From a virus, in the IMG/VR virus record IMGVR_UViG_3300025319_000030, positions 1-49,641 of that record: a DNA stretch of 49,641 nt. The stretch is one strand, 5' to 3'. The notes beneath the pieces were generated by a model. It made no database searches and was not told where the DNA came from. It saw only the letters and a program-made list of their open reading frames with translations. Positions 1-49,641 of the stretch are shown piece after piece. The translations under genes were made by a program, and so were the position numbers. How positions within the stretch are numbered: the first letter of the stretch is position 1; each line of letters opens with the position of its first letter.

Positions 1-404
1 GGAGCCAAGTGGGGAACCAAGTGTGGGGTCAAGTGGGGGACCAAGTGAGGGACCAAGTGAGGAACCAAGTGTGGGGTCAAGTGGGGGGCCAAGTGAGGGA
101 CCAAGTGGGGGACGAAGTGAGGGACCAAGTGAGGGGCCAAGTGAGGAGCCAAGTGAGGGACCAAGTGGGGAACCAAGTGTGGGGTCAAGTGGTGGACCAA
201 GTGGGGGACCAAGTGAGGGACCAAGTGAGGAACCAAGTGTGGGACCAAGTGGGGAACCAAGTGGGGAACCAAGTGTGGGGTCAAGTGAGGGACCAAGTGA
301 GGGACCAAGTGGGGGACGAAGTGTGGGGCCAAGTGAGGAGCCAAGTGAGGGACCAAGTGGGGGACGAAGTGTGGGGCCAAGTGAGGAGCCAAGTGTGGGG
401 TCAA
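1..404 (+). repeat. 12-bp coding minisatellite, left segment
   Basis: About 33 tandem 12-bp units, caa gtg NGG RRY, keep one reading frame through the DUF6745-like gene. The third codon is TGG, GGG or AGG (W, G or R). The fourth is usually GAC, GGC/GGT, AAC or AGC. The strand is G-rich. The same array resumes at 49108-49641. Confidence 0.95.
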
Positions 405-1124
405 AAAATAATATATATTAATTTTTCTAATTATTGTAATTCATCGGATTTTGGATGGGAATCATTTTATGATTTCTTTTTTAAAGAATCAGAGATTAAA
501 ATTGATAGAAAAGAAGATTTAGAAATGTGTATAAAATTTTCAGAATCCTCATTTATGTCAATTCAATTGGACGGATTATGCATAGTTTCAAAATATCCAA
601 ATCATATTTATAGAAACAAATCGAACGGTCTTCATAATTCATCTGGATTTGCTATTTCATTTGCAGACGGATATGGCCAAAATTATGTTAATGGAAGATA
701 TTTGGAGCCTAAAATTTTCAATAATTCACAGACTATTCAAGGGGCTAGAAAAGAGTTTTTAAAATCAGAAAATGAAGATATTAAAGCTTGTATAATCACA
801 ATTATCAAAGAAAATTTTGGTAATTCAGGATTAATGGATATGTTAAATTCAGAGTTAGTGGATGAAAAAAACATATTTCATACAAAAGATTATTCCGAGA
901 AACTGAGATTGTATAGAACAAAAGAAAAGTATTCTTTCCTTCAAAACAGCAAAGGAGAAGCGAATCAACCTTATGCGTGGATTGAAATGACTTGTCCATC
1001 AACCGGAAATACGTATTTAATTGACACATGCCCATTATTCACCGATGTGGTGGAATGCGCAAAATGGCATAGGCCGGAAGTTGTCCCAAATAATTTAGAT
1101 TATGCTTGGATTTCAGCGAATTAG
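3..1124 (+). CDS. DUF6745-like protein, C-terminal part (gene split by the window ends)
   Basis: The reading frame is open from base 3. It begins with about 33 tetrapeptide repeats of the form Q-V-[W/G/R]-[D/G/N/S] (to about base 404), followed by a roughly 240-residue non-repetitive domain ending at 1124. Near the C-terminus the segment EMTCPSTGNTYLIDTCP resembles the Cys-Pro-Ser-Thr-Gly motif I associate with DUF6745 proteins, which often carry similar WDSV/WASV-type repeats. The N-terminal part is at 48874-49641; the 95-bp overlap between the window ends joins the two in frame, giving about 598 residues. The repeat may be collapsed in assembly, so the true length is uncertain. Function unknown. 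Downstream are a 124-aa hypothetical gene and a terminator. Family call is from memory. Confidence 0.75.
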   Translation, partial: SQVGNQVWGQVGDQVRDQVRNQVWGQVGGQVRDQVGDEVRDQVRGQVRSQVRDQVGNQVWGQVVDQVGDQVRDQVRNQVWDQVGNQVGNQVWGQVRDQVRDQVGDEVWGQVRSQVRDQVGDEVWGQVRSQVWGQKIIYINFSNYCNSSDFGWESFYDFFFKESEIKIDRKEDLEMCIKFSESSFMSIQLDGLCIVSKYPNHIYRNKSNGLHNSSGFAISFADGYGQNYVNGRYLEPKIFNNSQTIQGARKEFLKSENEDIKACIITIIKENFGNSGLMDMLNSELVDEKNIFHTKDYSEKLRLYRTKEKYSFLQNSKGEANQPYAWIEMTCPSTGNTYLIDTCPLFTDVVECAKWHRPEVVPNNLDYAWISAN

Positions 1125-1160
1125 AACTTAATATTACAAATCATTCAAACAAAAACAATT

Positions 1161-1535
1161 ATGAAATTTACAGGAAAAAATTATCACCAAGGAGACTCCC
1201 AATTCTTTAATTTATCCGAACTTCCAAACGGATTGAAGAAAATTGAAAAGCAGTACATCGCAGCTTCTGAGAGATCAAGCTCTTTCCATGCGTTGTTTGG
1301 AAATTATGATATGTATGAAGCAGAAGGAGGTTTTATTTTGGATGTCAAAGAAGAATGTATTTTGAATCATTCTTTAGAATCTGTACTGAAAGGAACCGGA
1401 GTTTCTTTATCAGAAGCTAAAGTATTACCTAAAAAAGATCACCGTCACTCGGTAATTGAAAAAGGGATTTACTTTGTCGGAATTCAGCAAAGATTTGATC
1501 CTTTAGAGAATATAAAAAAAAGGGTGATAGATTGA
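1161..1535 (+). CDS. Hypothetical protein, 124 aa
   Basis: The ATG lies 36 bp after the DUF6745-like stop, behind an A-rich leader (attcaaacaaaaacaattatg) that is almost identical to the leader of the RecT gene at 36461. The product is a mixed-charge soluble protein with no signal peptide or membrane segment and no family I recognise. It ends just before a strong intrinsic terminator, so it is probably co-transcribed with the DUF6745-like gene and may act with it; that link is inference. Confidence 0.75.
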   Translation: MKFTGKNYHQGDSQFFNLSELPNGLKKIEKQYIAASERSSSFHALFGNYDMYEAEGGFILDVKEECILNHSLESVLKGTGVSLSEAKVLPKKDHRHSVIEKGIYFVGIQQRFDPLENIKKRVID

Positions 1536-1560
1536 TAATTATCAGCCAATAATTTATTTT

Positions 1561-1590
1561 AAGCCTATCAATTTAGATAGGCTTTTTTTA
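1561..1590 (+). terminator. Intrinsic terminator
   Basis: A perfect 9-bp stem (aagcctatc / gataggctt) with a 6-nt loop is followed by a T run. It ends the DUF6745-like / 124-aa unit and precedes the portal promoter. Confidence 0.9.
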
Positions 1591-1603
1591 TTTTCATACG
1601 CTC

Positions 1604-1631
1604 AATTTCCCTATTTTTTAAATTTCCCTAT
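1604..1631 (+). repeat. Short direct repeat upstream of the portal promoter
   Basis: The 11-mer aatttccctat occurs at 1604-1614 and 1621-1631, 17 bp apart, just upstream of the TACTTTTG box at 1640. It could be a regulator site; nothing else supports that. Confidence 0.4.
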
Positions 1632-1639
1632 AAAAATCC

Positions 1640-1647
1640 TACTTTTG
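1640..1647 (+). promoter_or_regulatory. Bacteroidota-type -7 box, portal operon
   Basis: TACTTTTG matches the -7 consensus TAnnTTTG. It lies between the terminator at 1561-1590 and the ATG at 1666, leaving a short leader. No clear -33 TTTG is seen. Confidence 0.65.
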
Positions 1648-1665
1648 ATAAACAAGATTAGGAAT

Positions 1666-3072
1666 ATGGGGATTTTTGATGGATTCATAAAAACAGAGGT
1701 TAACAGGCTATTGCAGGGCCAAAATCTCTACAACGCCAATACCTTCCGGTGGATCAACAAAGATGCGCCGATAATGATGCCGGATAACCCCAAGACCTAC
1801 ATTGAGGACGGATATCTGAAATTTGCGGCAATTAACAGATGTGTTAATCTTCTTCTTAATAAAGTCGCTTCCGTTCCTGTTATCATTTACGAAGAAAAAG
1901 AAGGTGCTACAAATCAAAAGTTTAAAGAATTTCAACTACTTAATAAGTCTTTAGAAATACCCCAAAAATTCAAAGCACAACTAATAAAGGTTAAGACTCT
2001 CACCGAAACTACTAATAAAGAACTTCAAAAGTTAATCGATGAGCCTAACGATATGCAAAGTTGGGATGATTGGGTTAAATATTTTGTCGGATCTTATTTG
2101 TTGACTGGAAACGCTTATGACTATTTTAATGGGCCTGTTATCGATATTGAAAAGCCCGAAAAAAACATATACAGTGAACATTTCGTACTGCCTACCGGAA
2201 TGATTCAGATTATATCAGGCGGTATGAATAAGCCTGTAAAGTCTTTCAGGATGGAATACGGGACTAACCAATTTTTAGACTACCCGGAAAGCCAGATAAT
2301 TCACTGGAAAAGCTTTAATCCTGAATTCATGTGGAGTGGGTCACAGCTTTACGGAATTTCTGTATTAAGAGCATACTTGGAGCCAATTCTAAGGAATAAA
2401 TTGGGAGACAAGGAGTTAAGCCGACAAATGGCCAACGGAGGGGTTTTTGGATTTATCGGGGCTAAAAACCCTGAACATAACCTGAGTATTGATCAAAAAA
2501 AGGAAATGAAGCAAGCATTAATAGATGCTAAAAAATCAAACGATGAGATAAGCCGAATTTTCCCGACCGGAATACCTTTGGAATGGACAAGTATAGGGCT
2601 ACCAGTTGCGGACCTAAAATTAATTGAAGTAGCTAACTTGGACGAGGAAAGCATTTACAAAGCATTTAACGTGCCTTTGGTTTATTCGAATCAGGATTCA
2701 GCGAGTTACAATAACCAATCCACAGCCGATAAACAATTTATTTACAACGCTATTGCTCCGCTATGCGAGGATATCGGATCGCTGTTGACAAAGAAACTTT
2801 GCAAAGGGATTGAGAAAAGGACCGGAAAGAAATTTAGGATTTACCTAGATTACAATGCTTTGCCCGAAATGCAGGCAGACATGTCTAAAATATCCGATTG
2901 GCTATCCAAGTCACCTGAACTGACTTACAACGAAAAGAGGGAGGCAAAAGGATACGGCCGTTTGGAAATCACAGGTATGGATTCTATATTTATTTCAGGG
3001 AATGAAAGACTTATCGAAGATGCGGCTATTCCAATGAGTGATTTTCCTGCTGAATTTGACACACCTCTTTAA
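1666..3072 (+). CDS. Phage portal protein (HK97-type)
   Basis: About 468 aa. The portal is the dodecameric ring at the capsid vertex through which DNA enters and leaves. Supporting segments are the N-terminal AAINRCVNLLLNKVASVPV, typical of HK97-type portals, a central ESQIIHWKSFNPE segment, and a C-terminal half rich in Gln/Asn/Ser around SASYNNQSTADKQF. The ATG at 1666 is preferred: an in-frame TTG at 1645 lies inside the TACTTTTG promoter box and would precede the transcript. Position between terminase and protease/capsid genes agrees with the role. A terminator follows. Confidence 0.9.
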   Translation: MGIFDGFIKTEVNRLLQGQNLYNANTFRWINKDAPIMMPDNPKTYIEDGYLKFAAINRCVNLLLNKVASVPVIIYEEKEGATNQKFKEFQLLNKSLEIPQKFKAQLIKVKTLTETTNKELQKLIDEPNDMQSWDDWVKYFVGSYLLTGNAYDYFNGPVIDIEKPEKNIYSEHFVLPTGMIQIISGGMNKPVKSFRMEYGTNQFLDYPESQIIHWKSFNPEFMWSGSQLYGISVLRAYLEPILRNKLGDKELSRQMANGGVFGFIGAKNPEHNLSIDQKKEMKQALIDAKKSNDEISRIFPTGIPLEWTSIGLPVADLKLIEVANLDEESIYKAFNVPLVYSNQDSASYNNQSTADKQFIYNAIAPLCEDIGSLLTKKLCKGIEKRTGKKFRIYLDYNALPEMQADMSKISDWLSKSPELTYNEKREAKGYGRLEITGMDSIFISGNERLIEDAAIPMSDFPAEFDTPL

Positions 3073-3103
3073 GTTTCCATAATAGTGTTTTTGTTTGTCG
3101 ATT

Positions 3104-3136
3104 AAATCCCGGAAATATTTTCCGGGATTTTCTTTT
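3104..3136 (+). terminator. Intrinsic terminator after portal
   Basis: Inverted repeat aaatcccggaaa / tttccgggattt with a short AT loop, followed by tcttttttat. Confidence 0.85.
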
Positions 3137-3180
3137 TTATTTGGGTGATCGTTTGTAGTATTGGGAAAATAAAAAAAAAG

Positions 3181-3333
3181 ATGAAAAAACTATTAGCATT
3201 TACAGCTATTATATATCTTGTTTTGGCTGTAAAATATTTTTTAACATCTGGAGATTATCATTTTTATTTGATAATATCAATGCTTTCGCTGATTTTAGCC
3301 TTTTTAGCAGATATAAGAGATAAACTAAATTAA
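3181..3333 (+). CDS. Small membrane protein, 50 aa
   Basis: Two hydrophobic stretches (LLAFTAIIYLVLAVKYF and FYLIISMLSLILAFLA) are joined by a short polar turn, predicting a two-helix inner-membrane protein. ATG 3181 follows an A-rich leader and is preferred over an upstream GTG at 3145. It sits alone between a terminator and the next gene. Function unknown; too small and misplaced for a confident holin call. Confidence 0.6.
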   Translation: MKKLLAFTAIIYLVLAVKYFLTSGDYHFYLIISMLSLILAFLADIRDKLN

Positions 3334-3354
3334 TATTAACAAACTAAAAACGCT

Positions 3355-4335
3355 ATGAAGTATTTTAAATTTATAGGTGATTCCTCAGATTGGAAATGGG
3401 ATGAAAATCCTGTTAATGGAGAAGTGTATTCTTTGAAAAAGCTTTGCAGAATGTATGGTAAATCAAGATTCACTAAAGGTAAAATAATCAATCAAGATTC
3501 ACTCCTTTGCAATGTAATTGAGCCAATTATCGGTTCTTGGGAAGAAGACCATAAACCTAAAAAGACCCTATTAGAAAAGATCGAAAAGCTAAAGAAAAAA
3601 GCTGAAAAGGAGGGTATGAAATGTGAGGTGGTATTATCGAAAAAGGACTGGATTAAGGAAGCTATAGATCAAATGAAGCAAAACCAGAACTGGGTTGAAC
3701 CTACTTTTTCAGCTACTAATACTGAGGATGAATGGATTATCGATTGCCCAGCTAGAAATTGGAATAAACCTACTTTTTTGGACACCAAAACTAAGGATGA
3801 GTGGGAATTTGTGAAATTAATTGAAGATGTCGGCCTTTTTAAAAAAGGACAAATATTTAAGGTTCTTAACTGTAATTTCGATCTATTTCTTGGAGCAGGA
3901 ACATCTTATAAGATTGTAGAAAATCAAGCTGGGTCAGTTTGGATTAATGAAAATATATTAAAAAGATCAACTGAATCAGATTACACGAAACAACTAATTG
4001 AAAAGTTTAATGAGTTGTTTGGCGATCTAAAATCTATTGACAATATCGATAATTCAGAAATGAAAGGGGGTGCCATCGTTTCAAATATGATTTGGGATTA
4101 CAGAAAAGAAATCGACACACTTTACAGGATTGGAATTCCGGTATATCAATCCGGAAAATGGGCTAAATTGGTCAAGGGAAGGGTTAGGGTTGATCCAAAA
4201 GATATTTTAACTCAATTAAGTCCAGCAGGATACGGTACCGAATTTAGATTTTCTTTGGCTAATTCAAATATAAAAGACCAAGATTCATTTAAGAGATTCC
4301 TAGCATCCCAACTCGAAAAATATTTGAATGATTGA
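3355..4335 (+). CDS. Hypothetical protein with internal repeat, 326 aa
   Basis: I recognise no family. Residues about 75-115 are Lys/Glu-rich and probably coiled-coil. An imperfect internal repeat follows (NWVEPTFSATNTEDEW, then NWNKPTFLDTKTKDEW), two copies about 24 residues apart. The C-terminal half contains a compact segment around WDYRKEIDTLYRIGIPVYQSGKW. No signal peptide or membrane helix. It lies between portal and head-morphogenesis genes, and a terminator separates it from the latter. Role unknown. Confidence 0.75.
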   Translation: MKYFKFIGDSSDWKWDENPVNGEVYSLKKLCRMYGKSRFTKGKIINQDSLLCNVIEPIIGSWEEDHKPKKTLLEKIEKLKKKAEKEGMKCEVVLSKKDWIKEAIDQMKQNQNWVEPTFSATNTEDEWIIDCPARNWNKPTFLDTKTKDEWEFVKLIEDVGLFKKGQIFKVLNCNFDLFLGAGTSYKIVENQAGSVWINENILKRSTESDYTKQLIEKFNELFGDLKSIDNIDNSEMKGGAIVSNMIWDYRKEIDTLYRIGIPVYQSGKWAKLVKGRVRVDPKDILTQLSPAGYGTEFRFSLANSNIKDQDSFKRFLASQLEKYLND

Positions 4336-4360
4336 TTTTGTTAGTGGTTTTTGGTTGATT

Positions 4361-4391
4361 AAAGCCTTGGAGATTCTCTAAGGCTTTTTTT
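4361..4391 (+). terminator. Intrinsic terminator
   Basis: Stem aaagccttggaga / tctaaggcttt followed by T7. The next promoter box begins two bases later. Confidence 0.85.
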
Positions 4392-4392
4392 G

Positions 4393-4400
4393 TACATTTG
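4393..4400 (+). promoter_or_regulatory. -7 box TACATTTG, 4 nt before the start codon
   Basis: TACATTTG matches TAnnTTTG and is followed by only four bases (aaaa) before ATG 4405, implying a leaderless or nearly leaderless transcript. The same geometry occurs at 17240, 18739 and 41513. Confidence 0.65.
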
Positions 4401-4404
4401 AAAA

Positions 4405-5238
4405 ATGAGTAAGCGACTGAAAAAAGATTATTTGCTTAGCTGGCTTCAAGTGCATGGAAGCTATGAGCGGGCCGTTTATAGATTTTTTAAGAATGCATTG
4501 GATATTCAGTCAAAAAAAGTGGCTAAGGAAATTGAAGATAATGGAATCACAATAGGTATATCTGTAATATCCCAATCCATTGCCCGTGATTCTGAAATAA
4601 CAGAAGCTTACCGAAAGGCTTATGAGTACATTGGTGTCAGGCATGGAAAATGGACAACCGATTGGATGACTCAGTTTGAAAAGCCTGTAAAAAGTAGACT
4701 TGGGATTCATTCAATGGAATCAAAATTGATAGGATTTGGGTCCGAATTTTGGAGACGTAAAATTACCGAGTTCCTGGTAGTTTTTGGAGCTGAAAAAGTA
4801 TCTGAATTGAATCTGTTTACGGTTAAGTTGATTCAAGATTTGCTAGTTAAATCACAGGCTCAAAATCTGACAATATCCCAACAGGCTACTTTTATTGTAG
4901 AAACTTTGAGAAATCCAAATTACAACCGGATGAGGGCTTTAAGGATTGCCCGTACAGAATCAACTATTGCGGCTAATTTTATTACTAAAGAAGCCGGAAA
5001 AGAGGCTCCATACAAAACAGTTAAGGAATGGTTATCTGTGGAGGATAGTAGAACAAGGCCTGATCATTCAGAGGTTAATGGTAAGCAGGTCGGTATGGAT
5101 GAGCCTTTTTTAGTAGGAGGTGAGGAAATGGATAGGCCGGGGGATCCGAGTGCGAGTGCTGGAAATTTAGTTAATTGTCGTTGTGGACTTTTAATCCAGC
5201 CGCTTTTAGACTCAGATGGATTGCCTATTAGGAAATAG
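4405..5238 (+). CDS. Minor head / head morphogenesis protein (SPP1 gp7 / Mu F family)
   Basis: About 277 aa. The C-terminal third carries the family signature: an RIARTEST helix, then VEDSRTRPDHSEVNG, a PGDPSASAGN segment and the terminal NCRC. This family (Phage_Mu_F) gives minor capsid proteins that sit with the portal and help head assembly or DNA delivery. Position between portal and prohead protease agrees. Start is fixed by the promoter box 4 nt upstream and the terminator just before it. Confidence 0.9.
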   Translation: MSKRLKKDYLLSWLQVHGSYERAVYRFFKNALDIQSKKVAKEIEDNGITIGISVISQSIARDSEITEAYRKAYEYIGVRHGKWTTDWMTQFEKPVKSRLGIHSMESKLIGFGSEFWRRKITEFLVVFGAEKVSELNLFTVKLIQDLLVKSQAQNLTISQQATFIVETLRNPNYNRMRALRIARTESTIAANFITKEAGKEAPYKTVKEWLSVEDSRTRPDHSEVNGKQVGMDEPFLVGGEEMDRPGDPSASAGNLVNCRCGLLIQPLLDSDGLPIRK

Positions 5239-5240
5239 GT

Positions 5241-5414
5241 TTACTTTTTCCTATACTTTTTAAGAATTTCTTCAAAAGATTTACCTGTTAAAATTGCTTC
5301 ATCTTCCATTTCAATAAATGTCTCAATAGCATTATCTTTTGTTGATTTTGAAATAATTAAAGCAGAATCGTCTTTGAGTTTCTTTTTTATTTCCCTTTCC
5401 TTTTCAAAGCATCT
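5241..5414 (-). pseudogene. Open frame without a start codon, after the 166-aa gene
   Basis: This minus frame is open for 57 codons after an in-frame TGA and has no ATG until residue 36. Its tail (AILTGKSFEEILKKYRKK) looks like genuine protein. It is in the -1 frame relative to the 166-aa gene that ends at 5387 and overlaps its last codons within an A/G-rich run. It could be a C-terminal extension reached by a frameshift, the result of an indel, or a separate remnant. No canonical slippery heptamer was found in the zero frame. Confidence 0.35.
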
Positions 5415-5887
5415 TCAATACTTTCATATTCATAATCAAAGGGTTCAACCGTCCGGCAATAAGCGCAAATCTCATTATCAATTTCATATTCTGGGTGGTG
5501 GATTGATTGAATATCAAAGTAATTAGTATTTTTCCCACATTCAGAGCAAGTAACTATTCCGTTTTCACGCTGAAATGAATACTCAGGAATTGGTAAGTGA
5601 TTTACAGTTTGAGCATGTTGTTCAATTTCAATATTGGTAAAATCAGATAGATTAAATCCATCTATTAATTCTGGAGATCCGCTTAAAACTCCTGTAAAAA
5701 TATTTTTAAGATCAAGGTCAGTTTCTTGACTTGTTGTTATATAGCAATTTTCACCATCAACAAGATATTTAGGTAATTTTTCACACTCAAACCTAAATTC
5801 TAAACAAACAGGGAAAATTGTTTGAGTAGATCCTGCATTCTCATTTCTCTTAATCGAATCAAGATCAATTTTTATTAGTGTTTTCAT
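5387..5887 (-). CDS. Zinc-ribbon-containing hypothetical protein, 166 aa
   Basis: One of only three clear genes on the minus strand. The C-terminal part has paired CxxC motifs (CSECG and CAYC, about 32 residues apart), predicting a zinc ribbon; the N-terminal 90 residues are unrecognised. It lies inside the head-gene cluster and is read away from a repeat-rich divergent region (5888-6179), so it probably has its own promoter and behaves like a moron. Its end abuts a start-less open frame that may extend it. Confidence 0.7.
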   Translation of the reverse strand: MKTLIKIDLDSIKRNENAGSTQTIFPVCLEFRFECEKLPKYLVDGENCYITTSQETDLDLKNIFTGVLSGSPELIDGFNLSDFTNIEIEQHAQTVNHLPIPEYSFQRENGIVTCSECGKNTNYFDIQSIHHPEYEIDNEICAYCRTVEPFDYEYESIEDALKRKGK

Positions 5888-5915
5888 TCCCTAAACTTCA
5901 AAAACTTAATCCGTA

Positions 5916-5931
5916 AATCCTAGAAAAATCT
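5916..5931 (-). promoter_or_regulatory. AGATTTTTCTAGGA-type motif, inverted copy
   Basis: On the minus strand it reads agatttttctaggatt, matching the copy at 6101-6114. It lies about 30 bp upstream of the minus gene start (5887); the two copies form an inverted pair around the divergent intergenic region. Confidence 0.5.
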
Positions 5932-5968
5932 AAAAAATCTTTCAAACTGTGACTTTTGCCCTATTAAA

Positions 5969-6028
5969 TGCTTTATCAAATTTTAACAAAGCACAGGTGA
6001 AAGCAACGTGAAAGCACATGACAAAGCA
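5969..6028. repeat. Phased AAAGCA direct repeats (iteron- or operator-like)
   Basis: AAAGCA occurs at 5988, 6000, 6011 and 6023, spaced 12, 11 and 12 bp, close to one helical turn. An inverted copy (TGCTTT) is at 5969-5974. Such phasing suits a DNA-binding protein covering one face of the helix. They lie midway between divergent genes. Another nearby direct repeat, atatacaag, is at 6041 and 6057. Function is inferred. Confidence 0.5.
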
Positions 6029-6089
6029 TTGGTAGTATAGATATACAAGTTTACCAATATACAAGAATACAATAAGTGACACTTTCAAA

Positions 6090-6114
6090 AAAAATAAATC
6101 AGATTTTTCTAGGA
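6090..6114 (+). promoter_or_regulatory. Conserved AT-rich upstream motif
   Basis: Two blocks, aaaaataaatc and gatttttctagga, separated by one base. The copy at 48805-48828 matches at all but two positions. It lies about 66 bp upstream of the prohead protease start and may be a phage promoter or operator. Confidence 0.5.
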
Positions 6115-6179
6115 AATCCACTTTTTTTTAAATATGAATTTTTCTTTGAATCTTTGTTAAACGAAAATTTCATTAATCC

Positions 6180-6923
6180 ATGAACGGAATTTTAGAATTC
6201 AAATCCTACACAGCCGAAATCAAAGACATTGACTTTGAGAAATCAAAAGTCACAGGATTTTGGGCGAGCTATGGAAACAAGGATTATGACCGGGATGTGA
6301 TTCTTGAGGGAGCCGCAAAAAAGACAATTCAGGAACGCGGGCCGTTGGGGTCAAATGAAATTTTCTTCCTTAATCAGCACAATTGGGCCCAACCGATGGG
6401 CAAGCCTTATATTTTAGAAGATCAGAAAAGAGGAATCTACTTTGAATCAGATGTCACTAAGGCAAGCTACGGAAAAGACGCTCTAATTCTTTATTCTGAG
6501 GGATTAGTAAAAGAGCATTCAATCGGATTTGTGACAATGAAAGAGGCTTGGGTTAAGCCTAACGGGGAATGGGATGATATGACCTATCGTGAAATCTCAG
6601 AAATAAAACTTTACGAGGGATCAGCGGTCACATTGGGAGCTAATCCAAATACACCTTTTACAGGATTCAAATCCAAGTCCCTGAAAGAAAACGAAGAAAC
6701 AATTAGTAAAATTGTTAAACTGTTAAGAAATGGAACCTTGACAGATGAAACATTTTTGCAATTAGAAATCGCATTGAAGCAACTTCAAAAAGAAGCATTT
6801 GAACTAGGTAAACAGTCACTTCAAAAAGTTGGTGAGCCGGATTTATCCACTCAGGAAAAGCAACTTAACAAGCCGATTATAATCGATGTGGATGCGGTCT
6901 TTGAAAAGATGTTGCTAAACTAA
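6180..6923 (+). CDS. Prohead protease (HK97 family)
   Basis: About 247 aa. This serine protease cleaves the scaffold-like N-terminus of the capsid protein during head maturation. Hallmarks visible are GFWASYGNKDYDRDVI near the N-terminus, the likely catalytic His in FLNQHNW, the likely catalytic Ser in VKEHSIGF, and EGSAVTLGANPNTP near the end of the fold. The last 80 residues are charged and possibly helical. It lies directly upstream of the major capsid gene with a 21-bp gap, the usual order. Confidence 0.92.
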   Translation: MNGILEFKSYTAEIKDIDFEKSKVTGFWASYGNKDYDRDVILEGAAKKTIQERGPLGSNEIFFLNQHNWAQPMGKPYILEDQKRGIYFESDVTKASYGKDALILYSEGLVKEHSIGFVTMKEAWVKPNGEWDDMTYREISEIKLYEGSAVTLGANPNTPFTGFKSKSLKENEETISKIVKLLRNGTLTDETFLQLEIALKQLQKEAFELGKQSLQKVGEPDLSTQEKQLNKPIIIDVDAVFEKMLLN

Positions 6924-6944
6924 ACCAACTAAAGAACTAAAAAA

Positions 6945-8204
6945 ATGACACCGGAAGAAAAATTAATCCAGGATAAGATCGAAGCAAAAGCGAAAGAGCT
7001 TTTTGAGGCAGGCAAAGCCGACACATTGAAGGATGCCGAATCTAAGGCTAAGGAGCTTGTAGAATCTGAGATTAAAACCGCAAATGAAGCGGTTGAAAAA
7101 ACTAAAAAAGAGTTTGATGCCAAACTTGAAGAGCAAAAAAATTCAATTGAAAAATCTTTCCAAGTAAAATTGGATGAAAAGGATAAAAAGATTGATGATG
7201 CTTTGACTAAAATGAATCGAATTCAGTCAGATGACAGACAGAAAAGAGCCAAGACTCTAGCCTCTTCGATCTACGATTCGATGGAAGAGCATGTAGAACG
7301 TCTCAAAGGATGGTCTCATAACAAGAAGGAATTCAGTATTGAAATGAAGGCGGTTACCACCGTAGGCGTTCCTTCCGGGGCTGTTGCTCCTGAATTCGTG
7401 GCCCCTGTTGGAATTGCGCATGAAATGCTACATGCAAGAAATGCGATTGCAGTTTCTCCTACTTCTTCTAACCTGATTAAGTACGTTCAGTTCACCAAAA
7501 AAGAGGGTGCGATTGGAACGGTAGCTGCAGGAGCTGCGAAGAATCAGTTTGATTGGACCGTTACCCCTAAAGAGGCTCCGGTTAGAAAAATCGCTGGATA
7601 TGTAACCGTTCATGATGAATTTCTTGAAGATATTGATGGAGCCAGAGACTTTTTGGCAACAGAATTACCTCAGGCTTATTTGGATGCGGAAGACTTGCAG
7701 ATATTCAAAGGAGACAATACCGGAGAGAACCTTGCGGGCCTTTATTCCATCCATGCGACTGCTTTAACGCTTCCTAAAGGAACAGTTACAACAGCTTCAA
7801 ACTCATGGGACAAGATTGCTGCCGCATTGGCTCAAATCCGTAGAAACCTTAGAGCGGGTTCAGCTGTATGGCTGTCTCCTGAAGATTACATGGAATTGCT
7901 GATTAACAAAGGCAACACGGATGAATATAGCTACCCAATTATAGCTAATTCAAACGGTCAGTTGAGTATCGGGGGAGTTCCAATTTTCCAACATACTGTA
8001 TTTGCGCAAGGTGAGGGATTGGCAGGTGACTTTGCTAGGGGAACCAGGATCTTCCAAAAAATGGGAATGGTTGTGAGATTTTCCACTGAACATTCTGACA
8101 ACTTCACCAAAAACCTGACTACAGTCTTGGTGGAGGCCAGAATTGCACTTCCGGTATTCTTCCCAGAATCCTTTATTAAGATTGATTTTAACGTCACTAC
8201 CTAG
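6945..8204 (+). CDS. Major capsid protein (HK97 fold)
   Basis: About 419 aa. Residues 1-110 are Lys/Glu/Ala-rich and coiled-coil-like, as in the delta (scaffold) domain that the neighbouring protease removes. The mature domain probably begins near ATTVGVPSGAVAPEFVAPV. The later segments GENLAGLYSI, AAALAQIRRNLRAGSAVWLSPEDYMEL and ALPVFFPESFIKIDF fit the HK97 fold. It is followed by a terminator, and by 9 kb of accessory DNA instead of the head-tail connectors usually found next. Confidence 0.92.
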   Translation: MTPEEKLIQDKIEAKAKELFEAGKADTLKDAESKAKELVESEIKTANEAVEKTKKEFDAKLEEQKNSIEKSFQVKLDEKDKKIDDALTKMNRIQSDDRQKRAKTLASSIYDSMEEHVERLKGWSHNKKEFSIEMKAVTTVGVPSGAVAPEFVAPVGIAHEMLHARNAIAVSPTSSNLIKYVQFTKKEGAIGTVAAGAAKNQFDWTVTPKEAPVRKIAGYVTVHDEFLEDIDGARDFLATELPQAYLDAEDLQIFKGDNTGENLAGLYSIHATALTLPKGTVTTASNSWDKIAAALAQIRRNLRAGSAVWLSPEDYMELLINKGNTDEYSYPIIANSNGQLSIGGVPIFQHTVFAQGEGLAGDFARGTRIFQKMGMVVRFSTEHSDNFTKNLTTVLVEARIALPVFFPESFIKIDFNVTT

Positions 8205-8223
8205 TATTTAGGTTAAATAATTG

Positions 8224-8256
8224 AAAGCCCTGGAGAAATTCAAGGCTTTTTTTTTT
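8224..8256 (+). terminator. Intrinsic terminator after capsid gene
   Basis: AAAGCC at 8224 pairs with GGCTTT at 8244, with an imperfect inner stem, followed by about ten T residues. Confidence 0.8.
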
Positions 8257-8306
8257 GTAATATTGATATTAATTGATAGATTTATATATTAAATCTAAAT
8301 TACTGA

Positions 8307-8666
8307 ATGTCTCCAAAAAAAATGATTTACAGTGGAATTTTAAAAATTAATGAATATGAATGCTTAAAGTGCGGTGATTCATATTTAGTTGAAGATGTGG
8401 AACCAGACTTCAAAAAAGATGAAAATGTTTTTGTCCGATATTATGTAACTGATAAAGAAATTAGTGAAGAAGAAGCAAAAAAGGCTTTGATTTTAAGAAA
8501 TATTGGAGGCAACATGGATGAGTTAAATTTTATTTTAGATGCATATTCAGAATTTACAATAACTGAGATTCAAGAAAGATTGGTAGTAGGAGGGCATAAT
8601 TTGTTAAATGAACTACAAAAATATGATGGTAAATTCCTAACTCTTGTAATCGAATCGGTATATTAG
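8307..8666 (+). CDS. Hypothetical protein, 119 aa
   Basis: Short acidic protein with a single CxxC pair (ECLKCGDSY) near the N-terminus. Family not recognised. Its stop is 5 bp upstream of the first attC-like site, so it may be the leftmost cassette gene, but no GTTAGCGG-type cassette start is found upstream of it. It could equally be a phage gene beside which the cassettes inserted. Confidence 0.65.
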   Translation: MSPKKMIYSGILKINEYECLKCGDSYLVEDVEPDFKKDENVFVRYYVTDKEISEEEAKKALILRNIGGNMDELNFILDAYSEFTITEIQERLVVGGHNLLNELQKYDGKFLTLVIESVY

Positions 8667-8671
8667 GGTTG

Positions 8672-8804
8672 CCGCTAACGCCTACGGCTTGGCGAAGTGG
8701 GGGAATTATACCCACAAAAGCCGATTAGAATTACTAATGTTCAATAACAGATAAAAGATGATAGAAAGCAGTCAGCCCCCATTTTGCCAAACCGATGTTA
8801 GCGG
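8672..8804 (+). repeat. attC-like site 1
   Basis: Left arm 8672-8703, right arm 8776-8804, 72-nt variable centre. CCGCTAAC pairs with GTTAGCGG at the ends. An asymmetric bulge follows (extra bases in the left arm), then CGG-TTGGC-AA-TG-GGG pairs with CCCCCATTTTGCCAAACCG including G.T pairs. This matches integron attC architecture (paired R boxes, unpaired spacer, paired stem). Box sequences deviate from the textbook GTTRRRY. Confidence 0.7.
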
Positions 8805-9819
8805 AAGTGCCTTTACGCATCTTGGCTTATTTGAAGGTATTGGAGGCTTTTCATTAGCTGCAAGATGGATGGGATGGAAAACATTAGCTTGGTGCGAATG
8901 GAACGAATTTGGGCAAAGAATTTTAAAACACCACTTCCCAAATGCAGAAGGTTTTGGAGATATAACGAAAACAGATTTTAAAAAATATGCAAACAAGATT
9001 GATATACTCACAGGAGGATTTCCTTGCCAACCCTACTCACTTGCAGGAAAGCGAAAAGGTAAAGAAGATGAACGCCATTTATGGCCAGAAATGCTTAGAG
9101 CAATTAGAGAAATTCACCCGCCCTACGTTGTGGGTGAAAATGTTTTCGGCCTTATTAATTGGAACGGGGGAATGGTATTCAACGAAGTGCAAGCTGACTT
9201 GGAAGCTGAGGGGTACGAAGTATGGCCGTATGTACTTCCAGCTTGTGCCATCAACGCCCCCCACAGACGGGATAGAGTTTGGTTTGTGGCCTACTCCCGA
9301 CACAATTCAAAGAGGAAGACCGGAAGTAGCACAAATGATGAAGGAAGCAAACTTGCCACTATATACACGAAGGGACAAAGGGGGGAATGCCAGGCAATTT
9401 TCAATAGTGGATTTTGCCATTTACAAGGGAATGATACCAACGCCAACTGCGATGGATGCAACAAGTGCAACGGCAACAATGAAAAGCACACAAGTAAAGG
9501 AGGGTTCAATGCACTCAATGACTTTAACGAGGATACTATGCACACCAACTGCACAAGAAAGCAGGGGGAATACATCAGACAAACGAGGAAAGGGAAATTT
9601 AACGGACCAGATAGCAGAAATGGATTTGACAACTTCAAAAACTTCCCAACTCAATCCCCGATTTGTGGCGGAGATGATGGGCTTCCCACCGAATTGGACG
9701 GAATTACCTTTTCAAAGTGGAGAACAGAAAGTATAAAAGCATTTGGAAACGCTATCGTTCCACAAGTCGCTTACGAAATTTTCAAATCGTTGGAGGCTGT
9801 CGATTGGCATTTCCGCTAA
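8758..9819 (+). CDS. DNA (cytosine-5) methyltransferase, cassette gene
   Basis: About 353 aa. It transfers methyl groups from SAM to cytosine C5 in DNA. Visible motifs: I (LGLFEGIGGFSLAA), IV with the catalytic Cys (GGFPCQPYS), VI (GENV), VIII (HRRDRVWFVA) and X (FGNAIVPQVAYEIF). The region between VIII and X, the target-recognition part, is Asn/Cys/Gly-rich and overlaps a second open frame. The only ATG before motif I lies in the centre of attC-like site 1, and the stop (CGC TAA) lies in the left box of the next site, so both ends of the gene are made of recombination-site sequence. It may protect phage DNA from restriction. Confidence 0.88.
   Translation: MIESSQPPFCQTDVSGSAFTHLGLFEGIGGFSLAARWMGWKTLAWCEWNEFGQRILKHHFPNAEGFGDITKTDFKKYANKIDILTGGFPCQPYSLAGKRKGKEDERHLWPEMLRAIREIHPPYVVGENVFGLINWNGGMVFNEVQADLEAEGYEVWPYVLPACAINAPHRRDRVWFVAYSRHNSKRKTGSSTNDEGSKLATIYTKGQRGECQAIFNSGFCHLQGNDTNANCDGCNKCNGNNEKHTSKGGFNALNDFNEDTMHTNCTRKQGEYIRQTRKGKFNGPDSRNGFDNFKNFPTQSPICGGDDGLPTELDGITFSKWRTESIKAFGNAIVPQVAYEIFKSLEAVDWHFR
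8987..9736 (+). CDS. Overlapping ORF inside the methyltransferase gene
   Basis: A 249-codon frame wholly inside the methyltransferase gene. It contains protein-like segments that I recall from phage and Bacteroidota proteins encoded alongside Dcm-type genes: WYSTKCKLTWKLRGTKYGR, YFQLVPSTP, LWPTPDT, IPTPTAMDA, and LNPRFVAEMMGFPPNWTELP. The true start may be the ATG at 9071. If real, the target-recognition region is dual-coding. Function unknown. The alternative is a chance open frame, or a relic from which one frame was exapted; recurring motifs make chance less likely. Confidence 0.5.
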   Translation: MQTRLIYSQEDFLANPTHLQESEKVKKMNAIYGQKCLEQLEKFTRPTLWVKMFSALLIGTGEWYSTKCKLTWKLRGTKYGRMYFQLVPSTPPTDGIEFGLWPTPDTIQRGRPEVAQMMKEANLPLYTRRDKGGNARQFSIVDFAIYKGMIPTPTAMDATSATATMKSTQVKEGSMHSMTLTRILCTPTAQESRGNTSDKRGKGNLTDQIAEMDLTTSKTSQLNPRFVAEMMGFPPNWTELPFQSGEQKV

Positions 9820-9845
9820 CGTCCGACAGACATACTCAGTGCGAA
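9811..9845 (+). repeat. Truncated attC-like site (left box only)
   Basis: TTCCGCTAAC at 9811-9820 is the exact reverse complement of GTTAGCGGAA at 8797-8806, the start of the methyltransferase cassette. No right arm follows before the next gene, so the site looks broken by deletion. Confidence 0.6.
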
Positions 9846-9866
9846 ATATTTAGACAAAATATAATT

Positions 9867-10130
9867 ATGAAAAAGAAAGAAATTGAGAAGATTGTGAAAA
9901 AACAAACGATGATACACTTACCTCATATCCACCCATATACCGTGATGGATTTTGAGAAAGGTTTAGTCGAAGCCTTACACCAAGCATTGAGTATGTCTGG
10001 TGTTGCGCCTTCGTTGCCTTCTACTGAAGAAGATTGGCCTTACCCAAAATGTAATCAGTGCGGTCAGGAAATGGATGAGGATGAAGGTAGGTGGGGCATT
10101 TGTAATGATTGCATTCCTGATGATGTGTGA
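9867..10130 (+). CDS. Small zinc-ribbon protein, 87 aa, cassette gene
   Basis: Starts MKKKEIEKIVKKQT and ends with a two-CxxC zinc ribbon (CNQCG ... CNDC). The middle is a helical segment (VMDFEKGLVEALHQAL). Start chosen at 9867 after an A/T-rich leader; the longer in-frame extension reads back into the methyltransferase gene. It sits between a broken and an intact attC-like site. Function unknown; zinc ribbons of this size often bind nucleic acid or protein. Confidence 0.65.
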   Translation: MKKKEIEKIVKKQTMIHLPHIHPYTVMDFEKGLVEALHQALSMSGVAPSLPSTEEDWPYPKCNQCGQEMDEDEGRWGICNDCIPDDV

Positions 10131-10138
10131 AGCAATGA

Positions 10139-10269
10139 GGCGCAACGTTTACGCTATGAGTAGTGGCGGATTTGGAATTACTCACTTTGAAATTAGCAAT
10201 AATGACAGAAGAAATCACAAAGCATCAAATTAGCATTAAACCGCCATTAATTATAGCGAGTGTTAGCGG
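10139..10269 (+). repeat. attC-like site 2
   Basis: Left arm 10139-10169, right arm 10241-10269. The AAC/GTT end boxes are followed by a bulge, then CGCTAT and TGGCGG pair with CCGCCA and ATAGCG, with three G.T pairs in the stem. The left end GGCGCAAC has no complementary GTTGCGCC upstream, consistent with loss of the 5' end of the preceding cassette. Confidence 0.65.
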
Positions 10270-10270
10270 T

Positions 10271-10585
10271 ATGTTGTTTTTGATTAACTCAATTCGAGAT
10301 ACTGACCAATACATTTCTGATATATACTTGAATGGTGGGTGCTATCAATTTCATTTGATGCTAAAAAAGTTTGCTCCTAATTGTGAGGCACGAATTACTA
10401 AAGAGAAAAATCACATAGTTACCTACTTTAAAGGGAAACACTTTGATATAACTGGTATTGTTGAAGGGAAATTTGAAACACTTAATCATCAAGAAATTGA
10501 TATGGCTTCAAAATGGTCATTCGCTAAAAACAAGGCATTACAAATTTGTGAATGTCCTGTTTGCGAAGAACCGATTGTCGTTTAA
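10271..10585 (+). CDS. Hypothetical cassette protein, 104 aa
   Basis: The ATG directly follows the right end of attC-like site 2 (GTTAGCGGT-ATG), a typical position for a cassette gene. Starts MLFLINSIRDTDQYISDIYL and ends with a single CxxC (CECPVCEEP). Several longer in-frame starts lie inside the site and are less likely. Probably soluble. Family not recognised. Confidence 0.7.
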   Translation: MLFLINSIRDTDQYISDIYLNGGCYQFHLMLKKFAPNCEARITKEKNHIVTYFKGKHFDITGIVEGKFETLNHQEIDMASKWSFAKNKALQICECPVCEEPIVV

Positions 10586-10591
10586 CAATTA

Positions 10592-10687
10592 CCGCTAACG
10601 GTTTCGGGCTTGGCGAAGTGCCGCTACTCGAAACTTAAATTTTAGCACTAACTGTCCTGCGGCATTTTGCCAAACCCGTGTTATGGG
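10592..10687 (+). repeat. attC-like site 3
   Basis: Left arm 10592-10624 (CCGCTAAC, bulge, CGGGCTTGGCGAAGTGCCGC). Right arm 10659-10687 (GCGGCATTTTGCCAAACCCG, then GTTATGGG). The stem pairs over about 18 bp with G.T wobbles and a left-side bulge of about four bases. At 96 bp it is the most compact of the four sites. Confidence 0.75.
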
Positions 10688-10735
10688 ATAGTTTTAAAAA
10701 CCTTTTAGGGTGGGGCATTTAAAAGATAAATAAAA

Positions 10736-11050
10736 ATGGTTACTAAAAAATTTGGAACAGACTTTAATTCAGATGGTGGTGCATTGACACTAAATACATC
10801 AGAAGTATCAGAAAATGGATATACTAAATATGGGGTTATTCAGCAAAAAACTCATCCTGACGGGTGGGCTATTAAAGGAGAAGTTCACGAAGGTTATTAT
10901 GAATGGGTAAACGACTTTGAAGCAACACATCCTACTTATGGAAAAGTGTGGGGTAATTTTGAAAGTGAAGTTTTTGCTGATAGTGAAGAAGGGTATAACC
11001 ATTTTTACGAAAATCATAAACCAGAAGCTTGGGATTATGGCGACATTTAG
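10736..11050 (+). CDS. Hypothetical cassette protein, 104 aa
   Basis: Acidic, Tyr/Trp-rich protein starting MVTKKFGTDFNSDGGALTL and ending NHKPEAWDYGDI, with no Cys-rich or membrane segment. It fills the unit between sites 3 and 4. This cassette has an extended terminal inverted repeat: the sequence after GTTATGGG (tagttttaaaaacctttt) pairs with the sequence before the left box of site 4. Family not identified. Confidence 0.7.
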   Translation: MVTKKFGTDFNSDGGALTLNTSEVSENGYTKYGVIQQKTHPDGWAIKGEVHEGYYEWVNDFEATHPTYGKVWGNFESEVFADSEEGYNHFYENHKPEAWDYGDI

Positions 11051-11080
11051 GGTGCGGTGGGGAAAGGTTTTTAAAATTTC

Positions 11081-11213
11081 CCATAACGTTTTGCAGATTG
11101 CCGAAGGTGGCGAAATCGAAGCACTAAACTTGATATAAAAACGAATGTTAAACCGAAGCACAACAGTTTATATTAGCACTAAACCGCCACTTTTGGCAAT
11201 GTGCTGTTATGTG
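11081..11213 (+). repeat. attC-like site 4
   Basis: Left arm 11081-11112 (CCATAAC, bulge, GCA, ATTGCCGAAGGTGGCG). Right arm 11185-11213 (CCGCCACTTTTGGCAAT, TGC, then GTTATGTG). The stem has two G.T pairs and a left-side bulge, like sites 1 and 3, though the stem sequence differs. Confidence 0.75.
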
Positions 11214-11241
11214 CCGTTTTTCTTCACAAATCTTAATTAAA

Positions 11242-11589
11242 ATGATAACAGAAAACGAATACCTAAAAGCAAAAGAAGTTGTTGAAAAATACGAAAAGCA
11301 ACAATTAGAAATGAAAGAATTACTTTCAAAAGAAACTTTATTGATTTCCATAGGTGGATGCCTACACGAAAACGGTAGAATTAGTTTAATACCATATCCA
11401 AAAGACCGTAGATTGAAAATCAGAAAACAAGGCGAAATGTTTTATACAATTACAGACCTGAAAAATTATTATAGTATTAAGAAAACAACCAAGACTGGTG
11501 AAAAAGAATGGGCAATAAGTCCAAGAGGCAAAAGGCACGAATGGGATGTTCTTGAAGCAGAAATTTCTATGGATTATGTCGTGTCCTAA
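11242..11589 (+). CDS. Hypothetical cassette protein, 115 aa
   Basis: Starts MITENEYLKAKEVVEKYEKQ with a helical N-terminus, followed by a basic beta-rich part (YPKDRRLKIRKQGE). Start at 11242 because the upstream in-frame ATG lies in the right box of attC-like site 4. Soluble; family unknown. Last gene of the cassette run. Confidence 0.7.
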   Translation: MITENEYLKAKEVVEKYEKQQLEMKELLSKETLLISIGGCLHENGRISLIPYPKDRRLKIRKQGEMFYTITDLKNYYSIKKTTKTGEKEWAISPRGKRHEWDVLEAEISMDYVVS

Positions 11590-11592
11590 AAT

Positions 11593-11625
11593 GGCACATA
11601 ACTCATTTATACACGCAATAACTCC
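11593..11625 (+). repeat. Truncated attC-like site at the right end of the run
   Basis: GGCACATAAC at 11593-11602 is the exact reverse complement of GTTATGTGCC at 11206-11215, the start of this cassette. No right arm is seen before the next gene at 11649. Confidence 0.55.
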
Positions 11626-11648
11626 TATCAAATCGCAATTTAAACTCA

Positions 11649-11909
11649 ATGAATCAAGATAATTTTGATATAATTTCAAAGTGGTTAATAAAAGGTTTCC
11701 CGCAATATTGCTTTGGATCGGACAATGAATTATACCGATTTCCTTACAAAACTGGCAAAAATTACTATTCGATACGAAAGGTAAAAAAGCAGGTCCACAA
11801 CCGATGGCTTATCCACGGTAAATTTTGGAGCGAACGTCAGTTAAAAGGTAAACTTTACCTGAATCCTGATCCAGAGATTATTGTAAAAGGCGAAGAAATG
11901 CCTTTTTAG
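11649..11909 (+). CDS. Hypothetical protein, 86 aa
   Basis: Tyr/Trp/Lys-rich, starting MNQDNFDIISKWLIKGFPQ, with a compact basic middle (GKNYYSIRKVKKQVHNRWLIHGK). No family recognised. First gene after the broken last attC-like site; probably outside the cassette run. Confidence 0.65.
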   Translation: MNQDNFDIISKWLIKGFPQYCFGSDNELYRFPYKTGKNYYSIRKVKKQVHNRWLIHGKFWSERQLKGKLYLNPDPEIIVKGEEMPF

Positions 11910-12003
11910 ACCCAAAAATAAATTTCCAATTTTTCTATGATTTGAAATATATGGGATTTAATATTGATCAAAATAAATTCATAAACTTAAACAAAAACAC
12001 AAA

Positions 12004-12444
12004 ATGAAACATTGGTTTTTAGTCAAGGTAAAATACGCCAAGGAAAACGAAGATGGGCTTTTAAAGTCTATTTCTGAAGAATACTTAGCGGATGCTTTTA
12101 GCTTCACAGAATGCGAGGCTATTATTTACGATCGTTTAGGGTCGCAAATCCGTGGCGACTTTCAAATTACCCACATTGCCAAATCAAATATTGTGGACGT
12201 GTTCTTTTATGAGGATTCTGATATTTGGTTTAAATGCAAAATTTCCTATTTGATTTCAGACGGTGATTCCGGTAAGGAAAAGAAAATCATTCAGTATATG
12301 ATTGTGACCGCAAAGGACGTGACTGAGGCCCACGAAAGAATCAGAGAAAGCCTTTCAAACATGTTGGTATCTTTTGAAGTCCCTTCTGTTGTAGAGACTA
12401 AGATTTTAGAAGTTTATCCAGATTTACAAGATGAAGAATTATGA
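12004..12444 (+). CDS. DUF4494 domain protein
   Basis: 146 aa. The N-terminal WFLVKVKYAKENEDG, EEYLADAFSFTECEA in the first third, and the C-terminal VVETKILEVYPD match the DUF4494 family as I remember it, widespread in Bacteroidota and their mobile elements. Biochemical function unknown. It starts a tight run of genes with ATGA overlaps. Confidence 0.85.
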   Translation: MKHWFLVKVKYAKENEDGLLKSISEEYLADAFSFTECEAIIYDRLGSQIRGDFQITHIAKSNIVDVFFYEDSDIWFKCKISYLISDGDSGKEKKIIQYMIVTAKDVTEAHERIRESLSNMLVSFEVPSVVETKILEVYPDLQDEEL

Positions 12445-12641
12445 GAAGATTTAGGTTTATCGGATATCCGATAAAAAAAATGCACAAAGAAACTGATTTA
12501 GGGTACTTTTCAGGATTAGCATTACAGTCGATAGTAGGCGATCCAAATTGGATCACAAACCCGGTAGATGCGGCTAAAAAATCGGTTGAATACGCTAAGG
12601 CTTTGATTGAAGAACTTAGAAAGGAGGGATCAAATGATTAA
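12441..12641 (+). CDS. Small phage protein, 66 aa
   Basis: Overlaps the DUF4494 stop by four bases (ATGA). The segment YFSGLALQSIVGDP followed by AAKKSVEYAKALIEEL resembles a common small phage protein type (DYFAGQAL ... AYAYADAML); function unknown. A later ATG at 12480 would trim the first 13 residues. Confidence 0.6.
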   Translation: MRRFRFIGYPIKKMHKETDLGYFSGLALQSIVGDPNWITNPVDAAKKSVEYAKALIEELRKEGSND

Positions 12642-12837
12642 GTTAAGATATGAGGGAGATAGCGAACTTAATTTTTGGGTAGATGATGATAGCGGAGATT
12701 TATGCATCGAAACTATAGATAGTATAATTGAAATACCTTACGATGAAGCTGTTCAAATACTTAACGCTATGCGTTCTGATTTACTGGATTACCAAGACAA
12801 AAAGCAATCAATTTGGGATAAAATATGGAACCGATGA
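12634..12837 (+). CDS. Hypothetical protein, 67 aa
   Basis: Overlaps the previous gene by eight bases. Acidic, starting MIKLRYEGDSELNFWVDDDSG. Family not recognised. A longer frame from 12607 is possible but would add residues lying inside the preceding gene. Confidence 0.6.
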   Translation: MIKLRYEGDSELNFWVDDDSGDLCIETIDSIIEIPYDEAVQILNAMRSDLLDYQDKKQSIWDKIWNR

Positions 12838-13142
12838 AAAATAGAAGATTCGAGCAACTTCAATTTAAGGTTGAATTATGGGCTGAAAATAAAGGTATAT
12901 TGAAGCCTGAAAACCAATTTAAGCAATTTGCAAAGGTTGTTGAGGAAGTTGGTGAGTTGGGATCTGCTATGCTTAAAAAGGATTACGAAGCTATTAAGGA
13001 TGGTATGGGAGATTCTTTGGTTACTTTGATAATCCTGTCTAATCAGCTAGGAATTGATCCAGTGGAATGTCTTGAAATCGCTTATGATGAGATTAAGGAC
13101 CGTAAAGGCAAAAATATTGATGGGACTTTTGTAAAAAACTAA
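12825..13142 (+). CDS. MazG-like NTP pyrophosphohydrolase
   Basis: 105 aa. All-alpha MazG-type domain with the metal-binding helix KVVEEVGELGSAML (EExxE) and DGMGDSLVTLIIL (DxxxD), then a conserved CLEIAYDEIKDRKGK end. These enzymes hydrolyse NTPs or dNTPs to monophosphates and pyrophosphate; phage versions may also lower (p)ppGpp-type signals. It overlaps the preceding gene by 13 bp. A second in-frame ATG at 12834 is possible. Confidence 0.85.
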   Translation: MEPMKNRRFEQLQFKVELWAENKGILKPENQFKQFAKVVEEVGELGSAMLKKDYEAIKDGMGDSLVTLIILSNQLGIDPVECLEIAYDEIKDRKGKNIDGTFVKN

Positions 13143-13146
13143 AAAT

Positions 13147-13710
13147 ATGACTAGAATAAAAATAATAAATCAGATAATCAAAGATCGGGGATATACAAGT
13201 TATCTGGAAATAGGTATTGGAGATGGAAGTAATTTTAACGGAATTGAATGTGAAGTAAAAAGAGGATGTGATCCAGAATGGAAGGAAAGTGAAGTAATAA
13301 TGTCGGCTACTTCTGATAATTTTTTTATGACCTTGAATGAATTCAATCCAGATTTTAAGTTCGACCTAATCTTTATTGACGGCCTCCACCACTCACCGCA
13401 AGTAGAAAAAGATATTATAAATAGTTGGAAGTGCCTGAATAAAGGCGGAATGATTCTGATTCATGATGTCAGGCCTAAAAATATCGAAGAACAGGTAGTT
13501 CCTATGGGTAATTATCCAACATGGACCGGAGACGTTTGGAGGGCTTGGTATGGGTTCAAAAAATGCCATCCAAAAATTAAGGCATATTATATTGAGGAGG
13601 AAAATGGATTGGGATCTATTGAAAAGTCAAGGCATAAAGTTGATTTTGGTTTTGTAGATTACAAAACCAGTTGGGAAGAATACAACGAATCACGGGGATG
13701 GGAAATATGA
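13147..13710 (+). CDS. SAM-dependent methyltransferase (class I, Methyltransf_24-like)
   Basis: 187 aa. The SAM-binding loop is SYLEIGIGDGSNF, followed by FDLIFIDGLHHSPQVEKDI, LNKGGMILIHDV and a WTGDVWRAW segment. This pattern is common in small methyltransferases of sugar gene clusters. It overlaps the glycosyltransferase gene downstream by an ATGA, so it probably modifies a sugar or glycan made by that cluster. Substrate is not readable from sequence. Confidence 0.8.
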   Translation: MTRIKIINQIIKDRGYTSYLEIGIGDGSNFNGIECEVKRGCDPEWKESEVIMSATSDNFFMTLNEFNPDFKFDLIFIDGLHHSPQVEKDIINSWKCLNKGGMILIHDVRPKNIEEQVVPMGNYPTWTGDVWRAWYGFKKCHPKIKAYYIEEENGLGSIEKSRHKVDFGFVDYKTSWEEYNESRGWEI

Positions 13711-15017
13711 AGCTATCAATTCTAGTACCTTCTGTCGCTGAAAGGCGAAAAACTTTTCTTCCAATTTCACTTGACATGCTTTACGGCCAGTTGGAATCCT
13801 TACCTGAAGATGTTCAAAAAGAGGTTGAAATCATTTATCTGATTGATAATAAAACCATAATGTTAGGTGACAAGCGGAACCTGATGATTGACATGGCTAA
13901 AGGTGAATATGTTGTCTTTGTAGATTGTGATGACAGGATCGAGCCTGATTATATCTCAACAATATATGAGGCTACTAAGTCGGGATGTGATGCGATAGTT
14001 TTTCAGGCTTCTGTTTCCATAAATGGAAATGATCCAAAAATATGCTATTATTCAAAAGACAACCGAACGGATTTTAATACTCCTGATGAATACTACCGGA
14101 TCCCAAATCATATTTGCTGTATAAAAAAAGAGGTTTCAAAGAAAGTTTCATTTCCATCCTTAAAAAGGGGCGAAGATGCCGGATATTCAAAGCTTCTTTG
14201 GCTTTATATTATCACTGAGCACAAAATAAACAGAGTCCTATACCATTACGATTTCAATGAAATGACAACGGTAGCACAGGAAGATATTCCAGGAATAAGA
14301 TTTAAAAAAGCTAGTTTATCACCTCCTTTGGTGGATATAATATTTGTATCAAATGCCACAAAGACGGGCATGGAAATGACTCAAAAAGCAATAGATACAG
14401 CTATATCAGGAGCTAATTCACTCCGTGTTAACTGCATTGTCATGGAGTCAACTGAAAAAGTATTTTACAAAAATGCTACCACTTACCGATTGCATGAAGA
14501 TTTCAATTACAACCGATATTTGAATTACGGTGCGGGTACTGGATCTTCGCCCTGGATCATGTTTTGTAACAATGATTTAGTTTTTCAAAATGGATGGATA
14601 CATGCTTTGATTGCTGCTGATTATCCGGTTGTTAGCCCGATAAGCGAAAAGGATTTCAGGCAAAAAGACTGTATTGAAAATGAAAAAGGATTTCAATGCG
14701 GACGGCATTTATCCGGATGGGCATTCATGATGAAAAGAGAACTTTGGGAGAAAATAGGCCACTTGGATGAAGATTTTGATTTCTGGTTCGCCGACAATTC
14801 TTTGATTGGACAATTGAAAAAACTGGATATTGAACCTATGCTGGTTCCTATGTCAAAAGTTGATCATATAGGAAGTAAGACTTTTGTACAAAGGACACAA
14901 AACGAAAGGAATAATTTAATGTGGTCAAAACTTGAATTATTCAATCAAAAATATAACGAAACATTATTCCACGACCACCCAAACTACCTAAAATGGAAAC
15001 AATCGCAATCTGTATAA
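13707..15017 (+). CDS. Family 2 glycosyltransferase, two GT-A-like halves
   Basis: About 436 aa. The N-terminal half has a GT-2 fold start (KLSILVPSVAERR) and a DxD-like VFVDCDDRIEPDY. The second half opens with VDIIFVSNATKTG and carries SPWIMFCNNDLVFQNGW and an acceptor-side segment GWAFMMKRELWEKIGHLDEDF. This suggests two GT-A domains in tandem. ATG 13707 overlaps the previous stop. Likely adds sugars to virion proteins, host surface glycans or modified bases; target unknown. Confidence 0.8.
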   Translation: MKLSILVPSVAERRKTFLPISLDMLYGQLESLPEDVQKEVEIIYLIDNKTIMLGDKRNLMIDMAKGEYVVFVDCDDRIEPDYISTIYEATKSGCDAIVFQASVSINGNDPKICYYSKDNRTDFNTPDEYYRIPNHICCIKKEVSKKVSFPSLKRGEDAGYSKLLWLYIITEHKINRVLYHYDFNEMTTVAQEDIPGIRFKKASLSPPLVDIIFVSNATKTGMEMTQKAIDTAISGANSLRVNCIVMESTEKVFYKNATTYRLHEDFNYNRYLNYGAGTGSSPWIMFCNNDLVFQNGWIHALIAADYPVVSPISEKDFRQKDCIENEKGFQCGRHLSGWAFMMKRELWEKIGHLDEDFDFWFADNSLIGQLKKLDIEPMLVPMSKVDHIGSKTFVQRTQNERNNLMWSKLELFNQKYNETLFHDHPNYLKWKQSQSV

Positions 15018-15688
15018 CTACGCATAATAGGTCAGAAGTACTAAAAAGATCTCTTGAAAGTTGGCTCAAGTTTTTACCAGACAACTCAGAGACCTTTATA
15101 GTCGATGACGCTTCGGAAGTGCCTAACGGCTGGGCGGATTTCAGATTTGAGACCCAACAAGGCATTGCAAAAGCTAAGAATAAATGTATTGAATTAGCCA
15201 AAGATTTTGACCATATATTTTTAGTTGATGATGATGTGATGCCACGTGAATTAGGTTGGGAAAAGCCTTATATTGAATCTGGAATTAATCATTTGTGCCT
15301 TACATTTGAAAGGAATCAAAAAGGTTTTTATCCAAGTCCAAGTGTACGTAAAATAAAAGATGTCGGGGATATTTCCTATTATACAGCCCCTAACGGATGC
15401 ATGCTGTACCTTAGAAAGAAATGCGTTGAAATTGCTGGAGGAATGAGGCCTGAATTTGGATTGTGGGGCTTTGAGCATGTAGAATATTCAAGTCGAATTC
15501 ATGCCTTTGGATTGATTGAACATCCCTTTATGGACATTAAAGACAGCCTAAAATATTTTGAAGTATTGGATTGGAGCAATTCAGTGCAATCTTCACTGTC
15601 GGTTACGGACCGAAGGACAAGCGGAAAAATTAACTTAGCTTTATATGAGAAATTTGGGATAAAATCCGAATTTGTAGAATACAAATAA
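14993..15688 (+). CDS. Family 2 glycosyltransferase
   Basis: 231 aa. Starts METIAICITTHNRSEVLKRSL (GT-2 fold), with TFIVDDAS, the nucleotide-sugar metal motif IFLVDDDVMP and a C-terminal GGMRPEFGLWGFEHVEYSSRI, typical of the acceptor-binding end in galactosyltransferase-like enzymes. It overlaps the preceding glycosyltransferase gene by 25 bp. Confidence 0.82.
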   Translation: METIAICITTHNRSEVLKRSLESWLKFLPDNSETFIVDDASEVPNGWADFRFETQQGIAKAKNKCIELAKDFDHIFLVDDDVMPRELGWEKPYIESGINHLCLTFERNQKGFYPSPSVRKIKDVGDISYYTAPNGCMLYLRKKCVEIAGGMRPEFGLWGFEHVEYSSRIHAFGLIEHPFMDIKDSLKYFEVLDWSNSVQSSLSVTDRRTSGKINLALYEKFGIKSEFVEYK

Positions 15689-16081
15689 ATGAATATGGAA
15701 AATTTACAAAGTTCAGAATTAAGAATTGGAAATTTGGTATTAATCGATGGAGATATTTTAGGTAAAATTTCTGAAATACGATCAAACCATGCTAAAATAC
15801 TTTATAAGGGCGAAGTAAACAGTCAGATCGGTGAAAGATTTTCATTAATTGATTATGACAGGATCAAACCAATCCCGATAACCAAGGAATGGTTGATTAG
15901 ATTTGGCTTTGAAGGAACTGAGTTTTTGATTGGGTTTGGTAATTTTATTTGCAGCCCGCATAATAATATATTGACTTGGTTTGGAGTTAGTATTCATAAT
16001 TCGCTTTGGAATGAAGTTCATAAGTTTCAGAACCTTCATTACGCCCTCACAGGACAAGAATTATTTTTGAAAAACAAATGA
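15689..16081 (+). CDS. Conserved Bacteroidota phage protein, about 130 aa
   Basis: Starts MNMENLQSSELRIGNLV and ends with VHKFQNLHYALTGQELF. The ELRIGN start, IKPIPITKEWLIRFGF middle and LQNLYFALTGEEL-type end recur in many Bacteroidota phages and mobile elements; function unknown. Start may be the second ATG (15695). It directly abuts the glycosyltransferase stop. Confidence 0.75.
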   Translation: MNMENLQSSELRIGNLVLIDGDILGKISEIRSNHAKILYKGEVNSQIGERFSLIDYDRIKPIPITKEWLIRFGFEGTEFLIGFGNFICSPHNNILTWFGVSIHNSLWNEVHKFQNLHYALTGQELFLKNK

Positions 16082-16197
16082 GATCAGAATATTTCAAAAG
16101 CATATTTGAACGGGAAAAAGAGATTAGAAAGTACAATGAAAATACACTACTTCACGCCTTACAACATTCACAAAAATATAACGAAAGGGTTAAATGA
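16078..16197 (+). CDS. Possible small ORF, 39 aa
   Basis: The ATG overlaps the previous stop (ATGA), as many real genes here do. The product (MRSEYFKSIFEREKEIRKYN...) is charged and helical. It overlaps the start of the next gene by about 60 bp in another frame, so it could be a coupling ORF or spurious. Confidence 0.3.
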   Translation: MRSEYFKSIFEREKEIRKYNENTLLHALQHSQKYNERVK

Positions 16198-16690
16198 TTC
16201 ATGCGAATTAGTCACCAATCATGAGGACTGGATAGTGATTAGGGATATGGATACTGTCTTTTTATTACCTGATTCAGGCACGGAAGTATTTAAAACCTTG
16301 GTCGCATACGGTGACCAATACGGTATATTGGGATGCTGGACAAATAGGCTTAATCAGAACTCTCAGCAACACCAACTTCACGGAGGTAAATGCTCCGATA
16401 ACTTCAATCTATTGGATCATATAGAAATCGCTAAAGAGTATAGGGATCTAAGTGTAAATGAAGTGCCACACGGGAAAGTTATAGCTGGTTTTTTCATGGC
16501 TTTTCAAAAGAAAACCTATGACTTGGTTAATGGATTTGACGGGAGAAATATCGTATTCGATGTCAGATTTTGCGAAAAAGTAATTAAATCAGGCAAAAAG
16601 CTAGGAATTATGAATAATCTTTACCTATTTCACAGCTATAGACCATGGGCTAAAATAAATCCAGAAACTAATTCAGGACATTTAATTTAA
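16136..16690 (+). CDS. Glycosyltransferase-like protein (GT-A)
   Basis: 184 aa. The segment EDWIVIRDMDTVFLLPDS places a DxD motif after a beta-strand, as in GT-A enzymes. Later GKVIAGFFMAFQKKTYDLVNGFD resembles the acceptor-binding motif, and the end has a Tyr-rich LFHSYRPWA segment. It lacks the usual GT-2 N-terminal strand, so it is short or divergent. Third sugar-transfer gene in this cluster. Confidence 0.65.
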   Translation: MKIHYFTPYNIHKNITKGLNDSCELVTNHEDWIVIRDMDTVFLLPDSGTEVFKTLVAYGDQYGILGCWTNRLNQNSQQHQLHGGKCSDNFNLLDHIEIAKEYRDLSVNEVPHGKVIAGFFMAFQKKTYDLVNGFDGRNIVFDVRFCEKVIKSGKKLGIMNNLYLFHSYRPWAKINPETNSGHLI

Positions 16691-16704
16691 ATTAATTGAA
16701 AACA

Positions 16705-16944
16705 ATGAAAAACCTATTACTATTTTCTTGGTCAGAACATTGTTCAAATGGAGGTTTTAACGACTTTATTTGTGACTATGAAAATATAAATGAATTATTT
16801 TCTAGTTTTAAAAACAGGATTGAAAACGACAGTAATTGTCTTTTAGAGGTTTATCAAATTTTATCAATCAGTGAAATGAAAATAATTGAAGAAGGATACA
16901 TTGACAAGGAAAACGGGGTAAAATTTAATCCAATCATAGAATGA
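16705..16944 (+). CDS. Hypothetical protein, 79 aa
   Basis: Starts MKNLLLFSWSEHCSNGGFNDF; acidic and soluble. The FSW...GGFNDF start resembles a small phage family I have seen without assigned function. ATG 16705 preferred over TTG 16696. Confidence 0.6.
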   Translation: MKNLLLFSWSEHCSNGGFNDFICDYENINELFSSFKNRIENDSNCLLEVYQILSISEMKIIEEGYIDKENGVKFNPIIE

Positions 16945-17150
16945 AAAATATACTAATCTTCGAACGTGCATTTCTAATCCTTTCTTTTATACTTTGTGTA
17001 AGCTACCTATTCCTGCAAAATTCTCTTGGATCTTACAGGATCATAATTATTTTCGAATTTGGTATATTCTTTTGCGCTTATCTGATTTGCCTTTATCTCA
17101 GATTGGAGATTCAAAATGAGATTAAAAGACAATTGGGTGGTAAAAAGTAA
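16941..17150 (+). CDS. Small two-helix membrane protein, 69 aa
   Basis: Overlaps the previous stop (ATGA). Two hydrophobic helices (FLILSFILCVSYLFL and IIIIFEFGIFFCAYLICLYL) and a basic C-terminal tail ending GGKK. Function unknown. It ends the accessory region, just before a terminator. Confidence 0.65.
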   Translation: MKNILIFERAFLILSFILCVSYLFLQNSLGSYRIIIIFEFGIFFCAYLICLYLRLEIQNEIKRQLGGKK

Positions 17151-17181
17151 AGACTTATTAGTGGTTAATTGTTTGTTTTTT

Positions 17182-17210
17182 AATCCCTTTCCTTTGGATC
17201 GGGATTTTTT
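17182..17210 (+). terminator. Intrinsic terminator before connector operon
   Basis: AATCCC pairs with GGGATT around an inner TCC/GGA stem, followed by TTTTTT. It separates accessory genes from the head-tail connector operon. Confidence 0.75.
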
Positions 17211-17239
17211 CGTTTTTTAGAGTTACCGTAAATCTTTTT

Positions 17240-17247
17240 TATCTTTG
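17240..17247 (+). promoter_or_regulatory. -7 box TATCTTTG, 4 nt before the start codon
   Basis: Matches TAnnTTTG; attt separates it from ATG 17252. Likely starts a leaderless transcript for the connector and tail operon. Confidence 0.65.
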
Positions 17248-17251
17248 ATTT

Positions 17252-17713
17252 ATGACAGCACTAGACGTAATTTCATTAGAACAGGCAAAGACTTTTTTAG
17301 TCGTAGAATTTAACGATCATGATGCGCTGATTACCAGGCTTATCAAATCTGCCGTTTCATGGGTAGAAAAAAGAACCGGGTACATCCTTTACAAGAGGGA
17401 CAAAAATGAATATGTTCGGGACCGTGAAAGACTTTTCTACTATCCTCTAGGTTTGAAAACAGGATCTAATACCGGAGTAGAGTTAATCGAAGGAAAGCTA
17501 TCATATACGGTAAATATCACAAGCGGAGACAATCCAAGGTCAATTGTATTGGAAATCGGATACGATGACAGTGCTTCAATTCCCAACGAGCTAATAACTG
17601 CATGCGAGAGGCTAATAACCTATTGGTACGATCAACGGGAATTGGAAAATCAAATCATTCCCAGCGATGTAAATATGTTGATAAATGACTGGATCAGGGA
17701 CAAAACTATCTAA
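17252..17713 (+). CDS. Head-tail connector protein (HK97 gp6-like)
   Basis: 153 aa. The N-terminal LEQAKTFLVVEFNDHDALITRLIKS is the usual start of gp6-like adaptors (DNA packaging connector), with mostly helical content and a WVEKRTGYILYKRD segment. It would form a ring below the portal. First gene of a tight operon (TAATG overlap with the next). Confidence 0.85.
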   Translation: MTALDVISLEQAKTFLVVEFNDHDALITRLIKSAVSWVEKRTGYILYKRDKNEYVRDRERLFYYPLGLKTGSNTGVELIEGKLSYTVNITSGDNPRSIVLEIGYDDSASIPNELITACERLITYWYDQRELENQIIPSDVNMLINDWIRDKTI

Positions 17714-18090
17714 TGAGACGGGCGCAAAAAATATCACTTGGAGAACTTAGGAATAAACTAGAGTTTTATTTAACAGTTAGCACGTCAACTGCAAATGGTT
17801 CAACAGTGACCTATCAATTAGTCCACACCCAGAAATTTAAGAAGGACACCAATATTCAGCGTTCAATGTTTGCTTTTCAGTCAGGCGCAGCCTTGGATAA
17901 TCAGGATTGCATTTTTATAGGGCGTAGAGACCCAAATTTTGAAGTCACTAAAAACATGGTGATTAGAAACCTGAATGACGGCACTTGGTATAATGTTCTT
18001 GCCTCTCAGCCTTTGGAAGATCCTGTAAGCTGGATTCGGATTTCAGCGCAAAAGAAAACAGGGGCGTTCAATCCTGTAATTACTACCTAA
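17713..18090 (+). CDS. Head-tail adaptor / head closure protein
   Basis: 125 aa with the beta-barrel-like pattern of SPP1 gp16 / HK97 gp7-type head-closure proteins: GELRNKLEFYLTV at the start, a FIGRRDPNFEVTKNMVI strand region and a WYNVLASQPLEDP segment. Position between gp6-like and gp10-like genes supports it. Overlaps the upstream stop by one base. Confidence 0.75.
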   Translation: MRRAQKISLGELRNKLEFYLTVSTSTANGSTVTYQLVHTQKFKKDTNIQRSMFAFQSGAALDNQDCIFIGRRDPNFEVTKNMVIRNLNDGTWYNVLASQPLEDPVSWIRISAQKKTGAFNPVITT

Positions 18091-18091
18091 A

Positions 18092-18685
18092 ATGCCACGA
18101 TACGACATAAAAGCTTTAAGACGTAAATTTAAAGAGTTTGATATACAAGCGAATAGAGACATCGCTATGATCATTGACGAAGGGTCAAGAGATATTGTTA
18201 ATCTGGCTAAGAAAAAAGCTCCTGCAGATAATGGTAAATTAATTCAGTCTATCGGATATGAAATAAAAGATAACGGAATGAGGTCCGATATTTTTGCAGG
18301 CGGTTCAAATGCACCTTATGCGCCTTACGTAGAACTTGGGACTAAACTACACGTTAAAATACCTACTGGATTTGAAGATTTAGCAAGTCAATATAAAGGG
18401 AAAGGAAACGGAGATTTAGATGAGTTTTTTCAAAATATTAGAGAATGGGTTAAAAGAAAAAATATTGGAGGAACCTATTCTATTAAAACCAAAAAAGCCA
18501 CAACCAGCAAAGCATCTTCCGAAAATATTGATCGGGCAGCTTGGTTTATTGCTATGTCAATTCTAAAAAAAGGTATTAAACCCCAACCTTTTTTGATCCC
18601 TGCCTTCCTAGGAGAACGTGACAAAATCCCCGTTAATATTGACAAGATTCTCCAACGGTCTGCAAAGGAATTTAATAAGGATTAA
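18092..18685 (+). CDS. Neck protein, HK97 gp10 family
   Basis: 197 aa. It contains VNLAKKKAPADNGKLIQSI near residue 50, then APYAPYVELGTK and a C-terminal PQPFLIPAF. These are the standard marks of the gp10 family, which links head and tail. A Lys-rich insertion (about residues 100-150) makes it longer than the usual 110-150 aa. Confidence 0.88.
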   Translation: MPRYDIKALRRKFKEFDIQANRDIAMIIDEGSRDIVNLAKKKAPADNGKLIQSIGYEIKDNGMRSDIFAGGSNAPYAPYVELGTKLHVKIPTGFEDLASQYKGKGNGDLDEFFQNIREWVKRKNIGGTYSIKTKKATTSKASSENIDRAAWFIAMSILKKGIKPQPFLIPAFLGERDKIPVNIDKILQRSAKEFNKD

Positions 18686-18693
18686 TCCATCAA

Positions 18694-18710
18694 TTCCTAG
18701 GAAAAAATCA
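18694..18710 (-). promoter_or_regulatory. AT-rich regulatory motif, inverted degenerate copy
   Basis: On the minus strand it reads tgattttttcctaggaa, close to the gatttttctagga motif. It lies between the gp10 stop and the promoter box at 18739. Confidence 0.35.
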
Positions 18711-18738
18711 CTTTTTTTTAGAATTCTATTTTTTGACG

Positions 18739-18746
18739 TACTTTTA
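18739..18746 (+). promoter_or_regulatory. -7-like box TACTTTTA, 4 nt before the start codon
   Basis: One mismatch to TAnnTTTG (final A). It is followed by aagt and ATG 18751, the same spacing as at 4393, 17240 and 41513. Confidence 0.5.
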
Positions 18747-18750
18747 AAGT

Positions 18751-19173
18751 ATGGTTAATCCTGCGATAAATGTAAGGGCTGCATACTTCAATATTTTCCA
18801 GAACGGATTAAGCGTTCCTTCCTTTGTTGAAAAAGTTCCTTTGGGCATTGAACCTCCTGAATCATACGTTTTGATTTCAGGACAATCTAAACAGGAAAAA
18901 AGGGTTTGTAAGCAATGCCCTCAAAATTGGACAGTTAACGTGACCTTGGATATTATCAAAATCTCAGAGGCTGGAAATAGCGATAGGTTGCACGTTGATA
19001 CAATAGAACAGGAAATCATGAACCTGATTCTTGAGTGCAATGATTTTACAATTCCCGGATTCAAGATCGGAAGAACAATCCTTACAAATAGCCTGAATCT
19101 GGATTTGGATATTGATACTCAGGATTTGGATAGGCAGGTATTAACAATTGAACATCACTTAGAGGAAATCTAA
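18751..19173 (+). CDS. Tail terminator / completion protein (putative)
   Basis: 140 aa. Position, size and alpha/beta pattern (NVTLDIIKIS ... VDTIEQEIMNLILE ... DLDRQVLTIEHHLEEI) fit tail terminator proteins, which cap the tail tube and join it to the neck. I see no diagnostic motif; the call leans on gene order (gp10, this gene, tail tube). Confidence 0.65.
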   Translation: MVNPAINVRAAYFNIFQNGLSVPSFVEKVPLGIEPPESYVLISGQSKQEKRVCKQCPQNWTVNVTLDIIKISEAGNSDRLHVDTIEQEIMNLILECNDFTIPGFKIGRTILTNSLNLDLDIDTQDLDRQVLTIEHHLEEI

Positions 19174-19174
19174 T

Positions 19175-19306
19175 ATGAGACATTTGGAATATGAGAATAA
19201 GCAATTAATTCCGGTGACTGAGGATAAAAAAAAGCCCTGCGAAAAAACTAAGCCCTGCGAAAAATGCGGGAAAAAATATTATTTGAAAATTGAACCAACT
19301 AAATAA
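19175..19306 (+). CDS. Small Cys-containing protein, 43 aa
   Basis: Tandem PCEK motifs in KKPCEKTKPCEKCGKKYY, with a CxxC that could bind metal. The ATG is 2 bp after the tail terminator stop, and the frame ends 8 bp before the tail tube start. Compact spacing suggests it is translated. Unknown function. Confidence 0.55.
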   Translation: MRHLEYENKQLIPVTEDKKKPCEKTKPCEKCGKKYYLKIEPTK

Positions 19307-19314
19307 CAAATACA

Positions 19315-19716
19315 ATGGCAGCTATTAACGGCAACACATTACGGCTCCTGATTGACGGGGTGGCCATCGATTGCGAGACAAGTTCGGGGGTTAATATTTC
19401 CGCTGAACCTATTGAGGCAAGATGCAAGACTTCCGGTCAATTCAGCGAATTTGTCACAGGGGGAATTAAGTCAGGTGAATTGTCCTTTGAGGGGATTTAC
19501 CAGCAACCCAGTTCGAATTCAGCTTTTGACATTTTGGCTAAAGTAGGAAATGTTTATCCTTTTATTTACGGAGGTCTTGAATTTGGAGACGAAGTGATAA
19601 CCGGAAATTTCTTCCTTGCGAGTGCTGAAATATCCTCTTCACTGGATGAAATAGTAACCTTTACAGGGTCTGGAAATATTTCAGGGACTCCAACTTTCGG
19701 AACGGTAACAACATAA
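19315..19716 (+). CDS. Major tail tube protein
   Basis: 133 aa. The pattern NGNTLRLLIDGVAIDCETSS, a central VTGGIKSGELSFEGIYQ and the terminal VTFTGSGNISGTPTFG is typical of TP901-1-like major tail proteins, which stack in rings to form the tube. It lies directly before the chaperone pair and tape measure gene. Confidence 0.88.
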   Translation: MAAINGNTLRLLIDGVAIDCETSSGVNISAEPIEARCKTSGQFSEFVTGGIKSGELSFEGIYQQPSSNSAFDILAKVGNVYPFIYGGLEFGDEVITGNFFLASAEISSSLDEIVTFTGSGNISGTPTFGTVTT

Positions 19717-19719
19717 TTT

Positions 19720-20046
19720 ATGGCTAAAATAGAAACATTCAGGAATGAGTTCCTAGACCTTGGATTATACCAGTCTGCCATGATTGTAATTGCCTTTGAA
19801 AAAGAATTCGGAACTTCATTACAGGATGCTTCGAGTTCCGGTAAGGTTGGAATTAACCATTTGGCTTTCATTGTACATACAGCTCATAAATCATATTGCA
19901 TGATTAAGGGGATTGATTGCACAGTTACGGTTGAGGATATTTCATTCAAAATGACATTAGATGAACTTACAGAAGCATTTTCTATGATTTATCCAAGTGA
20001 AAAGATTGAAGAAACGGCTAAGAAAGCAGGTCAAAAAAAAACGTAA
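19720..20046 (+). CDS. Tail assembly chaperone, short form
   Basis: 108 aa, the zero-frame product. It starts MAKIETFRNEFLDLGLYQS and ends at a TAA right after nine consecutive A. Tail assembly chaperones coat the tape measure protein before tube assembly. Size and place between tail tube and tape measure are typical. The A-run at its end allows a -1 slip that extends it (next entry). Confidence 0.8.
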   Translation: MAKIETFRNEFLDLGLYQSAMIVIAFEKEFGTSLQDASSSGKVGINHLAFIVHTAHKSYCMIKGIDCTVTVEDISFKMTLDELTEAFSMIYPSEKIEETAKKAGQKKT

Positions 20047-20384
20047 GCGATTCTGAGGGTTTACCTATTGAAAAAGCAATTTGGGTCATTGTTGGGAAAA
20101 CTGGAATCTCAATAAATGACCTTTTTGTTTTGTCAATAGATGATATTTTGAATATTGGAGACGGGCAGCATCAATTACAGGTTGATGAGTGGGAACGGGC
20201 TAGGATGGTAGCTTTTTGGAGTGCGAGAGGATACATGAAAAAGTCATTTAAACCCAAAGACGTTTTGGAGTTTCCGTGGGAGAAAAAAGAGAAAATGACC
20301 TTATCAAAGGCCGAAACAATTAAAGAAAAAGGTCAGAAATTGAGTGATTTGATTAATTCAGGCAAGATTAAATTTAATTCCTAA
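19720..20384 (+). CDS. Tail assembly chaperone, long form by -1 frameshift
   Basis: Zero-frame codons CAA AAA AAA ACG TAA span 20032-20046. The heptamer A AAA AAA (20034-20040) fits the slippery rule, and a -1 slip opens a frame to 20384, giving about 221 aa. The downstream frame has no ATG before residue 115 or so of the fusion; its first usable alternative codon is TTG at 20130. It reads IEKAIWVIVGKTGISIND, then MKKSFKPKDVLEFPWEKKEK, similar to extension domains in other siphophages. Equivalent to the lambda G / GT pair. Confidence 0.8.
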
Positions 20385-22846
20385 TGGCACGTTTAGAAAT
20401 TGATATAGTTGGTAATTTAGACAAACTACATAAAGGCTTAAACGATGCTGAATCTGGATTGCAAAGATTTGCAAGCAAGGCTCAAAAGATAGGAACGGGT
20501 TTATCTTTAGCAGTTACGGCTCCAATATTGGCTTTAGGGGCGGCATCTGTTAAATCGTTTTCAGAAGTAGAAAATAAGCTTAGAGAAGTAAATACCCTTT
20601 TTGGATTAACGGGTGCCGAAGCTGAAAAGAACTTCGGTGATCTTGAAAAAATAGCAGGACAAGCATCTCGAGAACTTGGAATTCTGCAAAACAAGGTGGT
20701 GCCAGGACTTTACAATGCTATTTCTGCAGGGGTTCCAAAAGAAAATGCTTTGGAATTCATTAAAGTAGCTGGAAAAGCGGCTATTGCAGGGGTTACAGAC
20801 ATAAATGTTTCAATTGACGGGCTAACCTCAATTGTAAATGCTTTTAATAAGGATTTTAGCGAAGTTGGAGCGGTTGCAGATTCAGTTTTTGCTGCTATTC
20901 AGGGGGGGAAAACAACATTTGAGGAACTTTCTGCAAGTATTTTCAATATAGCTCCGGCTGCGGCTGCTTCAAAAGTAAGTATTGAAGAGATAAATGCCGC
21001 AATTGCTACTTTAACAGCATCGGGAACCCCGACAAAGGTTGCAACAACACAATTAAGAGCGGCTTTAACAGGACTTCAAAGACCAAGTGAGGAGCTTGAC
21101 AAGATATTTAAAGCTTTAGGGTTCACCAATGCGCAAGCCGCAATCGAGGCTAAAGGACTTGGTTTTGCTTTGGATGCTGTAAAAAAGTCAACTGGTGGAA
21201 ATAACGGAGCTTTACAAGAGCTTTTAGGGTCAGTTGAGGCTGTGGCGGCAGCTAACGTATTGGCAGGATCAGGTGCTGAAAAGTTTTCTCAGGAACTTGA
21301 AAGACAGGCTAACGCTTCGGGTGCTGCAAATAAAGCATTTGAAGAAGCGGACAAGTCTTTTGCCAGACAAATTGAAAGAACAGGGGTCTTACTTAATAAT
21401 TTTTCCATATCAATTGGTAAGATTTTAGCTCCCGCATTACTGAAATTAAACAAGATAATTGAATCGACTGTAGGCTTTTTAGACGGATTGTCCGACACTT
21501 CAAAAACGGTAATAGTGGTAATCGCTGGAATTGCAGCAGCTATCGGGCCATTGTTACTAGGTATCGGAACAGCTATTAAATTACTACCTGTTTTAACGGC
21601 TGGATTTGTAAAGCTTAAAGCAGCCGTTATTGCCGCAACAGGTCCATTTGGACTGATCGCAATAGCGGTAGGTGCGGCTATCTTTTTACTGATTGACCTA
21701 AATAAGGAATTAAACCGAACCTCTAAAATTTCAGGTGAAGTTAAGGCGGATTTATTGGCTAAAAAAATTGAGGAAACTAATAAATTTCTTGATGCTCAAG
21801 TTTTGAAGTATCGGGAATTATTGCCTCAATTAACGGAAGAGCAAAGAATTAATAAAATTTTAGTCTTTGAGTTAGGAGAGATACGAAAGCAACGTAATAA
21901 AAGTGTCGACGCAATAAAAGCGGAAGAAGACGCTTTGATTAAGTGGGGGCTTGAGGCTTTAAAGGCTGCAAAAACAGTTACAAACTTAGGATCTTCAACA
22001 AAACTAACATTTGAGGAAGTTTCAAAACTTGCTGACAAAGTAAATGCCAAACTTGACGAAAATGAGAGCTTCATGGCATTGGAGGCTAGAAATGTAGAAT
22101 TCTTGAAAAGAATAACTCAAGAGACTTTAGATGTTTATGATAAGCTTTCAAATAAAATTTTACAGGGAATAACTCCTAAAAAAGTAGAAATAAAGGATGT
22201 AGGGATTGATTTAGGTGAAGTTGCTCCTAATAAAGACATTTTACCTGACATTGACACAAGTAAAGAGTCTAAATTCTTTGTTGCGTTAGCAAATTTAAAA
22301 ACCAATTTTGAAGCTTTTAGCGGAGATTTTCAGGGTGCAATAGAGGGATTTGTATCGAATGTTAAATTCTCAATTCAAGACGGATTGTTCAATGCTTTCA
22401 ATGGATTAGGTCAGGCTTTAGGTGAAGCATTAGCAACTGGTCAAAATGTGGTAAAAGCATTGGGAGCAAGTCTTTTGAAATCAATCGGGGCTTTTCTTGG
22501 TGATCTAGGTCAACAACTTATAGCTTTTGGGGTTGCTGGTATAGCTTTTGGATCATTAATGGAAGCAATAAAAAAAGGGGGTCCGTTGTCTATTCCCGCT
22601 GGTATTGCAGCTATTGGAGCAGGTATTGCCCTGGTAGCTATAAGTAGCGCAATTCAATCCAGAGCTGGTCAAGGATTAAGCGGTGGAGGTAGCGGTGGCG
22701 CAACAACTTCCGGTATTTCAGCTCAATCATACGGAGGTTCAGGATTAGGAACTGCAGGCCTTGACTTATCAGGCGAATTCACCGTGAGGGGAACCGATTT
22801 GGTTTACATTGTGAACAGACAGCAAGAAAAAAACGCTAAAGGATAA
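20384..22846 (+). CDS. Tail tape measure protein
   Basis: 820 aa, which would predict a tail on the order of 120 nm if the usual length rule holds. The N-terminal 350 residues match the TP901-type tape measure core (GLQRFASKAQKIGTGLSLAV, FSEVENKLREVNTLFGL, ALEFIKVAGKAAIAGVTD). Central hydrophobic helices follow (IVVIAGIAAAIGPLLLGIG and IAIAVGAAIFLLI), then coiled-coil, then further Gly/Ala hydrophobic stretches near 690-760. Start overlaps the chaperone stop (TAATG). Confidence 0.93.
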   Translation: MARLEIDIVGNLDKLHKGLNDAESGLQRFASKAQKIGTGLSLAVTAPILALGAASVKSFSEVENKLREVNTLFGLTGAEAEKNFGDLEKIAGQASRELGILQNKVVPGLYNAISAGVPKENALEFIKVAGKAAIAGVTDINVSIDGLTSIVNAFNKDFSEVGAVADSVFAAIQGGKTTFEELSASIFNIAPAAAASKVSIEEINAAIATLTASGTPTKVATTQLRAALTGLQRPSEELDKIFKALGFTNAQAAIEAKGLGFALDAVKKSTGGNNGALQELLGSVEAVAAANVLAGSGAEKFSQELERQANASGAANKAFEEADKSFARQIERTGVLLNNFSISIGKILAPALLKLNKIIESTVGFLDGLSDTSKTVIVVIAGIAAAIGPLLLGIGTAIKLLPVLTAGFVKLKAAVIAATGPFGLIAIAVGAAIFLLIDLNKELNRTSKISGEVKADLLAKKIEETNKFLDAQVLKYRELLPQLTEEQRINKILVFELGEIRKQRNKSVDAIKAEEDALIKWGLEALKAAKTVTNLGSSTKLTFEEVSKLADKVNAKLDENESFMALEARNVEFLKRITQETLDVYDKLSNKILQGITPKKVEIKDVGIDLGEVAPNKDILPDIDTSKESKFFVALANLKTNFEAFSGDFQGAIEGFVSNVKFSIQDGLFNAFNGLGQALGEALATGQNVVKALGASLLKSIGAFLGDLGQQLIAFGVAGIAFGSLMEAIKKGGPLSIPAGIAAIGAGIALVAISSAIQSRAGQGLSGGGSGGATTSGISAQSYGGSGLGTAGLDLSGEFTVRGTDLVYIVNRQQEKNAKG

Positions 22847-25075
22847 ATGGCACAATATAGACTCAAACTCCCAATAAATTCAGGATTTGGTTTAATCTCA
22901 GTTAACGGGGTTGCGCCTGTCCAATATTACGAGGAAGGATCAATTTTAAACATTGCGATATCTCTAATAAATGGATTTACATCCATTCAATGGATTAGAT
23001 TAGGTGTAGTTATTTCTACAGCTACATCCTTTAGTTTTACCATGCCGTCTGAGGATGCAAGTGTTAGCATTGAAGCTTCGAGTGATCCTGTCCCGATTAA
23101 CGGATATGGCCTGAAATATTTTACTGAATTTTACGATACATTGGGAAGTGTCACGCTTGGAACCGGATTGGTTAGGCTGGAAATTTTGATGGATGGATAC
23201 GGGGGTTCGGTTACCGAACTTCAAACAAGAGGAGCATCCCTAAATTTTGGGGACAATCAAAGGAATTTAACCGATATAATTATCGGTCAATCCTTAGATT
23301 TTAGTCTTTATTCTCCGGCTGATTATTTTGGTGATTTGTTGACCGTTGGAATCAGGGATGCAATGGTAGTTCTTTACAAAGATTCTATCGTAAAATTCCG
23401 TGGTTTTTTGACTCCCGATTTTGTCGAATTTGAAAATGATGGTGGAATTCAAAGCTATCAATTTACTGCGGTTGACGGGATGAAAGGATTGGATTCTATC
23501 CGTTCACAGCCTTTGATATTTCCAGGCGGAACGAGTGGAGTCAGGGACAAAGCTTTAAATGCTTTAATCGGGGCTTTGAATCAGTCATTTCCGACAGCTA
23601 GAAAAGTTAATATTTCATGCGACATTTATGAAGATAGGATGTCAGATTTATCCTGTATGTTTTTGCAATTTTTCACACCGGAAGCAGCTATTTACACTGA
23701 CGGAGAACGTGCTAAATATTCGAATGACACGGTAGTTTGGAACGAAACTTTATTTTTGTCAGAAGTCATTGAAATACTCTTGAAACCTTTCTTATGTCGT
23801 GTATTTCTCTGGGAGGACGAATTTTATGTGATTCGGGTTGCGGATATGAATAAGGCCACAATGAGGCTATTCAAGTTTAATTCTAATTCCGATTTCAATG
23901 TATTGGGATCTATTACAAATGATTTGGTAGTTGGATGCGGTGATATAACAAGGGTAGGGGTTATCCGATCCAGCCGGGCATATACTGAATTCACGGCTAT
24001 AATCAATTTAGGGGTATTGGTACAGCAAGCTAAAGGAGCTGTTTATGAAGCTAATTTTGGAGTTGATGATTGGTATGTAGCATCTCCAACAAGTCCATAC
24101 CCGGGTAGATATGTTCTAAGAAATTGGGACTATGTGAACGCAAGACCTTCTAATCAACCTACATCAGTTCCTACCGGAGACCTGGCATTAGTGCAATACG
24201 TGTCTGACAATTTAGGTGAGTATTGTCAGATCTGGACAACTACCACGACAGCCGGATTTTCAGATCCAAACATTTCTTATATCAGATTGCTTTCAAGTGA
24301 TGCCGGGGTAGGATTCATAATTGCGGACGAAATAGCCAATAAACTAAGCCTTGAATTCCAGTTTGGTTTGATTCCGGTGTCAAGTTCTGATCCAAAGACT
24401 TTTGGGAATCATTCGGTAGCTATTCAGGTGAAAATAGGCAGCTTTTATTTAAGGGAGTCTGCCACACCTAATGTTTACGAATTCACTACAACCGTTGCTT
24501 TTTGCGTATTTCCCTGTCAAAATAGCCGTAAATTCAACACGGTAAAAATTACGAATGTGGTAATTCCGACAACTGATTTTGTGGAGGTTCGAATGTATCA
24601 ATTAATTTTGAATACCGGAAGCCGTCATCAATATCGGGTCATTTATAAGGGATTTAAACTAAGTATTGAGGAAAATGTGGCCTTTACATTGGCTCAATTG
24701 GGAGCTAAAGGGGTTACAAATGTTCAATATTCGAGCGTATTTTCAGATTATGAAACTAATATTGGGGACACAATCACAAATATGAGCACATCCGCTATTA
24801 AGCTAAATATTGCCGATACCCCTGTTTCTAAAAATTGGACATCAAAGGATTTCACAAGCGAACCGCTTTTAGGGGCGCAAGTTCAGGATTTAGCCAACTT
24901 GTATGGAAGGCCTTCTCAAATATTAAGAGGAACAATTCAAAGATTAGATATTAAGCCTTATGAGGCTTTTATTTATGAGGGAAAATACTTTGCATTTCTT
25001 AATTTTACACATGATTTTCACCGGAATTCTTGGGAATTTCAGGCCTACGATCTTGGACCGATTGAAACGACATAA
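22847..25075 (+). CDS. Tail tip / hub protein with N-terminal InlB-type repeat domain
   Basis: 742 aa. Residues about 1-80 form one divergent InlB B-repeat-like domain: YYEEGSILNIAISLINGF, then IQWIRLG, then FSFTMPSEDASVSIEA. The rest (TELQTRGASLNF, SPADYFGDLLTVGIRD, FRGFLTPDFVEFEND and a long beta-rich C-terminal part) resembles central tail hub proteins in Bacteroidota siphophages. Position after tape measure supports a role at the tip that contacts the host surface. Starts directly after the tape measure stop. Confidence 0.75.
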   Translation: MAQYRLKLPINSGFGLISVNGVAPVQYYEEGSILNIAISLINGFTSIQWIRLGVVISTATSFSFTMPSEDASVSIEASSDPVPINGYGLKYFTEFYDTLGSVTLGTGLVRLEILMDGYGGSVTELQTRGASLNFGDNQRNLTDIIIGQSLDFSLYSPADYFGDLLTVGIRDAMVVLYKDSIVKFRGFLTPDFVEFENDGGIQSYQFTAVDGMKGLDSIRSQPLIFPGGTSGVRDKALNALIGALNQSFPTARKVNISCDIYEDRMSDLSCMFLQFFTPEAAIYTDGERAKYSNDTVVWNETLFLSEVIEILLKPFLCRVFLWEDEFYVIRVADMNKATMRLFKFNSNSDFNVLGSITNDLVVGCGDITRVGVIRSSRAYTEFTAIINLGVLVQQAKGAVYEANFGVDDWYVASPTSPYPGRYVLRNWDYVNARPSNQPTSVPTGDLALVQYVSDNLGEYCQIWTTTTTAGFSDPNISYIRLLSSDAGVGFIIADEIANKLSLEFQFGLIPVSSSDPKTFGNHSVAIQVKIGSFYLRESATPNVYEFTTTVAFCVFPCQNSRKFNTVKITNVVIPTTDFVEVRMYQLILNTGSRHQYRVIYKGFKLSIEENVAFTLAQLGAKGVTNVQYSSVFSDYETNIGDTITNMSTSAIKLNIADTPVSKNWTSKDFTSEPLLGAQVQDLANLYGRPSQILRGTIQRLDIKPYEAFIYEGKYFAFLNFTHDFHRNSWEFQAYDLGPIETT

Positions 25076-28000
25076 TGGTAACGATTAGTAAATATTATTC
25101 GAGCGTTATAAAAGAAGGTGTAAAGCCTTCCAATCCGGGGAATGTATCTACGGATATCCCTCCGGTGTTGAATGATCCAGACAACGGAGACAACACTCAT
25201 TTACCCGTTTCAATAGAAAGTCCGGCTAACGGTTTAAGTATAGTTCCAAGCACCCAGGTGCTTTCAATTGGCCTAGCTTCATCTGTAAATACAGGAGCTT
25301 TAAGTTCGGCGGACTGGAATACTTTTAACAATAAACAACCCGCTGGAAATTATGTCCCCTACATTGGAGCTACAGGTGACGTAAACTTAGGAAGCAATAA
25401 TCTTACTTTAGATTCCTTATTCTTTAATGACTTACCTCCCAATGGTATAGTTCCACGTCAGATTAAGTGGAATAACGATGATCATACTATGGAAATTGGT
25501 ATGGGATTGGGTGGGGTTGTACAACAGGTTGGACAGGAAGTATATCATTCCCCCGTAAAAAACCAGACAGGTGTAACTATCCCAGATGGTTCTTTGGTAG
25601 CTTATGCGGGATCGGTTGGTATAAGCGGAAGGATTAACATACAACTTGGTATAGCTAACGGCACAATTCCTTCAAGAAGATTCTTAGGCGTCACCACTCA
25701 TGAAATACTCAATGGAGAAGATGGGTTGGTAACTTATTTCGGTAAGGTCAGAGGTCTTAACACTACAGGATCTCCAGTTGGTGAAACTTGGGCTTTGGGG
25801 GATCAGCTATGGGCGCATCCTACACAGGCAGGTAAATTAACCAATATAGAACCTCTGGCTCCTAACCTAAAAATAAGTGTTGGTATTGTGGTGGATGTAC
25901 ACGCTACCACGGGTACAATATTGGTCAACAGCTTATTGGGGTCTAATCTACACGACATTCATGATGTTAATGTAATAAGTCCTTTAAACAAGCACTTAAT
26001 CAACTATGACAGTGCCACGGGTATATGGAAAAACAGCAGTCTAGGCACAATTATAGGGGGTACAACATCGCAGTATTTACGAGGAGATGGAAGCTTAGAA
26101 GACTTTGGAGTATCTGTAAGAAGTGCGGCTCTGACAGGCTACGCAGTCGGGGCGAATAGTGCCTTAGCCGCTACAGATTCAGTGTTGGGTGCTTTTGGTA
26201 AGATTCAGGGGCAGATCAATGCGAGGGTTAGTGGTACAGGCGTATCAGGTCAAGTAGCGTTTTGGAATGGAACGAATAGTCAGACAGGGGATAGTGGGTT
26301 GGTTTGGGATAACACAAATAAAAGACTTGCTTTAAGCACGTCAGTTCCAGAATATAAAATAGATTTGGGTAGATTAGGTGTAGAGAATTCCCAAGATATT
26401 ATAAGATTTCAACCATATAATGCAATATCTAATACATACGGTAGCGGGATTATATGGAAACCCTATTTTACTGGTTACACAAAAAGGAGCGCGGGGATTA
26501 TACAAGTAGCAGAAGCGAATTTTTTTAGATCGGGATTAGCATTCTTTACTAATAACTCAGCGACACAAACAGGAGATTGGAGTGAAAGATGGAGAATCAC
26601 AATGGATGGTAACCTACAATCCAACGGAGCACAAACAATACAAACTTCAACAGGTAATTTAACATTACAGAATAATGCTTTAAATGTAAATATAGGACTT
26701 ACTGATGGGACTGAAAGATTAGAAATAGGAAATAGAACTAGCGTAGGGTCAGATTCACGGGCAATTAGAATAAATAGAGGTGTAACGGGACAATACGCAC
26801 TATTAACAGCTTTAGGTGGCGCAACTAATTTACATTCATATAATGGGGCAGGGGGAGCTATTTTATTTTGGGGTGAAGGTATTGAAAGGGCAAGAATAGA
26901 TTCTTCTGGAAGATTATTAATTAATCAAACATCTGGCACCCAATCAATAGATACTGCTGGCAACATCCGAATCCGCTCACTAACAACTACAGAAGGTGAT
27001 TTTGTACAGGCAGATACAACAGGTGTATTTCAAAGAAGAACGGCTGCACAAGTAAGTACACAAATAGTGCATAATAGCACAAGTTTAAAAGATGGGGGTG
27101 ACGGTACTAAATTTTATCATTTGGGGCAGGATAAATATGATTTATTAAATAATAGCGTAATATCTTCTGTAGACACATGGATATCTAGGGTAAGTGCGGC
27201 TAATAATACTTGGAATAGCGTAGCTTTCGGAAATAACCTGTTTGTAGCTGTTTCAGGGGATGGAACGAATAATAGAGTTATGACATCCCCAGATGGAATT
27301 AACTGGACAATTAGAACTTCTGCTGCAAATAATACCTGGAATAGTGTAACATTTGGCAATAATCTATTTGTGGCCGTTTCTACTGATGGTATAGGAAATA
27401 GAGTTATGACATCCCCAGATGGAATTACTTGGACAGTAAGAACAAGTGCCTCTGACATATTTTGGGATAGCGTAACATTTGGTAATAATTTATTTGTTGC
27501 GGTTGGACAAACTGGTAATGCTGTAAATGTTATGACATCCCCGGACGGCATTAACTGGACAGGAAGAACAGGAGTTTCAAATCCAAATTGGATATCTGTA
27601 ACCTTTGGCAATAATCTATTTGTAGCGGTGTCTCCAACTGGTACAAATAATAGAGTTATGACATCCCCAGATGGAATAACTTGGACGGTAAGAACAAGTG
27701 TTCAATTACCATTTATAAGTATAACGTTTGGAAATAACCTATTTGTAGCTGTAGGAGATTCTTGTGTCATGACGTCTCCTGATGGAATTACATGGACAGG
27801 AAGAACACCGTCCGCTAATAATCAATGGAATAGTGTAACCTTTGGTAATGGGCTTTTTGTAGCCGTCTCTCAAACAGGAACTGGAAATAGAGTTATGACA
27901 TGCCCAGATGGAATAACATGGACCAGTAAAGTTTCAGCAGCAGACAACGCATGGAGTTCTGTAACCTTTGGTAATAACACATTCGTTTCGGTTTCATTTA

Positions 28001-28512
28001 ATGGGTCAGGAAACAGGGTTATGACTTCAGGTCTTGTTCTATCTTTAACTCATTCCAGTTTAACTTTGGACGATGGGGTTAACCCACACGGGACTACTTT
28101 AGATTCCTTGGTGGGACTAACAAAAGGGGGCTTAGTAGAGGGGACGGCTGTAACTCTTTCCGGGACGCTTACAAATAGATTGTTAGGCACCGGAAATGTT
28201 ACTATTAATGTAGCGGAAGAGCGGCAAGAAATAAATAGTTCTGGTAGGTTGGATAATATCACACTCAATGATAAAACAACATTACTTGTAATAACAGGCA
28301 CAGTAAATGAAATAACAGGGCTAAATGCAGGGGGCAGAATAAGAAGAGTTTCTGTAGTTAATTTAACAAGTGATTTTATTAATTTCACATTTGAGAGTGC
28401 AAACAGTTCGGTAGGAAATAGATTAAGAACATCTTTTGGTGCGGCTGTTTATATAACAGTAGAATTAATATACGATCCAACAACGGGATTCTGGTATAAA
28501 ATAGGAAACTAA
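25075..28512 (+). CDS. Tail fibre / receptor-binding protein with 7-repeat propeller-like domain
   Basis: 1145 aa. Residues 1-120 include SSADWNTFNNKQ and YVPYIGATGDVNLGSNNLT, typical of fibres in Bacteroidota phages. The middle has fibre-type segments (WRITMDGNLQSNG, RLLINQTSGTQSI). Residues about 702-985 contain seven repeats with core SVTFGNNLFVAVS ... NRVMTSPDGITWT, period about 42 residues (126 bp), predicting a seven-bladed beta-propeller likely to bind a surface glycan or protein. The C-terminal 160 residues are beta-rich. Overlaps the upstream stop (TAATG). Confidence 0.82.
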   Translation: MVTISKYYSSVIKEGVKPSNPGNVSTDIPPVLNDPDNGDNTHLPVSIESPANGLSIVPSTQVLSIGLASSVNTGALSSADWNTFNNKQPAGNYVPYIGATGDVNLGSNNLTLDSLFFNDLPPNGIVPRQIKWNNDDHTMEIGMGLGGVVQQVGQEVYHSPVKNQTGVTIPDGSLVAYAGSVGISGRINIQLGIANGTIPSRRFLGVTTHEILNGEDGLVTYFGKVRGLNTTGSPVGETWALGDQLWAHPTQAGKLTNIEPLAPNLKISVGIVVDVHATTGTILVNSLLGSNLHDIHDVNVISPLNKHLINYDSATGIWKNSSLGTIIGGTTSQYLRGDGSLEDFGVSVRSAALTGYAVGANSALAATDSVLGAFGKIQGQINARVSGTGVSGQVAFWNGTNSQTGDSGLVWDNTNKRLALSTSVPEYKIDLGRLGVENSQDIIRFQPYNAISNTYGSGIIWKPYFTGYTKRSAGIIQVAEANFFRSGLAFFTNNSATQTGDWSERWRITMDGNLQSNGAQTIQTSTGNLTLQNNALNVNIGLTDGTERLEIGNRTSVGSDSRAIRINRGVTGQYALLTALGGATNLHSYNGAGGAILFWGEGIERARIDSSGRLLINQTSGTQSIDTAGNIRIRSLTTTEGDFVQADTTGVFQRRTAAQVSTQIVHNSTSLKDGGDGTKFYHLGQDKYDLLNNSVISSVDTWISRVSAANNTWNSVAFGNNLFVAVSGDGTNNRVMTSPDGINWTIRTSAANNTWNSVTFGNNLFVAVSTDGIGNRVMTSPDGITWTVRTSASDIFWDSVTFGNNLFVAVGQTGNAVNVMTSPDGINWTGRTGVSNPNWISVTFGNNLFVAVSPTGTNNRVMTSPDGITWTVRTSVQLPFISITFGNNLFVAVGDSCVMTSPDGITWTGRTPSANNQWNSVTFGNGLFVAVSQTGTGNRVMTCPDGITWTSKVSAADNAWSSVTFGNNTFVSVSFNGSGNRVMTSGLVLSLTHSSLTLDDGVNPHGTTLDSLVGLTKGGLVEGTAVTLSGTLTNRLLGTGNVTINVAEERQEINSSGRLDNITLNDKTTLLVITGTVNEITGLNAGGRIRRVSVVNLTSDFINFTFESANSSVGNRLRTSFGAAVYITVELIYDPTTGFWYKIGN
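27180..28030 (+). repeat. 126-bp tandem repeats encoding propeller blades
   Basis: Seven units. A 30-bp block is near-identical at 27271, 27397 and 27649, multiples of 126 bp apart; a diverged copy is near 27523. Unit five is shorter. Nucleotide-level identity suggests recent duplication or gene conversion. Confidence 0.8.
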
Positions 28513-28513
28513 T

Positions 28514-28834
28514 ATGAACATAACGTCAGATCAAATCGTAGGTTTACAAAGAGAGTTAATAGGATTAATGACTGAAACTCTCCCTCTTGTGCAAAAGTAC
28601 TGGTTACAGAAACTATTCAGAGAAGTTTCCGCTGAATATAATGATTTACTGAATATTTATGGAAATTGGGAGGATCAAAATAAAGGTAAAAGCTTTCAAG
28701 AATTTCTGACTCTTAATTCTGAGTTTAAAATATTACTTTTAATAATTAAAGATATAACATTCAAAAAAAGTGATTTTATTAATATTCAAATGACAAAATA
28801 CCCTACATTTAACTTACTGTTTACAAAAATATGA
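28514..28834 (+). CDS. Hypothetical protein, 106 aa
   Basis: Mostly helical, starting MNITSDQIVGLQRELIGLM and ending with a Lys/Phe-rich tail. Lies between fibre and spike genes with an ATGA overlap to the latter, so it may be a fibre or spike chaperone; that role is inferred from position only. Confidence 0.6.
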   Translation: MNITSDQIVGLQRELIGLMTETLPLVQKYWLQKLFREVSAEYNDLLNIYGNWEDQNKGKSFQEFLTLNSEFKILLLIIKDITFKKSDFINIQMTKYPTFNLLFTKI

Positions 28835-31428
28835 TTATGAACAAACAACAAATAAAACAAAAGCTAGAGGGAATTAAGACTATTGTAGATGAAGTGACTG
28901 TACTTTTAAATGAGGAAGAAGTACCTGTAGCAGTTGAGCCTACTCCTCAAAACAAATTGTTGATTGTAGATACAGCTGGGACAATTACAGATTTAGCAAT
29001 TCCTGATGACATTGACAGAGTGCATTTCAGTAACATTGATACATTGTTAGGATTAAGAGCAGCAACTGGTAAAGTAATTGAGATTAAATACATAGGAAAT
29101 AATTCTATGAATATTTTGTTTGATGGATCAATTCCAGAGTCTGACAGATTTAATTTCTCAAGATGGATTAACACTGGTAGTGATGGACTTTATTTTAAGA
29201 AGACAACTAAGGGGTGGAATAACATAGAAGGGGTTAATTTAGAACCTGCTCCTGCGCCAATTCCTCAGCCAAAACCAACACCTCCTGTTGTTGATCCAGG
29301 AACTATAACTTATCCAGAACCTAATCCTGAGGATTCAACTTCTACAGAAGGAACGGAAAATTTTTCAAATCTTCCTTATTTACCCTTTGCTGAATTGTTT
29401 GGTAGAGATACGCAAGCATTCAAATCTATGCTAGGGCAAGTTGGTGAAAAATTAGAACATTTCTACCTGAAAGGTAAATTTGAAATCGTTGAAGATTTGA
29501 TACTTCCTCAGAATATCAAATTTAGTTTTGATTATGATGCCCAAATATTGTTTAAAAATTCTGAAACTCAAATTCATTCGAGGATTCATGCAGATGAAAG
29601 AAGTTACATCTTTAAAGTAGAAGGTGAAAAGAAACCCTCTATTTATCCAACAGCCTGTAATGAAGTTTCATTTTATTGGTTTGGTGTATCAGCACAAAAT
29701 GCACCTGAAATAAATGATGTTTCTTTTGAAACAGCAATTTATTGTTCTCACTTGAATGGTACTTTTGTAATTCCTTTTGAAAGTAGAGATAGTCCAATTA
29801 AAACTTCAAAAACTATTGAATTTGTGTCTTACAACAGACCAAACCAAATGGTATTTCCAGCTTGGAAGGTTAAAGGCAGAGGTGTAGGTTCTGGAACGCA
29901 TCATGATGAAGCAAGTTCTTGCATAAAGTATCTAGGTAAATCTGGGCCTGCAATGAATATCAGAGGCAGCAGATTTGGAACTGTTATAGAAGATTTTAAT
30001 TTAATAGGAATAAATGAAAAACCTAATGAAATTTTTAACTCAGGAATTCTAAATACCACTGCGCTTTGGGAAGTTAAAAATTGGTTAAGTGAAGGAGTAT
30101 CTATTGATAGATATGATGCTTTAACAGGAATTGCTTTTGATTGGGTAGATGGACAGGGTAATTCGTTTCCTTGGTCGGCTCAGTCTACTGTTAGAAATGT
30201 ACAAATTGCCAGGTTTGTAGTTGGACTTAATATCTCTCCGAACTCTGGGGGATATCAAGCTGATACTATAATTATTGACGCATGTAGAACTTACCAATGT
30301 GTTTTTGGAGCCAGTATTGGTCAAGATCAAGCCAGAGCAGTTACTTTCAGAGATTGCATTATGGAAAAGTCATTTTGTTTTTTCACTAATAGAAAATTTG
30401 GAAAAGGTAATGGCTCGTTATTCAACATCAGAGGTGGGCAATATACTACTGCTTTAAAAGCATTTGATGTACAAGGCCAGTTTGGAGGAAACTGTGATTT
30501 TTCAGGAGCATATTTTGAAGCCATCGGATGTATAGGGTCTCTTAATAGTACTGGTGTAAATAGTAATGGAATAGTATTTACGGGGTGTGATTTCTTAATT
30601 GATGATGATGGTTATACTAATCCATCACAGGCTGGAAGATGGGCTGCTCCTTACCTATGCGTTCAAGGAGGATCAAACATTACCTTTATCGGAGGAACTA
30701 TTAGACCTCAAAAAAGATACTTGGGCTTGGATTCAGGCGTAAACGGTCGATTTAACTTCATTGGTGTTGGGTTTGGAGATATTGAAAATATTCAATTAGA
30801 TGCTTTCTCAGTATTATCAAAACAATCAAGATTATCTATTGAAGGATGTACTTGGGCTAAAACTACATTGGACTTTAATAATGTGCCATCAGTTTCTAGA
30901 GATAAAAAATATGTTCGTTGGTCAATTGATTCTTACAAAAACTTTTATGGTGATGGAAGTGTAGGGGGAACTGGAATTAAAACTGTACTGACTCAAGGTT
31001 ACAACATCTCAGATGATTGGGGAAATAATGCGCTGCCTCAAGATACAGAAAGAGTATTTACTGTAAATCTTCATAATGCTATGATTTATAGAAAAGGAGA
31101 TTATGTAACGGGATTACTTAAAGGTGATATTGACGGTATGGGATTAGGATTAGGACAACTTGATCCACCATGTCTTGAAGTACTTGAAGTTAATGGAAAT
31201 GATGGAAATGATGTTACGTTTGGTAAACTAGGCCCTGAAGTTGATATTAGTCTTGATAACAACAGATGGGGCCGAGTATGGGCAGTTAACAAGTGCTGGA
31301 TAAGTGGTAGTCTTCATGAAGAAGTAATAGGTGTAGGTGACTGGTTTAATGACGACAATGGATCAAACAGAATAGGAAGTAATGGTAATCCATTAAGGTC
31401 AATTGTTGGAAAAGTAAGAGGACGTTAA
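28831..31428 (+). CDS. Tail spike protein, putative beta-helix depolymerase
   Basis: 865 aa. An N-terminal helix (MNKQQIKQKLEGIKTIVDEV) is followed by a small beta domain, then a Pro-rich linker near residues 130-165 (PAPAPIPQPKPTPP), then a long beta-strand region. The repeated short strands with Gly/Asn turns (for example RGGQYTTALKAFDVQGQFGG, CDFSGAYFEAIG) suggest a right-handed beta-helix of the pectate-lyase type. Such spikes often bind or cut host capsular polysaccharide. No catalytic residues can be assigned. Confidence 0.7.
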   Translation: MIMNKQQIKQKLEGIKTIVDEVTVLLNEEEVPVAVEPTPQNKLLIVDTAGTITDLAIPDDIDRVHFSNIDTLLGLRAATGKVIEIKYIGNNSMNILFDGSIPESDRFNFSRWINTGSDGLYFKKTTKGWNNIEGVNLEPAPAPIPQPKPTPPVVDPGTITYPEPNPEDSTSTEGTENFSNLPYLPFAELFGRDTQAFKSMLGQVGEKLEHFYLKGKFEIVEDLILPQNIKFSFDYDAQILFKNSETQIHSRIHADERSYIFKVEGEKKPSIYPTACNEVSFYWFGVSAQNAPEINDVSFETAIYCSHLNGTFVIPFESRDSPIKTSKTIEFVSYNRPNQMVFPAWKVKGRGVGSGTHHDEASSCIKYLGKSGPAMNIRGSRFGTVIEDFNLIGINEKPNEIFNSGILNTTALWEVKNWLSEGVSIDRYDALTGIAFDWVDGQGNSFPWSAQSTVRNVQIARFVVGLNISPNSGGYQADTIIIDACRTYQCVFGASIGQDQARAVTFRDCIMEKSFCFFTNRKFGKGNGSLFNIRGGQYTTALKAFDVQGQFGGNCDFSGAYFEAIGCIGSLNSTGVNSNGIVFTGCDFLIDDDGYTNPSQAGRWAAPYLCVQGGSNITFIGGTIRPQKRYLGLDSGVNGRFNFIGVGFGDIENIQLDAFSVLSKQSRLSIEGCTWAKTTLDFNNVPSVSRDKKYVRWSIDSYKNFYGDGSVGGTGIKTVLTQGYNISDDWGNNALPQDTERVFTVNLHNAMIYRKGDYVTGLLKGDIDGMGLGLGQLDPPCLEVLEVNGNDGNDVTFGKLGPEVDISLDNNRWGRVWAVNKCWISGSLHEEVIGVGDWFNDDNGSNRIGSNGNPLRSIVGKVRGR

Positions 31429-31451
31429 AAAAATAATGTATATTTAAAGCT

Positions 31452-31490
31452 ATGAAACAAGTAAATCTAACCCCGGAAAAAAGATTATGA
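31452..31490 (+). other. Possible 12-codon leader ORF
   Basis: MKQVNLTPEKRL ends in TGA overlapping the ATG of the next gene (ATGA at 31487). It may couple translation or be coincidental. Confidence 0.3.
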
Positions 31491-31708
31491 ATAATACAAT
31501 AGAAGTACCTGACGAATTAGAAGTAAAATTTACAGCAAAGGAACTAACTGATTTAATTAATTACCTAGGTACAGGTCGATTCGATTTTGTAAATCCAGTT
31601 ATTACGCTAATCAATACCAAAATTATTGAGGCTTACCAATCAACCGACCCCGTCCCAATCGGAGGCGCAGGCGGTGCAGGAGCTCCGAAACCAAAGGCTG
31701 ATGAATAA
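31487..31708 (+). CDS. Hypothetical protein, 73 aa
   Basis: Starts MNNTIEVPDELEVKFTAKEL with a Gly/Ala/Pro-rich tail (GGAGGAGAPKPKADE). Soluble. First gene of the lysis region. Similar short proteins often precede holins in Bacteroidota phages; function unknown. Confidence 0.65.
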   Translation: MNNTIEVPDELEVKFTAKELTDLINYLGTGRFDFVNPVITLINTKIIEAYQSTDPVPIGGAGGAGAPKPKADE

Positions 31709-32090
31709 GATAAAAAAACATATCAAAGACGTTCCGTTTATTTTACTCGCCCTAGACTTAATTTGGTGGGTTCTGGGACTGTTTAAAATAAACATACTGG
31801 ATTATTGGTGGGTGGGCGAAATAGCCTCCCACAATCTTCTATTTACGTTTTTCATTGCGTTCTACGGCTATATTCACAGGTATTGCCTTTACAGCTGGAT
31901 CTGTATTGGATCATTGGCATTGCTGAATGTTTTGAATATTACTCACTATTTTTGTAATTTTAGCTATTATCAATTTTATGCGGGACTAATAATCCTGCCA
32001 TGTCTTAGTTTTGCAATAATTCGGATAATAAAAAATGAATCCTTTACAAAAAGCTATCCAAACGGCATTAATTCCGGCACTGACTTATAA
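31701..32090 (+). CDS. Membrane protein, about four TM helices (holin-like)
   Basis: 129 aa with hydrophobic segments PFILLALDLIWWVLGLF, LLFTFFIAFYGYI, ICIGSLALLNVLNI and FYAGLIILPCLSFAII. The ATG at 31701 overlaps the previous stop. It lies directly upstream of the recognised holin gene and overlaps it by 56 bp, so it may be a second holin or antiholin; sequence alone does not show which. Confidence 0.65.
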   Translation: MNKIKKHIKDVPFILLALDLIWWVLGLFKINILDYWWVGEIASHNLLFTFFIAFYGYIHRYCLYSWICIGSLALLNVLNITHYFCNFSYYQFYAGLIILPCLSFAIIRIIKNESFTKSYPNGINSGTDL

Positions 32091-32592
32091 AAAAGGTGCA
32101 ATTTCTATTTTTGCAATCCCTGTTTCAGCGATCATGGAACTATTTGTAAAAGGATCTTTTCTTGGGATTTCGGTAAGTTTTGGGATGCTTTTTGGGATGT
32201 TGATACTTTTGGACCTATTTACAGGAATAATAGCAAGCAGGTATGTCGATCATGAATTTATTAGGTCCGATAAATTGGCCTTGACTTTTTATAAGGCGTT
32301 TATGTACGTGGTGTTTTTCTGGATTCTATGGGAAATCAAAATTATCATTGAGTTTCAGGATTCGTGGGTTTACGCTCAAGGTGAACATTTCGTTACATTT
32401 ATAAGAAATTTTGTCTTTATAATTCTTGTCTTGCGGGAATATATTTCAATCGGAGAAAATATTGAAAAGAGATTCGGGAGCAAGCCCTATATTTTTACGC
32501 TTGCAGAAAAGCTATTCGATATCATTGAAAAGAAGTTAATTAAGAAAATCGAAGGCTCAGATATTTGTGATGAAGATGAAAAGAGAGATTAA
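32035..32592 (+). CDS. Phage holin family protein
   Basis: 185 aa. Hydrophobic helices include GISVSFGMLFGMLILLDLFTG, FYKAFMYVVFFWILWEI and FVFIILVLREYISIGENIE. The LLDLFTGIIASR and LREYISIGENIE segments are characteristic of the phage holin 4 (toxin secretion/lysis) family common in Bacteroidota phages. It would permeabilise the inner membrane so the amidase encoded next can reach peptidoglycan. Confidence 0.85.
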   Translation: MNPLQKAIQTALIPALTYKKGAISIFAIPVSAIMELFVKGSFLGISVSFGMLFGMLILLDLFTGIIASRYVDHEFIRSDKLALTFYKAFMYVVFFWILWEIKIIIEFQDSWVYAQGEHFVTFIRNFVFIILVLREYISIGENIEKRFGSKPYIFTLAEKLFDIIEKKLIKKIEGSDICDEDEKRD

Positions 32593-32992
32593 ATATATAG
32601 TCATTCATACAACCGCAACTCATCAGACTGCAACGGTTGAAAATATCCAAAGATATTGGAAGGAGAAATTAGGATGGAATAGCCCTGGGTATCACAGAAT
32701 CATTGAGCCTGACGGAACTATTAACAAGCTGGAATCTTTTGATAAGCCTACTAACGGGGTTAAAGGTCACAACCGGAATTCAATTCATATCAGTTACATA
32801 GGTGGAATTGATAAGGAAGGAAAGTCTATTGATAACCGTACTCCGCAACAAAAAGCCGCAATCATTGATTGCATCTGTGAGGCTATCGGGTACGCTGGCA
32901 GAAGGCCTTTTATTCAAGGCCACAGAGATTTTGAAGGCGTTAAAAAAGATTGTCCATGCTTCGACGCATTGGAAGAATATGCCAGGATATGA
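32570..32992 (+). CDS. N-acetylmuramoyl-L-alanine amidase (endolysin)
   Basis: About 140 aa. Amidase_2/PGRP fold: YIVIHTTAT supplies the first zinc His, GYHRIIEPDGTI follows, HNRNSIHISYIGG is the substrate-groove segment, and GHRDF ... KDCPCFD supplies the second His and the Cys ligand. Cleaves the amide bond between MurNAc and L-Ala in peptidoglycan. No signal peptide, so export depends on the holin. ATG 32576 is an equally possible start. Confidence 0.92.
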   Translation: MKMKREIKYIVIHTTATHQTATVENIQRYWKEKLGWNSPGYHRIIEPDGTINKLESFDKPTNGVKGHNRNSIHISYIGGIDKEGKSIDNRTPQQKAAIIDCICEAIGYAGRRPFIQGHRDFEGVKKDCPCFDALEEYARI

Positions 32993-33483
32993 AATATGCC
33001 GCAATAGTTCTTTTAGGGATAATTTTAGGATTCTTGCTTAGAGACTGCAAAGGCCCTGACACTATTACCAGAACTACTACGGTTGTTGAAAGAGACACTG
33101 TTTATCAGGTTGTCAGGGATACTGTTTACAGGACACAAATTAAACACGTATTTAGCAGGGATACTTTAATGCAATTCGATACAGTCCTTGTTTCGGTTCC
33201 TATAAGCCGTTTTTCAGAGTCATTTGATGTTCAATATGGAAATGCTACTGTTTCGGGGGAAGTGGCTGGAAAGCTTTTAAACATGGCTCTTTCGACTGAT
33301 TTTAATATCCCCTTGGTAACCGAAACAAAAACAATAACCATAACAAAAAAGCCCCGAGGATTTTACCTAGGGGCCGGGGTGAACAAACAACTTACTCCAT
33401 TTGTCGGGGGAACCTTTATTCATGACAGGTATCTTTTTGGGTTGACTACCGAATCTATCACGGTAGGTTACCGGATATTTTAA
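32989..33483 (+). CDS. Inner-membrane spanin-like protein
   Basis: 164 aa. An N-terminal hydrophobic anchor (YAAIVLLGIILGFLL) is followed by a periplasmic part with repeated Asp-Thr-Val units (VERDTVYQVVRDTVYR), the layout of spanin-like proteins found after endolysins in Bacteroidota phages (DUF6808-like, from memory). ATG overlaps the amidase stop. With a lipoprotein encoded on the opposite strand, it may bridge inner and outer membranes at lysis. Confidence 0.6.
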   Translation: MKYAAIVLLGIILGFLLRDCKGPDTITRTTTVVERDTVYQVVRDTVYRTQIKHVFSRDTLMQFDTVLVSVPISRFSESFDVQYGNATVSGEVAGKLLNMALSTDFNIPLVTETKTITITKKPRGFYLGAGVNKQLTPFVGGTFIHDRYLFGLTTESITVGYRIF

Positions 33484-33703
33484 CAACCTGCCCCAATTCA
33501 GCTTTACCGAATTCATTAATATCAAAAGGCACAGTTGCTCCGCAAGGCTGGTTTTCATAACGTTGTTGAACGCATTCGAATTCAACTAGGACATAACCAT
33601 ATCTGCAATTTATTTCCCTAACAACTCCTTTATTTGTCAAATAAGCCGTTTCACGACATCCTGAAAAGAGTATTATCAGAAAAAAAACAGTTAGCCTAAT
33701 CAT
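33458..33703 (-). CDS. Small lipoprotein (possible outer-membrane spanin)
   Basis: 81 aa. A signal peptide with a lipobox (FFLIILFSGC) predicts lipidation at Cys15; the mature part is about 67 residues with two further Cys. It overlaps the 3' end of the spanin-like gene on the other strand by 26 bp and the upstream minus gene by 8 bp. Could be the outer-membrane partner of a two-component spanin. Function is inferred. Confidence 0.6.
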   Translation of the reverse strand: MIRLTVFFLIILFSGCRETAYLTNKGVVREINCRYGYVLVEFECVQQRYENQPCGATVPFDINEFGKAELGQVVKISGNLP

Positions 33704-33998
33704 TTTTTATCCTTTCTATTTTAGCCAAAATCCTTTCTTTTCTGATCGCTTCTTTTTTACGATTTTTCCGCAGCTTCTTATTTTTTTTAGCTGTTTTCAG
33801 ATCGTTTTTAAGCCAATTTGATCTTGAAACATTCCAGTTATAAGCTTTTTGCAATCTTTCGTGGTATTCCAGATCGGTTGATTTTCTGATTTTTTGTGCT
33901 TTAGCCGGGCTTTGTGCCATGATAATAATCATGCAGATTAGTATAATTATTGCAGCGGTAAGCCCTGTCTTTTTGTATACTTTTGTGCGTGTTTTCAT
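33696..33998 (-). CDS. Basic membrane-anchored or secreted protein, 100 aa
   Basis: A hydrophobic segment (LTAAIIILICMIIIMAQ) near the N-terminus is followed by AKAQ, a possible signal peptidase site. The C-terminal half is very Lys/Arg-rich and helical (KNKKLRKNRKKEAIRKERIL). First gene of a two-gene minus operon with the lipoprotein. Role unknown; its place suggests a late or lysis-associated function. Confidence 0.55.
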   Translation of the reverse strand: MKTRTKVYKKTGLTAAIIILICMIIIMAQSPAKAQKIRKSTDLEYHERLQKAYNWNVSRSNWLKNDLKTAKKNKKLRKNRKKEAIRKERILAKIERIKND

Positions 33999-34090
33999 TT
34001 ATTTCCTATTTTTTCATTTTCCAATACTAAGCGCAATTTACCACAATTCAAAGAAGAATCCCATTTATTTTTTATAGGTGAAAAAAGATA

Positions 34091-34103
34091 AAATTTTTCT
34101 AGG
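34091..34103 (+). promoter_or_regulatory. AT-rich upstream motif, copy
   Basis: aaatttttctagg matches the 6090-6114 motif. It lies 57 bp upstream of ATG 34160, in the divergent region 33999-34159. A TACTTTTC box (near-match to TAnnTTTG) follows at about 34123. Confidence 0.4.
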
Positions 34104-34159
34104 TTATTCGATTCTGAGTTTCTACTTTTCGAAAAATTCAAACTCAAAAACACAAAATT

Positions 34160-34447
34160 ATGAAAATCACAATTGAAACCACAATCGAAAAAGAGGTTGA
34201 CTTACCCCTTTATTTTAAGTCAAAACGAAATGACAGCTTTTATTTTATGACCGTAGGTGAAAAGTCCGCTATCCGGGTAGTAGATCATGAATTTAACGCT
34301 GATTTAATGCTTTATCCCTCAATTGAAGTGATTAGCAAAGGTACGGTTGGGCTTTACGTTTCAACTGGATTTACTCCAATATCTGAAACTGAATTCAAAA
34401 ATATCTACTTAAAAGTAAGCTTGGAACTTGAGAAACTAATGAACTAA
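34160..34447 (+). CDS. Hypothetical protein, 95 aa
   Basis: Starts MKITIETTIEKEVDLPLYFK; beta-rich and soluble. First gene of the recombination and replication operon, 4 bp before the SMC-like gene. Behind a divergent regulatory region, so probably among the first early genes transcribed. Family unknown. Confidence 0.65.
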   Translation: MKITIETTIEKEVDLPLYFKSKRNDSFYFMTVGEKSAIRVVDHEFNADLMLYPSIEVISKGTVGLYVSTGFTPISETEFKNIYLKVSLELEKLMN

Positions 34448-34451
34448 AAAA

Positions 34452-36395
34452 ATGAAAACACTAAAACTAATCGAAATCAAAATCAACAACTTCAAAGGAA
34501 TTGAATCTTTTGAAGTTAAACTAGGTCAGGAAACCAATATTTTTGGATTTAATGGACTTGGAAAATCATCCATTGGAGACGCTATTTTTTGGGCATTATG
34601 GGGAAAAGATCAACAAGACCGGAAAGACCACGAAATCAAAAATACGGTCAAAACAGAGCTTAATAAGCAAGATCATGAGGTCTATTTGAAGTTTGATTTG
34701 GACGGTCGTCATATTCCGGTTAAGAGGATCTATTCTGAAAAATGGACAAAAAAGAAAGGATCGGAAACCCCTGAATTTACAGGCCATGAAACGACTTTAT
34801 TTTTTGATGATGTGCCACTTTCATTGAAGGATTTCAATGAACGGATTAATGGGATTATGAGTGAATCTATTTTTAAGCTCGTTACAAATCCCCTTTACTT
34901 CAATTCTCTGAACTGGAAGGATCGAAGAAAAGAATTAATCAACATGGCCGGGGAAATTACAGATATTGAAATTGCTGGGAATGATTTGAAAATGCAATGC
35001 TTAGTAAAAGAATTAGCCTTTAAATCAATTGATGATTACAAGGCTCAAATTACCCGTCAAAGGTTAAAAATCAAAGAGCAATTGGATATGGTTCCGGTCC
35101 AAATCAAAGAGGCTAAACGGGGTATTCCAGAAACTCAGGATTGGGAGACAATTGAAACGAACATCCAAAGCCTTAGAAAGCAGATTGAAGAAATTGAAGC
35201 TAAAATCCTGGACAAAAATAAAGTCTTAAAAGAACATTTTGAAGCTGAGTCCAAGAAGACAAATGAAATTCACATCCTGAAAGGAAAGGTTCAAACTATT
35301 GAGTTTGAGGCTAAACAAAAAGCAGATCAGCATAATCAGGATTTAGGGAAAATCGAAAGAGAACTTTCAAATGAGGTCGCCAAAGGTGAAAGAATTATTT
35401 TAGACTTGAAGTTTCAAAGATCAAATATTGAAACAGATCTTACAAAATATAAGTCGCTCCGGGAAGAACTTTTAAAACAGTTTGACCAAATCAATGAATC
35501 CGAACTTGTTTTTGATCCTAATTCCTTTGTCTGTCCTACATGCAAAAGAGAACATGATGGTTCAAGTATTGAGGAATCAAAATCTGAAATGCTAAAAAAT
35601 TTCAACTTGGATAAGCTTGCCAAAATAGAAGCAATTCAGATCAGAGGAAAAAAAGGAAAAGAACTCATTGAAAAGACTGAAAAAGATTTATTCGAAATAA
35701 ACGGTAAAATATCAGAAGCTGAAAAGTCGCTTAATTCTGTAAAATCAGACCTTGATAATGAGAAATTAAGAGAGAAAAAGGAATTGACAGCCGAATCCTT
35801 TATGAGTGCTGAAAAGCATCAAATAGAAGCTAAAATAGCTGAAATTGAAGCCTCTAAAATCGAGGATCCAACGGTTGATAATTCAGAATTGATTGAGCAA
35901 AAGAAAGCGATTGAAACTGAGATTGATGGATTGAAAGAAATCATGTCAACCAGAAATGAAATTATCAAGGGACAGAACAGGGTGAAAGAACTGGAAGAAG
36001 AAGAAACTATTTTGGCTCAAGAACAAACTAGATTAGAAGGGATCCTTTTTGTTATTGAAAAATTCATCAACCGAAAAATGACAATGGTAGAGGAATCTAT
36101 TAACCATAAATTCCAGTTTGTTAAGTTCAAAATGTTCAATATTTTGGTAAATGGAAGTCTTGAAGAAACTTGCGAAACGATGCTAGACGGGGTTCCGTGG
36201 TCAACACTTAATACAGGAGGTAGATTAAAAGCTGGGATTGATATTATCAATACCTTTTGCAGATTCTATCAAGTTTCGGCACCAATGGTGCTGGATAACA
36301 GGGAATCAGTATTTGAAATTCCATATACTGAAAACCAAGTTATTAATTTGATTGCTTCATTGCCGGATAAAAAATTAAGGGTTGAAATTAAGTAA
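34452..36395 (+). CDS. SMC/Rad50-like AAA ATPase
   Basis: 647 aa. Walker A is near residue 35 (GFNGLGKSS). A long coiled-coil is split by a zinc-hook-like CPTCKREH near residue 360. The C-terminal half-site has TGGRLKAGIDIINTF and a Walker B-like PMVLDNRES. This is the SbcC/Rad50 layout. Phage versions handle DNA ends and recombination. No separate SbcD-like nuclease is seen beside it; the MBL-fold gene at 37334 is a conceivable partner. Confidence 0.85.
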   Translation: MKTLKLIEIKINNFKGIESFEVKLGQETNIFGFNGLGKSSIGDAIFWALWGKDQQDRKDHEIKNTVKTELNKQDHEVYLKFDLDGRHIPVKRIYSEKWTKKKGSETPEFTGHETTLFFDDVPLSLKDFNERINGIMSESIFKLVTNPLYFNSLNWKDRRKELINMAGEITDIEIAGNDLKMQCLVKELAFKSIDDYKAQITRQRLKIKEQLDMVPVQIKEAKRGIPETQDWETIETNIQSLRKQIEEIEAKILDKNKVLKEHFEAESKKTNEIHILKGKVQTIEFEAKQKADQHNQDLGKIERELSNEVAKGERIILDLKFQRSNIETDLTKYKSLREELLKQFDQINESELVFDPNSFVCPTCKREHDGSSIEESKSEMLKNFNLDKLAKIEAIQIRGKKGKELIEKTEKDLFEINGKISEAEKSLNSVKSDLDNEKLREKKELTAESFMSAEKHQIEAKIAEIEASKIEDPTVDNSELIEQKKAIETEIDGLKEIMSTRNEIIKGQNRVKELEEEETILAQEQTRLEGILFVIEKFINRKMTMVEESINHKFQFVKFKMFNILVNGSLEETCETMLDGVPWSTLNTGGRLKAGIDIINTFCRFYQVSAPMVLDNRESVFEIPYTENQVINLIASLPDKKLRVEIK

Positions 36396-36403
36396 GAAAA
36401 AAC

Positions 36404-36435
36404 TAGGATAGTCCATTGGGCTATCCTAAATTTAT
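36404..36435 (+). terminator. Hairpin between SMC-like and RecT genes
   Basis: Perfect 8-bp stem TAGGATAG / CTATCCTA with a 9-nt loop, followed by AT-rich DNA but no long T run. It may be a weak terminator or an mRNA-processing hairpin. Confidence 0.5.
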
Positions 36436-36460
36436 TCATTAATTCAAACAAAAAACAATT

Positions 36461-37333
36461 ATGACAACTGAGAAAAAAGAAGTAGTAAAGCAGGAACCGG
36501 AAAAAAACTTGCTTCAAAAAATGCAGGTTAGAATAAATCAACTTGCAGAAAATAAGGAAATAGTTTTCCCTCCAAATTACAGTCCTAGCAACGCCTTGAA
36601 TTCTGCGTGGATTAAATTGATTGAAACCAAAAAAGATGGCAAGCCAATTACAGAACATTGCACTCAGGGGAGTATTGCTAATGCTTTGATGAAAATGGTA
36701 GTGCAGGGACTTAGCCCCGTCAAAAATCAATGCTATTTTATCCCTTATGGAGACCAATTGAATTTTCAAAGATCCTATCAGGGTTCAATTGCGCTTGCTA
36801 AACGTGTTGGGAATGTGAAAGAAGTAAATGCGAATTTGGTATATGAGGGTGATACTTACGAAACCGAAATTAACGCTTTCGGTGTCAAAACCTTGCTAAG
36901 CCATATTTCACCGTTTGAGAATCGGGATGAAAACAAGATCAAAGGGGCTTATTGTGTCGTCGTTTTCAACGATAGCGAAACTAAGTTGGAAGATATGACC
37001 TTGATCGAAATTAAGCGATCTTGGGCGCAAGGGGCTACGAAAGGGAATAGCCCGGCACACCAAAATTTCACCGGGGAAATGTGCAAAAAGACTGTTATCA
37101 ATCGAGCTTTGAAAACGATTATCAATTCAAGTTCAGATTCAGATTTATTTGATGACGATGAAAATCAGCCTATCAATAAACCCATTTCTAAGCCGGGGGA
37201 AAATTCTGAATTTGTTGATTTTGAGGAAATGAAAGAAAGTCCAAAAGAAAAAATGGAGACGGAACCAACTCAATCGAAAAAAGAGGGTTCAAAGCCTGAA
37301 TTGGAGTTTGAGAAACAAAAGCCGGGATTTTAA
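36461..37333 (+). CDS. RecT-family single-strand annealing protein
   Basis: 290 aa. RecT core: SIANALMKMVVQGLSPVKNQ, CYFIPYGDQLNFQRSYQG, and CKKTVINRALKTII near the end of the fold, then an acidic, disordered tail. Pairs complementary single strands in phage recombination and replication. Its leader is nearly the same as that of the gene at 1161. Gene order with the SMC-like ATPase and MBL-fold protein is common in phages. Confidence 0.9.
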   Translation: MTTEKKEVVKQEPEKNLLQKMQVRINQLAENKEIVFPPNYSPSNALNSAWIKLIETKKDGKPITEHCTQGSIANALMKMVVQGLSPVKNQCYFIPYGDQLNFQRSYQGSIALAKRVGNVKEVNANLVYEGDTYETEINAFGVKTLLSHISPFENRDENKIKGAYCVVVFNDSETKLEDMTLIEIKRSWAQGATKGNSPAHQNFTGEMCKKTVINRALKTIINSSSDSDLFDDDENQPINKPISKPGENSEFVDFEEMKESPKEKMETEPTQSKKEGSKPELEFEKQKPGF

Positions 37334-38071
37334 ATGATCCTCCACATCCTAGGCAGCGGTTCAAAAGGCAACGGTTATATTTTAAGGGCTTCCAATAGAG
37401 AAGCCCTTATTTTAGAATGTGGCATGCCTTTAATTGAGGTTATGAAAGTATTGGAATTCGATCTTTCAGGGCTTCACGGGGCTTTAGTCACTCATTCCCA
37501 TTTAGATCATTCTGGAAAAGCCGAACAATATTGTAAATCAGGAATCAATGTTTATACACAAAAAGAAACGATTGATTCTCTCAAATTTGAGTCACATAGA
37601 CTAAAACCTTTGGAGGCTTCAAAATCATTCGAATTAGGATCTTTCAAAATCCTTCCATTCAAATTAGTTCACGATGTGCCAACAGTTGGATTTCTAATCT
37701 TTCATCATGAAATAGGGAAAATGGTATTCATTACAGATACCAAATATCTCACTTGGAAATTCGAGGGCTTAAACCACTTATTGATTGAGTGTAACTATTC
37801 AACTGATTTAATGAATGAAAGACTAATTCAAGGATCTTTGAAAGGATTCCTTTACAATCGGGTTCAGGAATCACATTTGAGCTTAGAAACGCTTAAAATC
37901 TTTCTACAATCAAATGACTTATCTAAGGTTAAAAATATTGTCCTGCTTCATTTGTCCGATGGAAATTCCCATGAAAGAAAATTCATTCAGGATGTATCTG
38001 AGTTAACCGGAAAGAAAACATTTGCGGCAAGTCAGGGAAAAAAAATAAATTTATCGCTAAACCCATTTTAA
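37334..38071 (+). CDS. MBL-fold metallohydrolase
   Basis: 245 aa. Metal-binding HSHLDHSG near residue 55, with further ligand candidates in ITDTKYL and LLHLSDGNSH. Related to YycJ/WalJ-like beta-lactamase-fold nucleases. It starts directly at the RecT stop, so it is co-translated and may act as the nuclease for RecT-mediated annealing; substrate not proved by sequence. Confidence 0.82.
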   Translation: MILHILGSGSKGNGYILRASNREALILECGMPLIEVMKVLEFDLSGLHGALVTHSHLDHSGKAEQYCKSGINVYTQKETIDSLKFESHRLKPLEASKSFELGSFKILPFKLVHDVPTVGFLIFHHEIGKMVFITDTKYLTWKFEGLNHLLIECNYSTDLMNERLIQGSLKGFLYNRVQESHLSLETLKIFLQSNDLSKVKNIVLLHLSDGNSHERKFIQDVSELTGKKTFAASQGKKINLSLNPF

Positions 38072-38072
38072 A

Positions 38073-38402
38073 ATGGAAATAAACGAACGTATAAGGGAAC
38101 TTTACATTCAGGGAAAAAAAGGGACTGAAATTTCTAATTTATTAGGCATTGAGCGTAATAAAGTCAATCACATCATTTTTGACAGGCTTAAATTGAGATC
38201 TGAAAAAACAAAGCCCAATCCAAAATATTTAAAAACAAAACATAGTTTCACTAAAGATCAGGAGGATAGGATTATTCACTTATATCGATGGGGCTATGAG
38301 CCGGAAGAAATAAGGGAAGAAATGAAAGCTAGTATGACTAAAATAAAGAATGTCTTAGCCTCACATGGAAAAATTAAAAGGATAGTAGATGGATCAGAAT
38401 AA
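38073..38402 (+). CDS. Putative DNA-binding protein with two HTH-like segments, 109 aa
   Basis: First HTH-like segment: IRELYIQGKKGTEISNLLGI. Second: IIHLYRWGYEPEEIREEMKA. Basic linker between them. Could be a regulator of the early genes or a replication accessory. One base follows the MBL-fold stop. Confidence 0.65.
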   Translation: MEINERIRELYIQGKKGTEISNLLGIERNKVNHIIFDRLKLRSEKTKPNPKYLKTKHSFTKDQEDRIIHLYRWGYEPEEIREEMKASMTKIKNVLASHGKIKRIVDGSE

Positions 38403-38571
38403 ACAATTTGCGATCCTAATTAAAGATGAAATATCATTTTCCAAGGAAAAGTATTGCTACGGTAAAAAAGGCCAAAAAGTAGAAATTATAAAAGAAATGG
38501 GAAACGTGTCAATTGTTGAACTGGACCAGAAAAGATTTCCGGTAAAAGCATTGGATTTAAAATTACTTTAA
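38389..38571 (+). CDS. Hypothetical protein, 60 aa
   Basis: Overlaps the previous gene by 14 bp. Beta-rich, Lys-rich (YGKKGQKVEIIKEMGNVSIVEL), compatible with a small SH3/KOW-like barrel. Function unknown. Confidence 0.55.
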   Translation: MDQNKQFAILIKDEISFSKEKYCYGKKGQKVEIIKEMGNVSIVELDQKRFPVKALDLKLL

Positions 38572-38584
38572 CCAATATTTAGGT

Positions 38585-38884
38585 ATGTTAGAAATTAAAC
38601 GGAGAAAATGGGATTTGATTAAAGTTTCAACATTCCAAAAAATAAGTCTTTTTGAGCTTTCACGGCTCCAAAAAAAGATCATTGACCGGATTAAAGACTG
38701 TGAACAATATCTTCAGGATTTTATAAATACCGATTTCCAAGGCCGATATATTGTTAATGAATACTGGGATATTGTCAGTGAAATAAAAGAGTTAAAAGAG
38801 TACTTACCTATACTTCAAAATCAAATAAAAACACTAAAAGATGAAAAACGAAATAGAGATTCAGCACAAAAAACAGATCTATAA
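38585..38884 (+). CDS. Hypothetical coiled-coil protein, 99 aa
   Basis: Helical, charged throughout (LQKKIIDRIKDCEQYLQDFI; EIKELKEYLPILQNQIKTL). Overlaps the next gene by 44 bp in another frame. Function unknown. Confidence 0.6.
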   Translation: MLEIKRRKWDLIKVSTFQKISLFELSRLQKKIIDRIKDCEQYLQDFINTDFQGRYIVNEYWDIVSEIKELKEYLPILQNQIKTLKDEKRNRDSAQKTDL

Positions 38885-39065
38885 GATCGAAGTTTTTGAG
38901 ATTCAAATTTCGATTGACGGAGTATTACAATTTGTAAAGGTTGAGCTTACAAATGGATTAGTTACTTCAATAAATCGGATCGGATCAAGTCAGAATTATT
39001 CAATCAATTTAGAGGTATGGGAAATTGTAAAGAAGTTAGTTAAGTTTAATTTGGAGGGGGTATGA
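38841..39065 (+). CDS. Hypothetical protein, 74 aa
   Basis: Starts MKNEIEIQHKKQIYKIEVFE; beta-rich then helical. Its stop overlaps the helicase start. Family unknown. Confidence 0.6.
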   Translation: MKNEIEIQHKKQIYKIEVFEIQISIDGVLQFVKVELTNGLVTSINRIGSSQNYSINLEVWEIVKKLVKFNLEGV

Positions 39066-40438
39066 TGGATTATCAAACCTTTATTGAAAATAAAAAGCAT
39101 TCACTTGGAAATTTTGGTTTTTCTCCAATTTGGATGCCTGAAAGGGCGTTTGATTTTCAGGAATTTACTATTGAAAAAGCAATTGTAAGGGGTCGAAACG
39201 CAAACTTTTTAGACACTGGATTAGGTAAGACTTTGGTTCAGTTATCACTGGCTTATAACGTTGCTTTAAAAACAAACAAAAGAGTATTGATATTAACTCC
39301 TTTAGCAGTTGCTTTCCAATTTATCCAAGAAGCTGAAAAGATTGGAATTGACGATATTGAATATTCAAAAGACGGAAAGTTTACAAAAAAAATAGTAGTA
39401 TGTAATTATGAAAGATTACACTATTTTGACCGAAATGATTTTGTTTGCATAATTGGAGACGAGTCAAGTATTTTAAAAAACTTTGACGGTAAAATAAAAG
39501 ATCAGGTAACTGCTTTTGCAAAGAAAATGCCTTATCGATTTTTATCAACCGCAACCCCTAGCCCAAACGATTTCATTGAACTTGGAACTAGTTCGGAGTT
39601 TTTAGGACACATGGGTTATATGGATATGTTAACCAAGTTTTTTAAAAATAATCAAAACTCAGTTGATTCAACTAATAGAAATATTGGAGAGAAATTTTAT
39701 CTTAAACCACATGCTGAAAAATACTTTTTTGCATGGGTAAATCAATGGTCTATAATGGCTAAAATGCCTAGTGATTTATCGGTTAATTTCTCTAATGAAC
39801 GTTATCAATTGCCAGAGTTAATAACCAATACTCACGAGGTTAAGAATAGGTCAATGATTAATATTGACGGTCAAATTCAAATGTTTGTCCCTATTGCAAA
39901 GTCAATGACTGAGGTTAGACACGAACAAAAGCAAACCGAAAAGGAACGTTGTGAAAAAGCTGTTTTATTATCTGAAAATAAAGTTTCTGTCTATTGGTGT
40001 AACACTAACCAAGAAAGTAAATTTTTGAGAGAAATGGACAGAAATTCGGTTGAAATTATTGGATCTCAATCGATTGAAAAAAAAGAGGAGATTCTAATAG
40101 CTTTTTCAAAAGGTGAAATTGATCGAATAATTACCAAAGCTAAAATAACCGGATTTGGTCTTAATTGGCAACATTGTAATCATTCCACATTCTTTCCAAC
40201 TTGGAGTTATGAGCAATATTATCAAGCATTAAGACGGTTTTGGAGGTTTGGACAAAAAGAAAAAGTGACTTTTAATTTAGTTATATCGGATGGCCAAAAA
40301 AGAGTAATTGACGCTTTAAACCAGAAGACAAAAAAGGCAATTGAATTACACGAGAATTTGACTAAAAATGTCAATAATTCATTTACAGACAAGAGAAAAG
40401 ATTTAAAAAAACAAATAATTAAACCCTCATTTTTATGA
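39062..40438 (+). CDS. SNF2/DEAD-type helicase
   Basis: 458 aa. Motif I is FLDTGLGKTLVQL near residue 50; Ia is VLILTPLAVAFQF; motif II is a DExx-type IIGDESS; III is FLSTATPSPND. The C-terminal RecA-like half has RIITKAKITGFGLNWQHC and a motif VI-like YYQALRRFWRFGQ. Overlaps the DNA methyltransferase gene by four bases; this helicase-methyltransferase pair is frequent in phages. Translocates on or unwinds DNA with ATP. ATG 39065 is an alternative start. Confidence 0.88.
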   Translation: MMDYQTFIENKKHSLGNFGFSPIWMPERAFDFQEFTIEKAIVRGRNANFLDTGLGKTLVQLSLAYNVALKTNKRVLILTPLAVAFQFIQEAEKIGIDDIEYSKDGKFTKKIVVCNYERLHYFDRNDFVCIIGDESSILKNFDGKIKDQVTAFAKKMPYRFLSTATPSPNDFIELGTSSEFLGHMGYMDMLTKFFKNNQNSVDSTNRNIGEKFYLKPHAEKYFFAWVNQWSIMAKMPSDLSVNFSNERYQLPELITNTHEVKNRSMINIDGQIQMFVPIAKSMTEVRHEQKQTEKERCEKAVLLSENKVSVYWCNTNQESKFLREMDRNSVEIIGSQSIEKKEEILIAFSKGEIDRIITKAKITGFGLNWQHCNHSTFFPTWSYEQYYQALRRFWRFGQKEKVTFNLVISDGQKRVIDALNQKTKKAIELHENLTKNVNNSFTDKRKDLKKQIIKPSFL

Positions 40439-41448
40439 AAAACGTAGTAAAAGACCAAATAGTAACCGATAAGTATGCAATCTATAATTCTGATTGTATG
40501 CAAGTCATGCCATCTTTATCAGACAAAAGTATAGACCTTTCTGTTTATTCTCCACCATTTGCAGGGCTTTATAATTATTCAAGCTCAGAACATGATTTTA
40601 GTAACTGTGAAACAAAAGAACAGTTTTTGGACCAATATGACTTTCTTATCAAGGAAATTGCAAGGGTTACAAAGCCCGGTCGAATTTCAGCGGTTCACGT
40701 TACCGATGTTTTTGACAATACTTGTAGGCTTTGGGACTTTCCTCATGAGGTAATTAAACTTCATGAAAAACATGGCTTTGAGTATCGAAATAGGATAACC
40801 ATTTGGAAAGAGCCTTTGAAAGTTCGTATGAGAACAATGGTTCAGAGCCTTATGCATAAGTTTATTGTAGAAGATTCTACCAAGTGCTTTACAGCCATGC
40901 CTGATTATGTTTTGATTTTCACAAAGAAAGGGGAAAACAAGGTTCCGGTTACTCACCCGTTTGGTATTAATGAATACTTTGGAGAAACTCCAATTCTACC
41001 AAACATCTTAAGGGCTTGGAACAATGCAAATGAATCCAATTTAAACGAAGAACAGCTTTGGGAACATTTGAAAAAAGTAAATGACTCAGAAAACATAACC
41101 AAGCTAAATCATTACGTGTGGCAGCGCTACGCCTCGAGCGTTTGGGATGATATCAGAATTGACAATGTTTTGCCTTTTAGGGATTCAAAAGACCCAGATG
41201 ATGAAAAGCACGTTCACCCTTTGCAATTGGATGTTATTGATAGGTTAGTAGAACTTTACTCCAATCCTAATGAGGTGGTTTTAACTCCATTTATGGGAGT
41301 GGGTAGCGAGGTTTTTAGCCCTGTTTCTATGGGGCGTAAAGCTATTGGGATTGAGCTAAAGGATAGTTATTACAAACAAGCTATTTTGAACCTCAAAGAA
41401 GCTGAAAAAAGATTTAAAGCAAAGCAAAAACAGACTTCATTATTCTAA
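40435..41448 (+). CDS. DNA methyltransferase, beta class (N4-cytosine or N6-adenine)
   Basis: 337 aa. Motif IV (SPPF) comes first (near residue 40), and motif I (TPFMGVGSEVFSPV, then GRKAIGIELKDSYY) near the C-terminus: the beta-class order. SPPF leaves N4-cytosine or N6-adenine open. With the overlapping helicase gene it resembles half of a restriction-like system, but no nuclease is visible, so protection of phage DNA is the simplest reading. Confidence 0.88.
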   Translation: MKNVVKDQIVTDKYAIYNSDCMQVMPSLSDKSIDLSVYSPPFAGLYNYSSSEHDFSNCETKEQFLDQYDFLIKEIARVTKPGRISAVHVTDVFDNTCRLWDFPHEVIKLHEKHGFEYRNRITIWKEPLKVRMRTMVQSLMHKFIVEDSTKCFTAMPDYVLIFTKKGENKVPVTHPFGINEYFGETPILPNILRAWNNANESNLNEEQLWEHLKKVNDSENITKLNHYVWQRYASSVWDDIRIDNVLPFRDSKDPDDEKHVHPLQLDVIDRLVELYSNPNEVVLTPFMGVGSEVFSPVSMGRKAIGIELKDSYYKQAILNLKEAEKRFKAKQKQTSLF

Positions 41449-41453
41449 GATTT

Positions 41454-41480
41454 TAGCCCGATATTTTTCGGGCTATTGCT
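41454..41480 (+). terminator. Hairpin, probable terminator
   Basis: Stem tagcccga / tcgggcta, followed by a T-rich but interrupted stretch. Ends the helicase / methyltransferase unit. Confidence 0.6.
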
Positions 41481-41489
41481 TCTTTACGT

Positions 41490-41520
41490 TTTGAATTAAA
41501 GTTTTAAACTGTTAAATTTG
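41490..41520 (+). promoter_or_regulatory. Full Bacteroidota promoter, leaderless
   Basis: -33 TTTG at 41490-41493, 19-bp spacer, -7 TAAATTTG at 41513-41520, then attt and ATG 41525. The most complete match to the consensus in the window. Confidence 0.75.
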
Positions 41521-41524
41521 ATTT

Positions 41525-41680
41525 ATGGAAACATTGCAAATCAATAGAACAAAGCTAAAGACCGTAAGAACTTACGCCTTAATGAAAGGAGTAACGGTTC
41601 AGCAGGTTTACAATTGGATCAAGGATAAAAAAGTTAAGCTAGTTGAGATTGACGGTGTAAAATTTATTAGTCTTGATTAA
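41525..41680 (+). CDS. Small HTH protein, 51 aa
   Basis: Starts METLQINRTKLKTVRTYALM, then KGVTVQQVYNWIKDKKVKLV and EIDGVKFISLD. The YALMKGVTVQQVYNWI segment with the following wing-like strand matches MerR/excisionase-type winged helices. Probably a small DNA-binding regulator of the replication genes downstream. Confidence 0.7.
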   Translation: METLQINRTKLKTVRTYALMKGVTVQQVYNWIKDKKVKLVEIDGVKFISLD

Positions 41681-41725
41681 CTTTTTTTTGGCTTCAATAA
41701 GTTTAAATGTTTAAAATAACTGAAA

Positions 41726-42358
41726 ATGGAAGGTAAAAAATCATTTATCCTTTACTGTGATTTGATGGAAATAGTCCATGATTTAACAGATGAAGAGGCT
41801 GGTAAATTAATAAAGTTAATAATTGATTATGTAAATGATAAAGATCCAAAATGCGAAGAAAGGATTATTTCTTTAGCTTTTAAGCCAATAAAGAACTCAT
41901 TAAAGTCTGATTTGAAAAAATGGGATTTAATAAAACAAAAAAGGTCTGAAGCTGGAAAACAAGGAGGAAGACCAAAAAACGAAAAGCAAATTGAAGCAAA
42001 AAAAGCAAATGCTTTTTTTGAAAAGCAAAGCGAAGCAAAAAAAGCTGTAAGTGTTAATGTAAATGATAATGTAAGTGTAAATGAAATTACTATAAATAAT
42101 ATTGAAATCCTAGAAGAGGGAAGACTTGGGGGAAAACCATTTAAAGATGTTCTGATTGACATCTATTCCCTAACTGAAATCCAATTCCAAAAAGCTTTAA
42201 CGGATTGGAAAGTCTCAAATTTCGAAACACTTTTTAATAGCGACAAGCATTTCAGAGACTCACTGAACCTCTACATCAAAAAAAACATAGATGAGATAAA
42301 AAAAGAACCTAATGGATTGAAATATCCAAAATCAACAATTGAAGACAACAACTGGTAA
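41726..42358 (+). CDS. DUF6291-like protein (replication region)
   Basis: 210 aa. The N-terminal 90 residues (SFILYCDLMEIVHDLTDEEAGKL ... IKQKRSEAGKQGGRPKN) match DUF6291 as I remember it. A Lys/Glu/Ala-rich linker and a C-terminal 70-residue helical domain (QFQKALTDWKVSNFETLF) follow. Such proteins usually sit before a DnaB-type helicase gene in phages of Bacteroidota and may act in replication initiation or helicase loading. Confidence 0.75.
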   Translation: MEGKKSFILYCDLMEIVHDLTDEEAGKLIKLIIDYVNDKDPKCEERIISLAFKPIKNSLKSDLKKWDLIKQKRSEAGKQGGRPKNEKQIEAKKANAFFEKQSEAKKAVSVNVNDNVSVNEITINNIEILEEGRLGGKPFKDVLIDIYSLTEIQFQKALTDWKVSNFETLFNSDKHFRDSLNLYIKKNIDEIKKEPNGLKYPKSTIEDNNW

Positions 42359-42669
42359 TGGAAAAGAAAGACATAACTAAACTTAATAGATCAAACAAGG
42401 ATATTTGGGCGTTGATCGATCAAGGATTAAAAACCAAAAACTTTGCAATCCTTGAAAAGAATCTTAAAAGGATTTATTTGCTTCAATGCTACTACATAAA
42501 ATTACTGAATTTTCAGGATCATGAAATCAGGGAACTACACAATGAATTAATTTCTGAAATATCATTATCAAATTCTTTTGAAAAAGAATGGTTTGAAGGG
42601 GTAGCAAAAAGAACAGGAAATTATGATTTGCTTAAAAAAAGAATAGATGAACTTTTCAGAGACTCATGA
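42358..42669 (+). CDS. Hypothetical protein, 103 aa
   Basis: Helical and basic (NKDIWALIDQGLKTKNFAIL; KRIYLLQCYYIKLLNFQDH). It starts with a TAATG overlap, and its end overlaps the DnaB-like gene by four bases. Position between DUF6291 and helicase suggests a helicase-loader-type role, by context only. Confidence 0.6.
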   Translation: MEKKDITKLNRSNKDIWALIDQGLKTKNFAILEKNLKRIYLLQCYYIKLLNFQDHEIRELHNELISEISLSNSFEKEWFEGVAKRTGNYDLLKKRIDELFRDS

Positions 42670-43751
42670 AAAAGCAAATAAAAAAGGATTTTGATTTAGA
42701 TTTTTGTGAGGATTCGATTAAAACTTTTGCAGGTCAAAAGGATTCAATGTTGGAATCTTTTCGTAAAGGAAAAGAACCCGGGTCCAAAACTTATGTTAGG
42801 GATTTAGATGAAATCCAGGGTAAGAACGGATTTAAAAATAAACTTTGGTCTTGGAGGGCCGGAGAATTCAATCTTTGGACAGGATATAACAATGAAGGGA
42901 AAAGCCAGTTTCTGATTTACCTTTGTGTTTTGAAAGCCATTAAAGAGAATTGGAAATTTGCTTTTTTCAGTCCTGAAAACTATCCGCCGGATGAATTTTT
43001 TGATGATATAATTCATACAATTACCGGAAAAAGCACTGACAGACATTATAAAAATTTTGACCTTTCAGAGCAAGAATATTTAACAGCTTTCGATTTGGTT
43101 AAGGATAACTTCTTTTTTGTTTATCCTGAAAACGAAGGAAGCCCGGATTTTAGGATTGAACAAATTGAAAGTGTTTTTGAATATTTGGTATGGGAGAAAG
43201 GAATTAAAGCCGTTATAGCTGATCCATACATCAAAATCAGGCATGAAATGATGCCGGGCGAACAGGAACATTTATATGCTTCAAGATTCATGATGGATCG
43301 CATAAATTTCACCCGAAAAAACAATGTAAGCTATCATTTAGTTATGCACCAAACAACTCCTAGAAAAGAGCAAAGCGGTAATTATCCACCCCCAAGCCTT
43401 TACAATATCAAAGGGGGAGGAACCTTTGCGGATAGTACCGATAATGTTATTTCAGTTTGGAGGCCAAATCGTGGGGTTGATCCTTCCGATACAACTGTAA
43501 TTATTAAGTCTGATAAGATAAAAAAGCAAAAGTTAGTAGGAATTCCAAGTGAAATTCAGATTGATTTTAACCGGAAAAGAAACCGATATATCGGAAAAGA
43601 CGGTTTTGATTATTTTGAGCAGATTTTACCAAATACAAAAACCGTAGAAAATAAACCTGAAAATTCTTTGTACAATCCCGATAAATTCATAGGTTCGGGA
43701 GTGAAAGATTTTGACATTGATTTTAACGAAAAAACGGAAATTGGATTTTGA
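42666..43751 (+). CDS. DnaB-like / RecA-fold replicative ATPase
   Basis: 361 aa. Walker A-like loop LWTGYNNEGKSQ, then FFSPENYPPDEFFDD. The Walker B strand is KAVIADPYIKI. A sensor-like HLVMHQTTPRK and a glycine-rich GGGTFADSTDNVI follow, as in DnaB/Twinkle helicase domains. It lacks the N-terminal DnaB domain and a primase domain, so primase may come from the host. Replication fork unwinding is the likely job. Confidence 0.82.
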   Translation: MKKQIKKDFDLDFCEDSIKTFAGQKDSMLESFRKGKEPGSKTYVRDLDEIQGKNGFKNKLWSWRAGEFNLWTGYNNEGKSQFLIYLCVLKAIKENWKFAFFSPENYPPDEFFDDIIHTITGKSTDRHYKNFDLSEQEYLTAFDLVKDNFFFVYPENEGSPDFRIEQIESVFEYLVWEKGIKAVIADPYIKIRHEMMPGEQEHLYASRFMMDRINFTRKNNVSYHLVMHQTTPRKEQSGNYPPPSLYNIKGGGTFADSTDNVISVWRPNRGVDPSDTTVIIKSDKIKKQKLVGIPSEIQIDFNRKRNRYIGKDGFDYFEQILPNTKTVENKPENSLYNPDKFIGSGVKDFDIDFNEKTEIGF

Positions 43752-44152
43752 AAAAGACAATCAGCGAACTGACAGGGAAGAAAATGAAACTTTGGGAGCC
43801 GACTTATGAGCAGGCGATTTTCATCAAAGAACGGTATGCGACTTACAACTCGATCAACACGTGGACAAAGAGCCGTATTTGCGAGCGATTTAAGGTGTCT
43901 TCTGCTGTTCTTGATAGATATCTTGCCAAACATAATATTAAGCCGAAAAAAGAGCCTAAAGGGAAGTCCAGAGACCTGACAGGTTTTATCAGGATTCCGG
44001 TCCCCTGTGAGTTCGGTTCACAGACTTATATCCTGATTCCTCCCGACAAAGATCCTGTGGAGGCTTTGGAAAACTATAAAAAAAGGAATGAGGAAAAGTT
44101 GAAGAGGTTTAAGAAAAAAGAAGTTGAGGGTGTTGATGATTTAGAAATATAA
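43748..44152 (+). CDS. Hypothetical DNA-binding-like protein, about 134 aa
   Basis: The frame opens with TTG overlapping the helicase stop (TTGA); the first ATG is at 43784 (MKLWEPTYEQ). A segment (ICERFKVSSAVLDRYLAKH) looks like an HTH, and the C-terminal third is Lys-rich. Which start is used is uncertain. Confidence 0.6.
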   Translation: MKKTISELTGKKMKLWEPTYEQAIFIKERYATYNSINTWTKSRICERFKVSSAVLDRYLAKHNIKPKKEPKGKSRDLTGFIRIPVPCEFGSQTYILIPPDKDPVEALENYKKRNEEKLKRFKKKEVEGVDDLEI

Positions 44153-44173
44153 TTAGAATAAACAAAAAACACT

Positions 44174-44392
44174 ATGAGACCTGAAAAGAAAAGATTGATC
44201 GCTGAACATTTGAAAAGAGGTGAGAGCATTACTGGCCTGCAAGCTTTAGCACTTTATGACGCATATCGTCTTTCATCCACGATTAACCGTCTCAGAAATG
44301 AGGGGTTAAAAATTGAAACGACAATGATTCAAAGGGATGATTCTACAAGTTTTGCTAAGTATTGGATTCCGATAAATGAGAGAAGGAAATGA
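44174..44392 (+). CDS. HTH protein (HTH_55-like), 72 aa
   Basis: KKRLIAEHLKRGESITGLQALALYDAYRL is followed by STINRLRNEGLKIET. This winged-helix pattern recurs in Bacteroidota and Proteobacteria phages (helix-turn-helix domain HTH_55, from memory). Probably a small regulator. Its stop overlaps the next start. Confidence 0.7.
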   Translation: MRPEKKRLIAEHLKRGESITGLQALALYDAYRLSSTINRLRNEGLKIETTMIQRDDSTSFAKYWIPINERRK

Positions 44393-44574
44393 CCCCAAAG
44401 GAAAAAGCAATTGAGCTAATTTCTGATTACTCAGAGATTCATTTATTAGACCAGTATGAGTTAGCTAAAATTTGTGCATTATATGCCGCCAATACTGCAA
44501 AATGGAGTCATCCATCCGATTCAAAGGAATTTAATTATTGGGAACAAGTCAAAAAAGAAATACAATTGTTATGA
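44389..44574 (+). CDS. Hypothetical protein, 61 aa
   Basis: Starts MTPKEKAIELISDYSEIHLL, then AKICALYAANTAKWSHPSD and YWEQVKKEI. A small helical protein of a type often seen in Bacteroidota phages; function unknown. ATGA overlap with the previous gene and a four-base overlap with the next. Confidence 0.65.
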   Translation: MTPKEKAIELISDYSEIHLLDQYELAKICALYAANTAKWSHPSDSKEFNYWEQVKKEIQLL

Positions 44575-44933
44575 AAAGAATCCAACGTTCCCGAAAAAAG
44601 GGATATAAATCACCCGAAAACTCAAAGTATGTCGGACGGCCTACCAAGTTTGGAAATCCATTTAAACTTTCACCTGATGGTTATATTCTCTATTACAAAG
44701 CCGGAAAGTTAATTGGTTCGCCTTGGTTTTATTGGGGTTGTGATTGTGGATTTGAGTTAAAAGACATAATTGACCTTTATAAAAAATGGATCAATCAAGA
44801 ATTGCTAAATTTTAACTTGCCTAAACCTCCAAGCATTAAAGAATTAAAAGGACTTGATTTATCTTGTTTTTGTTCTTTGGATAAGCCTTGTCATGTGGAT
44901 GTATTGATTGAAATTTTGGAAAGTAAAAACTAA
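44571..44933 (+). CDS. DUF4326 protein
   Basis: 120 aa. NSKYVGRPTKFGNPF near the N-terminus and KGLDLSCFCSLDKPCHVDVL at the C-terminus match DUF4326 as I remember it. The conserved Cys-rich CFC...PCH may bind metal. Function unknown; common in phages. Start at 44571, overlapping the previous stop. Confidence 0.82.
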   Translation: MKRIQRSRKKGYKSPENSKYVGRPTKFGNPFKLSPDGYILYYKAGKLIGSPWFYWGCDCGFELKDIIDLYKKWINQELLNFNLPKPPSIKELKGLDLSCFCSLDKPCHVDVLIEILESKN

Positions 44934-44936
44934 GAA

Positions 44937-45236
44937 ATGACCAAACCAGTAATATTTGAAGCAAAAACAACTTACTCAGATTGTAGAACTTGGGTAATAG
45001 GTGAAGACAAAGAATCAATCATTGAATTTCTTTGTAATCAGTGGGGATGCTGGATTCATGAATTAATTCTTGAAGAACTACCAGAATCAAAATGGAGTGA
45101 ATGCCAAATTATTGATCCTGATTCTGAATATTATGAGGAAACGGATGAATTTGAATACATCGTAATTTCTGACTTTCAAAAAGAAGCTGAAAAATGGGAT
45201 GGAAAAACTGAAATTTTAGCAACTGATGAATATTGA
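44937..45236 (+). CDS. Hypothetical acidic protein, 99 aa
   Basis: Starts MTKPVIFEAKTTYSDCRTWV, strongly acidic (DSEYYEETDEFEYIVI). No family recognised. Three bp after the DUF4326 gene. Confidence 0.6.
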   Translation: MTKPVIFEAKTTYSDCRTWVIGEDKESIIEFLCNQWGCWIHELILEELPESKWSECQIIDPDSEYYEETDEFEYIVISDFQKEAEKWDGKTEILATDEY

Positions 45237-45238
45237 AA

Positions 45239-45661
45239 ATGAAAGCTAAATACGATTACATAATTGGAATTGATCCTGGAACTACAACCGGAATTGCAAT
45301 TTGGAACCCAAAATCCAAAGAATTTGAGCAAATTTTTTCAGGTAAGATTTTGGAAGTAATGACCAAATTAGAACCTCATTGTGTTTTCGGTAAAACGAAA
45401 TTCATGATTGAAAACCCAAATCTTAGAAAATGGTTTGGAAAATCTGGCAGGGAGGTTCTTCAAGGTGTTGGATCGGTAAAGCGAGATTACCAAATCTGGA
45501 TCGAATGGTTTGAAATTAACAATTCAGAATATCAGGATATCCACCCCAAAAATATTAAAACCAAATTAGATGCTAAGCAATTTGAAAAGATTACAGGATG
45601 GAAAAAACAAACGAACTCACACATGAGGGATGCTGGAATGTTGGTTTTTTGCATGGGATAA
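45239..45661 (+). CDS. RuvC-like Holliday junction resolvase fold protein
   Basis: 140 aa. The first acidic motif is IIGIDPGTTTGIAIW (catalytic Asp), a second KFMIENPN (Glu), and the C-terminal HMRDAGMLV gives His and Asp. This is the RuvC/RNase H-like layout. Would cleave branched DNA formed in recombination or replication before packaging. ATG 45239 preferred over TTG 45233. Confidence 0.78.
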   Translation: MKAKYDYIIGIDPGTTTGIAIWNPKSKEFEQIFSGKILEVMTKLEPHCVFGKTKFMIENPNLRKWFGKSGREVLQGVGSVKRDYQIWIEWFEINNSEYQDIHPKNIKTKLDAKQFEKITGWKKQTNSHMRDAGMLVFCMG

Positions 45662-45671
45662 ACTAAAAAAA

Positions 45672-45842
45672 ATGGACACTAAAAAAACAAACGATACGAT
45701 TTCCTTACTCGAAGCGATGCTGGAAAATTGCAGAGAACGGATGAAAGATCCTAATACCCCAAAAGAATATCTGAGACATCTGATTAAGTCAGAGGAACGA
45801 ATTAAAGGAAGTATCAACTCATTAGAATCAAAACTAAACTAA
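45672..45842 (+). CDS. Hypothetical helical protein, 56 aa
   Basis: MDTKKTNDTISLLEAMLENC, then Arg/Lys/Glu-rich helices (YLRHLIKSEERIKGSI). Next gene overlaps its stop by one base (TAATG). Function unknown. Confidence 0.6.
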   Translation: MDTKKTNDTISLLEAMLENCRERMKDPNTPKEYLRHLIKSEERIKGSINSLESKLN

Positions 45843-46201
45843 TGGAACTGACTAAAGAGCAAAAGAGAATATACCAAATCAGCTTTAACAGGTTGATTTT
45901 TTCATCTATGAATGAGGTAATGCACTCCACATACCTGGAATCAAGTGCGGTCAAAAATTGGGATTCAAACTTAGCCCTGAAGCTTCGAAATATCAAAGGA
46001 CAATTAGCCAACGAATTAAAAAAGGATTATCAGATTATTGAGTCACTTGGAGGCTTAGAAGCAATTCAGCTTTTTTACAAGCTAACCAACATTTTTGAAC
46101 GAATCATTGAAACGGCTCAAATCGGAAATCCAAGGGAATTTGAAAATTTGATCCTGATTTTAGAAGCTTATCAAAAAGGAGAAATACGCATTGAAGATTA
46201 A
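45842..46201 (+). CDS. Hypothetical helical protein, 119 aa
   Basis: Starts MELTKEQKRIYQISFNRLIF, all-helical (LALKLRNIKGQLANELKKDY; LFYKLTNIFERIIETAQ). No family recognised. End of the replication operon. Confidence 0.6.
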   Translation: MELTKEQKRIYQISFNRLIFSSMNEVMHSTYLESSAVKNWDSNLALKLRNIKGQLANELKKDYQIIESLGGLEAIQLFYKLTNIFERIIETAQIGNPREFENLILILEAYQKGEIRIED

Positions 46202-46237
46202 GAAACGGGTAAAATCATTGAGCTTGAAAAATAATTG

Positions 46238-46262
46238 AAAAAATAAATTCGATTTTACTTGA
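46238..46262 (+). promoter_or_regulatory. Degenerate copy of the AT-rich upstream motif
   Basis: aaaaataaattc followed by gattttacttga resembles the motif at 6090 and 48805. It lies about 70 bp upstream of ATG 46333. The rest of the 46202-46332 intergenic region is AT-rich without a hairpin. Confidence 0.35.
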
Positions 46263-46332
46263 CTTGAATATATGTTTTTGTCTATACTTACACAAGTAAT
46301 TCAAACAAACATAAACACTAAAAAACACGATC

Positions 46333-46584
46333 ATGGAAAATTTAACTATTAATGAAAACGGTACAGTAAGAATAGGTGGAGAAGTAGCCGATTATGACGG
46401 CTTACTTGAAATATTAAGTCCAATTGGGGAATACGAAACCGAAGAGGCGGGAACATTGGTCTTATTCCCCTTCAAAGGGGGGTATATAGAGTTACTTTTA
46501 GATGGATCATTCGGTTCTGGTGAGGAAGCTAACTTTACGGATTTATCTTTTGAGGAGATTATGGAATACTTTAATGTAAAGTAA
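46333..46584 (+). CDS. Hypothetical acidic protein, 83 aa
   Basis: Starts MENLTINENGTVRIGGEVAD and ends EEIMEYFNVK. Acidic with beta-strands (GTLVLFPFKGGYIELLL), no Cys. Could be a small DNA-mimic-type or regulatory protein; only the charge supports that. Confidence 0.6.
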   Translation: MENLTINENGTVRIGGEVADYDGLLEILSPIGEYETEEAGTLVLFPFKGGYIELLLDGSFGSGEEANFTDLSFEEIMEYFNVK

Positions 46585-46658
46585 AACAAAAAAACCCTTC
46601 AGGTGGCGGTAAACCGGGCCTTTAAACAAGTTAGTCACATTTGAAAAATCAAACGATC

Positions 46659-46769
46659 ATGTTCAAAGCTCCAAAAAAGACATCCGACAAACATAAAAAA
46701 AGTTTCTTTGATAAGCCAGTTGAAAAGAACACGGAATCACTTTTAATTAGCGAATTCAAATGGTTGTAG
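46659..46769 (+). CDS. Possible small ORF, 36 aa
   Basis: MFKAPKKTSDKHKKSFFDKP, very basic, ending just inside the start of the next frame. Preceded by an A-rich leader. In the 368-bp stretch 46585-46952, which otherwise holds only the frameshifted remnant that follows. Confidence 0.4.
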   Translation: MFKAPKKTSDKHKKSFFDKPVEKNTESLLISEFKWL

Positions 46770-46977
46770 GGACTTTTAATTATTTAGAAAACAATGAAAA
46801 TTTTAATGTTAAATACTTGAATACCCATATTAAAACTTGTTTAATTAAGACAGAAACTAATTCTTATGTAATAACATCATCCGGTAATTTCAACCAGATG
46901 GGAAAATCGAGCAAACTATTGTAATTTTGAGTGAATCATTAAGAAATGAGATATGCCAGGCGGCAATAAAAATATAA
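46760..46977 (+). pseudogene. Frameshifted remnant of a phospholipase-D-like phage protein
   Basis: From ATG 46760 the frame reads NTHIKTCLIKTETNSYVITS SGNFNQMGK and then stops after SSKLL. One extra base near GGGAAAA (about 46901-46907) would restore GKIEQTIVILSESLRNEI in the next frame, ending at 46977. The HxK and SGN...IEQ pattern resembles the C-terminal motif of PLD-like nuclease-fold proteins that often sit before terminase genes in Bacteroidota phages. The N-terminal half is missing. Confidence 0.5.
46922..46929 (+). promoter_or_regulatory. -7 box TAATTTTG, terminase operon
   Basis: Matches TAnnTTTG; 24 nt before ATG 46953. It overlaps the stop codon of the remnant ORF. Confidence 0.55.
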
Positions 46978-47447
46978 AACCAAGCGACGGAAAGCAATTT
47001 TCTAAAGATTATCAGCCTGAACCAAAATGGACGGAGGCAAAAGCTTTGAGGCTTGGAAATGACCTAATTAATTGGTTAAAGGCAAAAGACCATAACGGAA
47101 ACGATTCAGGTAATATATTTTTTATGGAATTCCTTATCATTGAGAATGATTTATATCCTGATTTAATTAGTTATCTAGTTGGAAAATTCTCCTCGTTTTC
47201 CTATTTAATTGATAAAGCAAAAGCAATTCAGGAGTTAAAGCTTCAAAAATACGGGGTCGGAGATAGATTAAACGCCACAATGACTAAGTTCGTATTGATC
47301 AATAAGCATGATTGGAAGGATAAGACCGAGACTGATGTTACAACCAAAGGAGAGTCAATAAATAAGCCTGATTTAACTAAATTGTCAGATGATGAATTAC
47401 GAAAGCTTGCTGAATTGCAATCCAAAAGCGGAATTAGCAAAACGTAA
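46953..47447 (+). CDS. Terminase small subunit (putative)
   Basis: 164 aa. Helical protein with LRLGNDLINWLKAKD near the N-terminus, then a compact HTH-like core (LISYLVGKFSSFSYLIDKAK), and a C-terminal NKHDWKDKTETD ... KLSDDELRKLAELQ end. The NKHDWKDK plus LSDEEL-type end is usual for small terminase proteins, which recognise packaging sites. Directly upstream of the large terminase and overlapping it by 59 bp. Confidence 0.78.
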   Translation: MPGGNKNIKPSDGKQFSKDYQPEPKWTEAKALRLGNDLINWLKAKDHNGNDSGNIFFMEFLIIENDLYPDLISYLVGKFSSFSYLIDKAKAIQELKLQKYGVGDRLNATMTKFVLINKHDWKDKTETDVTTKGESINKPDLTKLSDDELRKLAELQSKSGISKT

Positions 47448-48804
47448 TTTTGATGATTTTGTAACCTACCTTTTTCCAGCTTATGAAATGAAATGGTTCC
47501 ATAAGCATATTTGTGAAAAATTAAACGACTTCAATCGGGGGTATATTAAAAAGCTAATGGTTTTCATGCCGCCTCAGCATGGCAAATCACAACTAACTAC
47601 CCGTTTATTTCCTGCATATACTTTAGGCGTTCACCCTAATAAAAAAGTAGTAGTAGCATCTTATAATGCCACTTTAGCGAGTAGATTTAACAGGGATATT
47701 CAGAGAATAATCGATACAGATCTTTTTCATGATATTTTCCCAAAAACACTTTTAAATGAATCCAATGTGGTTACCGTTTCTGAGTCATATTTAAGAAATT
47801 CAGAGATTTTTGAGATAGTTGGATATTCTGGATTTTTAAAAACGGTAGGACGTGGGGGGGCATTGACAGGGACTCCGGTTGATTTAGGCATCATTGATGA
47901 TCCGATAAAGGATAGGGCGGAAGCAATGTCTGAAACGATTAGAGAAAGCCTTTGGAGCTGGTATCAGGATGTTTTTGAAACAAGACTTCATAATGATTCT
48001 CAACAATTATTAATTCAAACAAGGTGGCACGAGGATGATTTGGCTGGAAGACTTCTAAGGCGTGATAAAGATTGGGATGTAATTGTTTTTGAAGCTATAA
48101 AAGAAAATGATTTTGATTATGATCCAAGAAAAAAAGGAGAGGCTTTATGGCCTGAGAAGCACTCTTTTGACAGGATTAATAAAGTTAGATTAACCAGCCC
48201 GTTAACTTTTAATAGCTTATATCAACAAAACCCAATTCCAATGGACGATATTGGTATTTTTTGGGATAAAAATATCTTAAAAAGGCATAGAATTAAGGTG
48301 AAACCTCAACTTGAAAGGATTATTGTTGCAATTGATCCTGCCACTACAAATAGCTCAACCAGTGATGAAACTGGAATAATGGTACAAGGGATTGATAATG
48401 TTGGAAACGGATATCTAATTGAAGATTTGAGCGGGAAATACTCCCCAAACGAATGGGCTACTATAGCTGTAAATGCAGTTGTAAGGCATGATGCTGTTTG
48501 TATAGTAGCTGAAAAAAACCAAGGAGGTGACATGGTTGGATCAATTATTAGGCAACATGACCAAAAGATTAGAATTAAGCTAGTTACAGCTAGTAAAGGA
48601 AAAGAGGTTAGGGCGGAGCCTATTTTTGGGCTTTATGAACAGTCTAAAATTTACCATGTTGGCGAGTTCCCGGAGCTTGAAAATCAAATGGTGTTATTTA
48701 ACCCAAAACATAATGACAAGTCACCGGACAGGGTTGATGCTTTAGTTTGGGGTTTTACTGAGCTAATGATTGGAACAAAAACCGAGGTGCATTTCGGATG
48801 GTGA
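47389..48804 (+). CDS. Terminase large subunit
   Basis: 471 aa. ATPase: Walker A FMPPQHGKSQ near residue 65, Walker B LGIIDDPI near residue 170, coupling motif LLIQTRWHEDD. Nuclease: first Asp in VAIDPATTNSS, acidic centre VCIVAEKNQGG, and last motif PDRVDALVWGF near the end. It packages DNA into proheads and cuts concatemers. Start chosen at ATG 47389, which overlaps the small subunit gene. Confidence 0.94.
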   Translation: MMNYESLLNCNPKAELAKRNFDDFVTYLFPAYEMKWFHKHICEKLNDFNRGYIKKLMVFMPPQHGKSQLTTRLFPAYTLGVHPNKKVVVASYNATLASRFNRDIQRIIDTDLFHDIFPKTLLNESNVVTVSESYLRNSEIFEIVGYSGFLKTVGRGGALTGTPVDLGIIDDPIKDRAEAMSETIRESLWSWYQDVFETRLHNDSQQLLIQTRWHEDDLAGRLLRRDKDWDVIVFEAIKENDFDYDPRKKGEALWPEKHSFDRINKVRLTSPLTFNSLYQQNPIPMDDIGIFWDKNILKRHRIKVKPQLERIIVAIDPATTNSSTSDETGIMVQGIDNVGNGYLIEDLSGKYSPNEWATIAVNAVVRHDAVCIVAEKNQGGDMVGSIIRQHDQKIRIKLVTASKGKEVRAEPIFGLYEQSKIYHVGEFPELENQMVLFNPKHNDKSPDRVDALVWGFTELMIGTKTEVHFGW

Positions 48805-48828
48805 AAAATAAATCTGATTTTTCTTGGA
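48805..48828 (+). promoter_or_regulatory. AT-rich upstream motif, copy
   Basis: aaaataaatc and gattttt/cttgga blocks; differs from the 6090-6114 copy at only two positions. It starts at the terminase stop, 46 bp upstream of ATG 48874. Confidence 0.5.
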
Positions 48829-48873
48829 TATTAAAATCAATTCGAATAGTTTTAAAAATCAAATCAAAAACAC

Positions 48874-49641
48874 ATGAAAAAGCTAGAAAAATTAACCAAA
48901 GAACAAGAACAGAAAATTGCAGTTCACCGTAATAAATGGTTGGATAAGGTTTTTAAATATCAACTTTTCGAAAAGAACACATTTGAGTCAGTAAAGGATT
49001 CAATGATCGAAATGTATGATTTTTGTGGACTGAAAAAACCGATTGTATTACTAGTTGATTCTCCTTATGCTTGCCAGATTGCGGCGAATATGTTTAATAA
49101 TAAAAACCAAGTGTGGGACCAAGTGGGGGACCAAGTGAGGAGCCAAGTGTGGGGCCAAGTTGGGGACCAAGTGAGGGACGAAGTGAGGGACCAACTGGGG
49201 AACCAAGTGTGGGACCAAGTGGGGGACGAAGTGAGGGACCAAGTGGGGAACCAAGTGTGGGGTCAAGTGGGGGACCAAGTGAGGGACCAAGTGAGGGACC
49301 AAGTGGGGGACGAAGTGTGGGGCCAAGTGAGGAGCCAAGTGAGGGACCAAGTGGGGAACCAAGTGTGGGACCAAGTGGGGAACCAAGTGTGGGACCAAGT
49401 GGGGGACGAAGTGAGGGACGAAGTGGGGAACCAAGTGTGGGGTCAAGTGGGGGACCAAGTGGGGGACCAAGTGAGGGGCCAAGTGTGGGGCCAAGTGAGG
49501 GACCAAGTGTGGGGCCAAGTGTGGGGCCAAGTGAGGGACCAAGTGAGGAGCCAAGTGGGGAACCAAGTGTGGGGTCAAGTGGGGGACCAAGTGAGGGACC
49601 AAGTGAGGAACCAAGTGTGGGGCCAAGTGGGGGGCCAAGTG
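48874..49641 (+). CDS. DUF6745-like protein, N-terminal part (gene split by the window ends)
   Basis: Residues 1-78 form an N-terminal domain (LEKLTKEQEQKIAVHRNKWL, then LKKPIVLLVDSPYACQIAAN). The LT-EQ, VxRxxWL and VDSP patterns resemble the start of DUF6745 proteins. From residue 79 the protein is only Q-V-[W/G/R]-x tetrapeptides up to the window edge. It continues, in frame if the 95-bp end overlap is collapsed, at base 3. Function unknown. Sits between terminase and portal genes. Confidence 0.75.
   Translation, partial: MKKLEKLTKEQEQKIAVHRNKWLDKVFKYQLFEKNTFESVKDSMIEMYDFCGLKKPIVLLVDSPYACQIAANMFNNKNQVWDQVGDQVRSQVWGQVGDQVRDEVRDQLGNQVWDQVGDEVRDQVGNQVWGQVGDQVRDQVRDQVGDEVWGQVRSQVRDQVGNQVWDQVGNQVWDQVGDEVRDEVGNQVWGQVGDQVGDQVRGQVWGQVRDQVWGQVWGQVRDQVRSQVGNQVWGQVGDQVRDQVRNQVWGQVGGQV
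49108..49641 (+). repeat. 12-bp coding minisatellite, right segment
   Basis: About 44 tandem units of the same repeat as 1-404. Bases 49547-49641 match 1-95 at 94 of 95 positions (difference at 49623 against 77). Confidence 0.95.

Follow-up and report, generated by a model that had tools for sequence, protein, structure and literature searches.

The window, i.e., the whole stretch of 49,641 nucleotides analysed here, is a tailed-phage setting with matches to portal, protease, HK97 capsid, tape measure and terminase, as a first-pass annotation had proposed. That annotation had also listed four imperfect inverted repeats (8672-8804, 10139-10269, 10592-10687 and 11081-11213) and two half sites (9811 and 11593) reminiscent of integron attC sites. 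The four repeats are all present and fold into hairpins, but the count was too low. Scanning both strands of the entire 49.6-kb window for AACG, a stem of at least 14 of 15 pairs and GTT yields five full sites, all on the plus strand and confined to 8677-11206. The presumed half site at 9811 is really the left arm of the fifth full site, the right arm of which lies at 9984-10009. That at 11593, instead of being a broken attC, consists of the end box of cassette 5 and an attI-like sequence. When 8600-11700 was shuffled 1000 times (first-order Markov), 995 shuffles contained no site, 5 contained one and none contained two. The features are:

8669-8679, plus strand: left flank box TTGCCGCTAAC, to which cassette 1 is joined; a typical cassette-end sequence in related arrays; its AAC pairs with the GTT of S1
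8677-8797, plus strand: site S1, AAC to GTT (pattern scan)
8680-9820, plus strand: cassette 1, S1 attC core and C5 DNA methyltransferase ORF 8758-9819; ends CCGCTAAC; end boxes 7/7
9818-10002, plus strand: site S2, AAC to GTT (pattern scan); 15/15 stem pairs, long loop
9821-10146, plus strand: cassette 2, S2 attC core and ORF 9867-10130; ends GGCGCAAC; end boxes 6/7
10144-10262, plus strand: site S3, AAC to GTT (pattern scan)
10147-10599, plus strand: cassette 3, S3 attC core and YunG-like ORF that starts inside the core and ends at 10585; end boxes 7/7
10597-10680, plus strand: site S4, AAC to GTT (pattern scan)
10600-11087, plus strand: cassette 4, S4 attC core and ORF 10736-11050; ends CCCATAAC; end boxes 6/7
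11085-11206, plus strand: site S5, AAC to GTT (pattern scan)
11088-11602, plus strand: cassette 5, S5 attC core and ORF 11209-11589; ends GGCACATAAC; end boxes 7/7
11600-11622, plus strand: attI-like site AACTCATTTATACACGCAATAAC at the array end, directly after the cassette 5 end box; no integrase follows

The five cassettes tile the array without a gap, and the two end boxes of each agree with one another; the 3' end box of cassette 5, e.g., matches GTTATGTGCC at 11206 in 7 of 7 positions. Boxes facing each other across one site agree poorly in comparison (6, 0, 1, 3 and 4 of 7). Judged from the sequence, this match within the cassette, not across the site, is the mark of site-specific cassette exchange. 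The integron-type cassettes of the first-pass annotation stand.

The cargo is only partly recognisable. The ORF of cassette 1 matches PF00145 (4e-46), and its gene recurs in another contig (L024) with 96% identity that stops at the box. In S2 the paired arms (9827-9842/9984-9999) comprise 16 nt and are 94% complementary; the ORF of cassette 2 starts within the loop and reads across the right arm. The ORF of cassette 3 matches PF24591 (8e-16). Those of cassettes 4 and 5 gave no family match; the attC core of cassette 4 and the start of this unit are also found in contig L020. For the ORF of cassette 5 an alternative start, ATG at 11242, is possible.

The window array comprises five sites in 2.5 kb by our own scanner and the covariance model R1 (see below), and a search of the window with the IntI profile TIGR02249 remained empty. 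It thereby shows the features that characterise a CALIN, two or more attC sites no more than 4 kb apart and no IntI, and the earlier comparison with a CALIN is correct to this extent. Absence of attI is no part of the usual definition of CALINs. The last "half site", however, is an attI-like junction, which makes the array more than a CALIN. The attI-like site scores 19.0 with a position weight matrix, the range of the chromosomal training sites being 9.1-22.7. An integrase of the type described below is not encoded in the window either. Among the capsid relatives L001-L003 no empty site was found, because they do not keep the gene order of 8.2-17 kb.

Model R1 was built from 54 related sites, S4 and S5 being among the training rows. 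It detects three of the five window sites (E 1e-11 to 2e-4) and misses S1 and S2; the two window sites used in training score 63.9 (S4) and 53.9 bits (S5), and with filters off only S4 scores clearly. Because R1 overlooks some window sites and, in L036 and L057, sites whose loops measure about 190 nt, the pairing scanner was used beside it. An initial site scoring that left end gaps free could not tell real sites from shuffled ones and was replaced. Covariation agrees with the folding, yet its statistics are partly circular, since the rows had been chosen for pairing. The end-box, breakpoint and Freya results discussed below are independent of this set; the former two share the scanner, the latter uses none.

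In Bacteroidota chromosomes, the same sites bound tandem exchangeable genes, as had been suspected, and a tyrosine integrase lies beside them together with the attI-like motif. The linked integrase was found in 97 of 395 sampled Bacteroidota genomes. Around 60 integrase loci drawn by protein alone, 114 sites fall into one quadrant versus 5/5/5 in the others; control regions contain 8 sites in 360 kb. Of the 48 loci that have space for sites on the array side, 8 show none. The distance from motif to integrase is mostly 90-130 bp in chromosomes and about 40 bp in phages. The expectation of a nearby IntI was right in that an integrase adjoins the arrays and wrong as to its kind. The enzyme scores below the TIGR02249 cut-off and the IntI additional domain is missing; by sequence it is a relative of IntI without this domain. 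The suggestion of a divergent or undescribed Bacteroidota type holds. The chromosomal form has an N-terminal extension. Its assignment as a HARP-like motif was dropped, there being no Pfam match and only a low-confidence structure model in this part.

At least dozens of viral contigs contain the same sites, the attI-like motif and a short relative of the integrase (about 270 aa). Around the phage integrase loci among the matches listed, 261 sites are in one quadrant versus 23/12/13. The motif ends other phage arrays too, also in viral contigs retrieved by the motif alone. The predicted structure of the phage integrase has the integron integrase 2a3v as its best PDB match. The viral status of the large contigs is based on the IMG/VR assignment and on PF03237 terminase matches, which 9 of the 32 contigs have, 8 of them over the cut-off; PF17289 revealed no terminase in them.

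The cassette ends tell where recombination occurs. For 59 pairs the within-cassette agreement is 5.69 versus 3.36 (shuffled maximum 3.68), and for 188 phage pairs among the matches listed 4.99 versus 3.07. In cassettes common to several contigs, the 3' end is at AAC 12 times and never at GTT, the 5' end at AAC 14 times versus once at GTT. One stretch of 1057 bp is 99.9% identical in two genomes, and one cassette is common to a contig without integrase (L018) and one with it (L244). In the cultured Polaribacter phages Freya_1, 4, 6 and 10 the flanks are identical, and what distinguishes the phages is the blocks inserted at the attI beside this integrase. The insertions are exact, directly after AAC, and the junctions lack target duplications; judging by these junctions, the differences are insertion caught in nature. 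The crossover would lie in the R box (G^TT), the breakpoints at AAC being G^TT on the other strand, and the Freya junctions agree. An alternative unit, in which the core is combined with the gene upstream of it and the crossover falls at the right GTT, was dropped because shared-cassette ends sit at AAC. As these breakpoints lie at the AAC box, the phage genes are antisense relative to the canonical attC polarity.

Very probably, the locus is a Bacteroidota-specific integron cassette array in a tailed phage, with an attI-like site and without an integrase. A tyrosine integrase would come in trans, either from an integron of this type in the host chromosome or from a phage or prophage that shares the cell. 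It would insert circular cassettes at attI and also excise them, probably via folded single-stranded attC by analogy with classical integrons. In phages each cassette gene points away from its own attC core, and many phage cassette ORFs begin inside the attC loop, so that the cassette would bring its own translation start. The window cassettes would be read with phage transcription. Since recognisable cargo consists mostly of DNA methyltransferases, the array probably benefits the phage as a changeable stock of anti-restriction genes. In the window phage, which itself encodes no integrase, the recombination activity is putative. On balance we lean towards a wider picture, in which Bacteroidota and their phages, including contigs of >100 kb with terminase, form a phylum-wide integron network. 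The integrases would branch beside IntI and would never have had the additional domain, which would be a later IntI addition not needed for recombination. Phages with complete versions would share anti-restriction cassettes with one another and with integrase-less phages like the present one.

Of course, the cassettes might be ordinary ones, moved by a true IntI of the host or of class 1, with the Bacteroidota integrase as a bystander. IntI1 does recombine an attC of Polaribacter phage P12002L (PMC9892861), whose sites R1 detects, and true IntIs occur in 105 of the 395 sampled Bacteroidota. However, none of R1's sites was found near 20 true IntIs in Bacteroidota (305 kb searched), no IntI over the cut-off is present in 14 array-bearing genomes, and both the 114 versus 15 site bias and the Freya insertions belong to a non-IntI integrase. 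A classical CALIN is thus improbable. Even less credible is a reading of the units as small elements of a transposon-like or homology-driven kind. Every one of them carries inverted ends, which in cassette 4 reach 25 nt, and conserved hairpins could promote homologous exchange, but head-to-tail tiling in a single orientation, common single AAC junctions, the lack of target duplications in Freya and additions at one point beside the integrase are hard to reconcile with this reading. That the sites are ordinary intergenic hairpins, terminators or the like, or chance can practically be dismissed. They are mostly intergenic and form strong hairpins; the cassette-end statistics nevertheless refute this reading, the shuffles, the exact shared ends and the many ORFs starting in loops speak against it, and an Rfam scan of the region gave no family over threshold, only a sub-threshold MicC match.

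Returning to the Bacteroidota-specific array, phage CALINs as such have been published. Qi et al. 2023 (PMC9892861) covered NCBI phage genomes and describe 17 CALINs, one in P12002L. Like the window array, the latter has attC-like sites that bound small genes including DNA methyltransferases, in a tailed phage of a Bacteroidota host without integrase; as far as read, that paper reports for this type neither an attI nor an end-box rule, and neither a linked integrase nor antisense polarity. As its case of a complete integron in Bacteroidetes, IntegronFinder 2.0 gives Salinibacter; Chlorobi and Ignavibacteriae are named besides (PMC9024848). In the literature searched, no description of an integrase-attI-attC system of this type was found. 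The additional domain of IntI has until now been taken to define integrons. Surveys require an IntI that has it and would therefore overlook this system or enter it as CALINs. Provided that the linked integrase recombines the sites, a gene-capture platform that has escaped counting is present in about a quarter of the sampled Bacteroidota genomes and in many of their phages, phages own a cassette economy for escaping restriction, and the required role of the additional domain in integron recombination becomes testable; with the Freya phages, a system in culture is at hand for this purpose.

With classical integrons (class 1, the Vibrio superintegron, Treponema) the system shares attC hairpins with R and L boxes, tandem cassettes, the R-box crossover beside AAC/GTT, an attI-like site adjoining the integrase and insertion on the integrase side, with that of Treponema also an integrase read toward attI (PMC3607928). 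It differs in that the linked integrase falls outside the IntI clade and that phage cassettes hold their gene in the opposite sense, often with the start in the attC loop. In size and fold, the phage integrase agrees with the simple Xer-type tyrosine recombinases (XerA/XerH/XerC/D), and its highest score, which reaches the cut-off at most, is with the NCBIfam XerA model. In the tree, which does not include XerA, the phage, chromosomal and IntI sequences are nevertheless set apart from XerC/D (100). The genomic partners of the integrase also differ from those of Xer-type recombinases: here they are attI and attC arrays.

The phage record is viral in IMG/VR and linear, with 49,641 bases that encode portal, head morphogenesis protein, maturation protease, HK97-type capsid, tape measure and large terminase. 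Beside the array lies a gene for a DUF4494 protein, a family which we take to be one of Bacteroidota. A strict scan of both strands (AACG, a 15-base arm beginning 7-11 bases on, at least 14 pairs, GTT 2-5 bases after) yielded five attC-like sites, all on the plus strand at 8677-11206, and none elsewhere on either strand of the window. Of 1000 shuffles of the array region, 995 gave no site and 5 gave one. The four full inverted repeats of the first-pass annotation are present where it had placed them; its "half site" at 9811 is actually a full one, whose right arm (9984-10009) lies within a reading frame. Cassettes with all or part of an ORF in the attC loop, the frame continuing through the right arm, are this one (ORF 9867-10130) and those of Freya loci L291 and L299; Freya_4, a cultured Polaribacter phage, has a complete ORF between attC arms.

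The methyltransferase gene of cassette 1 recurs with 96% DNA identity in viral contig L024, where identity with the window stops at ...TTTCCGCTAACG, beyond which lies another site. Among 39 stretches common to contigs, ends near a box fell at AAC 14 times on the 5' side and 12 times on the 3' side, and at GTT once and never, respectively; the remaining ends lie elsewhere. A unit of 1057 bases, from AAC to AAC, is 99.9% identical in two genomes, and a 469-base cassette (96%) is common to a 42-kb phage contig without integrase (L018) and a 180-kb contig with one (L244). Shared stretches ending at AAC imply a crossover next to AAC as the sites are written here; read from the other strand this is G^TT, the canonical position.

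A crossover within an outer box predicts that a cassette carries like boxes at its two ends. No such agreement is required across a site in an array, whose boxes come from neighbouring cassettes. The five cassettes of the window tile without gaps from 8680 to 11602.

Cassettes of the window (sites on the plus strand) and match of their end boxes beyond GTT/AAC
8680-9820, cassette 1, 7/7
9821-10146, cassette 2, 6/7
10147-10599, cassette 3, 7/7
10600-11087, cassette 4, 6/7
11088-11602, cassette 5, 7/7

For comparison, matches within the window sites are 6, 0, 1, 3 and 4 of 7. The 59 neighbouring pairs of related loci average 5.69 within cassettes versus 3.36 within sites (shuffled pairings: mean 3.17, maximum 3.68), and 188 pairs from phage integrase loci, among the matches listed, 4.99 versus 3.07.

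In about two thirds of integrase loci a motif resembling AACTCGTTTATATGCGC recurs to the left of the integrase stop codon, mostly at a distance of 90-130 bases. The window has an attI-like match at 11600, scoring 19.0 (chromosomal training set: 9.1-22.7); two other window matches above 15 are on the opposite (minus) strand and belong to no array. Scanning viral contigs with the motif only, no attC letters being used, returned 30 stretches, with a site on the left in about 20 and on the right in one. The last cassette's boxes match in at least 5 of 7 positions in 14 of 31 places tested, including the window and locus L014. The array had been read as CALIN-like, an attC cluster without integrase. 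The window indeed contains no integrase, but the array ends at an attI-like site, which makes it more than a loose CALIN.

A pattern drawn from the arms of sites S1 and S4 hit 25 viral contigs and 16 genome stretches, labelled Bacteroidota in 15 cases (including Flavihumibacter profundi, Flavobacterium fontis, and Ferruginibacter and Hydrotalea MAGs) and Ignavibacteria in one. Many of the 16 carry long tandem arrays, and the tandem occurrence in Bacteroidota that the first-pass annotation had suggested looking for was thereby found. A covariance model of 54 sites, its rows picked for pairing, has both-side changes in 18 of 23 pairs; outside its training set it detected two sites in Polaribacter phage P12002L (E 0.001 and 0.006). 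One P12002L attC is recombined by IntI1 (PMC9892861); it may differ from these two.

A nearby IntI, the classical integron integrase, had also been envisaged. An integrase does adjoin the arrays, but in 14 array-bearing genomes no IntI exceeds the TIGR02249 cut-off. Most of the 14 have a tyrosine recombinase of 300-440 residues adjoining an array; when it is aligned with the IntI model or with the integron integrase structure 2a3v, the additional domain is skipped. Of 395 sampled Bacteroidota genomes, 97 encode this linked integrase. Around 60 loci chosen by protein alone, 114 sites fall in one quadrant (plus strand, left of an integrase on minus) and 5 in each of the other three; at least one site is present in 40 of the 48 loci having more than 2 kb on that side, and control regions, mostly from the same genomes, contain 8 in 360 kb. 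The surroundings of 20 true IntIs, 305 kb in total, gave no hit to the covariance model. Polarity is canonical in 80 of 83 genes of the chromosomal arrays, and the integrase is oriented toward attI, an arrangement shared with the Treponema integron (PMC3607928). Sequence comparison establishes the sites, the cassettes, their end rule and breakpoints, the attI-like motif and the close association with a single integrase family. The linked integrase would carry out the reaction, presumably on folded single strands; the window phage may rely on an integrase in trans, and its methyltransferase cargo may serve escape from restriction.

True IntIs above the cut-off occur in 105 of the 395 genomes (L180-L210 among the loci), more than published counts of complete integrons suggest. 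Chromosomal integrases L045-L050 and L052 are extended at the N-terminus; the extension contains a conserved W...CW motif and matches nothing in Pfam. A third kind of integron-integrase-like recombinase, at G014:C33 (L051) and G013:C1:886586 (L065), scores about 170-210 bits to the models of IntI or of the linked integrase (A2), with no array in the regions covered.

Phage-integrase relatives were found in cultured North Sea phages. Directly upstream of the integrase, Freya_1 reads ...ATTGTTTACAAC|ACCCCTATAACAACAATAAG.... Freya_4 has identical flanks on both sides and 842 extra bases exactly after AAC, themselves ending in AAC. Freya_6 and Freya_10 have a further 1374 and 4100 bases at the same integrase-side point, the older block being retained, while Freya_8 has 3198 bases and resembles Freya_10 minus the first block. 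Compared with each other, these natural isolates demonstrate insertion products. The Freya paper mentions integrases, not integrons (PMC8776804).

Searching viral contigs with the integrase profile gave, among the matches listed, recombinases mostly 265-320 residues long, at best some 37-40% identical, on contigs of about 5 to 349 kb; next to them, 261 sites lie in one quadrant versus 23, 12 and 13, and the model alone finds 185, on the plus strand only. A terminase ATPase matched in 9 of 32 phage contigs tested. In examined cases the phage attI-like sequence lies about 40 bases ahead of the integrase start. Again among the matches listed, the gene is directed away from its own attC core in 121 of 127 phage cassettes, and the start codon lies within the core in about half, which the window cassettes fit. 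The 112 cassette proteins include 11 DNA methyltransferases and few others that are recognisable.

In a tree of 66 sequences (short search, SH-aLRT only), IntI forms one clade (100), as do all phage integrases but one (99); the chromosomal integrases are close to IntI with moderate support (88 for both together), and XerC/D stand apart. Among PDB structures, an AlphaFold model of the phage integrase (pLDDT 89) best matches the integron integrase 2a3v (E 1e-14), narrowly ahead of XerA. The literature covered, with no preprints and few subscription papers, describes phage CALINs and not this integrase-attI-attC system; an earlier description may exist.

Left of the first window site, the ORF at 8307-8666 has the 3' end TTGCCGCTAAC, a typical cassette end, but upstream of it neither a matching GTT box nor a core is present; it is probably a leftover of an older cassette. 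After the array, the same variable region contains a glycosyltransferase gene (phrog_8858) at 13671-15017.
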